This document shows, piece after piece, positions 1-44,049 of a stretch of DNA of 44,049 nt. Source of the DNA: Thermodesulfobacteriota bacterium (GTDB lineage: Bacteria > Desulfobacterota_D > UBA1144 > Nemesobacterales > CSP1-2); NCBI GenBank assembly GCA_036397855.1, contig DASWID010000193.1, positions 1-44,049 of the forward strand. Reading direction: 5' to 3'. Within the stretch, counting starts at the first letter, position 1, and the number at the start of each line of letters is the position of its first letter. Under the pieces are notes generated by a model, which was given only the letters and a program-made list of their open reading frames with translations, ran no database searches and had not been told where the DNA came from. Both the position numbers and the translations under genes were made by a program.

Positions 1-136
1 ATATAAAGACGGTAAAAATTATACGCATGTGGACTCACTACGAATGAATTTATTTCCATATAATTCTTAGGGAATTAAAACATATTGCCTTTCTCTCTAA
101 ATTTTACAGCAACAATTCTCCACCTGCCGTCATTTG

Positions 137-170
137 TCATCGCGAAGGGCAAAGCCCTGCGGCGATCTCC
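137..170. repeat. Imperfect palindromic repeat (gtcat-cgcgaa...gcgatctc type)
   Basis: The arms ATCGC (139-143) and GCGAT (162-166) enclose an inner GGGC/GCCC hairpin (147-157). The ends resemble the unit that starts gtcattgcg and ends caatctc at 33139-33176, so this looks like a diverged copy of the same dispersed family. Confidence 0.5.
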
Positions 171-590
171 TGCCAATCACTTGAAGAATTGGGTTACTTA
201 CACGAAAAGAAGGAGGACAAGTAGGACGAAGCTCATGGTGGGGCAAGTAATAAAGACAATTTAAAAAATCGCGCGGGGTAGAATAAAAATAAGATTAATA
301 CGAGTACTAACCGCTTTTCCATTTTCCTATAAAAACAAGTTATGTATTCAGCCGATTAAGTCTCATGTCAAGGCCTGACACGTCCACGTCCTTCCTTCGG
401 GAACCGTATCTTACATCTTGAATGGGCATTCAAAAAATTGCCAAAATCAATTCCGGAAGCGTCAAAAAAAGTGACAATTATTTTTGTCATCTCGAAGGAA
501 CAAAGTGACTGAGAGAACTAATTAATTATAGTAATAGATATCTCGCATTCGCTCGATACGCAAACGTTTTTTGTCAGCCCTTGATTTTTG

Positions 591-614
591 TTTCTTTGTA
601 TCAAGACAAAGAAA
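591..614. repeat. Simple 9-bp hairpin, uninterrupted form
   Basis: TTTCTTTGT (591-599) pairs with ACAAAGAAA (606-614) around the six-base loop ATCAAG. The same stem and loop occur at 33671-33717, where the loop is interrupted by 23 extra bases. This copy therefore serves as the uninterrupted reference. Confidence 0.6.
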
Positions 615-791
615 ATAAAAAATTTAACGATGGATCCCAGATTAAAACATTCGAGGATGACAGATGAGTAAATTTCCAGGAAATTTATACTGTTTGGATT
701 TTGTCCACAAAATAGCTAACATCTACAGCAATGACCTCCTTATGGATTCCCGATACGTTCTTCGACTTTGCTCAATACAGGCCCTTTGGCT

Positions 792-846
792 CTTCGATAG
801 TTCGACCTTTCGACTAAGCTCAAGGCTCACAACTTAGGGTGAACGG
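792..846. repeat. 55-base REP-like unit, inverted match near the right edge
   Basis: The unit starts cttcgatagttcgac and ends agggtgaacgg. Read on the opposite strand, 43670-43723 is a second copy. My hand alignment gives about six mismatches and one gap over 55 bases. The core is of the ttcgac-aagctcagg type, which is repeated in several gaps of this window. A further degenerate part of the unit extends upstream to about 756. Confidence 0.6.
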
Positions 847-918
847 AGGGTGGTATTGAAGGACTGGTGGAATGATTCGAATAATGAAAGGGGAATGAAG
901 GGTAGGGGGGTTGAATAG

Positions 919-952
919 GAGATTGCTTCGAAGACTGGCTTCTCGCAATGAC
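919..952. repeat. Dispersed repeat unit, gattgcttcg...cgcaatgac
   Basis: The unit reads gattgcttcg at its left end and ctcgcaatgac at its right end. On the opposite strand it matches the start (gtcattgcg) and end (gaagcaatctc) of the unit at 33139-33176. It lies about 120 bases downstream of queC. Confidence 0.45.
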
Positions 953-1074
953 GCATGAATGGAATCTGAGCGGGGGCAGGCTTTGCTTATTTGATTATTG
1001 TGATAACTTTGATAATTTCACTTTTTCACTAGCAATAAAGGAAAGAAAGATTTCTCACATTGCTTTGTTCGAAA

Positions 1075-1749
1075 TTACCTTTCATAATGAGTGGGATCTG
1101 AGACCCCCGACTGAGTAAAGGCCCTTTTTCTCTCTCGGCATGAGCTACATACTCCGCAGTGTAAATCCTCGCCTCTATAACATGACCAAGTTTCTCCAAA
1201 GGGTACCCCGAGTTCAGCGCCCAGTTTTACGATTTGCGATTTGTCCATATGTGCAAATGGTGCATTAACTGTTAAATCGGGATTGTCGTTGGCAAGCCTT
1301 TCTGCCGATTGAAAGGCGTCGACAAACTCAGGCCTGCAATCTGGATAAACCCCCCTATCAGAATGATGCGCTCCAAAGAATACACGGTTAGCTCCGATAC
1401 TTACTGCATATCCGATTGCTATAGATAGGAAAATCGAATTTCTATTGGGAACGATAGTAGTTTTTAAGGTATCATAATGTAAAACTTCTGCGGGAACCTC
1501 TGGGATGGCAATACTTGAATCCGTTAGGGCAGAGCCCGAAAGAATGTCCTTCAATACTGATAGATCTAAGATCTTATGTGAGACCTTTAACCGCTCGCAT
1601 ATCCATTTTGCGGAATCGATCTCTTTTCTGTGTTTCTGTCCATAAATAAACGTAAGTGCATAAGTTTTGTAATTCTCGGTAACCGTTTTAAAAAGAAGGG
1701 TTGAGCTGTCGATCCCTCCGGATGCAATGACTACAGCTTTCTCATTCAT
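1075..1749 (-). CDS. queC: 7-cyano-7-deazaguanine synthase QueC
   Basis: QueC converts 7-carboxy-7-deazaguanine and ammonia to preQ0 using ATP, a cytosolic step of queuosine (or other deazapurine) synthesis. The N-terminus has the pyrophosphatase loop SGGIDS at residues 10-15. The C-terminus has four cysteines at about 190, 198, 201 and 204, arranged C-x7-C-x2-C-x2-C, matching the zinc site of the family. At 224 residues it is full length. It starts at ATG 1749 and lies 84 bases downstream of the FTR1-cytochrome gene on the same strand. No other queuosine gene (queD, queE, queF, tgt) is in the window. I see no preQ1 riboswitch in the short upstream gap. Confidence 0.95.
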   Translation of the reverse strand: MNEKAVVIASGGIDSSTLLFKTVTENYKTYALTFIYGQKHRKEIDSAKWICERLKVSHKILDLSVLKDILSGSALTDSSIAIPEVPAEVLHYDTLKTTIVPNRNSIFLSIAIGYAVSIGANRVFFGAHHSDRGVYPDCRPEFVDAFQSAERLANDNPDLTVNAPFAHMDKSQIVKLGAELGVPFGETWSCYRGEDLHCGVCSSCRERKRAFTQSGVSDPTHYER

Positions 1750-1833
1750 TATTACTGAAATAATATTAAATGCTTAAAATGATTGGAACAAGGGATAGTT
1801 TTATGTGAACTGAAAAGAGCTAATGAGATTTAA

Positions 1834-4080
1834 TCAGTGAGTTTTACTAAGGGTTTCCTTATTCTTTGAGACAATATCATAAAAGTCCGATAACTTATGT
1901 TCTAGATTGTCAACATGGCTAATCACGCCCTGAATTTGATTGTCAAGCTCTTCGGCTTCGATGTCGATGTCCTCACACCTCTTCCACTCAATGATATGAT
2001 TCTTGATGTGTTCAAAGGATTCGTGCATTAACTTCATATCCTCTGAAATCCTGGATACACTTATGACAATTTCCTTTTTTTCCTTCTCCTTCTTTACATA
2101 GCCAAGCCAGATGAGTGCCGCAACAAAAGCAATTATTAAGACCCCTTGCGGAATTGATGTTTCGACAGTTGGGTAAATACCAATTATATCAACTTGGGGA
2201 ATAAAGTTAATCGACTTAATCCCGATTATACCCGCCTCTTGAAATCCTCTTATACCCTTTCCTATTAAGATGAAGCACAGGAAGTACAGGAAGAAGCTTG
2301 TGATAGTAAAAAAGTATTTGAGCGGTATTCTTATAGCAAGTTTAAAAATCGCAAATACAAGAACTATGAGCATCGCAACACCAAAAATCAATCCCCAAAG
2401 TATTGCATTCTTAGAGTTGTCGGCTTGATACCAAAGTGCCTGATAAAATAGAACTGTTTCGAATGCTTCCCTATAAACTGCAAAGAAAGAGACACTGGCA
2501 AGTGCAAATACGCTTTTTTTGGAAATGGCCTTCTGTACTTTTCCCTGAATGAATTCTTTCCACTTTTTGACTTCAATTTTTGTAATTAGCCAATAGCTAA
2601 CGTAAAAGAGAACCGCAGCCGCAACTAGAGAAGTGACACCCTCGATCATTTCACGTTGAGCACCACTTATTGTTATTATAGTTTTTGCTATAACCCACGT
2701 AATCAGGCCTGCTGCAAGAGCAAGGATCCAACCCAGGTGGACATATTTAATGGCGTTTCTCATACCGGTTGCAGACAGAAAAGCTAAAACGGCTGCGATG
2801 ATCAAAATAGCTTCAAGGCCTTCGCGTAAGATGATTGCCAATGAGTTAGTGAATGAAAGCAGGTTGCCTACAGGTTTGCCATTTTCAAGAATAAGGGAAG
2901 CCCTTGAAAGTTCATTTGTAATGTCTCGATACAGGTTCTCTACTCTTTCAATGGAATTTCCTTCTTTGATTGCTTCCCTAAATTCAGAAAACTTTGTTTC
3001 AATTTTAAAGGTGATGTCCCTATCTTTTAATGCAAGGCTGGGTTCTACCATTTCAAAACCCTCGAAGTACGCATCTAGGGCTTCTTTATACGCTTCTTCC
3101 TTTTTTCCTTGTTTGTATAGTTCGAGAGAGTTTGCGAGGATTGTGCGTGTATTTAGTAGAGAGTTATTCTTTAGGCTCGAGTCTTCGATTATTCCTAGTC
3201 TCACATAGGAGATCGTCTTTTGTTTATCGACTTTAGCTTTGTTACTTGTTTCTAAAATTCTTCCAATGTCGTCATTTGTGAGTGTGGAAAGAATTTTGTA
3301 ATCCTTAAGTTCACTTGGAAGTTTGTCTAGAACCGATCCGCTACCGTCTGTACCGTCTTTTTCATTTATGCCTAATGTCATAACGTAAAATGCTAAATTC
3401 CATTTTTCTTTGTCCGAAATGTTGGGGAAATTAGGCATTTTTGTACCTTGTATGCCAAAACTCATGGTGTTATAGATCTTGAATGGGGATAGCGTCGCTG
3501 TTGAGCTCATGTCTGTAAAATTCATAGGAGGTGGATTAAGAGTGGAAGCCAATGGACCGTCACCATAGCCAAGTATGCCATGGCACTGGGAGCAATTTTT
3601 AACATATAACTCCCTCCCGGCGATTAGAGATGGGTGATTTTGAGGATATGGGAGTATTTCATAATCCGATATGAGTTTATCTTTGATTTCATTCGATAAA
3701 GCTTCAATTTCGTTTACGGGAGATTTATTTGCTATTTTTCGATTCAGCAGTTCCAGATCGGCCAATGTTCTGGATTTATCAAGACTTGAAGCGTTAAGTT
3801 TTTCAAAAAGGTGAATTGCATCATTAGAGAATCCAACCATCTCATTATATTCATTATGATTCACTATTTTTCCGTCATGCACAGCATTTTTGTAGTCGCC
3901 TCCTATGTAATCTACTAGAGATAATATTCTTTCAGCTTCATCATCTGCGATTGAGACACCGGCTGCGAGGAAAACCAATATGCTAGCGATAAAGAGGAAA
4001 CTAAATACCCTAGAACTGGGAAATAGGTTGAATAAACCCATCCGAAATTTGATAGAAATGCCTTTGTTATCCCTCAACAT
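1834..4080 (-). CDS. FTR1-family iron permease fused to an N-terminal cytochrome c domain
   Basis: A likely inner-membrane iron importer. The N-terminus has a hydrophobic signal or anchor (about residues 24-45). A periplasmic region follows, with one c-type heme site CSQCH near residue 162 and a downstream methionine in GTKMPNFP as the probable axial ligand. The FTR1 permease part begins near residue 410. It carries both iron-binding motifs of the family, REGLE near 418 and REAFE near 537, among about seven membrane helices. The last 80 residues are charged and predicted coiled coil. FTR1 proteins couple ferroxidation to Fe(III) import; here the heme domain could accept the electron (inference). 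It is divergent from rimI across a 182-base gap. I could not identify a convincing Fur box there. Confidence 0.9.
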   Translation of the reverse strand: MLRDNKGISIKFRMGLFNLFPSSRVFSFLFIASILVFLAAGVSIADDEAERILSLVDYIGGDYKNAVHDGKIVNHNEYNEMVGFSNDAIHLFEKLNASSLDKSRTLADLELLNRKIANKSPVNEIEALSNEIKDKLISDYEILPYPQNHPSLIAGRELYVKNCSQCHGILGYGDGPLASTLNPPPMNFTDMSSTATLSPFKIYNTMSFGIQGTKMPNFPNISDKEKWNLAFYVMTLGINEKDGTDGSGSVLDKLPSELKDYKILSTLTNDDIGRILETSNKAKVDKQKTISYVRLGIIEDSSLKNNSLLNTRTILANSLELYKQGKKEEAYKEALDAYFEGFEMVEPSLALKDRDITFKIETKFSEFREAIKEGNSIERVENLYRDITNELSRASLILENGKPVGNLLSFTNSLAIILREGLEAILIIAAVLAFLSATGMRNAIKYVHLGWILALAAGLITWVIAKTIITISGAQREMIEGVTSLVAAAVLFYVSYWLITKIEVKKWKEFIQGKVQKAISKKSVFALASVSFFAVYREAFETVLFYQALWYQADNSKNAILWGLIFGVAMLIVLVFAIFKLAIRIPLKYFFTITSFFLYFLCFILIGKGIRGFQEAGIIGIKSINFIPQVDIIGIYPTVETSIPQGVLIIAFVAALIWLGYVKKEKEKKEIVISVSRISEDMKLMHESFEHIKNHIIEWKRCEDIDIEAEELDNQIQGVISHVDNLEHKLSDFYDIVSKNKETLSKTH

Positions 4081-4262
4081 TAAACAAATTCAGTTAAAGA
4101 TCCAAATCGAGAAGAAATTGAAAATAGTAATCAATTTTAATTTTGCTTTGAGATTAACATAACTTAGAGGCGTGTCAAGGAATAATTAATTTATCACCCA
4201 TAATGATGGTAGTCTAATATACTTGTTTAATTAAATTATGATTGTAAAATTTTTCTACCAGT

Positions 4263-4757
4263 ATGATACCGTCATCATGCTTTTACATCGAAGAAATAGA
4301 ACCACATCACCTGGATGAAATAATTGCGATAGAGCAAGTTAGCTTTCCTACGCCTTGGCCGAGACAGGTGTTTGATATGGAACTGAAGTCTTCGAGGTCA
4401 TATAAGCGCGTATCGAAAATCAATGGGACTGTTGTTGGTTATATCATTGCATGGAAGATCTATGACGAAGTGCATATTCTAAACTTAGCCGTTCACCCAG
4501 AACATAGGAGGAGGGGAATAGGACGAGGACTATTAAATGACTGTCTGCTTTATTTTTCGAACAAGGGGATAAAGTCTGCGATTTTGGAAGTCAGGGTTAG
4601 AAACAAAAATGCGATAAAACTCTACGAGAAAACTGGTTTTAGATCTGTTGGTTTTAGGCGTAAATACTACAGTGATACAGGCGAAGATGCACTGGTAATG
4701 AAGCTTGATATGGGATATAGTGGAAAGCCATTGGAATCTGGCAGGACTAAAGTTTAA
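4263..4757 (+). CDS. rimI: Ribosomal protein S18-alanine N-acetyltransferase RimI
   Basis: A GNAT-fold acetyltransferase that transfers acetyl from acetyl-CoA to an N-terminal alanine, classically of ribosomal protein S18. Evidence: an N-terminal IEQVSFPTPW stretch typical of RimI, the acetyl-CoA loop RRRGIGRGLL around residues 82-91, and the C-terminal NAIKLYEKTGF motif. At 164 residues the length is normal. ATG 4263 is used; no strong ribosome-binding site precedes it. The gene is monocistronic, divergent from the iron permease gene and convergent with the mutase gene only 19 bases downstream. The usual neighbour tsaB is not here. A paralogous GNAT with another substrate cannot be excluded. 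Confidence 0.85.
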   Translation: MIPSSCFYIEEIEPHHLDEIIAIEQVSFPTPWPRQVFDMELKSSRSYKRVSKINGTVVGYIIAWKIYDEVHILNLAVHPEHRRRGIGRGLLNDCLLYFSNKGIKSAILEVRVRNKNAIKLYEKTGFRSVGFRRKYYSDTGEDALVMKLDMGYSGKPLESGRTKV

Positions 4758-4776
4758 ACCTACAGCAACTTACATT

Positions 4777-6426
4777 TTAACCTTTTGCCGACGAGCTGCT
4801 TTGCCCATATCTACCATAGACCTTTTGGAGAGCACATGTCATCTCTCCGATCGTAGCATAGCCCCTAACTGCTTCTACTATATAAGGCATAAGATTTTCA
4901 TTCGCTATTGCTTTTTCTTCAAGATTTTTGAGATCGGAATTTACCCTGCCGTTGTCTCTTTTTTCCCTTAACGTTTTTAATTTTTGTCTCTTTATTTTTT
5001 CAATCTTCGGGTTAATTTCAAGAATTTCGACTGGTTCGTCGTCGGCGCTTGTAAATTCATTCACACCCACTATTATTCTCTCCCCTTTTTCAACATCCAG
5101 TTGATACCTGTATGAAGCCTCCTCGATTTCACGGTTTATAAATCCATCTTCAATACACTTAATCATTCCTCCCCTCTTATCAATCTGTCTGAGATAAGCA
5201 ATTACATCGTTTTCTATTTTTTCTGTGAGCGATTCAATGACATAGGAACCTCCGAGTGGATCAATTGTATCGGCAACCCCACTTTCGGCCGCGATTAATT
5301 GCTGCGTCCTAAGAGCAATTGTGGCGGCTTCTTCCGACGGGAGGGCAAGAGCCTCGTCAAAAGAGTTTGTATGGAGTGACTGCGTACCACCCAGGACGGC
5401 TGCCAGTGCCTGTATTGTCACTCTCATGATATTGTTTCTGGGCTGTTGCGCTGTAAGTGTGACACCAGAGGTTTGCGAGTGCACTCTAAACAGGCATGCC
5501 CTATCGGTCTCTACGTTAAATCTCTCCCTCATAATCTTAGCCCATAACCTTCTGGCAGCGCGGTATTTTGCTACCTCTTCAAGAAAATTGTTATGAACCG
5601 CAAAGAAAAATGAAACACGCTCCGCTATCTTTTGTATATCTATTCCCCTCTTCCTTGCGTTCTCCAGATATTCTATTGCATCCGCAAGCATAAACGCCAA
5701 TTCTTGTACCGCGGTTGAGCCCGCTTCTCTAATATGATAACCACTCACACTTATGGGATTCCATTTTGGAATAGTGTCTCGACAGTACTCCATGATGTCT
5801 ATGGTTATTTTCACAGAGGGTCCAGGGGGGAAGATATAAGTGCCTCTGGCGATGAATTCCTTAAGCAGGTCATTTTGAACCGTACCCTCGATCCGGTCTG
5901 AACTTACACCTTGTTTTTCTGCTGCCACCATATACATTGCAAGTAGCATGGACGCGGTAGCGTTAATTGTCATTGAAGTGCTCACTTCTCCGAGTGGAAT
6001 CCCGTCAAAAAGGATTTCCATGTCCTCTAGAGAATCTATTGCCACGCCAACCCTTCCGACTTCTCCCTTGCTGATTGGGTCATCGGAATCGTAACCCATC
6101 TGCGTGGGAAGGTCGAACGCGACACTTAACCCGGTTTGTCCCTGTTCAAGAAGGTACTTAAATCTTTTGTTTGTTTCTTCTGCTGTTCCAAAGCCGGCAT
6201 ATTGTCGCATCGTCCACAATCTTCCACGATACATCGTCGGTTGAACACCGCGGGTAAATGGATATTCGCCAGGGTATCCAATTTTTTCTTCATAATCTAT
6301 GTCTCTTGTATCTTCCGGGGTGTATAGTCTATCCAAGTTAATTCCTGATTGGGTGGTAAAAACTTTTTTTCTTTCCTTCAACTCGTTTTTAACTCTCTCT
6401 TCCCAATCTTTCTTTTTACCTGCCAT
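4777..6426 (-). CDS. Methylmalonyl-CoA mutase, large (catalytic) subunit
   Basis: Catalyses the adenosylcobalamin-dependent interconversion of methylmalonyl-CoA and succinyl-CoA. The 549 residues cover only the TIM-barrel substrate-binding domain; the cobalamin-binding domain must come from a separate small subunit, not in this window. Specificity residues can be read by alignment to the Propionibacterium enzyme: Tyr in RQYAG (Y76, equivalent to Tyr89), Arg in KEFIAR (R194, equivalent to Arg207) and His in SGYHIREAG (H231, equivalent to His244). Isobutyryl-CoA mutases have Phe and Gln at the first two positions, so methylmalonyl-CoA is the better call. AAGGAA precedes the ATG by seven bases. 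It lies 46 bases downstream of the polyprenyl synthase gene, probably co-transcribed. Confidence 0.92.
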   Translation of the reverse strand: MAGKKKDWEERVKNELKERKKVFTTQSGINLDRLYTPEDTRDIDYEEKIGYPGEYPFTRGVQPTMYRGRLWTMRQYAGFGTAEETNKRFKYLLEQGQTGLSVAFDLPTQMGYDSDDPISKGEVGRVGVAIDSLEDMEILFDGIPLGEVSTSMTINATASMLLAMYMVAAEKQGVSSDRIEGTVQNDLLKEFIARGTYIFPPGPSVKITIDIMEYCRDTIPKWNPISVSGYHIREAGSTAVQELAFMLADAIEYLENARKRGIDIQKIAERVSFFFAVHNNFLEEVAKYRAARRLWAKIMRERFNVETDRACLFRVHSQTSGVTLTAQQPRNNIMRVTIQALAAVLGGTQSLHTNSFDEALALPSEEAATIALRTQQLIAAESGVADTIDPLGGSYVIESLTEKIENDVIAYLRQIDKRGGMIKCIEDGFINREIEEASYRYQLDVEKGERIIVGVNEFTSADDEPVEILEINPKIEKIKRQKLKTLREKRDNGRVNSDLKNLEEKAIANENLMPYIVEAVRGYATIGEMTCALQKVYGRYGQSSSSAKG

Positions 6427-6472
6427 GCTTTCTATTCCTTAATTTTTGAGATAAATGATATAAGTTCGATGA

Positions 6473-7453
6473 CTATTTTCTCCTTTCTACTATGTAGTCT
6501 GCGAGAAGGTCGAGGGATTTTTTATAGTTATTATCAGGCAAGCATAGTATTGCCTTTTTTGCTTTATTAGCGAAAATTCTAGCGGCATTTTTTGTTTGTC
6601 GCACACCATTGTATTTATTTACGACATCAAGAATAACCAGTAGGTCTTCGTTATTTAAATGATTGTTTTGTAATAAATTCATTACTTTTGATTTTTCTCC
6701 ATGAGTAGCATCTCGCAGCGCATAGGCGAGTGGAAGCGTCATCTTCTTTTCATGTAAGTCATGGCCCACTTCCTTGCCAATTTCGTTTTCGTCAGCTGAG
6801 TAGTCAAGAGCATCATCGACAAGCTGAAAAGCGATGCCTAAATTAAAGCAGAATTCGCCTATAGTTTCCTTCACTTCTTGCGTTGCCCCTGCGAGGATTG
6901 CACCTACTTTCCCGCAGCTTTCTATCAACGAAGCGGTTTTGTTTTCTATTATTCCAAAGCATACTTCCTCGGAGACATCGATCATATTTAATCCACTCAT
7001 GACCTCAAGTACCTGTCCTTCGGCAAGCTTTGCTGCAGCATCTGTGACAACCCTTATCAGTTCTAAATTACCACACGACTGTATTAACCCGAGCGCTCTT
7101 GCAAGCATAAAATCGCCCACGAGCACACTGGCTTTGTTTCCCCACAATCTGTTTGAAGAAATTCTACCTCTCCGTAGATTGGCGTCGTCAACTACGTCGT
7201 CGTGAAGAAGCGATGCAGTGTGGATGAGTTCAAGCGCGGCTGCCGAAGTGATCCTATTCCCACCGTTCTCCAGACCGCATGCACCACTCGATAGGATTAG
7301 AACAGAAGGCCGGATCCGTTTTCCCCCGCTGCCGAGTAGATATTTTGATATCTGATAAACAAGTGGAACCGGCGAGTTAATATTATCGTCGATTTCCTTT
7401 TCAACTTCTTCTAAGTCAGCTGAAATGACCCCGACAATATTGGAAAAATCCAT
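6473..7453 (-). CDS. Trans polyprenyl diphosphate synthase (IspB/HepT-like)
   Basis: Chain-elongating prenyltransferase that adds isopentenyl diphosphate units to an allylic primer, making the side chain of a quinone or another long prenyl. Both aspartate-rich motifs are visible: DDVVD at residues 85-89 in LLHDDVVDDAN, and DDALD in QLVDDALDY. The substrate-binding GGKRIRP is at 43-49. At 326 residues it fits octaprenyl or related synthases; chain length cannot be read safely from sequence alone. It is divergent from cvpA and is followed after 46 bases by the mutase gene. No quinone ring-modifying gene lies next to it. Confidence 0.88.
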   Translation of the reverse strand: MDFSNIVGVISADLEEVEKEIDDNINSPVPLVYQISKYLLGSGGKRIRPSVLILSSGACGLENGGNRITSAAALELIHTASLLHDDVVDDANLRRGRISSNRLWGNKASVLVGDFMLARALGLIQSCGNLELIRVVTDAAAKLAEGQVLEVMSGLNMIDVSEEVCFGIIENKTASLIESCGKVGAILAGATQEVKETIGEFCFNLGIAFQLVDDALDYSADENEIGKEVGHDLHEKKMTLPLAYALRDATHGEKSKVMNLLQNNHLNNEDLLVILDVVNKYNGVRQTKNAARIFANKAKKAILCLPDNNYKKSLDLLADYIVERRK

Positions 7454-7518
7454 TCCGCTTTAAATTATCTGAACATGTTGGAGAAGTCAAAGCGGTTGAT
7501 ACTAAAGATCAAATCGAT

Positions 7519-7546
7519 TTGATTCGGTCTTGTGTTAATGTATGAT
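7519..7546 (+). promoter_or_regulatory. Candidate sigma-70 promoter for cvpA
   Basis: TTGATT (7519-7524) and TATGAT (7541-7546) are separated by 16 bases. They lie about 80 bases upstream of the cvpA start in the divergent gap with the prenyl synthase gene. Four of six bases match the -35 consensus and five of six the -10. Read by eye only. Confidence 0.35.
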
Positions 7547-7625
7547 TTTAGGAGTAGGATGTAAGATTGTTCAAAAGGGATATAACGACCTTAGAACCTT
7601 AAGAATTACTAATTTCGCATAATTG

Positions 7626-8240
7626 ATGACCTGGTTAGACATAGCAATTCTAGTAATCATAGCTCTTTTTGCGCTTATAGGTATTAAACGGGGATTTATT
7701 AAAGGGACATTATCATTTCTGGCAATTGTCGTGGGGATAATCTTAGGCGTGATGTTCTACGAGATTGCTGGAGTCTTTTTGGTAAAAAAGGGGTTGATTG
7801 GAAATGAATCTATTGCCAGCGTAGCCGGATTCTTCATTATCACCCTAGCGATCTATATAGTAATTCAACTGATTGCCTGGTTGCTTACAAAACTAGTAGG
7901 CACCCTTCATTTAAGCTTAATAGATAGGATGGCGGGGGGATTTTTGGGCATGGTGATAGGTGTAATTGTAATTTTTTTCTTGATTTCCTGCTTGGAATTT
8001 TTTTACTCTGAGGATGAGCCACCTCTTAAGGACTCGGTTGTAGTTCCTTATATTGATGTAACTTTCGAGATCATCAGGAGCACCATTCCTGATGACTTTA
8101 AAAATCATTTGCAAAATACAAGAAAGGTTATCCAGAAAGAGGGCATGAAAGCCATCTTAAGGGTCACAAATACTGAAAGTGTTAAAGATGTTTTCAAAGA
8201 GGATAACGGTAAGCCAAAAGAAATTAATAATAAGAAGTAA
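7626..8240 (+). CDS. CvpA family membrane protein
   Basis: An integral inner-membrane protein of the CvpA (colicin V production) family. The N-terminal two-thirds shows about four hydrophobic helices and the family opening MTWLDIAILVIIALF followed by GIKRGFIKG. The C-terminal 80 residues are soluble and charged. The family's molecular role is not settled; it has been linked to colicin V secretion in E. coli and to envelope stress in other bacteria. I place the start at ATG 7626; a TTG one codon upstream is in frame but less likely. fbp follows after 116 bases on the same strand. Confidence 0.8.
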   Translation: MTWLDIAILVIIALFALIGIKRGFIKGTLSFLAIVVGIILGVMFYEIAGVFLVKKGLIGNESIASVAGFFIITLAIYIVIQLIAWLLTKLVGTLHLSLIDRMAGGFLGMVIGVIVIFFLISCLEFFYSEDEPPLKDSVVVPYIDVTFEIIRSTIPDDFKNHLQNTRKVIQKEGMKAILRVTNTESVKDVFKEDNGKPKEINNKK

Positions 8241-8356
8241 CTTGTAGTAGAGAACACCATTCTGGATTGAAATGATAGGTGTTTTATGACGCTTTATAGA
8301 ATTGCTATCTAAAAATATGTTTTCTCACCCTAGATATTTTAGGTAATATAACCTTT

Positions 8357-9394
8357 ATGATTGGAATTGAGACATTAGATGAATTTATCATCAGAAGACA
8401 AACTGATTTCTCCTATGCACAGGGTGAGTTATCTCGGCTGCTAAGGGACATTGGACTAGGCGCGAAGGTTGTCAATAGGGAAGTGAATAAGGCGGGATTA
8501 GTTGATATATTAGGCAGCGCAGGAACCACGAATATACAAGGAGAGGAAGTTAAAAAGCTCGATGTCTTTGCAAACAGAAGGTTTATCGCCGCCTTAAGAT
8601 TAGGAGGACAGTGTTGTGGCATTGCATCGGAGGAAAATAAGGAATTCATCACATTTGATGATGAAATATCAAAGAATGCAAAATATGTTGTTTCTCTTGA
8701 CCCATTAGATGGTTCTTCAAACATAGATGTAAATGTTTCTGTCGGCACCATTTTTTCAATTTATAGGAGTATTTCTCCTTTGGGGATGTGTACGATCGGT
8801 GATTTTCTACAAAAAGGGTCAGAACAGGCCGCCGCGGGCTATATCATATACGGCTCGTCTACTATGCTTGTTTACACAACGGGTAAGGGTGTTAATGGAT
8901 TCACCTTAGACCCTTCGATTGGTGAATTTTGTCTTTCTCATCCAGATATGAAAATACCAACAACAGCAAAAACATATTCGATTAACCAGGGGTATTATTC
9001 TAGTTTTCCAACGGGGGTAAAACAGTATATCAACTATTGTGTTGAAGATGATATATCTACCGGACGTCCGTATTCATTAAGATATATCGGTTCGATGGTA
9101 GCAGATATACACAGGAATTTAATAACTGGAGGAATTTTTATTTATCCTGCAACAAAGGATTCCCCTTATGGGAAATTAAGACTTCTTTATGAATGCAATC
9201 CGATGTCTTATATCGTAGAACAGGCGGGGGGGATGGCATCGGATGGATTCAATCGAATCTTGAATAAAGAGGTTAATGAGTTGCATCAGAGAACTCCAAT
9301 TTTTATTGGTTCGAGAGAAATGGTTTTAAAAGCGGAAGAATTTATGGGGGTTTATTCTTCTGAAAGCGGGGAAAAAAGAAAAGCAGTTTCTTGA
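8357..9394 (+). CDS. fbp: Class I fructose-1,6-bisphosphatase
   Basis: Hydrolyses fructose 1,6-bisphosphate to fructose 6-phosphate, the committed step of gluconeogenesis (or the sugar-regenerating part of the Calvin cycle). The metal-binding signature [12 protein letters not shown] lies near residues 115-126. The late [21 protein letters not shown] motif region, seen here from about residue 275 to 295, is typical of type I enzymes. At 345 residues it is full length. It starts at ATG 8357 and is convergent with the class I aldolase gene, which makes its substrate. gap and pgk lie just beyond, so the four make a compact triose-to-hexose set. Confidence 0.95.
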
Positions 9395-9480
9395 TTGATT
9401 GTCCTACATTGTGAATCGGCCATCCGGAAGCAGGATCATGATTTAGCTTATCTTCCATTCTCTTTACCTATTTCTCAGTT

Positions 9481-9496
9481 TTTCCAATTTTGGAAA
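9481..9496. terminator. Weak hairpin between convergent fbp and aldolase genes
   Basis: TTTCCA (9481-9486) pairs with TGGAAA (9491-9496) across a four-base loop, and CTATTTC/GAAATAG (9468-9474, 9493-9499) gives an alternative pairing. It lies midway in the convergent gap. The stem is AU-rich and there is no clean T-run, so a terminator role is tentative. Confidence 0.25.
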
Positions 9497-9533
9497 TAGT
9501 GTTTAGTCTCTAATTTCACGATAATTGGAATTC

Positions 9534-10628
9534 TTAAGCTACCGTAATTTCTTTGCTCAGATACACATTCTGGACTGCGTTGAGTAGTTCTATTCCCTCA
9601 TTCATTGGCTTCTGAAAGGATTTCCTCCCGGTTATCAATCCCATTCCACCGGCCCTTTTATTAATTACTGCTGTATGCACTACTTCATAAAGATCATTTT
9701 TCCCGGATGCCCCCCCAGAGTTAATTAATCCCGAACGACCCATGTAACAATTAATTACCTGATAGCGATTCAAGTCAATTGGATGGTCAGAAGTAAGTTT
9801 TGTGTATACCCTTTCATCCGTTTTGCCGAAATTTAATGCTGTATAACCACCATTATTTTCGGCTAATTTTTGTTTAACTATGTCTGCTTCAATAGTAGCA
9901 CTCAAGTGATTTGCCTGCCCTGTTAAGTCGGCTGAAAGGTGATAATCAGCGTCCTTAGTTTTAAAAGCCGGGTTTCTTAGATAAGCCCAGAGAATTGTTA
10001 CCAAACCCAGAGTATGTGCGTAGCTAAATGCCTCGGTGATTTCCTGAATTTGGCGATGACTTTCGGGAGAACCATAATATATTGTTGCTCCTACGGAGAT
10101 AGCTCCCATCTGAAATGCTTGATCGACATTGGCAAAGAGTATCTGATCATAAATATTTGGGTATGAAAGGAGTTCGTTGTGATTGATTTTGACAATGAAC
10201 GGTATCTTGTGCGCATACCTTCTGGCAACTGATCCAAGTACACCTAATGTGGAAGCAACCGCGCTACATCCACCTTCGATTGCGAGTTTAACTATGTTTT
10301 CGGGATCAAAGTACATCGGGTTTGGCGCGAAAGAAGCACCTGCTGAATGCTCAATCCCTTGATCGACAGGTAGGATAGACAGATATCCGGTTCCCGCTAA
10401 CCGACCGCTGTTGAAAAGCAACTGCATATTTCTCAATACTGGGTTTGGTCTGTCGGAGGGGATCAAGACTTCATCTATAAAAGATGGTCCGGGCAGATGT
10501 AACTGGCCCTTTGGAATAGTTTTACACTTATGGTCTAAGAGATAACTGGCCTCATTACCCAATATTCCGACGATGCTATCTATGTTGTCGTTAACCGTTA
10601 TAGTTTGCTTTAATTTTGCCTTAGCCAT
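9534..10628 (-). CDS. fbaB: Class I fructose-bisphosphate aldolase, FbaB/DhnA type
   Basis: Cleaves fructose 1,6-bisphosphate into glyceraldehyde 3-phosphate and dihydroxyacetone phosphate, or runs in reverse, through a lysine Schiff base. The whole protein resembles E. coli FbaB, including [14 protein letters not shown] (the Schiff-base lysine is probably K252 in VKQK), [23 protein letters not shown] and [10 protein letters not shown]. At 364 residues it is slightly longer than the E. coli enzyme because of an N-terminal extension. An unusually G-rich GGTGGGGGG lies 7 bases upstream of ATG 10628. It follows pgk on the same strand after 183 bases, so it may have its own promoter. Confidence 0.93.
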
Positions 10629-10811
10629 TATTTGCCCCCCACCAATATTTTCTTATACAAATAAATAGTACATTACATGAAAAAAAATTCCATATTTAGG
10701 TTGTTCAAACAATTGGTAGGTGAAAAAAAGCGTCAGAAAAAATGAATAAAGTTATTGACTTAAGAATCTTAAAATATCATATCAGGTTGACTATGAACAT
10801 CATAGTTTGTA

Positions 10812-12041
10812 TCAATTTGTAACAGAATAAAGTAATCCCTTGTAATCATGCTTATCATTTAGGATTGAAATCCCCGGAAGCTCTTGGCCCCCTAAGAACT
10901 CTAGCAGTGCGCCTCCACCGGTTGAAATGTGCGTAATTTCTGAATCAAGAACCTCGGCTTTTCTTATTGCGGCTATGGTTTCACCGCCTCCCGCCACAGT
11001 TGTCGCTCCACGCCATGTAGCAAGAGCTACAGCTCGGGCAATGTGTGTGGTTCCCGCTGAAAAATCGTCAACTTCAAAAACTCCCAAGGGACCATTCCAG
11101 AAAATTACACCTTTTCCTTTTATGAAGGATGCATACTTTCCCACGGTTTTTGGCCCTATATCAAAACCATGAAGTTCTCCGGGTATTTCTTCATCAACCA
11201 CCATGCAGGTTTTTCTTTTTTCAAAACCCTCTGCAACAACGTGGTCAGTAGGCAGCAGTATTTTATCTCCGTAAATTTTTAAGGCTGTCTTTGCCCAGTC
11301 TAACATGTCGTCTTCAGTAATTGAACGTCCTACGTTAATACCCATGGCTTTGAGAAATGTGTAGGCTACTCCTCCACCAATTAAAACTCTATCTGCCTTT
11401 TCGAGGAGATTCTTAACAGCGTTGATCTTGTCCTTGATTTTTGCTCCACCAACTATGACTACAAATGGGTGGTCGGGAGTCTCTCGGATTGTCGTTAGGA
11501 ACCTCAATTCCTTATCTACTAGGAAACCTGCTAGTCTTAGGTCAAAGAAAGATGCCATTCCAAAGGTTGAGGCGTGCTTTCGATGGGAGGTGCCAAACGC
11601 ATCATTTACATATATGTCTGCCAGGGACGCTAGTCTCTTTGAAAATTTCTTATCATTTTCATCCTCTTCCTTATGGAATCTAAGATTATCCAGAAGTAAA
11701 ACGTTCCCTTTCTTGAGCTTATCTACCGTAGCGTTTACATCTTCACCAATTACCTTTCCCATAAATTTCACTGGCTTTCCCAAGAGTTCAGATAGCCTCA
11801 CTGAAATAGGCTTTAATGAAAGGCTTGATATTTCCATGCCCCTCGGTCTTCCAAGGTGAGAGCCAAGAATTACTTTTGCTCCTCTTTCAATCAAGAAATC
11901 AATCGTGGGTATTGCTCTTCTAATTCTGTAATCCTCACTGATTGCGCCATCTTTTATGGGAACGTTAAAATCCACCCTCACGAATACACGCTTGTTATCA
12001 AAGTCAGATTCTGATAGGTCGGAGATTACCAGCTTATCCAC
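10812..12041 (-). CDS. pgk: Phosphoglycerate kinase
   Basis: Interconverts 1,3-bisphosphoglycerate and 3-phosphoglycerate with ATP/ADP in the cytosol. The N-terminal substrate motif VFVRVDFNVPIKDG is clear, as are LGSHLGRP, the nucleotide-site GGAKIKDKI and the C-terminal STGGGALLEFLGG. At 409 residues it is complete. The start is GTG at 12041, whose first G is the last base of the gap stop codon (TAGTG). gap and pgk therefore overlap by one base and are probably translationally coupled. Confidence 0.96.
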   Translation of the reverse strand: MDKLVISDLSESDFDNKRVFVRVDFNVPIKDGAISEDYRIRRAIPTIDFLIERGAKVILGSHLGRPRGMEISSLSLKPISVRLSELLGKPVKFMGKVIGEDVNATVDKLKKGNVLLLDNLRFHKEEDENDKKFSKRLASLADIYVNDAFGTSHRKHASTFGMASFFDLRLAGFLVDKELRFLTTIRETPDHPFVVIVGGAKIKDKINAVKNLLEKADRVLIGGGVAYTFLKAMGINVGRSITEDDMLDWAKTALKIYGDKILLPTDHVVAEGFEKRKTCMVVDEEIPGELHGFDIGPKTVGKYASFIKGKGVIFWNGPLGVFEVDDFSAGTTHIARAVALATWRGATTVAGGGETIAAIRKAEVLDSEITHISTGGGALLEFLGGQELPGISILNDKHDYKGLLYSVTN

Positions 12042-13048
12042 TATTTGCTATGTCCTATGAACTGGATTAAGTCAACCACCCTCGATGAATATCCATATTC
12101 GTTGTCGTACCAACCCATGACTTTAACAAGGTTACTATCTACAACACTGGTGAGTGGTGAATCGAAGATCGCAGAGTGTGGATCGCCAATGAAGTCTGCT
12201 GAGACTAGTTCTTGGTCGACGTACCGTAAATAACCTTTAAGTTCTTCGGCAGATGCCTTCTTAAATTTTTCGTTGACTTCCTCGACCGAGGTAGTTTTTC
12301 CCACTTCACAACTAAAATCAACCATTGAAACGTCGGCTGTTGGCACCCTCATTGCAACTGCACTAAGCTTTCCCTTTAGTTCGGGGAATATCAACTCAAT
12401 AGCCTTTGCGGCGCCAGTACTCGTCGGTATTATGGATAATGCAGCCGCGCGCGCTCTTCTTAGGTCCTTATGCGGGGCGTCCAAGATTCTCTGGTCATTG
12501 GTGTATGAATGTATTGTTGACATCTCACCTCTCTTTATTCGGAAATTATCATGGAGAACTTTTACGAGCATCCCGAAGCAGTTAGTCGTGCATGATGCGT
12601 TCGATATTATGTTATGTTTTGAATGATCATATAGATGGTGATTCGCACCCATGACCGTTGTAAAATCAACTTCACCGCTTGCGGGAGCAGTGATTATTAC
12701 CTTCTTCACAGAACCGCCAAGATGAGCTGATGCGGCCTCCTTTGTCCTAAAAATTCCGCTCGCCTCTGCAACTAATTCCGTTCCAACATCCTCCCAAGGG
12801 ATGTTCGCGGGATCCCTTTCTGTAAAGACTCTTATGTTATTCCCATCGACTATTATATGACCGTTTTCAGTTTTGACTTCTCCCTTATACGGGCCAAAAA
12901 TCGAGTCATATTTAAAAAGGTGGGACAGGACCTTACCATCGGTTATATCATTAATACCAACAAATTCTATATCCTTCCTTTGAAGGCCTATTCTGAGAAT
13001 GTGTCTACCGATCCTTCCAAAACCATTTATGCCTACCTTAATCGACAT
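12041..13048 (-). CDS. gap: Glyceraldehyde-3-phosphate dehydrogenase, type I
   Basis: Oxidises glyceraldehyde 3-phosphate to 1,3-bisphosphoglycerate with NAD(P)+, or runs in reverse. The Rossmann motif GINGFGRIGRH is at residues 7-17. The catalytic cysteine is C153 in SNASCTTNC. Asp at position 34 after the second beta strand (GINDITD) suggests NAD preference over NADP, though this is an inference. At 335 residues it is full length. A strong GGAGGA (13057-13062) lies eight bases upstream of ATG 13048. It is the first gene of the gap-pgk pair and is divergent from argC. Confidence 0.96.
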   Translation of the reverse strand: MSIKVGINGFGRIGRHILRIGLQRKDIEFVGINDITDGKVLSHLFKYDSIFGPYKGEVKTENGHIIVDGNNIRVFTERDPANIPWEDVGTELVAEASGIFRTKEAASAHLGGSVKKVIITAPASGEVDFTTVMGANHHLYDHSKHNIISNASCTTNCFGMLVKVLHDNFRIKRGEMSTIHSYTNDQRILDAPHKDLRRARAAALSIIPTSTGAAKAIELIFPELKGKLSAVAMRVPTADVSMVDFSCEVGKTTSVEEVNEKFKKASAEELKGYLRYVDQELVSADFIGDPHSAIFDSPLTSVVDSNLVKVMGWYDNEYGYSSRVVDLIQFIGHSK

Positions 13049-13090
13049 TGTGAAATTCCTCCGATAACCAATCGATAATCACTAAAATAC

Positions 13091-13129
13091 CCTTGGATAC
13101 AAGGTACCTTTTCATGACATTTGAGTCAA
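13091..13129 (-). promoter_or_regulatory. Candidate gap-pgk promoter with overlapping short palindrome
   Basis: On the minus strand TTGACT (13124-13129) and TACCTT (13101-13106) are 17 bases apart, placed 53-81 bases upstream of the gap start. The -35 box is good, the -10 box poor. A short palindrome, CCTTG-GATA-CAAGG (13091-13104), overlaps the -10 box and could be an operator for a sugar-phosphate regulator; that is speculation. Confidence 0.35.
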
Positions 13130-13226
13130 GATTTTCAGTGAATTTTTGAGTTTGTGCCGTCCGTACGCTTTCTGGAGAAATAATCAAACTTGTAATTGTA
13201 ATAATTTCCAGATATTTTCACTTCGC

Positions 13227-14267
13227 ATGGACAAGAAAAAGGTTGCTGTGCTCGGAGCAAGTGGGTATACGGGTAGCGAACTGTTGCGCTTTCTACTGAT
13301 TCACCCAAATATTGAGATAACATACTTAACGGCGGATAAACACTCGGGCAGGAAGATTTCGGATGTTTTTCCGCATTTGACGGGGTTAATTGATCTAGAA
13401 CTTCAGCCTCTCGATCTCAACTTAATTCCACAAGACCTGGATTTTGTTTTTTGTGCACTTCCGCATGGCAAGTCTGCGTCAATCATTAAGGAGTTGTTAA
13501 GCAGAGGGCTCAATATCGTGGATTTAGGGGCAGACTTCAGGCTCAGTCACGAGAATTATAGGAAATGGTATGGTGATCATCCTTGTCCGGAGCTCCTACC
13601 GCAAGCTGTCTATGGAATTTCTGAGCTGAATAAGGCTGAGATTGCCAGGGCAAGGCTTATAGCTAACCCAGGTTGTTATCCTGAGTCCGCAATCCTGGGT
13701 ATAGCACCGGTACTTAAAAACAAATTAATAGAGGATGACTCCATAATCATAGATTCCAAATCGGGTGTTTCGGGTGCTGGCAGGTCCCCTGATTTAGCAT
13801 ATCACTTTTGCGAGGTTAATGAGGGTGTCAGAGCATATAAGATTGGGGAGCATCGTCACAAACCAGAAATAGATGAAGTCTTATCGAAATATTCAGGACT
13901 TGATATTGAGGTTACATTTACACCTCATTTAATTCCAATGGATAGGGGAATACTTTCGACTATCTATGTAAGACTCAAAGAAGAGGTTACTACAAAAGAG
14001 TTGTTAGACATTTATGGCAATTTCTATGATGGTCAAAGATTTATAAGGATCAGAAACGAAAACAATTATCCAGCGACTGGCGAGGTGAGGGGATCTAACT
14101 TCTGTGATATTGGAATTAAATCAAATCCGATGAACAAGACGGCTATTATTATTTCTGTTATAGATAATCTGGTTAAAGGAGCATCCGGTCAGGCCATTCA
14201 AAATATGAACGTTATGATGGAATTTGAAGAATCACTGGGGCTTGATTTCCCGCCGGTTTTTCCGTAG
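13227..14267 (+). CDS. argC: N-acetyl-gamma-glutamyl-phosphate reductase
   Basis: Reduces N-acetyl-glutamyl phosphate to the semialdehyde with NADPH, third step of arginine synthesis. The nucleotide loop LGASGYTGSELLR begins at residue 9 and the catalytic cysteine is C150 in ANPGCYPE. At 346 residues it matches the common long form. I use ATG 13227, which gives MDKKKVAVLGASGYTG; the open frame runs 81 bases further upstream, but those residues do not fit the family. It is a stand-alone arg gene here, divergent from gap and convergent with nifS. Confidence 0.94.
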   Translation: MDKKKVAVLGASGYTGSELLRFLLIHPNIEITYLTADKHSGRKISDVFPHLTGLIDLELQPLDLNLIPQDLDFVFCALPHGKSASIIKELLSRGLNIVDLGADFRLSHENYRKWYGDHPCPELLPQAVYGISELNKAEIARARLIANPGCYPESAILGIAPVLKNKLIEDDSIIIDSKSGVSGAGRSPDLAYHFCEVNEGVRAYKIGEHRHKPEIDEVLSKYSGLDIEVTFTPHLIPMDRGILSTIYVRLKEEVTTKELLDIYGNFYDGQRFIRIRNENNYPATGEVRGSNFCDIGIKSNPMNKTAIIISVIDNLVKGASGQAIQNMNVMMEFEESLGLDFPPVFP

Positions 14268-14446
14268 GGAGTCAGTGCAAGTTGTCGAGTTGACCAAAGT
14301 TATAGGGTAACTCATTTTGGGCTCATTTTATTGTCGATTAGCGGTAATGGATTATGCCTCGTGGTGGAGTAATGATAAATTTCAGGTTGGGGGATGGTGG
14401 TTATGTCGTTCTGAATTCGTTTCAGACTCTGAGCTCTGATTTACTT

Positions 14447-15634
14447 CTAGGCACTTATCTTTTTAACTAGCTCACTCTTTTTAACTTGTCTTATCCTCTC
14501 CACAATCCGGGGCAGAACCTCAAGAACCCTGTCAACATCCTTCTCTTCATTAAACCTACCAAAGCTGAATCTAATCGACGACGACGCTTGTTGCTTGGAT
14601 AAACCCATAGCGAGGAGAACGTGGGATGGATCAACATTTCCTTCAGAGCATGCAGAACCTGTCGATACAGCTATTCCTTCTAAGTCAAGGTTGATGACCA
14701 GTGACTCTCCCTCCACGTCTTCAAAACTTAGATTTAGTGTGTTAGGAAGCCTTTTCTCAGGATGACCATTTAGCTTTAGACAATCGATTTTATCTGTAAT
14801 TCCGTTATGAAGTCTATCTCTCATCCCCTTTATCCTGACTTCTGACTTCTGACTCTTCAGTTCTTCTTTAACAATCTCGCATGCCTTTCCGAACCCCACA
14901 ATCGCCGGTACATTCTCAGTACCAGAACGCCTTCCTCTCTCCTGTCCTCCGCCGTGAATAAATGGATCTATTCTTAGCCCGGTTTTTATGTATATTGCAC
15001 CAACACCTTTGGGTCCGTAGATTTTGTGGGATGATACCGAAAGCATATCGACAGAGATATCATTCAAGTTAATATCCATCTTCCCAAGTGCTTGTATTGC
15101 ATCGGTGTGAAAAATGATTCCTTTTTCCTTGACTAAAGCTGCAATTTCATTGATTGGCATTACCACACCGGTTTCGTTGTTGGCGAACATTACTGAGACA
15201 AGAATAGTTTCGTCTGTTATCGATTCTCGAAGCTCATCCAGATCAATGAGGCCATGGTGATCTACCCCAAGAAGGGTTAGTTTGAAACCATGATTGCCCA
15301 GGAACCTAAAGGTTTCAAGGATTGATGCATGTTCAATCTCCGTAGTAATTAAATGGTTGCCCTTCTCTTTTAGGGCAAACGCCGCTCCAATTATTGCAGA
15401 ATTGTTGCTCTCGCTTCCGCCTGATGTAAAAACAATCTCTTTAGGCTTTGTACGGATGAGCTCCGAAACCCGCTCCCTAGACTCATCCAGTGCCGCCTTT
15501 GCCTTGCTTCCATACGAGTGTATGCTTGAAGGGTTGCCATAATACTCTCGCATGTAAGGAATCATCGATTCCAGGGCGCGGGGATCCATCGGCGTTGTTG
15601 CATTATAGTCAAGGTAAATAAGGCTCATCTTCAC
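14447..15634 (-). CDS. Cysteine desulfurase, NifS/IscS type
   Basis: A PLP enzyme that takes sulfur from L-cysteine as a persulfide for Fe-S clusters, tRNA thiolation or cofactors. The PLP lysine is K204 in [10 protein letters not shown]. The persulfide cysteine is C329 in [10 protein letters not shown] on the long loop of group I enzymes. The start is taken as GTG 15634, which overlaps the cysE stop (GTGA); ATG 15628 two codons in is an alternative. Tandem heptamers at 14835-14855 encode the unusual stretch [12 protein letters not shown] before the conserved MRDRL, about two residues longer than typical IscS. No iscU/nifU is in the window. cysE directly upstream supplies the pathway to its substrate. 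Confidence 0.92.
14835..14855. repeat. Three tandem heptamers inside the nifS-like gene
   Basis: On the plus strand ctgactt, ctgactt and ctgactc lie end to end, within the desulfurase coding sequence and in frame. They encode part of a variable surface helix, around residues 260-267. Repeats of this kind can gain or lose copies by slippage; a change of one copy would shift the frame. Confidence 0.6.
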
Positions 15635-16326
15635 TTTGTTTTGACAATCTTTAAGATCCTGTTTTCTTCTTTAGTTTCTTTAAGTTCGTTTTCTAAAGTT
15701 CTAATTCTTTCTTCAAGGTTGTTTACTTGTTCTACCAGCGATTGCAACATAAGTGCTTCCGGGTCTGGCAATTTATTGTGCTCAAGCCCTGAATAAACCG
15801 GAAATTCTTCCTTTGTGACTATTTTCCCGGGGATTCCGACGACCGTAGCATTTGGAGGTACGTCTTTGATTACAACGGAGTTTGCTCCGATTTTACTGTT
15901 ATTCCCAATCTTGAGTGGACCTAAAATTTTTGCGCCTGCGCCAATAGTAACATTATTTTCAATCGTTGGATGACGCTTTCCCCTGGTGAAGCTGGTACCG
16001 CCAAGAGTAACTCCGTGATATATAGTCACGTTGTCTCCAATCTCAGACGTTTCTCCTATCACAACGCCCATCCCATGGTCGATAAAGAAGCTATTCCCGA
16101 TTTTCGCGCCGGGATGTATCTCAATACCCGTGGTAAATCTAGATAGATGCGATAAGCATTTGCCGATCAGTTTCATTCTTTTTTGCCAAAGCCGATGTGC
16201 TAAGCGATGAAAAAATATTGCTTGAAATCCGGAGCATGTGAATATGACTTCCAATTTAGTCCTTGCGGCTGGATCCCTTTCAAATACTGCCCTAAAATCC
16301 GATTTGATTTCTCTGATAATCCCCAT
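15631..16326 (-). CDS. cysE: Serine O-acetyltransferase
   Basis: Acetylates L-serine with acetyl-CoA, the first committed step of cysteine synthesis. The left-handed beta-helix hexapeptide repeats run from about residue 75 to 170. They include [18 protein letters not shown] and [10 protein letters not shown], which hold the active-site histidines. The short N-terminal domain and the C-terminal coiled coil ([19 protein letters not shown] region) resemble the epsC/cysE form of many bacteria. AGGA precedes ATG 16326 by about 7 bases. The stop overlaps the nifS start by four bases, so the two are likely translationally coupled. cysK is not nearby. Confidence 0.93.
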
Positions 16327-16387
16327 ATCGTATCCTGTGAATAAAAATAAGAAACAAAGGAATGCAAGTCAAGGTGGCAAGGGGTGA

Positions 16388-17071
16388 CTACATGATATCC
16401 GGTCTATTCGTAACTATTCCATTTATTCCTAGATCTTTCATCCATTGAGCCCTTTTTTCGCTGTCTACAACCCGGGTAAATAAAAAAAGACCACTCCTCT
16501 GTGCTTCTTTCACCAGGCCTTTACTGATGAAGACGTGAAATGGTGCAATAGCATCGGCGAGAGATTCCCTGCCGGAATTTATTGAAGTACAGGAGAAAAC
16601 CGTGATTAGACAGGTTCTTATACCGCCTTCCAGAGTTTTCACGTTTTTGAGGAATTCCCGGTTCCTAGATATAATGAATACGTCATCTAACAGATTATAT
16701 TCTTTGATCAGGTTTATAGCCTTTTTCCCCGTTCCTCGCTCCTTTATTTCAATCGCGAATTTTGTTTTTTTTACGCCAACTTCGATTACTTCTTTTAAGG
16801 TTGGTATCTTTTCACCTTTTCCGGCATCGAGTTTCTTTAGTTCCGCGAGTGTCATATCTTTAACATAACCACGTCCGTTTGTAGTCCTATCGACAGTACT
16901 ATCATGAATAACCACAAGATGCCCGTCTTTAGACATCCTGACATCGAGTTCTATCATATCGGCTTTCATGTCAAACGCCAGTATAAATGATCGAAGAGTA
17001 TTTTCGTGTTCATATGCGCTCGCACCGCGATGGGCTATCTTGAAGAATTTATGTTGGAGTGAATAATTCAT
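16388..17071 (-). CDS. Glycerophosphodiester phosphodiesterase
   Basis: Hydrolyses glycerophosphodiesters (from lipid turnover) to glycerol 3-phosphate and an alcohol. Motifs: HRGASAYEHENT at residues 14-25, with catalytic H14 and R15; ELDVRMSKDG at 41-50, with metal ligands E41 and D43; and the second catalytic H56 in VIHDSTVDRTTNGRG. The family end motif GINGIVTNRPDIM is present. At 227 residues with no signal peptide, it is the short cytosolic UgpQ-like form. It lies 61 bases upstream of cysE on the same strand, possibly in one transcript. It is divergent from the UbiA-family gene. Confidence 0.9.
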   Translation of the reverse strand: MNYSLQHKFFKIAHRGASAYEHENTLRSFILAFDMKADMIELDVRMSKDGHLVVIHDSTVDRTTNGRGYVKDMTLAELKKLDAGKGEKIPTLKEVIEVGVKKTKFAIEIKERGTGKKAINLIKEYNLLDDVFIISRNREFLKNVKTLEGGIRTCLITVFSCTSINSGRESLADAIAPFHVFISKGLVKEAQRSGLFLFTRVVDSEKRAQWMKDLGINGIVTNRPDIM

Positions 17072-17137
17072 ATGTTATAAGCAAAGAGTGTTAAGAATCG
17101 TTGTCATAGGATCAATAATTAGTAGAATGATAGCTCT

Positions 17138-17995
17138 ATGAAGTGTTCGTTTAAAACCTATTTTCTTGTTCTCAGGACACATCAATGGGTAAAAAATCTA
17201 TTGGTTCTTGCTCCTCCCTTTTTTGGCGATGTGTTGTTTTCAAATCTTGACATTTTTTTAATGATGGTTCAAGCATTCATAGCCTTTTCTTTTGCCTCTT
17301 CCACCGTTTATATAATAAACGATATTTTCGATAAGCAAGAGGACATTGCTCATCCTGCTAAGAAATTTCGCCCAATTGCTTCGGATACGCTAGATAATAG
17401 ATCTGCATTAATTTTGGCCTGTTTGACATTTATCGTATCGATAGTGCTCTCACTAAGTTTCGATAAATCTTTTATCTTTTTTCTTATAGTCTATCTTTTT
17501 CTTAACATTGCGTACTCGCTGTTTCTTCAGTACATGGTGTTCGTTGATGCCGTCAGCATTGCTATCGGTTTCTTGCTGAGGGTTGAGGCCGGAGGAGCTG
17601 CTTCTTCGGTTAATGTCTCATCGTGGCTTATAATCATGACCGTAATACTCTCTCTACTCCTCGCATTTGGAAAGAGGCGTTTTGAGCTTGGATCGCAAGA
17701 AGGAGAAAATAGATTCAGGGAGGTTCTAGCACGATACAAGGCGGTGCATCTTGATCTGATTTTGGTATTCCTCGGGATAGCTGCAATCGTTTCCTATTCT
17801 CTCTATTCTTTTAGCAGGGGGACTTGGGGGTTTTTGATGACAATTCCGTTCGTATGCTTTGGCGTCATCCGTTACCTGTATTTGGTAAAAACTTTGAAAA
17901 TGGGTGATCCCACAGAGTCCTTTTTCAATGACAAATGGCTATTGGTTTGTGTTTTAATTTGGTTTTTGATTACTTTTATCATCATTTATATTTAG
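17138..17995 (+). CDS. Decaprenyl-phosphate phosphoribosyltransferase-like UbiA-family protein
   Basis: An integral membrane prenyltransferase. The opening RTHQWVKNLLVLAPPFFGD and the aspartate motif NDIFDKQEDIAHPAKKFRP fit the subgroup that transfers 5-phosphoribosyl from PRPP to a polyprenyl phosphate (Rv3806c type), rather than quinone-ring prenylation. About nine hydrophobic helices span its 285 residues. The product family feeds arabinose- or ribose-containing surface glycans. The epimerase partners (DprE1/DprE2) and a PRPP-phosphatase are not in the window. Its 3' end overlaps the convergent Tmtc-like gene by 42 bases. The exact substrate is inferred. Confidence 0.8.
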   Translation: MKCSFKTYFLVLRTHQWVKNLLVLAPPFFGDVLFSNLDIFLMMVQAFIAFSFASSTVYIINDIFDKQEDIAHPAKKFRPIASDTLDNRSALILACLTFIVSIVLSLSFDKSFIFFLIVYLFLNIAYSLFLQYMVFVDAVSIAIGFLLRVEAGGAASSVNVSSWLIIMTVILSLLLAFGKRRFELGSQEGENRFREVLARYKAVHLDLILVFLGIAAIVSYSLYSFSRGTWGFLMTIPFVCFGVIRYLYLVKTLKMGDPTESFFNDKWLLVCVLIWFLITFIIIYI

Positions 17996-19726
17996 GATTT
18001 CCATGGCTTCTTTGGATAAAGCTTCGCTCAGACCGCCTTGTAAAGCCTTTTTAGCGTGCCGTTTTGCTTTGTCATTGTTACCGAGGTTGAAGTAAACTTT
18101 CGCAAATAGTAGATCTGCCTTTGGATAATACCGATATATCTCAAAGGTCTTTTCTAGGTATCTTGCCGCTATTCTATATTCTGAGTCTGAGTTTGTTAAT
18201 TCACCCTTTATGTAGTGTAAAAGACCCATGTGATAATATGGCCTTCCGTAAGTTGGATCATACTTTAAGGCTTTCCCAAACCACCTCTCCGCATTTGCAT
18301 AATCTTCTTTATTGAGATATAGGACTCCCAGATTTGTTGCAGTAATTGCCCTACCTCTATTTGAGTCACTGACACTTGGATCAAGGGCTATTTCATATTG
18401 CTTTATAGCGCCATCGGTCCTGCCAGCTTTTTCCAGTGCATATCCATAATTCGAATGCGGTAGTGCATGATAATATGATTTGAATGCAGTGTCTTTCCAG
18501 AGTGACAAATTATCTTTCCACACGTACTGTCTTTGAAGAGTAAAAAATAGATAGATTGAAATTAATATTATGATCGGCGCAAAGGCGATCTTCTTTTTGC
18601 CAATTCTTTTCGCCACTTCAAATAGTAGATAACCGACAATCATGCAGTAACCTGCCGATGGAATATATAGGTATCTCTCTGCTAGGGGTGCGGAGGCTAA
18701 ATTTGTGACTGAAACAATAGCCGATGGTGCAAGTGTTACGAAAATCCAGATCACAAAGAAGGCAATTAAACCTTTCCCCTGTTTTATGGAGATCACGGCG
18801 ACGACGAATAACAGCAAAATCGTCGTTATTGAGAAAATGAAGTAGTAGAATTCGTCTGGTACCGAAGTAATAAAAGCATTGAAATCGAAGGGGAAAACCA
18901 GTTTGCTAATATAGAAAAAGAAAGAGCTTGAAAGGACCTTAAGCGTTTTAATTATGTTGAAAAAATAATATTTACCTTCTGCTATCTGATGGATATTTTC
19001 ATCCGTAACTTCAATAGGATTAATGTATGCCCTTCCCCGCAAGTATAAGTAAAGCAGGGCAAGCGAGATGTAAACTGTGTATCGTAATATGTTGTATGGA
19101 TTTCTTATCCTTCGGGTTAAGAGGTCGAACGAAATCACCACAACCGGGAACGATAAAGCGACTTCTTTCGAAAGAAGAGAAAGGGAAAAGCTGAGCGCCG
19201 TCAGTATCAGAAGCGAAATGGTATGATAAGATTCAATATGAAGGATTAATGCAAGGATGAAAAAAATGCTGCAGAGAATATCAGTCCTTCCCGCTATCCA
19301 GGAGACCGATTCTACATGCATCGGATAGACCGCGAAGAGTAGGGCGGTGAAAAAGGATATAGATTCTTTTCCTTCTACTGAAAACTTCGCAAAAATGAGA
19401 AGCAGTAAAAAGTAAAGAAGCATTGTGGAGATAGAATTGAGTAGGAGATTACTCAGGTGGAAACCGAAAGGATTTATTCCCCATAACTCACGGTCTGTAA
19501 CGATTGATACATAGATTATGGGTCTAAAGTAGCGTTGGGTTTTGTTCTGTTTTGCCTCAGGGAATAATATGTTGTTAATACGTGATGCTTTAAAACTATG
19601 ATAGCTCTTTTGAATAACCTCAATATCATCCCATACAAAATCGTTTCTGAGTGAGGGCGAGTATAAAAAAAAGGAAATTAGAAATAACAGTAAAGCAGCC
19701 GTCGCTTTATTTGTGATCAGGTTCAT
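17954..19726 (-). CDS. Tmtc-like membrane protein: GT-C type N-terminus with C-terminal TPR repeats
   Basis: The N-terminal 390 residues are multi-spanning. Near the N-terminus is FVWDD, whose acidic pair matches the first-loop catalytic site of GT-C mannosyltransferase-like enzymes; HVESVSWIAGRTDI follows near residue 140. These are hallmarks of the bacterial Tmtc/DUF1736-type family. The C-terminal 180 residues hold about four TPR units, for example NLGVLYLNKEDYANAERWFG. It may transfer sugar from a polyprenyl phosphate to an extracytoplasmic target; the substrate is unknown. It is convergent with the UbiA-family gene and shares 42 bases with it (17954-17995). The two might act on polyprenyl-linked sugars together, which is inference. 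Confidence 0.75.
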   Translation of the reverse strand: MNLITNKATAALLLFLISFFLYSPSLRNDFVWDDIEVIQKSYHSFKASRINNILFPEAKQNKTQRYFRPIIYVSIVTDRELWGINPFGFHLSNLLLNSISTMLLYFLLLLIFAKFSVEGKESISFFTALLFAVYPMHVESVSWIAGRTDILCSIFFILALILHIESYHTISLLILTALSFSLSLLSKEVALSFPVVVISFDLLTRRIRNPYNILRYTVYISLALLYLYLRGRAYINPIEVTDENIHQIAEGKYYFFNIIKTLKVLSSSFFFYISKLVFPFDFNAFITSVPDEFYYFIFSITTILLLFVVAVISIKQGKGLIAFFVIWIFVTLAPSAIVSVTNLASAPLAERYLYIPSAGYCMIVGYLLFEVAKRIGKKKIAFAPIIILISIYLFFTLQRQYVWKDNLSLWKDTAFKSYYHALPHSNYGYALEKAGRTDGAIKQYEIALDPSVSDSNRGRAITATNLGVLYLNKEDYANAERWFGKALKYDPTYGRPYYHMGLLHYIKGELTNSDSEYRIAARYLEKTFEIYRYYPKADLLFAKVYFNLGNNDKAKRHAKKALQGGLSEALSKEAMEILNINDDKSNQKPN

Positions 19727-19867
19727 TTAATAGATTATATCATTTTGGTAATTGCGAAATAGCAGGGATAATCTCGAATAGCTTAATAATTCCCAGCACC
19801 AGGGTTTCTCTATACATGTCGTTGCGAGCCGAGACCATTACGTTCTCATTCCTTATGTTTCATCCGT

Positions 19868-19942
19868 GCGGGGTTGGAAAACCCCGCCTATCTTTATTGA
19901 TGACGGTATTTATTATGGATAGTCGGGACATTCCTGTCCCGA
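19868..19942. repeat. Double-hairpin repeat element
   Basis: Two perfect 8-bp stems with four-base loops lie 35 bases apart: GCGGGGTT/AACCCCGC (19868-19887) and TCGGGACA/TGTCCCGA (19923-19942). CCTATC and GGATAG between them can pair, so the whole could fold as one branched structure. Neither is followed by a T-run, so these look like dispersed repeat units rather than terminators. Confidence 0.6.
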
Positions 19943-20022
19943 TGGGTTTCCATGTCATCGATCTTTTGGACGACGTGAACGGTCTTCCAAAAATTGCGTT
20001 AAGAGGATCAATGTCATAGTCA

Positions 20023-20086
20023 GTCGTGCCGAACTCGTTTCAGCATCTTTTGCTTGCTTTAGATCCTGAAATATATTCGGGATGAC
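20023..20086. repeat. Imperfect inverted repeat, 26-base arms
   Basis: The left arm (20023-20048) and the right arm (20061-20086) match at about 19 of 26 positions when one is inverted. Each arm is itself near-palindromic around CTGAA-NNN-TTCAG-like cores. The left arm shares gaactcgtttcag with 33689-33701, which lies in the 23-base loop insert at 33681-33703. Confidence 0.6.
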
Positions 20087-20216
20087 CGATGCGGGGTAGC
20101 TTGATTTAAGTTTGTTTTGTAAGATTCGACGTGAAAATAGATTTTATTAAAAAAGTTAATAGTAGTGGTCAGCCTGTAAAACGACCTAGTATTGTCTTTG
20201 ACAGACACGTAATTTC

Positions 20217-20996
20217 CTAACGGAACAGATCTTCTTCTGGTTTCCTTATAAGCTCTTTTGCGCCAAGGCCACCATGGTCGTACTCTAATCCTCTAACTAT
20301 TACGACTGGTGTGGCTCCAACTTTTTTCATGACTAGACCTGCTGCTCCTGCAATTTCATCAGCAACCGCCACAATTGTCGCGTTCAGTTCGTATCCCTTC
20401 GAGTCCTTTTGTCCCCTGTAATCTTTCAGAGGTTTTATACCCCAACAACCGATCGCTATTTCGGTAAGCCCCATCCGCCATGGTCTTCCTACGGTATCCG
20501 TGATGATAACTGCTATATCTATTCCAAATCTATTTTTAAACGTTTCTACGATGCTTTTCGCAGAAGCATCCGGATCCTTTGGGAGCAGGGTAACTTTATC
20601 ACCACCAGACACATTAGAGGCATCTACTCCGGCATTGGCGCAAACTATGCCGTGTCTCGTTTCCACAATCAATTTTCCTTTTTCAAATTTGCCCTTTTCC
20701 ATTTTAACAATTCTCTTTGTTTCTCCCAATATTATTTCGATTATTTTCGGGTCTTTACCGAGTTCTTTTCCTACGCTAATTGCGAAGGATGTCGGAGTTA
20801 TATTATCAACCTTTACCAACCTGTTCTCGGCCTTAGAAATAATCTTTTGAGCTATCGCTAATATGTCTCCATTGCGTAATTGAACTTTCTCTTTTGTTAT
20901 TGCCCTGGAGATTTTTCCAACCAGGTTGTCTCCTGGTTTTATTTCGGGTAAGCACTTAATTGGAATTATTGAGATGCAATTATCGTCTGATTTCAT
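20217..20996 (-). CDS. cofE: Coenzyme F420-0:L-glutamate ligase CofE
   Basis: Adds gamma-linked glutamate residues to F420-0 using GTP, the last steps of coenzyme F420 synthesis. The N-terminus (IKPGDNLVGKI, LAIAQKIISKAE) and the VDASNVSGG and DTVGRPWRMGLTEIAIGCWG regions are characteristic. At 259 residues it is the single-domain archaeal-like form, without the nitroreductase-like domain found in actinobacterial FbiB. It starts at ATG 20996, is divergent from the acyl-activating fusion gene, and lies about 6.2 kb away from cofH. A dedicated F420-0 reductase is not visible in this window. Confidence 0.93.
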   Translation of the reverse strand: MKSDDNCISIIPIKCLPEIKPGDNLVGKISRAITKEKVQLRNGDILAIAQKIISKAENRLVKVDNITPTSFAISVGKELGKDPKIIEIILGETKRIVKMEKGKFEKGKLIVETRHGIVCANAGVDASNVSGGDKVTLLPKDPDASAKSIVETFKNRFGIDIAVIITDTVGRPWRMGLTEIAIGCWGIKPLKDYRGQKDSKGYELNATIVAVADEIAGAAGLVMKKVGATPVVIVRGLEYDHGGLGAKELIRKPEEDLFR

Positions 20997-21266
20997 TTTA
21001 TAATTGTGTTTAAATTTTGAATTTTACTTTATTTGAAATTTTATGCCAAAAATGGAATTTTTAATTTTGAGATCTTATTAATTTCAGGTTTAAATGGCTT
21101 ATGTTTGGTTTTATTGAAGGTGAATTGAGATACGACCACACCATTAAGGGGTTCGTCATGATTTTGTTAGCTTTTTCCCTGATTTGCCAGTACTGTGTTA
21201 CCTAAATCGGAGAATAGATATTAAACAACTGAAACAAATTAAAGATTCAGCTCTTCTGTGTTTTTG

Positions 21267-21281
21267 AAGGATGGGAAAATG
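21267..21281 (+). promoter_or_regulatory. Ribosome-binding site deciding the start of the acyl-activating fusion
   Basis: AAGGA (21267-21271) precedes ATG 21279 by seven bases. The upstream in-frame GTG at 21258 has no comparable site, so ATG 21279 is preferred. Confidence 0.6.
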
Positions 21282-23948
21282 GAAACGATAATTGAAAGAC
21301 TAATGCATTGGTCGGAAATACAGCCTCAAAAGATTGCCCTTCAAATAAAACTTCCAGCGGGCTATGAGCGTATCACTTATCGTGAGCTATGGGAAAAGTG
21401 TCGAAGTGTAGCAAAAGAATTAAAATCTTCAGGTCTCAAGCCTGGGGACCATGTTTGTCTTTACGGTGAAAACGGCCCGGGATGGGCTATCTCCTATTTT
21501 GCAATACATATTTCGGGTGGGGTGATTGTTCCTCTGGATGCTCAATTGGGTGCAAGAGATTCATTAAATATTATAGAGTATTCGGACTCTAAAGCTATAA
21601 TTGCAGATAATTCCCATCTTGCTCAGCTAGAAACGCTTTTCCAGGACGAAGAGAACGAAGTAAAGCTCTTTTCTATTGAGAAACTGAGTGCACTGTCGAA
21701 ATCGAATGACAGAAGTGACGTATATAATCATGACCCAAGTGACACGCAGACGATTGTGTTTACCTCTGGAACCACCGGTGAGCCAAAGGGGGTGATGCTA
21801 ACATGTGAAAACATTATGAGTAATATTCAAGCGCTCGTAAGATTCACCGAGGTTTCATCGAGTGACAACGTATTGAGTATATTACCCCTTAATCACGCTT
21901 ATCCATGCATTGCTGGGTTACTTTCACCACTTTTCGCAGGGGCGACCGTTACTTTTTCTCATTCTCTTAAAAGCCTTGATTTATTTGATGCGATGAAGGA
22001 AACTGGTGTGACGGTTTTTCCCGGTGTGCCAAAATTATTTACATTGCTTGATCGGGAGATCTTTAATAGAGTAAAATCATCGCCTATCTTTTCAAGGATT
22101 ATCTTCTGGATTCTGTACACATTCGCTGCCTGGGTTAGAAAAACGACCGGGATACGTATAGGAAAATTAATTTTCAAAAGGATTCATGGTCCTTTTGGTG
22201 AAAGATTTCGCTTCTTCGCAAGTGGTGGAGCAAAGCTTGATCCTAAAGTGTCCGAACATTTTTTAAACCTTGGATTTCTTCTAGTTGAGGGATATGGACT
22301 CACCGAAACATCGGCGGTTAGCACGCTTACCCCTCTGAAAGCGCCTAAATCCGGGACTGCGGGCATACCCATTCCAGGAGTTGAAATCCGTATAGATTCT
22401 CCAGATTCAGAAGGTGTAGGAGAAATATGCATAAAGGGCCCCAATCTCATGAAGGGTTATTATAAGAACGAAAAAGCGACAAAAGAGGTTTTGAGTGATG
22501 GGTGGTTTCATACTGGGGATCTTGGAATGATAGATTCTGATGCGAATATTTTGGTAACAGGTAGGGTAAAAGAGGTAATAGTTCTATCTTCAGGTAAGAA
22601 CATTTACCCGGAAGAAGTTGAGAAGCTTTATGAAAAAATTCCATTTGCTAAGGAGCTATGTGTTCTTGCTTCATACGATGATAGCGGATTTGTTAAGGGC
22701 TTACGAATGGTTGTTGTTCCTGATGATCAGGAGCTTATATCAAGAGGGGTGTTCAATAAACGTGATCGCATAAGCTCTGAAATTACCATGAGGGGGGCCA
22801 GTCTTCCCACATACATGCGTATAACGGAGCTTGAGCTAGATGATGATCAACTCCCCAGAACGATGCTCGGAAAGATCAGGAGGAGCGAGGTTGAGAGACA
22901 CTTGAGAGAACGACAAATGGTTATTCCAACGGAGGAAATTTCACTTACTCCTGAAGAAAAAGAGCTTATGCAAGCGCCGTCATCGGTCAGATTCTTAAAA
23001 AGGCTTCAAGAAGTCGCAAAAGTAAGTGGCCCCTTCTTTCCAAGTCAAGAGCTTTCTATAGACCTAGGACTCGACTCGCTTACACTGGTTCAAATCACGG
23101 TTGTATTAGAAAACGAGTTTGGATTGCAGTTAAAAGAGGAAGATCTTCCCAACATTAGAAACATTGGGGATGTTCTAAAACTAATCAGGGGAGTGCGCGC
23201 TTCTAAAATAGAAGAACCAGACGCCCTTCTAAAAACACTTTTTCAACCTCCGTCTAAACCCCTTGACGAGGTATTCAATATCAAGCGCGGCGTTTTTAAA
23301 AGAATCGTTATGAGAATTGTCCAGATGGTAGTCTTCATTGTTGTCAAGGCTATATTCAGGATGAGAATTGAGGGGACGAATAAAATTCCCAAAGAGGGCC
23401 CAGTCCTATTATGTCCAAACCACCAAAGCTATATTGACCCAATTGTCATTGTCGCCGTGCTCCCAGGTTGGATTCTTGACCGGCTCTTGCTTACCGGTTT
23501 TAGTGAGCTATTCAAGAAGGCCCCCCTTTCCTGGCTGGTTCGTCCATTGCGTGTAATACCGATTGGAAGCACTGATACATTTGGGGATTCTCTCGAACTT
23601 ACTTACGATGGCCTCAAACGCGGAATGGCCCTTTTACTTTTCCCCGAGGGACGTCGTACACCAACGGGAGGCATTATGCCGGCCAGAATGGGTGTAGGCA
23701 TCCTAAGCGTTGAGGCTCGAGTACCTATAATCCCAATCCTTATAGAAGGTGCCGCCAACACGCTTTCCCCTCTTCATCCAGGGTTTAGATTTGCAAAGGT
23801 AAACATTGTCGTAGGTGACCCGATAGAACCACCCGAAGAAGAGAATCATTCGAGGGAACTATACCAAAACGCCTGTGAGAGATGGAAAGAGGCAGTTGAA
23901 GAACTTGAAAATCGATTTAGGCGCGATCTTGAGAAGAGTAAAGAATAG
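21279..23948 (+). CDS. Fusion protein: acyl-AMP ligase + acyl carrier domain + PlsC-type acyltransferase
   Basis: Three domains in one 889-residue chain. Residues 1-530 are an AMP-forming acyl ligase: TSGTTGEPKG near 161, GYGLTETS near 337, and the hinge/A10 lysine region near LPRTMLGKIRR. Around residues 560-640 is a carrier domain with GLDSLTLVQ, Ser near 599 being the phosphopantetheine site. From about 690 is a 1-acylglycerol-3-phosphate acyltransferase-like domain with NHQSYID (HX4D) near 714 and FPEGRRT near 788. The likely scheme is to activate a free fatty acid, load it on the built-in carrier, then pass it to a lyso-lipid. E. coli Aas has the first and third activities but no internal carrier. 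It needs a phosphopantetheinyl transferase encoded elsewhere. Confidence 0.88.
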   Translation: METIIERLMHWSEIQPQKIALQIKLPAGYERITYRELWEKCRSVAKELKSSGLKPGDHVCLYGENGPGWAISYFAIHISGGVIVPLDAQLGARDSLNIIEYSDSKAIIADNSHLAQLETLFQDEENEVKLFSIEKLSALSKSNDRSDVYNHDPSDTQTIVFTSGTTGEPKGVMLTCENIMSNIQALVRFTEVSSSDNVLSILPLNHAYPCIAGLLSPLFAGATVTFSHSLKSLDLFDAMKETGVTVFPGVPKLFTLLDREIFNRVKSSPIFSRIIFWILYTFAAWVRKTTGIRIGKLIFKRIHGPFGERFRFFASGGAKLDPKVSEHFLNLGFLLVEGYGLTETSAVSTLTPLKAPKSGTAGIPIPGVEIRIDSPDSEGVGEICIKGPNLMKGYYKNEKATKEVLSDGWFHTGDLGMIDSDANILVTGRVKEVIVLSSGKNIYPEEVEKLYEKIPFAKELCVLASYDDSGFVKGLRMVVVPDDQELISRGVFNKRDRISSEITMRGASLPTYMRITELELDDDQLPRTMLGKIRRSEVERHLRERQMVIPTEEISLTPEEKELMQAPSSVRFLKRLQEVAKVSGPFFPSQELSIDLGLDSLTLVQITVVLENEFGLQLKEEDLPNIRNIGDVLKLIRGVRASKIEEPDALLKTLFQPPSKPLDEVFNIKRGVFKRIVMRIVQMVVFIVVKAIFRMRIEGTNKIPKEGPVLLCPNHQSYIDPIVIVAVLPGWILDRLLLTGFSELFKKAPLSWLVRPLRVIPIGSTDTFGDSLELTYDGLKRGMALLLFPEGRRTPTGGIMPARMGVGILSVEARVPIIPILIEGAANTLSPLHPGFRFAKVNIVVGDPIEPPEEENHSRELYQNACERWKEAVEELENRFRRDLEKSKE

Positions 23949-23985
23949 ACTTAATAGGGACGAATGAAACAGAATATTATATCGA

Positions 23986-26880
23986 TCAAGTACGATCATT
24001 AAGTCGATCAATTTGATCTGCAAGAACCTCTGCAACGTGTCTTGGTTTTCTCCCGGTAAAATGTTCAATCTGCTGTTTGCATGACACGCCAGTTACAGCT
24101 ATGACGGTGTCCGTAGTTGACTCGCGTACTGCCGGGAAAAGCCTGTCTTCGCCAATGGATTCTGAAATTTTATAGTGTTCCTTTTCATATCCGAAGCTGC
24201 CCGCTAAACCGCAACAACCGGCACCGCTCTCTGTGACTGAACAGCCGGCCAATTTAAGAAGCTCGATTGATGCTTCAATCCCCACAAGTGCCCTTTGATG
24301 ACAATGTCCATGAAAAAACACCGAGGGACCAAGCGATTTCCAAGATATGTTAAGAAATTTAGTTCTTTCATTTTTCGATAGATACTCATCAAGAAGATAG
24401 GAGTTCTCGGCAAGGTTTTTTGCATCATCATTACCAGGCAATAAATCAGGGTATTCATCGCGAAAGGTCAATATGCAGCTAGGTTCGGTTCCGATGACGG
24501 GTATCCCCTGCCTGATGTATGGCGAAAGTAACTCGGCGTTATTCTTTGCACAAGAGCGAGCCGGTTTAATTAATCCCTTACTAAGCATGGGTCGACCGCA
24601 ACAAACCCTTTTGGTTACCAGGATTACTTCGAATCCCATCGCTTCGAGTAATTTTACAGCTGCTTTTCCAATCTGTGGGTAATAAAAAGATACCCATGTG
24701 TCATGAAAATATATGACCTTGTTAAGAGTAGTCGTTTTTTTTGCTCTATTATAAAACCAATCGACAAACTTATCACGACTGAATCCCGGCAGTTCTCGGT
24801 CCGGATGAATTCCCAGACCGCTTAAAATCAGGCGCGTGAAACGATTTTTAATAAGCGGGTTGGCGATGACTGAGAATGGAGCAGAGCATCGACTGAACTC
24901 GTGAACGTATCCAAAAAAAAGATCGCGAAAGGTTCTTCCATGAGCCTCGTGGTAATTAGCCAGGAATTCCATTTTCATTTTTGCTACATCCACGCTCGAG
25001 GGGCATTCCCTCTTGCAGGCTTTACATTCCAGACACAGGTCAAAGACCCTATGCATCTGGTCACTTTTCATTTCCTCGAGGGGCATTCTTCCGGACAAGA
25101 CGGCTCGAAGCGCGTTTGCACGTGCCCTGGTTGTATCCATTTCATCTTTGGTGGACATGTAGGATGGACACATGATGCCTTCTCCTATTTTTCTGCAGAC
25201 CCCCTGCCCATTGCACATTTCGACTGCACGGAGGAAACCTCCGTCGGAAGACCAGTCCAAATAGGTCCTTATCTCATGGGTCCTATAGCTTTGGTCATAT
25301 CGTAGATTATCGACGGGTGACGATGCGTTGACTACCTTCCCAGGATTGAGTCTGCCCTCGGGATCAAAGGCTGCCTTGAGATCACACATCGCCCCGTAAA
25401 TTTCCTTTCCGAATAGCATCTTATTCAGGTAACTGCGTTGTATCCCGTCCCCATGTTCGCCACTCATGACCCCGCCATAACGAATGGCCAATTTTAGAGC
25501 CTCGTCTGTTAATTCCTTCATAACGCTAACGCCATCTTCCGTCTTTAGATTGACAAGAGGTCTCACGTGGAGGCAGCCTGCACTTGCATGACCATAAAAA
25601 CCGGCTTCAGTACCCAGACGATTTATGATTTCTAGGATGTCCCGTACATAACCGGCTAAGTTTTCAACTGGAACGGATACATCCTCGATACATGGGATCG
25701 GTTTATAGTCTCCGCGCTTGCTCATGAGGAGTCCCAATCCCGCCTTGCGGATGGACCAAAAATTAGCTTGAGCTGCTTGTGTAAGCGCTTTAGTTATTGA
25801 GGTATTAATTTTGTGGAATCTCAAATGATCGATTAGATTACTGGTCTTCTTTTCAACTTCATTAACGGTATCTCCATAAAACTCAACGGCGAGAACAGCA
25901 GCCGGGTCCCCCTCTAAAAAAGAGAGAAGCGAAGAGTAACCTCTGTGACCTTTTGTCAAACTGATTAACATTCTATCAATCAATTCTATTGCAGAGGGGT
26001 TTTGTACAAGTATTAATGGCACCGTTTCCATTGCTTCAACCAGGTTGTCAAACTGGAGCAGGACAAGGCCTGTGTGTAATGGTAGAGGTACCAATTTCAG
26101 TGTGAACTCCGTCGCCACTGCCAGAGTGCCTTCGGAACTGGCAAGAAGTTGCGCTGGATTAAAATTGTTGTCTAAAAGATATGGAAGACTATAACCTGAG
26201 GCTCTTCTCCAATGTTTTGGGAAATCGTTACGAATAGTGTCACGGTAACGCTCACGTAGAGATATAAGGGATTTATAAAGACGTCCTTCCGTACTTTGTT
26301 GACTTGCCTTTGCACGTAAACCGGATTCATCTAATGGACTGAAATTAATAACTGTAGCGTCGGAGAGAACAGCTTTCGCTCCCATTAAATTGTCTCCCGC
26401 CATTCCATAAAGAATCGAGTGTGCACCAGTTGCGTTATTGCCAATTACTCCTCCTACTGTAGCTATCCTTGCTGTGGAGGGATCTGGACCAAACATTAAA
26501 TTGTGCCGTTTTAAGTGGTTATTTAGTTGTTCTAGATATATTCCTGGCTCTACTCGTACAGTACTTGTTTCTTCATCCAATTTAATAAATTTGTTCAGGT
26601 ACCGGGAGAAATCTATCACCAATGCATTGCCGACGGCCTGCCCAGCTAGACTCGTACCTCCTCCGCGTGGGAGGATGGGGGTTTTATATGCAAATGCAAT
26701 TTCGGTCGTTTTTATTACATCATCTATGGATCTCGGTATAACTACTCCAACTGGCTCAATCTGATAATTGCTTGCATCTGTGCTGTAGAGGACCCGACTA
26801 AATGCATCAAAGAGGACTTCCCCTTTTATGTCTGCTCTGAGCGTTGCCTCAATTTCTCTTGAAAGAGAATGACTGGTCAT
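23986..26880 (-). CDS. FAD-linked oxidase / 4Fe-4S / CCG-domain oxidoreductase (GlcD-YdiJ-like)
   Basis: A large 2-hydroxyacid-type dehydrogenase in one chain of 964 residues. The FAD-binding (PCMH) domain covers about 35-225 with PRGGGTSLAGQAVGN. The FAD-oxidase C-terminal domain follows to about 540, with the flavin/substrate HGDGIQRSYLN motif. Next comes a [4Fe-4S] region with CLECKACKRECP, and two CCG cysteine-rich repeats (CCGRPMLSKG and GAGCCGLAGSFG). This layout matches D-lactate or D-2-hydroxyglutarate dehydrogenases such as YdiJ, which pass electrons to the quinone pool or to another acceptor. The start is ATG 26880; a GTG one codon upstream is also in frame. The true substrate cannot be named. 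Its 3' end is convergent with the acyl-ligase fusion. Confidence 0.88.
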   Translation of the reverse strand: MTSHSLSREIEATLRADIKGEVLFDAFSRVLYSTDASNYQIEPVGVVIPRSIDDVIKTTEIAFAYKTPILPRGGGTSLAGQAVGNALVIDFSRYLNKFIKLDEETSTVRVEPGIYLEQLNNHLKRHNLMFGPDPSTARIATVGGVIGNNATGAHSILYGMAGDNLMGAKAVLSDATVINFSPLDESGLRAKASQQSTEGRLYKSLISLRERYRDTIRNDFPKHWRRASGYSLPYLLDNNFNPAQLLASSEGTLAVATEFTLKLVPLPLHTGLVLLQFDNLVEAMETVPLILVQNPSAIELIDRMLISLTKGHRGYSSLLSFLEGDPAAVLAVEFYGDTVNEVEKKTSNLIDHLRFHKINTSITKALTQAAQANFWSIRKAGLGLLMSKRGDYKPIPCIEDVSVPVENLAGYVRDILEIINRLGTEAGFYGHASAGCLHVRPLVNLKTEDGVSVMKELTDEALKLAIRYGGVMSGEHGDGIQRSYLNKMLFGKEIYGAMCDLKAAFDPEGRLNPGKVVNASSPVDNLRYDQSYRTHEIRTYLDWSSDGGFLRAVEMCNGQGVCRKIGEGIMCPSYMSTKDEMDTTRARANALRAVLSGRMPLEEMKSDQMHRVFDLCLECKACKRECPSSVDVAKMKMEFLANYHEAHGRTFRDLFFGYVHEFSRCSAPFSVIANPLIKNRFTRLILSGLGIHPDRELPGFSRDKFVDWFYNRAKKTTTLNKVIYFHDTWVSFYYPQIGKAAVKLLEAMGFEVILVTKRVCCGRPMLSKGLIKPARSCAKNNAELLSPYIRQGIPVIGTEPSCILTFRDEYPDLLPGNDDAKNLAENSYLLDEYLSKNERTKFLNISWKSLGPSVFFHGHCHQRALVGIEASIELLKLAGCSVTESGAGCCGLAGSFGYEKEHYKISESIGEDRLFPAVRESTTDTVIAVTGVSCKQQIEHFTGRKPRHVAEVLADQIDRLNDRT

Positions 26881-26968
26881 CACTATTTCAATTATTATAA
26901 ATAAGAAACGACGGGACGTATATTTATTGGACAGTCTACCCTATGAGATTTTAGACGACTTCCCAGTT

Positions 26969-27034
26969 CGGGTAGGTCACGAGTCTTGCTCGTGACTATT
27001 GCTTAGCCCACCAGCAAGACTGGTGGGCTACCCG
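26969..27034. repeat. 66-bp three-stem palindromic element, loop uninterrupted
   Basis: Outer arms CGGGTAG (26969-26975) and CTACCCG (27028-27034) enclose two hairpins: GTCACGAG/CTCGTGAC (26976-26983, 26989-26996) with loop TCTTG, and TAGCCCACCAG/CTGGTGGGCTA (27004-27014, 27020-27030) with loop CAAGA. The outer arm shares CTA with the second stem. It lies between cofH and the FAD oxidoreductase gene. The same element at 33271-33359 has 23 extra bases in the second loop. Confidence 0.8.
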
Positions 27035-27062
27035 TATGGCGGACAGGAACCCGTGGCTACCC
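27026..27062. repeat. 8-bp direct repeat flanking 21 extra bases
   Basis: GGCTACCC occurs at 27026-27033 and again at 27055-27062, with 21 bases between. At the related locus near 33351 there is only one GGCTACCC, and the shared downstream sequence starts directly after it. The arrangement looks like a small insertion with duplication of eight bases, or a repeat expansion. Confidence 0.5.
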
Positions 27063-27230
27063 TTATTCGAATTAATTCCTGAAAAAGAAAGGTTTCTCCT
27101 TAAAGTCGACTCGAATGAAGAGACCGTTTCTTTATTCATTATCTTAAAGTTTCGTAGAAAAAGATGTTGGTTTAAGATGGCTTTGATATTTCTGTGTTTC
27201 CCTCAAATCTATGGTTTTAACTTAGCTATG

Positions 27231-28439
27231 TTAACTCAGATCTTCTTCATCTCTACCAAATAATTTCAATATACCATAAGTCGTATTTCTCTGTGCAGGT
27301 ATTCTTCCGATTTCTTTTGTTAGTCTTTGAAATTCTTCCGGTGGAAAATACTGCCCGTGATTTGCCCCTGCGGCCCGTGAGATATGCTCTTCCATCAGTG
27401 TGCCACCAAAATCATTTGCACCTGCGGTTAATGAGAACTGTGCGAATTCGGGGCCCTGCTTAACCCATGAAACCTGTATATTGTTTATCCAGCCCCGAAG
27501 CATAAGCCTGGATACACCATACATCTTTAATTGATCTAGATCTGTTGGCCCCGGGTTAACTTTACCCTTAGAGTGTTGAAATAACCTTGTGTTCCAAGGA
27601 ATGAACCGAAGGGGTACGAACTCGGTGAAGCCACCTGTTTCTTTTTGTATATCTCTAAGGATGCCTAAATGCCTTGCCCAGTGATATGATTTATCGACGT
27701 GTCCGTACATTATCGTTGATGTAGTTCTCATACCAGCCTTATGTGCCTTTCTCACGACGTCGATCCAGGTTTGTGTAGGTATCTTCCTGGGAGCGATTAC
27801 GGTCCGTACTTCCTCATCCAGGACCTCCGCGGCGGTACCGGGGAAGGTATCATGACCTGCTTCCTTTAGCATTTCGATAAAGTCTTCTTCACTTATGTTA
27901 AGGGTCTTTGCGCCATAATAAATCTCAAAGGGTGAAAACGCATGTGTATGCATCTGGGGTACTGCCTTTTTTACGGATTTTATCAATTCGACATAAAAAT
28001 TTCCATCGATATCTGGATGCATACCGCCCTGCATACATACTTCGGTCGCGCCGTTTTCCCATGCCTCTATTGTTTTTTGCGCGATTTCCTCCATTGTTAA
28101 AAAGTAAGCCCTTTCATCTCCTTCGGGAGCCATGAAGTTACAGAATCCGCAATAGGTATTGCAGATGTTTGTAAAGTTAATGTTTCGGTTGATCACATAT
28201 GTTACGATATCCCCGACGTCTTCTTTTCTGATTTCGTCGGCCGATATCGCCAATGCCGAGATTTCATCCAAGTCTCTAATATTAAAAAGGTGTTCCCCTT
28301 CATTTACCGAAATTTCCTCTCCTTTAAAGGCCTTATCTATTATTGATGCGGTCTTCCCGTTTACTTTCGACAGTAGCGCGTCAATGCCTAGAGTCCTGTT
28401 TTCGTCGATCCTTTTTATTGCGTCTTTAATTTGTTCCAT
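27231..28439 (-). CDS. cofH: FO synthase subunit 2 (CofH)
   Basis: A radical SAM enzyme that works with CofG to make 7,8-didemethyl-8-hydroxy-5-deazariboflavin (FO), the deazaflavin core of F420. The cluster motif is C-x3-C-x2-C in NICNTYCGFCNF. EVCMQGGMHPDIDGNFY and HAFSPFEIYYGA are typical of CofH rather than MqnC or MqnE. A strong AGGAGG (28446-28451) sits six bases upstream of ATG 28439, which settles the start; the in-frame TTG at 28445 abuts that site and is ruled out. This gives 402 residues. It overlaps cofG by 14 bases, so the two FO synthase subunits are translationally coupled. Confidence 0.94.
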   Translation of the reverse strand: MEQIKDAIKRIDENRTLGIDALLSKVNGKTASIIDKAFKGEEISVNEGEHLFNIRDLDEISALAISADEIRKEDVGDIVTYVINRNINFTNICNTYCGFCNFMAPEGDERAYFLTMEEIAQKTIEAWENGATEVCMQGGMHPDIDGNFYVELIKSVKKAVPQMHTHAFSPFEIYYGAKTLNISEEDFIEMLKEAGHDTFPGTAAEVLDEEVRTVIAPRKIPTQTWIDVVRKAHKAGMRTTSTIMYGHVDKSYHWARHLGILRDIQKETGGFTEFVPLRFIPWNTRLFQHSKGKVNPGPTDLDQLKMYGVSRLMLRGWINNIQVSWVKQGPEFAQFSLTAGANDFGGTLMEEHISRAAGANHGQYFPPEEFQRLTKEIGRIPAQRNTTYGILKLFGRDEEDLS

Positions 28440-29706
28440 TTTCAACCTCCTGCGATATCACAAATCCGCTCTTGTCGACAAAATTGCGTATGCGTTCGAG
28501 AACAGCTTTGCTTATGAATTCTTCGTTTATAAATTCAGGATAAACTGGGAGCCTTTCTTCTATTTTGAATCCAACTTCATCGCATAGACTCTTCATTTTC
28601 TTTATATGCGGCCATGGAGCCTCAGGGTTTACGTAGTCGATTGTAACTGGAGATACACCACCCAAATCGTTTATACCCGCAAAAATGAATAGTGGATAAG
28701 TCTCGGGATTTATATTTGGCGGGATTTGTATATTCATGTTATCTCCGAAAATGAGCCTTGATATTGCCACAGTCTTAAGCATTTCAACGAAGCCTGGGGG
28801 CGGATAATTCTGCATAATGATTCCATGCTTTGGACTGAAATTTTGTATTATTATTTCTTGAATATGACCATATTCGTCCGAAAGACCCTTTAATGCATAG
28901 AGCGAATCAATTCTTTCTTCCCATGTTTCACCGATGCCAACCAATATTCCGCTAGTCCAGGCAATTCTTAACTCTCCAGCCAGTTCCATTGTCCTCATTC
29001 TGAGCTTAGGAACCTTGTCAGCCGAGCGGTAGTGCGCTTGGCCTTTCTTCAGTAGTCTTGGGCTAATGTTTTCAAGCATGAGCCCCATGCTTGGATTCGA
29101 CTCTCTGAGGGCTACAAGCTCATCCCAAGTCGCCAATCCAAGGTTAGAATGAGGGAAAATTTTCTCCCTTAGTGCCACCTCACACATCGCTATCAGATAT
29201 TCTGCAGTTGTCTTGTAGCCAATCTTGCCAAGGGCTTCACGATAAACAGGGTAGACAAGTTCAGGTTTATCACCCGTTACGAAAAGGAGTTCAGTGCATC
29301 CAAGCTGCGCACCTTTTCTTGCCATCTCTGTTACTTCATCAGGAGATACAAAGAGTTCACCTTCATCTGGTTCAATTTTAAAGGTACAGTATCCGCAGTG
29401 ATCCCGGCAAAGTCTTGTAAGTGGAACAAATATATTTTTTGAGAAGCTGAGTGTCTTACCTTTGCCCCTGTCTCTGATTTTAGAGGCGGCCATTAACAAG
29501 TAGGCTATTTCTTCTGTTTTAAGATTGACGAGAAATAGTGCGTCTTCCCTATTAATTGACCCGAGCGAGTAGGCATCCTGTAATATCATCTCCAATCTTG
29601 TTGACGGCGTCTTTCCTGAGTTTACTTCAACGCCGTGTGATTTGAAGGAGGAATAAACATGTTCTGAAGAAAATAGATTGTCGGTTTCTTCAACAAATGA
29701 AATCAT
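28426..29706 (-). CDS. cofG: FO synthase subunit 1 (CofG)
   Basis: The radical SAM partner of CofH in FO synthesis. The 4Fe-4S motif C-x3-C-x2-C is in RLCRDHCGYCTF, near residue 95. Further on, NFSPKHGIIMQNYPPPG and FAGINDLGGVSPVTIDYVNP are characteristic of CofG. At 426 residues it is longer than many archaeal CofG proteins because of an N-terminal extension of about 60 residues (EDALFLVNLKTEEIAYLL region), also seen in the N-terminal half of fused FbiC. It starts at ATG 29706, 150 bases after cofD on the same strand. Confidence 0.94.
   Translation of the reverse strand: MISFVEETDNLFSSEHVYSSFKSHGVEVNSGKTPSTRLEMILQDAYSLGSINREDALFLVNLKTEEIAYLLMAASKIRDRGKGKTLSFSKNIFVPLTRLCRDHCGYCTFKIEPDEGELFVSPDEVTEMARKGAQLGCTELLFVTGDKPELVYPVYREALGKIGYKTTAEYLIAMCEVALREKIFPHSNLGLATWDELVALRESNPSMGLMLENISPRLLKKGQAHYRSADKVPKLRMRTMELAGELRIAWTSGILVGIGETWEERIDSLYALKGLSDEYGHIQEIIIQNFSPKHGIIMQNYPPPGFVEMLKTVAISRLIFGDNMNIQIPPNINPETYPLFIFAGINDLGGVSPVTIDYVNPEAPWPHIKKMKSLCDEVGFKIEERLPVYPEFINEEFISKAVLERIRNFVDKSGFVISQEVENGTN
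28446..28451 (-). promoter_or_regulatory. cofH: Strong ribosome-binding site for cofH inside cofG
   Basis: AGGAGG on the minus strand lies six bases from ATG 28439, within the last codons of cofG. It fixes the cofH start and suggests coupled translation at high efficiency. Confidence 0.75.
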
Positions 29707-29774
29707 CTTGAATTTTCCCTTTAAAATCTTCCCTGGGTTAGTTATAAATCAACTCAAGAACCCATCATTATTTA

Positions 29775-29807
29775 ATTATAGTCACATGATTCTGTGGTTG
29801 TTGTCAA
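29775..29807 (-). promoter_or_regulatory. Possible promoter between cofD and cofG
   Basis: On the minus strand a perfect TTGACA (29802-29807) and a perfect TATAAT (29775-29780) lie in the 150-base gap. Their spacing is 21 bases, longer than the usual 17, so they may not work as a pair. If active it would give cofGH a promoter separate from cofD. Confidence 0.3.
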
Positions 29808-29856
29808 GTCTTTTCTGACCGTAATTTATTAACGATTTAACACTTCAGTGATTTGG

Positions 29857-30783
29857 TTATGCCGATAATTTCAATACCTGTTTTGCCACCTGCTCTGCTT
29901 TTTCGTCTTCATTCATGATTGTATCGAGTACAAATAACTCAATACCTAATTGTTTTATTGCAGTTTCTTCAAGAGCGTCTTTTTCGTCGATTACCATCCC
30001 ATCAATGAAATCCTTATAGAGTTTAGCTACTTGTGTTGATGATACCTCAAGGCCAATGCCCTTCATCAGCCTGTCAGCCGGACCCTTTAATGGTTTTCCA
30101 CCGACGAGTGGGCTGATTGCAATTATCCTGGCTTTTGTCCTTTGGAGTGCTTCTCTTATCTTAATTATCTTGAGTATGGGACCAATACTAATAATCGGAT
30201 TGCTTGGGCATATTATTATTAACCTTGACTCTTCTATCGCGTCTATTACGCCCGGCGCCGGGTTTGCTTTTTCAATGCCCCTAATGAATACTGATTTCAC
30301 CGTTGGTTTCATCTGTTTTTTTACTAGATATTCCTGAAAGTGCATTTCACCTTCGTCGGTAAGAATCCATGTTTCTACATCTTCATCGGTCATAGGGAGT
30401 ATCTTTATGTTGCCAACATCTAAGGCCTTTGCGATTCTGTCGGTAATCTCAGAGGGTTTAAATCCCTTTCCCCGCAGGTATGTTCGATAAATATGTGTTG
30501 CAATATCCCTATCGCCGAGGTTGAACCAGTCTTCTAAACCAAATTTTGTCAGGGCTTCCAGGCAGCTGAAGGTATCGTCCCTGATACCCCATCCTTTTTT
30601 CCTGTCTACAATGTCTGACAGCCAGTAGATTACTATATCTATATCTGGGGAGATTTTTAAGCCAGAGATAGATATGTCATCCCCGGTATTGACTATTACT
30701 GTGAGCGATTCTCCATTTATGACTTTGGAGAGGCCCCTTAAGAACTTTGCTGCCCCAACCCCTCCACCAAGGGCTGTTATCAT
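29857..30783 (-). CDS. cofD: 2-phospho-L-lactate (or PEP-derived) transferase CofD
   Basis: Transfers the phospholactyl (or phosphoenolpyruvyl) moiety from its GDP-activated donor to FO, making F420-0 or dehydro-F420-0. The N-terminal ALGGGVGAAKFLRGL and VNTGDDISISGLKISPDID are family signatures. CPSNPIISIGPIL and SPLVGGKPLKGPADRLMKG fit the nucleotide site. At 308 residues it is full length. It begins at ATG 30783 and is the first gene of a cofD-cofG-cofH run. The donor-making enzyme CofC/FbiD is not in this window, so it cannot be told which donor is used. Confidence 0.94.
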   Translation of the reverse strand: MITALGGGVGAAKFLRGLSKVINGESLTVIVNTGDDISISGLKISPDIDIVIYWLSDIVDRKKGWGIRDDTFSCLEALTKFGLEDWFNLGDRDIATHIYRTYLRGKGFKPSEITDRIAKALDVGNIKILPMTDEDVETWILTDEGEMHFQEYLVKKQMKPTVKSVFIRGIEKANPAPGVIDAIEESRLIIICPSNPIISIGPILKIIKIREALQRTKARIIAISPLVGGKPLKGPADRLMKGIGLEVSSTQVAKLYKDFIDGMVIDEKDALEETAIKQLGIELFVLDTIMNEDEKAEQVAKQVLKLSA

Positions 30784-31296
30784 TGATTAACCTTATAAAT
30801 ATAGATTACTATCTTTTTCTGGATAAGGACATTATTGAAAACAAAGAGCGTGAATTAACGCTGGGCATGAGCGTTAGAATAAGTTAGAGATCTATGAGTG
30901 TCAAGATTTACCGCGCCTATCATTATCCGAGAACTGGTAAAAGCAGTTAGGTGGATTTGATTGAATTAAAGCTCAGACTCAGTCCTCTTGGCGCCGACAA
31001 ATTTAATTATTATTGGAGGGTATTTCGTTAAAATGATAATTCTACTATAAGTGGCTGATAAGTAATTTGACAAAGAGATTCTGATGACTCATCATCTCAA
31101 CATACTACTTGAGGTGGTATTTACATGAGAGATATAGTTACGAACAATTTTGCTTTTTGGTACGAGAGCAATAAGAGAAAAATGTAATGCTATTTCATCA
31201 AATATTATGGAAATTATAAGGTAAGAGATTGTATTTTTTGGAAGATATACGTGATCAGCATTAGTGGAGAACATATTGAGATTTAGGTGAGAATCC
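30784..31296. other. Divergent gap between cofD and the thiolase gene
   Basis: A 513-base gap with no gene I can support. It should contain the promoters of both flanking operons. The only clear structure is a perfect 7-bp inverted repeat at 30856-30876. An antisense open frame at 31092-31412 runs into the thiolase gene and has no family features. Confidence 0.5.
30856..30876. promoter_or_regulatory. Perfect 7-bp inverted repeat upstream of cofD
   Basis: TAACGCT and AGCGTTA flank a 7-base spacer, 73-93 bases upstream of the cofD start. Its size and place would suit an operator for a dimeric repressor, but no regulator gene is adjacent. A chance palindrome is possible. Confidence 0.3.
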
Positions 31297-32463
31297 ATGA
31301 AGAATGTATCTGTTGTCGGAATAGGGAAAACTAAGTATGGGGTGTTACAGGAGAAAACATTCTTGGACATATCCGTGGAAGCGGGGAAAAAGGCAATGGA
31401 AGATGCTGGCATTGGCCCTGAAGATATAGAAGCCTTATACCTAGGAAACTATGGTGGAAGCGATTTTATCAATCAGAATCATCTCGCACCTTACGTGGGC
31501 TCAGCACTGGGTTTGGGAGTGCACGTTGCCTGTACTCATATTGAAAATGCTTGCGCTTCAGGGGGTTCCGCAGTGAGGGAGGGGATTCTCGCTATAAATT
31601 CAGGCATCGCTCGGATAGTTTTAGTTATCGGTGTTGAAAAGATGAATACGGTCACCACACCCATGGTTACAGAATTTCTAGCTAAGGCAGGGGATTGGGA
31701 AAATGAAGTAAGAGTCGGCTACACCTTTCCTTGCGCATTCGCAATGATGGCCAGAAGACACATGCATCAGTACGGGACTACCAGGAAGCATCTAGCTGCT
31801 GTGGCTGTAAAGAATCACAAAAACGGTCTTAATAATCCTACAGCGCATATGCATAAGTCTATTACTATTGATCAGGTTTTGGAGGATGACCGTATAGTAG
31901 CAGATCCACTTCGACTCTATGACTGTTCTTTAATAACAGATGGCGCATCGGCCGTTGTTCTGAGCGAAGAAAGCATGGCAAGAAGTTTTTCGGATAAGCC
32001 TGTCGATATAATAGGCTTCGGTCAGGCGATGGATCATTTTGTATTATATCAAAAGGATGATTTGACTAAATTTAACGCTACTGTGGAGGCGGCGGAGATG
32101 GCATTTACTATGGCAGGTGTAAAGCCTTCGGATATTGACGTAGCAGAAGTCCATGATTGTTTTACGATCGCTGAAATATTAGCAATTGAGGACTTGGGAT
32201 TTGTTCCTAAGGGCCAAGGAGGTCCTGCAACTGCTGATGGAATGACATCGCATGGGGGTAAGTTTGTGGTAAATCCCAGCGGAGGGCTTAAAGCCAAAGG
32301 ACATCCGGTAGGTGCAACTGGTGTTGACCAGATTGCTGAGATAGCACTTCAGCTTCGAGGGGAAGCCGATGCTAGACAGGTGAAAAATGCGGAAATTGGA
32401 CTAACCCATAATCTAGGTGGTTCCGGGGCCACATGTGTAGTCCATATTCTGGCAAGGAATTAA
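31297..32463 (+). CDS. Thiolase (archaeal/SCPx-like acetyl-CoA acyltransferase)
   Basis: A thiolase-fold enzyme of 388 residues for acyl-CoA condensation or cleavage. The nucleophile cysteine is in ENACASGGSAV near residue 88. Other active-site parts are EVHDCFTIAE and NPSGGLKAKGHPVGATG with the catalytic histidine, and the end motif NLGGSGATCVVHIL. In classical thiolases the second catalytic cysteine lies in CxG near the C-terminus; here that place reads GGSGATC, as in the SCPx/archaeal group. AGGTGA lies six bases upstream of ATG 31297. A DUF35 partner gene follows immediately, the arrangement seen in archaeal HMG-CoA-forming complexes and bacterial side-chain degradation pairs. The substrate is unknown. 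Confidence 0.88.
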   Translation: MKNVSVVGIGKTKYGVLQEKTFLDISVEAGKKAMEDAGIGPEDIEALYLGNYGGSDFINQNHLAPYVGSALGLGVHVACTHIENACASGGSAVREGILAINSGIARIVLVIGVEKMNTVTTPMVTEFLAKAGDWENEVRVGYTFPCAFAMMARRHMHQYGTTRKHLAAVAVKNHKNGLNNPTAHMHKSITIDQVLEDDRIVADPLRLYDCSLITDGASAVVLSEESMARSFSDKPVDIIGFGQAMDHFVLYQKDDLTKFNATVEAAEMAFTMAGVKPSDIDVAEVHDCFTIAEILAIEDLGFVPKGQGGPATADGMTSHGGKFVVNPSGGLKAKGHPVGATGVDQIAEIALQLRGEADARQVKNAEIGLTHNLGGSGATCVVHILARN

Positions 32464-32468
32464 ATGTG

Positions 32469-32792
32469 ATGGATGTTTCGATCCATAAATGTTCTTCCTG
32501 TGGCAGGTTTCAATCGCCGCCTGCATATTTCTGCATTTCATGTAAGTCGGATAAATTGGAATGGATAGAGATACCTGGTAGAGGAACTCTATATACTTAC
32601 TCCACAGTTTATGTTCCACTCTCAAGCCATGAGGACCAGGCTCCTTATACAGTGGCGATTGTTGAGTTTCAGGAAGATTTAAGGTTAACGGGTCGGTTAG
32701 TTAACTCAAATTCAGAAAATCTCGAGATAGGTGCTCAAGTGGAAGTTGTAGATGTTAGGGATGGGGTTTATTTTTTTGATATTTGTAAATGA
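32469..32792 (+). CDS. Zn-ribbon / OB-fold DUF35 protein, thiolase partner
   Basis: A small acyl-CoA-associated protein of 107 residues. The N-terminal zinc ribbon is HKCSSCGRF with FCISCKSDK (C-x2-C ... C-x2-C). An OB-fold then starts at WIEIPGRGTLYTYSTVY. In characterised cases such proteins bridge a thiolase to a second enzyme and channel the acyl-CoA. ATG 32469 is chosen because it is five bases after the thiolase stop and begins the family's usual N-terminus. An upstream in-frame ATG at 32433 lies within the thiolase gene and would add 12 atypical residues. The two genes form one operon. Confidence 0.88.
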   Translation: MDVSIHKCSSCGRFQSPPAYFCISCKSDKLEWIEIPGRGTLYTYSTVYVPLSSHEDQAPYTVAIVEFQEDLRLTGRLVNSNSENLEIGAQVEVVDVRDGVYFFDICK

Positions 32793-33112
32793 GAAAAAAC
32801 GAAGGGTTTGGATTCATCTATATTTATTATCCCTGGGTTTGAATATGTGCCCCATAATCCTGTCAACTTCTTCAAAAAACTTTTTTATCTCCGCGACCTT
32901 CTAGAGATTATTCATTTTGCACAGTTGGTCTTTTGATAGATAGAATTATCCTAATCTTGCGATAGTCGTTAGCGGTGGCAATTTCTGCAAGGAATTTAAC
33001 TTTACAAAAATTGACAGGTCTTTGCAGTATTTATAACCTGAATAAATCATATATTAAAATTGTTTTATTTTAAATTAGCAAATTCCATGTACCTTGCTAC
33101 AGGTTCCCCGCT

Positions 33113-33176
33113 GTCATAGCAATGACATTTACCTCAAAGTCATTGCGAAATTTGCGAAGCAAATTGAAGCAATCTC
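33113..33176. repeat. gtcattgcg...gaagcaatctc repeat pair
   Basis: A perfect GTCAT-AGCA-ATGAC hairpin (33113-33126) is followed by a unit from 33139 to 33176 that starts gtcattgcg, has an inner near-palindrome around gcgaaatttgcg, and ends gaagcaatctc. A truncated inverted piece, agattgcttcgtc, follows at about 33195. The family is also present at 919-952 and, more diverged, 137-170. Confidence 0.55.
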
Positions 33177-33270
33177 TTCTTTTTTTCCTGCTTTAGATTG
33201 CTTCGTCCCCTTCGAATTAGCTCAGGATGGGGACCGGAGCGCCACCAATATCGGAGGAGACTGATAAATT

Positions 33271-33359
33271 AGGGTAGGTCACGAGTCTTGCTCGTGACTA
33301 TTGGTTATCCCACCGGCAAGCCTGTCCTGAGTTTGTCGAAGGGACTGGTGGGCTACCCT
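33271..33359. repeat. Three-stem palindromic element with 23-base insert in its second loop
   Basis: The first 50 bases (33271-33320) match 26969-27018 with four differences, and the last 16 (33344-33359) match 27019-27034. Between them, exactly in the loop of the second hairpin, are 23 bases (33321-33343) that start cctgtcctgag and end tcgaaggg. These are a ttcgac-aactcagg type REP unit. About 35 bases downstream of both copies also match, so the host repeat is longer than its palindromic part. Confidence 0.8.
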
Positions 33360-33543
33360 TAGTCGCATTATTTCTTGAAAAAGAAAGATTTCCCCGTTGG
33401 CCGCAATTGTAGATGTTAGATATTTCGTGTACAAAATCCTTACAATTTCTCGAATAGATTTATTTTCATTAATTCTTTTCAGACTGAAAAGGGCTTGAAC
33501 GGCATTCGAAAGATTGCGTTAGGAAAATCAGAAACGAAGACGT

Positions 33544-33626
33544 TAAAATCTCCCTAAATCCCTCTTTTTTAAAGAGGGACTTGACAAATTTCCTCCTTTC
33601 CTAAAGGAGGATTAAGGAGGATTTTA
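33544..33626. repeat. Nested inverted-repeat (MITE-like) element, 83 bp
   Basis: The ends TAAAATC (33544-33550) and GATTTTA (33620-33626) are inverted. Inside lie two hairpins: CCCTCTTT/AAAGAGGG on the left, TCCTCCTTT/AAAGGAGGA on the right. The left half and the inverted right half resemble each other base for base (AAAATC-CCCT-AATCC pattern). It may be a miniature element or a head-to-head pair of one repeat. No open frame is inside. Confidence 0.6.
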
Positions 33627-33670
33627 GCTAAATTTTTGGACAGCCCTGTCGGAGCTAGGTCGAAGAGTTG

Positions 33671-33717
33671 CTTCTTTGTACCTGTGCTGAACTCGTTTCA
33701 GTATCAAGACAAAGAAG
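33671..33717. repeat. 9-bp hairpin with 23-base insert in its loop
   Basis: CTTCTTTGT (33671-33679) pairs with ACAAAGAAG (33709-33717). The uninterrupted form at 591-614 has loop ATCAAG; here the loop is A, then 23 bases (33681-33703), then TCAAG. The insert starts cctgtgctgaac and has the near-palindromic core CTGAACTCGTTTCAG. TA occurs on both sides of the first 21 inserted bases. Confidence 0.7.
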
Positions 33718-33915
33718 TTAGAAAGAAAACTAAGATAAATCAAGAAAATCCTTTTAAAGATTCTGTCCTCGGGATATCAGGCTTTAACAGCAATGACTGC
33801 AGAAACTGTTCGTTTACGTACTGATACCCTGCAGCTTGCTGTATGCTTGTTTATTTGATACTTTTATAAAGTTAGATAAATTTTAATGTAGCTTAGCAAT
33901 TACGGTGATTGACAC

Positions 33916-35523
33916 ATGAGTCTAGATTTAATCAGAAAACACAATACCTGGTTTACGAAGGGTCTTCTGATCCTACTGGTGATTACCTTTGTTGTCGGAT
34001 TTGGATTCAGTTTCCAGCAATTTGGTTTTGGAAGAGGAGTACCGCAGGGCACTGCGGCGGAGGTGAATGGCGAGAATATATCATTAATCGAATTCTTAAG
34101 GGTTAGAGAAAATCTTTATAAACAGTTTGGACAACAGGGGGAAGTCCCGGAGACGATCCAAAACTATATCAATCTCTCGGCTCTTAATCAATTAATAGAC
34201 TTAAAACTTCTCTCACAAAAGGCGAGAGCTATGGGATTTAGGGTGACGGATGAGGAATTGAGTGAGGCTATTAGATCCAACCCGGCTTTTCAGATAGATG
34301 GGCAATTCATCGGGACCGAAGCATATAAAACCCTTATAAGGCAATCGACAAATGATACTGTGAGTCATTTCGAAATGAAGTACAGGGAAGAAATTCTGGC
34401 CCAGAAGCTCGTAAATTTTATCAATGAAACGGCTAAGATCACGGATGAGGAGCTATTCAACATATACATGAAGCAAAATGAGAAGGTGAATCTATACTTT
34501 GTTGAGTTTTCTCCCGAGGAATACTCGGATTCCGTGTCACCTAACAAAGAAGAGATCTCGAGTTACTATGAAATGAATAAGGATGAATTCAAAACGCCGG
34601 AATTGAGAAGGATACGTTACTATAAATTAACGCCCGATAATCTGGAGAGTAAGGTGATGGTAAGTGATCAGGAGATCGAAGCCTACTACAATGCCTATCC
34701 TGATGAATTTAGGTCTGAGGAGAATGATGTATTACCCTTATCGGGCGTTAAAGAAAAGGTTAAGGATAAAATTAAAAAACAACGGGCGGAGTTTCTTAAA
34801 GATGATTTTCTAAAGGAACTTGATGAGAAATTTGAGAAAAGCTCGTTCACTGAATTAGCGCACCAGAACGGTATAGTTGATATTGCCGAGAGCAAAGTAT
34901 TTGCGGCTGGTGAAGCAATTGAGGGTATACCTCTTCAGGTAGTGAGCAAGGCCTTTTCTACGAATAAAGGTGAGAAGGCGTATTCGATAGCGGGAGATAC
35001 AATATGGATCATAGAAGTAGCAGAGGTATCGCCACCATACCAAAAACACTTGGATGAGGCGGAAGGGGAAGTTACAGAAAAAATAAAAACAACCAAAGCG
35101 AAAGAATCGTCCAGGCTGAAGGCTCAGCAGTTTCTGGAAGGATTAAATACGGCTAAAGAGGGAATAAAAGAATTTGCAAAATCTAAGGGGCTTGCAGTTG
35201 AAGAGACCGGCTTTTTCAGCCGTCTTGATAATGTTCCTAAAATCAACTCGGAAGAGTTGAAGAAAGAGGCTTTCTTCCTCGAGGAAAGTAAGCCTGTGGC
35301 CTCAACGGTTTATATCTCCGGTGATAGGTTTTATATCGTATCGTTAAAGGAAATTCAAGAACCGGATACGAAAGAATTTGAAGCAAAAAAAGCAGAACTG
35401 AGAGAGAATGAAATTGCTCACCGCAGGAATGACATTTTGTCAGAGTGGATCCAAAAGCTGAGAGAAGAGGCAAAGATTGTCCCGAATGAAAGTATAATTC
35501 GTCCAAGGGGTCAGGCCGGCTAA
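33916..35523 (+). CDS. PpiD/SurA-N-type membrane-anchored periplasmic chaperone
   Basis: A 535-residue protein with one N-terminal membrane anchor (about residues 16-38), then a SurA-N-like helical domain with the AEVNGENISLIEFLRVRENL opening near residue 50. PpiD proteins sit at the periplasmic exit of the Sec translocon and assist emerging proteins, which fits secA lying 3.9 kb downstream. I cannot see the parvulin active-site pattern (a RxRHIL-type strand and its partner motifs). After ELRRIRYYKL the chain goes directly to helical regions and a PpiD-like C-terminal domain. It may be a foldase-inactive chaperone. It starts at ATG 33916 with only a weak upstream GGTGA. Confidence 0.78.
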   Translation: MSLDLIRKHNTWFTKGLLILLVITFVVGFGFSFQQFGFGRGVPQGTAAEVNGENISLIEFLRVRENLYKQFGQQGEVPETIQNYINLSALNQLIDLKLLSQKARAMGFRVTDEELSEAIRSNPAFQIDGQFIGTEAYKTLIRQSTNDTVSHFEMKYREEILAQKLVNFINETAKITDEELFNIYMKQNEKVNLYFVEFSPEEYSDSVSPNKEEISSYYEMNKDEFKTPELRRIRYYKLTPDNLESKVMVSDQEIEAYYNAYPDEFRSEENDVLPLSGVKEKVKDKIKKQRAEFLKDDFLKELDEKFEKSSFTELAHQNGIVDIAESKVFAAGEAIEGIPLQVVSKAFSTNKGEKAYSIAGDTIWIIEVAEVSPPYQKHLDEAEGEVTEKIKTTKAKESSRLKAQQFLEGLNTAKEGIKEFAKSKGLAVEETGFFSRLDNVPKINSEELKKEAFFLEESKPVASTVYISGDRFYIVSLKEIQEPDTKEFEAKKAELRENEIAHRRNDILSEWIQKLREEAKIVPNESIIRPRGQAG

Positions 35524-35812
35524 TAAGGCAGTGCTTACCTCTGTGCCAATCGAGTCAGGAGTGAAAAGCCTCTTTCGGTTTTCAGAATTCAGAGAACAAA
35601 ATCAATAAGTTAGAGGCTGCTCCCTAAACGGGCATATCGATGCATTTTGTACTCCCTATTTTTGTCGCTTCGGTAAAGGGAAGGTACGGCTACTTCTTAA
35701 AGGGATTATATGGTCATACACAATATATAGTATGATACCTCTAGCAAACTACAGTAAGTTGTGTTAATATGAATCAAAATTCTGGATTGGGTCAGATTAA
35801 GCTTATTAATAG

Positions 35813-38800
35813 ATGAGAATCAAGTCCATCGAAATCCTAGGCTTTAAATCCTTTTATGAAAAAACAATTGTCCAATGTCATAACAGAATAAATGCGATTG
35901 TTGGACCCAACGGATGTGGTAAATCAAATATACTTGATGCAATCCTTTGGATCCTGGGAGAGCAGAATCCAAGAAGGCTTAGGGCCGAGGCCATGGATGA
36001 TGTAATTTCTAATGGTGGTGAAGCACTAAAACCCCTAGGTCTGGCGGAGGTTTCTCTAGTAATTAACGATCTACCTAATGACGGATTCGGTGAAATTGTG
36101 ATCAGACGTAGGCTCTTTCGATCCGGAGAATCCGAATACTACATCAATGGAACGCCTTGTCGGTTAAAGGACATTACTGAAATGTTTTTAGACACCGGAG
36201 CCGGAGCACGAGCGTTCTCAATAATAGGCCAGGGTAAGATTGAGCAGATGATCTCTGCAAAGCCTGAAGAAAAGAGGTTGCTAATAGAAGAGGTCGCCGG
36301 AATCTTAAAATACAAGGTAAGGCGGCGTGAGACCGAAAGCAGGATCAAATCGACAATTGAGAATCTTGCCCGAGTTAAGGATCTGATAAAGGAGGTAGGT
36401 CGCCAGATGCAGATCCTCAGCCGGCAGGCTAAAGATGCTGAAGAGTTTAAACGCCTGTCAGAAGAAGCAAGAAGCACTGAGTTAAGAATAAACCTTTCTA
36501 AAATCAGGCTCTTAGGCATAAAGAAAGAGAGCCTTCAAGCTGACAAGTTAGAGATTGACAACGGGATTTCCAGCCTGAATGGACAGATAAAGGATAGAGA
36601 TAACGAAGTGAAAGAGATTGAGGGTAGTGTAAAGAGATTGGAAGAGAACCTTGTTATATTCGAGAAGGAAACATATGGCTTAAGATCTGATCTACAGACA
36701 AAGCAATCATTCCAAGAAAGAGTGAAAAGTGAGATCTGTAGCATTGACGAATATGTCAGTAAATTAGAAAGAGAAATTGACCTCCTAAAAGAGCAAGAGG
36801 TGAAGTTAGAGGGTCAGACCGAAAATAAGAAAGATAACCTTGAGAGGTTTAAAAGAGATATTTCCCATACAAAGAATGAAATTATCGATAAAGAAGAACT
36901 TCTCTCCAATCTAAAAGATAAAATCACGAAAGAAAAGATAGAACTCGATAACACGAAGGCGGTGCTTTTCGAAATAATAGATAAGCATAGTTCTCTAAAA
37001 GCCGTTGCCGTTGGATATGAGAAAGAGTTGAACGAGTTGAGATCAAGAAGAGATAGGATCAAAAGAGAGTTGAGTGAGGTAGAGGGCGAAAGAGAAACAA
37101 CTTTCAAGTACATTTCTGATCTGGAGCATGCTATGCATGATCTGGATGAGAGAAGGAGCCAAATAAAACAAAGTAACGAAGGTATAGAAAACGCTCTATT
37201 TGCACTAACTACCGATCAGGAAATGAAAAAAAAGGACATCTTGCAACTAGGTGAACGCCTCAATGAGGTCAATTCAAGGCTAGGTGTGCTGAAGCAGATC
37301 CAATCTAACTATGAGTGGTTACCCGAGGGGATAGGAAGATTTCTGGTTGAGAGAAAAGGGAACGGGATTTTAGGCCTGACTGCTGACTTCATTTCTGTAG
37401 AAAAGGGTTATGAGAGGGCCATCGAGGCAGCATTGGGCGAGAGGCTAAAATGGGTATTTGTGAAGGAGAGGGAAGCTGCAATATCTGCCGTGGAATCACT
37501 TAGGGAGTTGTCTGTGGGCAGGGGCACCTTTGTTCCGATTACTTCAAATTTTAACAATGGCGGATTTAATAATAATGGGGGTTCCGTACTGCCGCTTTTA
37601 GATAAGGTGATCGTCGAGGGTCTTGACAGGGAAATATTTGAAAACATGCTTAAGGGTGTGTTTATCGTAAAGTCACTTAAGGAAGGATTGGAGCTAAGAG
37701 ATGAGATGGGTGAAGGGACTTCATTCGTGACACTTGAGGGAGATTTCCTAGATACAACCGGGGCGATATCAGGGGGTTTCGCACCCGAGGGGGTATTTGA
37801 GAGAAAGAGGGAAATCGAGGAGTTGTCCGCTGAAGCGTTAATACTTGAGAGGGATATTTCAAGAATTTCCGTTGAAATTGATGCAAGTCAGACTGAAATA
37901 GAAGAGATCAAAGGTGCTTTGCAGAAGTCGCAGAAGGAGTTGGTTGAGGTTGAAATAAAGGAGGCAGAAATCAATAAAGATCTCTCTAATATCAGAGATA
38001 ATCTTGTGAAAATCGGTAAAAAACACGATGTTATAGGGAACGAGTTAAATTTTATTTATTCAGAAATAGAAGAACTTGAGATGAAAATCGATAGAGTAAA
38101 ACAAGGCATAACACAGCTTGAAAAAGAGAAAACGCGACAGGAGACGAGGTATAGTGAGATCGAAATTGAATTGAAGGATTATGAAGTTCAAGAGGAGGGG
38201 TTCGAGGGGGATGTGGCTAATCTTAGGGTTGAAGTCGCAACTCTTTTGGAAAAGGAAAAGGGAATCCTTGAGGACTTAGATGATCTTACGAACAGGATTG
38301 GAGAAATTAAGAATAGGTTGGCGATTGAATCCAAAGAAGTCGAAAGGAAAAGGGTCGAGAAGATAAATCTTATTAAATCTGGTGATGAAGCAAGAGATTA
38401 TGCCGAGAATCTATTGGGTATTATCAAAATTAAAGAAGAGGAATTATATATAAGAAAAAATGACAAGGAAGAATTGTTAAATAAGCTAAGAGGCAAAGGC
38501 GGGGAAATAGAAAGGTTAAGAAATGACCTAGCTTCTTTGCAAGAAAGATCACATTCTCTGCAGCTTCAGATAAATGGCCTAGGGATTGAGATTGAGCACA
38601 CAGAAGTAGAAATAAAGAAACGCGGTGTCGATGTCGATATAGAATGTGAAGAAAGCTTTGAGGATTACGATCGAGTTACTGAAGAGGATAGACTATTAAA
38701 ACTTAAAGAAAAAATCGATAGATTCGGTCCAGTAAATCTACTCGCTCCAGAAGAGTTTACAAACCTGGCGGAAAGGCATAAGTTCCTAAACGATCAAGTA

Positions 38801-39316
38801 GAGGATTTAACCTTGGCAATTTCATCCCTTAGAAAGGCTATGAACAGAATAGACAGGGAATCCTCAAAAAGGTTCACAGAGACTTTTGAGATTGTAAATA
38901 CCAAATTTCAGGAGATTTTTAGAAGACTGTTTAGAGGTGGTGAAGCTAAGTTAGTTCTTACAGAGCCGGAGGATATTCTCAACACTGGCGTTGAAGTAAT
39001 GGTAAGACCGACCGGGAAGAGATTTCAGTCCATAAACCTGCTTTCGGGCGGTGAAAAAGCACTGTCTGCTATTGCTCTGGTTGTTAGCGCATGTTTTGTA
39101 AAGCCCTCCCCATTTCTTCTTTTTGATGAGATAGATGCTCCGTTAGATGATGTTAATACGTCCCAATTTATAGCCTTGGTGAAAGAAATCGCAAATAAAT
39201 CTCAAGTAATTATCATCACCCATAATAAGAGGACCATGCAAGCCGTTGATTCACTCATTGGCGTTACAACAGATCAGCCAGGCACTTCGAAGGTAGTTTC
39301 TGTTGAACTTCAGTGA
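35813..39316 (+). CDS. smc: Chromosome segregation protein SMC
   Basis: The bacterial condensin ATPase that organises the chromosome as a dimer with ScpA and ScpB. The Walker A motif GPNGCGKSNILDAI starts at residue 31. Two long coiled-coil arms (about 170-490 and 670-990) flank a hinge near 500-660 that contains TTGAISGG. The ABC signature LSGGEKALSAIAL is near residue 1076 and Walker B LLFDEIDAPLDD near 1101. At 1167 residues it is full length. ATG 35813 is the only start that preserves the conserved MRIKSIEILGFKSF beginning. scpA, scpB and ftsY are not in the window. secA follows after 124 bases on the same strand. Confidence 0.96.
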   Translation: MRIKSIEILGFKSFYEKTIVQCHNRINAIVGPNGCGKSNILDAILWILGEQNPRRLRAEAMDDVISNGGEALKPLGLAEVSLVINDLPNDGFGEIVIRRRLFRSGESEYYINGTPCRLKDITEMFLDTGAGARAFSIIGQGKIEQMISAKPEEKRLLIEEVAGILKYKVRRRETESRIKSTIENLARVKDLIKEVGRQMQILSRQAKDAEEFKRLSEEARSTELRINLSKIRLLGIKKESLQADKLEIDNGISSLNGQIKDRDNEVKEIEGSVKRLEENLVIFEKETYGLRSDLQTKQSFQERVKSEICSIDEYVSKLEREIDLLKEQEVKLEGQTENKKDNLERFKRDISHTKNEIIDKEELLSNLKDKITKEKIELDNTKAVLFEIIDKHSSLKAVAVGYEKELNELRSRRDRIKRELSEVEGERETTFKYISDLEHAMHDLDERRSQIKQSNEGIENALFALTTDQEMKKKDILQLGERLNEVNSRLGVLKQIQSNYEWLPEGIGRFLVERKGNGILGLTADFISVEKGYERAIEAALGERLKWVFVKEREAAISAVESLRELSVGRGTFVPITSNFNNGGFNNNGGSVLPLLDKVIVEGLDREIFENMLKGVFIVKSLKEGLELRDEMGEGTSFVTLEGDFLDTTGAISGGFAPEGVFERKREIEELSAEALILERDISRISVEIDASQTEIEEIKGALQKSQKELVEVEIKEAEINKDLSNIRDNLVKIGKKHDVIGNELNFIYSEIEELEMKIDRVKQGITQLEKEKTRQETRYSEIEIELKDYEVQEEGFEGDVANLRVEVATLLEKEKGILEDLDDLTNRIGEIKNRLAIESKEVERKRVEKINLIKSGDEARDYAENLLGIIKIKEEELYIRKNDKEELLNKLRGKGGEIERLRNDLASLQERSHSLQLQINGLGIEIEHTEVEIKKRGVDVDIECEESFEDYDRVTEEDRLLKLKEKIDRFGPVNLLAPEEFTNLAERHKFLNDQVEDLTLAISSLRKAMNRIDRESSKRFTETFEIVNTKFQEIFRRLFRGGEAKLVLTEPEDILNTGVEVMVRPTGKRFQSINLLSGGEKALSAIALVVSACFVKPSPFLLFDEIDAPLDDVNTSQFIALVKEIANKSQVIIITHNKRTMQAVDSLIGVTTDQPGTSKVVSVELQ

Positions 39317-39423
39317 GTTTTTCTTCCATAATCTTACAAACAAAATTAGCTTTATCTCTTACCTTCAACTTGTTATAGACGGGTTTTCAACTTATAATTT
39401 TCATCATCCCTTTATGTCTATTC

Positions 39424-39443
39424 GGGAGGTTTGAAACAGAATG
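39424..39443 (+). promoter_or_regulatory. secA: secA ribosome-binding site
   Basis: GGGAGG (39424-39429) lies 11 bases upstream of ATG 39441. The spacing is somewhat long, but it is the best match nearby and supports this start. Confidence 0.45.
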
Positions 39444-42296
39444 ATTTCTTATATTATGAAGAAAATTGTAGGGACTCAGAACCAGAGAGAGCTAAAAAGG
39501 CTTAGCCCTATTATTTCTCATATAAATGAATTGGAACATGAACTTATTGAGATTCCTACTGAAGAATTGGGAATCAGGACTAATAGTCTCAAGGAAACAA
39601 TAAAGCAGGGGCTGAATGATTATCAGGGATCTGACGAAAATGAGTACAATCTCATGTTGGAAAATGTTCTCTGGGAGGTAATTCCAGAAGCATTCGCACT
39701 TGTAAGAGAGGCATCTCGGAGATCATTGGGCCTTCGTCACTTCGATGTTCAGCTGATCGGTGGAATAGTTTTGCATCAGGGAAAAATTGCTGAGATGAAG
39801 ACTGGTGAGGGAAAGACATTGGTGGCTGCGCTTCCTATTTATCTTAACGGTTTAACTGGACCCGGCGCTCATCTTGTAACCGTGAATGACTATCTCGCAA
39901 GAAGGGACGCGCTGTGGATGGGGCCGATTTACAAAATACTTGGGCTCAAGGTTGGAGTGATTAATCATGAGGTTTCTTATCTTGTGGAATGGGAAGACCC
40001 TGGTAGAGCCGAACAAGCGATCCAAAACAACCTCAGCGTGTGGCCTGATGAATATGTACAGATGGAAATTCCAAAAGAAAGGAACCTTGAAGCGCTTGCG
40101 GCATATCAAACAAGGCTTGTAGAGTGTTCAAGAAAAGAAGCATATCTCGCTAATGCCACCTATGGAACGAACAATGAGTTTGGTTTTGACTATCTGAGGG
40201 ACAATATGAAATTCTCTCTGGAAGACTATGTCCAGAGAGAGCATAATTTCGCCATAGTTGACGAGGTTGATAGTATCCTTATTGATGAAGCGAGAACGCC
40301 ACTAATTATCTCCGGTCCATCTGAAGATTCAACACAGCTTTACTATGAGATAGATAATGTGGTAAAGAAGCTGGAGAAGGAAATCGACTTTACCGTAGAT
40401 GAAAAGACCAGGCAGGTAACACCCACGGAAGAAGGTGCCACTAAGGTAGAGAAGATGCTTGGGATTAACAACATATATGATCCTTCAGATATCGAGTCAC
40501 TACATCACGTGATACAGGCTCTGCGAGCGCATAACCTTTTTCGGTATGATGTCGACTATATGGTGAAGGATGGCAAGGTGGTCATAGTCGATGAATTCAC
40601 CGGCAGGCTGATGCCTGGTAGGAGATGGAGCGATGGCCTTCATCAGGCTATCGAGGCCAAGGAAGGGGTTGAGATTGAAAGCGAAAACCAAACGCTTGCT
40701 ACAATTACCATTCAGAACTACTTCAGGATGTATAGAAAACTATCAGGAATGACTGGTACGGCCGACACCGAGGCATTTGAGTTTAAAAATATTTATAACC
40801 TGGACGTTGTAATTATTCCTACGCATAAGCCGATGATAAGGATTGACAATAATGACTCTGTCTATAAGAGTGAGAGAGAGAAATTCGACGCAGTAGCGGG
40901 AGAGATTAAGCAGCTAAATGAAATGGGAAGGCCTGTGCTCGTAGGGACCACTTCAATCGAAAAATCTGAAAGGGTGAGCAAGTTGCTTGAGAAACTGCGC
41001 ATCAAGCACCAGGTACTCAATGCCAAGCATCATGAGCGAGAAGCAGAGATTGTGGCGCAGGCTGGAAGAGTTGGGGCTGTAACGATTGCGACAAACATGG
41101 CGGGCCGTGGTACGGATATCATTCTTGGTGGTAATCCGGAGTTTCTTGGGAGGGAAATCATAAAAAGAAGATTCAAGATTGAAGCTAATGAAGCGGAGCC
41201 GAATCAGTTCGAAGAGGCAATGCTTGAATCCAAATCGATTTGCGACGAAGAAAAGAAAAAGGTGATTGAGCTCGGTGGTCTTCACATAGTTGGTACCGAG
41301 CGGCATGAAGCAAGAAGAATCGACAATCAGCTGAGGGGTAGATCCGGTAGACAGGGGGATCCTGGTTCTTCTCGTTTTTATGTTTCACTTGAAGACGATT
41401 TAATGAGGATTTTTGCTTCTGATCGAATCTCACGGATCATGGACAAGCTGGGGTGGAATGAGGGTGAACCTATCGAGCACAAGATGATATCGAAGTCCAT
41501 TGAGAATGCTCAGAAAAGGGTTGAATCCAGAAACTTTGACATCAGGAAGCATTTGCTTGAGTACGACGATGTTTTAAACACTCAGAGAGATGTGATTTAT
41601 ACAAAGCGAAGGGACATACTAGGTGGAGAGAATCTAAAAGATAATCTGTTTAATATGGCAGATGAACTCCATGAAAACATCGTTATGTCTAATTTGCCTG
41701 AAAGCCTGAAATCAGACGGAGTGGATTTTAATGAACTCGATGAATCTATCTACAGGATCTTCAACGTACATGTAGATTTTTCCCGATATACTCAGAATGG
41801 AGCAAAGCGATCGGACATCATTGAATACATAAGGGACAGTGTCCATGGTTACTATGATGAAAAGGAGAATCAGGTTGGTTCGGAAACGCTCAGGCAAATC
41901 GAAAAATATATAATGCTCCAGACGATTGATTACTTATGGAAGGATCATCTTTTAAGCATGGATCATCTGAGAGAGGGCATTGGGCTTAGGGGGTATGCCC
42001 AAAAAGATCCACTCTATGAATATAAGAAAGAAGGATTTGAGATGTTTTCTGGTATGCTTTACCGCTGTAACGAAGACGTTTGCGAAAAGCTTTTCAGGGT
42101 GCAGCCTATAAGTGATGTAGATATGGAGCGTCTTGAGCGAAGGAGGAGGATCGAGCAGCAAAGGCAAATGGTTTTGGGAAGGGGAGAGGGGGAAGAAAGG
42201 AAAAAACCCGTAAAGCGCGAGAAAAAGGTGGGAAGAAACGATCCGTGTCCGTGCGGGAGCGGTAAGAAATACAAGAAATGTCATGGCAGGTCATAG
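39441..42296 (+). CDS. secA: Protein translocase ATPase SecA
   Basis: The motor ATPase that drives preproteins through SecYEG. Walker A is [14 protein letters not shown] near residue 118; the DEAD-like box is [20 protein letters not shown]. The helicase region has [19 protein letters not shown] and [12 protein letters not shown]. The C-terminus [16 protein letters not shown] is the zinc-binding tail that contacts SecB or ribosomes. At 951 residues it carries an insertion of roughly 45-50 residues relative to E. coli SecA, at about 175-230, between GLKVGVI and [11 protein letters not shown]. Its last 14 bases overlap the moxR start. Position 39441 gives the conserved N-terminus. Confidence 0.97.
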
Positions 42297-43251
42297 CTTA
42301 GTGATTGATTCTGAACTTTCAGGGCTTTCGGAAAAGATTCGAAGACTCGAAAAGAATATCCAGCAGGTGATAAAGGGAAAACCCGAAGTAATAAAAACTG
42401 CGATAGTAGCACTAATTTCACGTGGGCACTTATTGATCGAGGACGTCCCGGGCGTTGGAAAGACAACATTAGCACAGGCGCTCGCTAATTCTGTTGACCT
42501 TTCTTTTAAAAGGCTACAATTTACCAGTGATCTGCTGCCTACCGATATTCTCGGTGTTTCAATATTTGATCAAAAAACTGGCGAGTTTAACTTTAAGCAT
42601 GGGCCAATTTTCGCTAATGTAGTTTTCGTGGATGAGATAAACAGGGCCACACCAAAAACGCAAAGCGCATTACTAGAGGCGATGAATGAATCTGTCGTTA
42701 CAATCGATGGGCATGGCTACAGGCTTCCTGATCCCTTTATGGTCGTTGCTACGCAGAATCCATTTGAATATAAAGGCACTTTTCCTCTTCCGGAAAACCA
42801 GCTCGATAGATTCCTTATGAGGATAAGAATTGGATATCCCGACTATGACAGTGAAAAGGAAATTCTTATCAAATTTAATTCTCTCGGTTTCTTGAACAGC
42901 ATTAAGCCTGTTTTAACAAAGGAGGAGTTACTGCAGCTTCAAAGTATGACACAACGTGTAAGTATCGACGAATCACTCCTGGATTATCTATTGTGTATAG
43001 TCAAAGAGACGAGAAACCAGAAATATTTCGAGTTAGGAGTTAGTCCCAGAGGAGCGATTGCGCTTAAATTAGCTGCACAGTCCAGAGCTCTTCTTGATGG
43101 CCGAGCTTTCTGCATCCCTGACGATATAAAGGAAATGGTGCTACCTGTTCTTTCGCACAGGGTTGTTTTGAAATACGAACATTTACCCGAGAAAAACAGG
43201 CAAGAGGACTTACTTAATGAAGTTCTTGAAAGGGTGAACGTGCCAATTTAA
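42283..43251 (+). CDS. MoxR family AAA+ ATPase
   Basis: A 322-residue AAA+ chaperone-like ATPase. Walker A is [15 protein letters not shown] near residue 50. Walker B and sensor parts are [24 protein letters not shown] and [18 protein letters not shown]. The lid domain has [11 protein letters not shown]. MoxR proteins usually act with neighbouring DUF58 and von Willebrand factor A proteins to mature or insert metal in partner enzymes; no such genes follow within the 0.8 kb left in the window. The start overlaps secA by 14 bases in another frame, so translation is likely coupled to secA. Confidence 0.9.
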
Positions 43252-43302
43252 AGAATTAAGGTATCATTACTTTATAGATTAATTAATCGAGGGCTAACAC
43301 TA

Positions 43303-43572
43303 ATGAATTCAAAACATCTGGGCTATATTTATTCGGGGAAAATTCCCTTTTATTATCTAGTATTACTTTTCTTTTTCATTCTCTTACTCTTTTCTGTAGT
43401 GGCTGTGCTGGGATTTTTTATCGCATTGGCAGTTGGGGTTGTCTCAATAGGTGTGATGCTTGTTCGTCGTTTAGCACATTCGAAGAAGATTAGATCCAAG
43501 AGGTTAGAGGATGACGGTCGAACAATCATATTGAGTGAAGACGAGTACAAGGTTATTGACAAGAAAAATTGA
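43303..43572 (+). CDS. Small hydrophobic membrane protein, unrecognised
   Basis: I do not recognise a family. The 89 residues have an N-terminal cytosolic or periplasmic stub, a strongly hydrophobic stretch at about 14-58 that could form two close helices, and a basic then acidic tail (RRLAHSKKIRSKRLEDD). GAGGG lies 9 bases upstream of ATG 43303. It follows moxR after 51 bases on the same strand, so it is probably in that transcript. Its last two codons (AAT TGA) fall inside the start of the 43567 repeat, so the C-terminus may have been set by that repeat. It could be a partner of the MoxR ATPase; this is only an inference from position. Confidence 0.6.
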   Translation: MNSKHLGYIYSGKIPFYYLVLLFFFILLLFSVVAVLGFFIALAVGVVSIGVMLVRRLAHSKKIRSKRLEDDGRTIILSEDEYKVIDKKN

Positions 43573-43684
43573 TTATTGCTGGATAGGTCACTAGTCCCCT
43601 CGACTAAGCCTGTCGTGAGCTCTGTCGAACGGCTCGTGACATTAAATAAACCCTAAGAGAATAATAAATCCGTTCACCCTGAGT
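43567..43684. repeat. Tandem repeat copy 1: hairpin with 36-base insert in its loop
   Basis: The host hairpin arms are GTCACTAG (43587-43594) and CTCGTGAC (43633-43640), the same first stem as at 26976-26996. In place of the loop bases TTG are 36 bases (43597-43632) of a cctcgac...gtcgaacgg type REP unit, itself imperfectly palindromic. The copy then reads attaaataaaccctaagaga and ends in ccgttcaccctgag. It begins in the last codons of the preceding small gene. Confidence 0.75.
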
Positions 43685-43723
43685 AGTGAGCCCTGAGTTT
43701 GTCGAAGGGTCGAACTATCGAAG
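43670..43723. repeat. 54-base REP-like unit, inverted copy of 792-846
   Basis: It reads ccgttcaccctgag at its left and cgaactatcgaag at its right. As the reverse complement it aligns with 792-846 at about six mismatches and one gap. It overlaps the end of tandem copy 1. Confidence 0.65.
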
Positions 43724-43766
43724 GGTGTACTTTTTCAAATTCGAAGAAAAACATTTCATATACTAG

Positions 43767-43885
43767 AATTGATTATTATTCGGGTAGGTCACGAGTCCCC
43801 TCGACTAAGCCTGTCGTGAGCTCTGTCGAACGGCTCGGGACATTAAATAAACCCTAAGAGAGTATCAAATCCGTTCCCCCTGAGC
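43767..43885. repeat. Tandem repeat copy 2: hairpin with 36-base insert in its loop
   Basis: It starts 200 bases after copy 1 and is nearly identical over about 118 bases. The host arms are GTCACGAG (43788-43795) and CTCGGGAC (43834-43841), with the same inserted unit. The mismatch in the right arm here and in the left arm of copy 1 shows both copies have since diverged. It ends in a shorter REP remnant, cctgagctgggtcgaaggg. Confidence 0.75.
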
Positions 43886-43915
43886 TGGGTCGAAGGGTGA
43901 TGTTTATAAGTGAGC

Positions 43916-43940
43916 GGCGACCTCTAGGTCGCCACTTTTT
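43916..43940 (+). terminator. Hairpin followed by T-run
   Basis: GGCGACC (43916-43922) pairs with GGTCGCC (43927-43933) over a four-base loop, followed by AC and five T. The form fits a Rho-independent terminator on the plus strand for the secA-moxR transcript. It is 340 bases past the last gene and sits in repeat DNA, so it may be only another palindromic unit. Confidence 0.4.
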
Positions 43941-44049
43941 CCGCTAAACCCGATCAATTTTCTTTGCGAGATTAAAGTCGTTTTCGGTCAATCCGCCCTC
44001 GCTATGTGTGGATAACGAAAGCGTTACCTTATTATATTGGATTAGAATA

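Follow-up and report, generated by a model that had tools for sequence, protein, structure and literature searches.

Short dispersed repeats of 21-27 nt that are apparently mobile and lie inside other repeats are said to have been described in cyanobacteria by Elhai in 2008; their sequence is not known to be related to that of the unit described here. Tagged REPs are another precedent. In T. roseum, GTAG-23 is found within CCGSSCC(n3,4)GGSSCGG, a target with hundreds of copies in the genome, and both GTAG-15 of A. variabilis and CGTC-1 of H. neapolitanus occur as dimers (Di Nocera 2013; PMC3733652). In Haloquadratum, the SMR-A elements prefer the near-terminal palindromes of IS605/PATE elements; they have no transposase and make no target duplication, and their mobiliser is unknown (PMC3119063). 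In Coxiella, the REP GTAGGTTGGGCTGAGCTTGCGAAGCCCAAC flanks a RAYT (Nunvar 2010; PMC2817692).

The window that we analyzed is a stretch of 44,049 nucleotides from a Thermodesulfobacteriota bacterium. It contains an empty and a filled copy of one host element, at 26969..27034 and 33271..33359 (both on the + strand). The original prediction was that these copies align without gaps over their first 50 and last 16 bases, and that the second has exactly 23 extra bases in a five-base loop. Direct alignment bears this out: the coordinates are exact, and the copies differ by 4 substitutions over the first 50 bases and by 1 over the final 16. The insert (33321..33343, + strand) reads CCTGTCCTGAGTTTGTCGAAGGG and is set as CAAG|CCTGTCCTGAGTTTGTCGAAGGG|A, between CAAG (33317-33320) and A (33344); the counterpart of the insertion point in the empty copy is 27018^27019. 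The insert consists of CCTG + TCCTGAG-TTTGT-CGAAGGG, and its 17-base core is at 33326-33342 (+ strand). Another related empty site for this unit is L116 (2/32 mismatches). The homology of the two loci extends past the host element (27055..27099 on the + strand, family D4, matches 33351-33395), and the first copy carries 29 extra bases before 27055. The repeated CTG flanking the insert suggested a target-site duplication, but other hosts show none.

The host had been described as a three-stem element. As single-stranded DNA, the empty copy is indeed predicted to fold into a cloverleaf (z = -7.3; 0 of 200 shuffles were equally stable), but it really consists of a pair of GTAG-headed hairpins in inverted orientation, whose heads (GGGTAG and CTACCC) pair with each other to make the third stem. 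Its sequence, its fold, and the RAYT-flanking copies of the same REP all identify it as a BIME, with GTAG 5' of each hairpin, many copies, and inverted pairs. The first REP (26972-26996) is GTAG+GTCACGAG-TCTTG-CTCGTGAC. The second, on the minus strand, is GTAG+CCCACCAG-TCTTG-CTGGTGGG; its stem is 27005-27014 / 27020-27029 and its loop is CAAGA (27015-27019). The filled copy is the same BIME, 23 bases longer.

The insert belongs, as had been predicted, to a REP-like family that is present elsewhere in the window: when up to 3 mismatches are allowed, the 17-base core has 3 matches in the window, with 0.28 expected. Genome-wide (3.1 Mb), it has 61 matches, versus 2 for the reversed pattern (up to 2 mismatches), and CCTGAG-N5-CGAAGG has 57 versus 1. 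The unit comprises the head CCTG and the hairpin xCCTGAG-N5/6-CGAAGGx', with a conserved tandem G.A mismatch at the apex. Among 54 head-bearing units, 27 are 23 nt long and 27 are 24 nt long. Across 146 distinct CTGAG-N5/6-CGAAG cores, the outer bases covary: those of pair 1 match in 127 cores (at most 98 after shuffling), and all four types of pair occur; those of pair 2 match in 90 (at most 79 after shuffling). At the apex, 98 sites have G.A/G.A and 6 are fully Watson-Crick, so the motif can form only on the CTGAG strand. Because of this apex, the 23-mer makes only a weak hairpin if Watson-Crick pairs alone are counted (0 kcal/mol as DNA), and the nearest-neighbour model finds no stable structure for it. 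Sheared G.A pairs of this kind are known to be stable. REPs are short, extragenic palindromes in high copy; the unit has approximately 60 genome copies and a covarying stem, but its Watson-Crick stem is weak, and its head is CCTG and not the GTAG or CGTC of tagged REPs. Our search of the literature for the literal sequence of the unit found none.

The window holds other members of the family. One core, CTGAG-CTAATT-CGAAG, is at 33210..33225 (- strand), 45 bases upstream of the filled copy. (Just upstream of the filled copy, at 33120-33205, there is also an imperfect palindrome of the ATTGCGAA..GCAAT class, with arms at 33155-33171 and 33189-33205.) A nested unit is at 43675..43727 (+ strand) and reads CACCCTGAG[TAGTGAG[CCCTGAG-TTTGT-CGAAGGG]TCGAACTAT]CGAAGGGTG, with an outer loop of 35 nt (43684-43718). 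Its simple counterpart, CCGTTCCCCCTGAG-CTGGGT-CGAAGGGTG, has a 6-nt loop and is at 43871..43899 (+ strand), in a neighbouring direct repeat (43581-43683 / 43782-43884; 103 bases, 93% identical, spaced by 201). At corresponding places, then, the repeat has CCGTTCCCCCTGAG-CTGGGT-CGAAGGGTG versus CCGTTCACCCTGAG-[35 nt, two nested hairpins]-CGAAGGGTG. Filled GTAG hairpins are also found in this direct repeat.

We then examined empty and filled sites in a 1.44 Mb sample of the genome, which favours contigs that carry units and which contains the 54 head-bearing units. Each unit was excised in silico and a contiguous empty homologue was sought, with at most 5/32 mismatches. With exact excision of 23 or 24 nt, 26 of the 54 units have a related empty site (17 of 40 outside tandems). 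If the excision boundary is altered by 3, only 0-1 empty homologues are found, and random excisions gave 2 of 150; since the test allows mismatches, shifting both boundaries together by 2 still passes, so the test sets the length and inspection sets the exact position. The rule also holds in G008, which is from another family of the same order: 5 of 32 units there have an empty homologue, versus 0 with altered boundaries and 0 of 150 for random excisions. The site GGGAACGCATA^TATGCGTTCCC has two empty and two filled copies; GGAAACCTAA^AGGTTTCC has one empty copy and three filled ones, which are related; and TATTGTCACGAGCAAG^ACTCGTGACCTACCCA differs from its empty homologue at 1 of 32 positions. 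Altogether, at least six hairpin families serve as hosts, with empty and filled pairs. The palindromes entered include GTAG-REPs with several stems, ATTGCGAG..CGAAGCAAT elements, and the unit's own relatives; in G027, the site CTGAG-CTTG^T-CGAAG makes the unit's own hairpin the target. AG is immediately 5' of the insert in 29 of 54 units, and in 25 of 32 in G008 (54-78% versus a background of 6%). In every pair that we inspected, the target was not duplicated and lost no bases. Insertion is therefore 3' of a short conserved target without target duplication, as for IS200/IS605-like elements. These comparisons within the genome show that copies of the unit are placed precisely inside other palindromes, with no duplication or loss of the target, and usually 3' of AG. 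The insert behaves like one of the smallest mobile pieces of DNA known.

The original prediction spoke of precise movement into a cruciform loop, and it would have been weakened if units were found just as often outside hairpins. Exact insertion into the centres or loops of palindromes was found, and many units are in loops, but 14 of the 54 follow another unit in tandem, and one host, CCCCCTTT..AAAG(A)G^GGGATT, is entered in its 3' arm. (At 20 loci in the sample from G008, CCCCCTTT..AAAGGGGGATT elements carry a unit in their 3' arm, at one fixed position.) Most of the self-nested copies in this genome have no CCTG head, and they take the place of the loop instead of simply entering it. A test of flank-hairpin geometry gave only a moderate signal (13 of 54 at a score of 6 or more; permuted mean 3.2, maximum 9), since a good many of the stems are short, belong to shared families, or include G.A; in G008, the geometry was not above that of permuted flanks. 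As these statistics are weak alone, we used the related-empty-site test instead. Given the tandems, the arm target, the headless self-nesting, and the weak geometric test, "always in loops" is too strong; the data support a unit that is preferentially inside palindromes, at an exact site.

What moves the unit? For the host REP, a mobiliser of the TnpA-REP type is present. RAYTs were recognised by Pfam PF01797 / NF047646, with a cut-off of 80 bits for NF047646. Two 151-amino-acid proteins, L073 and L074, match this family of REP-associated tyrosine transposases (123.5 and 117.6 bits), and each lies between inverted copies of the host GTAG REP, as is usual for a RAYT-associated REP. (The genome has approximately 36 matches to the host element.) Two other RAYTs, L063 and L072, accompany a different GTAG-REP, GTAGGAGCGGCTTCCAGCCGC, and beside each of them is a REP copy whose loop holds either one unit or several stacked and nested ones. 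At L072:1622-1688, three nested units are stacked in the loop of the GTAG-REP that adjoins the RAYT gene. More broadly, G000 has 17 Y1_Tnp matches, mostly RAYT-like proteins or larger (220-345 aa) MARPLR-type proteins; the latter have no obvious REPs nearby.

For the unit itself, a search of this genome and its relatives found no mobiliser. A TnpA-REP had been suggested, and the NF047646 RAYTs are flanked by the host GTAG REPs, but none is flanked by the 23-base unit: no RAYT locus that we inspected, in this genome or its relatives, has a unit on both sides. Genomes G019, G023, and G027 (86-95% complete) have no Y1_Tnp match, despite 19, 29, and 54 cores, and in G008, with 87 cores, the sole RAYT is tied to a different REP. 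As correlates of unit copy number, IS110 (PF01548) and TnpB (PF07282) showed no consistent pattern, and at the two IS110 loci that have a unit in the vicinity, the proximity looked coincidental, as no unit is at the end of the IS.

We lean towards the view, by a modest preference, that the unit is a non-autonomous 23-24-nt repeat joined into the loops of palindromes by HUH/Y1-type strand transfer. The target hairpin would be extruded as single-stranded DNA, on the lagging-strand template or as a cruciform, and one strand of the unit would be joined to its unpaired loop. An enzyme would act in trans, by the type of strand transfer used by IS200/IS605 and RAYT enzymes, and repeated insertion into loops, including the unit's own, would give nested palindromes. 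Among the genomes compared, no insertion that separates close strains was observed. Because unit counts do not track Y1_Tnp and no RAYT that we inspected is flanked by the unit, we infer this mechanism indirectly, from the site preference, the lack of duplication, the hairpin apex, and the Coxiella RAYT-flanking REP with the same apex.

How well do other explanations fit? It would be very surprising if the filled form were ancestral and the copy at 26969 had lost 23 bases. Nothing beyond the two-copy comparison speaks for this; the unit also sits in unrelated palindromes, and the host REP of the window (GTAG host 1) is mostly empty, with empty-to-filled ratios of 34:10 (strict scan) or 36:8 (another pattern). 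A predominance of filled copies would have counted against the original prediction, and instead the empty copies are in the majority, which implies that the filled state is derived. Another explanation is that there were few insertions, and that the host REP's own RAYT then copied the filled REPs as composites, or gene conversion spread them. The number of filled loops would then overstate the unit's movement. Filled host-1 copies do share the junction CAAG^A and have nearly one orientation, and a RAYT of the host REP is present. Yet the filled copies are in several stem subfamilies that are also found empty, and they have many different unit loops (and four identical TTTGT-loop units are in four different stems). 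Units also occur in unrelated palindromes with different junctions. On this evidence, we consider composite copying unlikely as the explanation.

Two further explanations dispense with a Y1 enzyme, and we rate both as somewhat less probable again. Dyads might be targeted by another enzyme that reads palindromic double-stranded DNA, such as a guide-RNA IS110-type DEDD enzyme or some unknown recombinase. Insertion sequences from several families are known to target the axis of REP palindromes (PMC1525189), several genomes rich in units have no Y1_Tnp match, and there are IS110 genes in G000, G001, G005, and G027. But IS110 was not detected in the unit-rich G008, G019, and G023, the two IS110 loci near units have no unit at the IS end, and the conservation of the G.A apex suggests that a single strand is recognised. 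Alternatively, template switching by replication at stalled hairpins might copy a nearby hairpin into the loop of another, with no transposase. This would account for the loop-centred and self-nested copies, for arms that are duplicated in step (CCTGAG[xCCTGAG..CGAAGGx]TCGAAGG), and for the unit-rich genomes without Y1. However, microhomology would not be expected to give fixed boundaries of 23 or 24 nt, the same 5' CCTG head whenever hosts are unrelated, or a preference for AG^.

One more copy of the core is in an rRNA gene. L001 (G000:C12) is a complete 16S gene (Rfam, 1549.6 bits). Helix 44 has the tip GCTAACC-CCTGAGCTTGTCGAAGG-GGAGGC both in G000 and in G004, which belongs to another genus of that family. 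CCTGAGCTTGTCGAAGG is identical to one of the genome's common unit cores and stands in place of the helix 44 tetraloop. G005, from the same family, has the ordinary tip GCTAACC-CGCAAG-GGAGGC. Across the class, the tips are UUCG, GCAA, GAAA, or similar, and ordinary tetraloops are what the family's other genera have. (L182 and L222 agree at 100% identity over 2903 bases, which identifies G004 as Desulfobacterota bacterium AH_259_B03_O07.) When GTDB contigs were scanned for long tips of helix 44 between these flanks, three records were found, and only AH_259_B03_O07 has the unit. The 16S copy has no CCTG head and stands in for the loop, and so represents a different type of event from the 23-mer insertions. 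Its presence in two genera may be due to convergence or to one shared ancestral event. Such a case would mean that a REP-like repeat has entered an RNA gene that is essential, at a tip tolerant of it. A broader account, which we offer as no better than tentative, is that a 23-24-nt hairpin with a G.A apex moves genome-wide into loops by means of an enzyme that is not a resident RAYT, and that this includes the core in a functional 16S gene. If so, movement via another enzyme would have altered the tip of helix 44 in a functional 16S gene.

The unit is a natural experiment on REP-like movement, with defined ends, defined hairpin targets, and many empty and filled pairs, so the old question whether hairpins serve as single-stranded targets can be tested directly. 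It resembles the GTAG- and CGTC-tagged REPs in that small REPs lie within other palindromes, but there, one palindrome type per genome was mentioned in passing as the target; the unit has a CCTG head and no tag, uses at least six families of target (GTAG-REPs and the unit itself among them), and has boundaries that are fixed by empty and filled pairs (PMC3733652). As with SMR-A, there is no transposase, no target duplication, and a preference for palindromes, but SMR-A is archaeal, approximately 110 bp long, and has inverted terminal repeats, while the unit is 23-24 nt with one hairpin and a head, and so is not an SMR-A element (PMC3119063). Insertion of IS110, IS3, and IS4 elements at REP axes is alike in using the axis of palindromy, but those are full insertion sequences with a transposase rather than a 23-mer (Tobes and Pareja 2006; PMC1525189). 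The host repeat is like those of the REP/RAYT systems, with a GTAG head and a hairpin flanking RAYT genes, and the Coxiella REP has the same CTGAG-loop-CGAAG apex as the unit; unlike those REPs, the 23-mer lacks GTAG and was not seen flanking a RAYT (PMC2817692). Insertion of REP-like sequences into palindromes was known before; what sets this case apart is the size of the unit, the number of target families, the exact empty sites, the self-nesting, and the rRNA copy.
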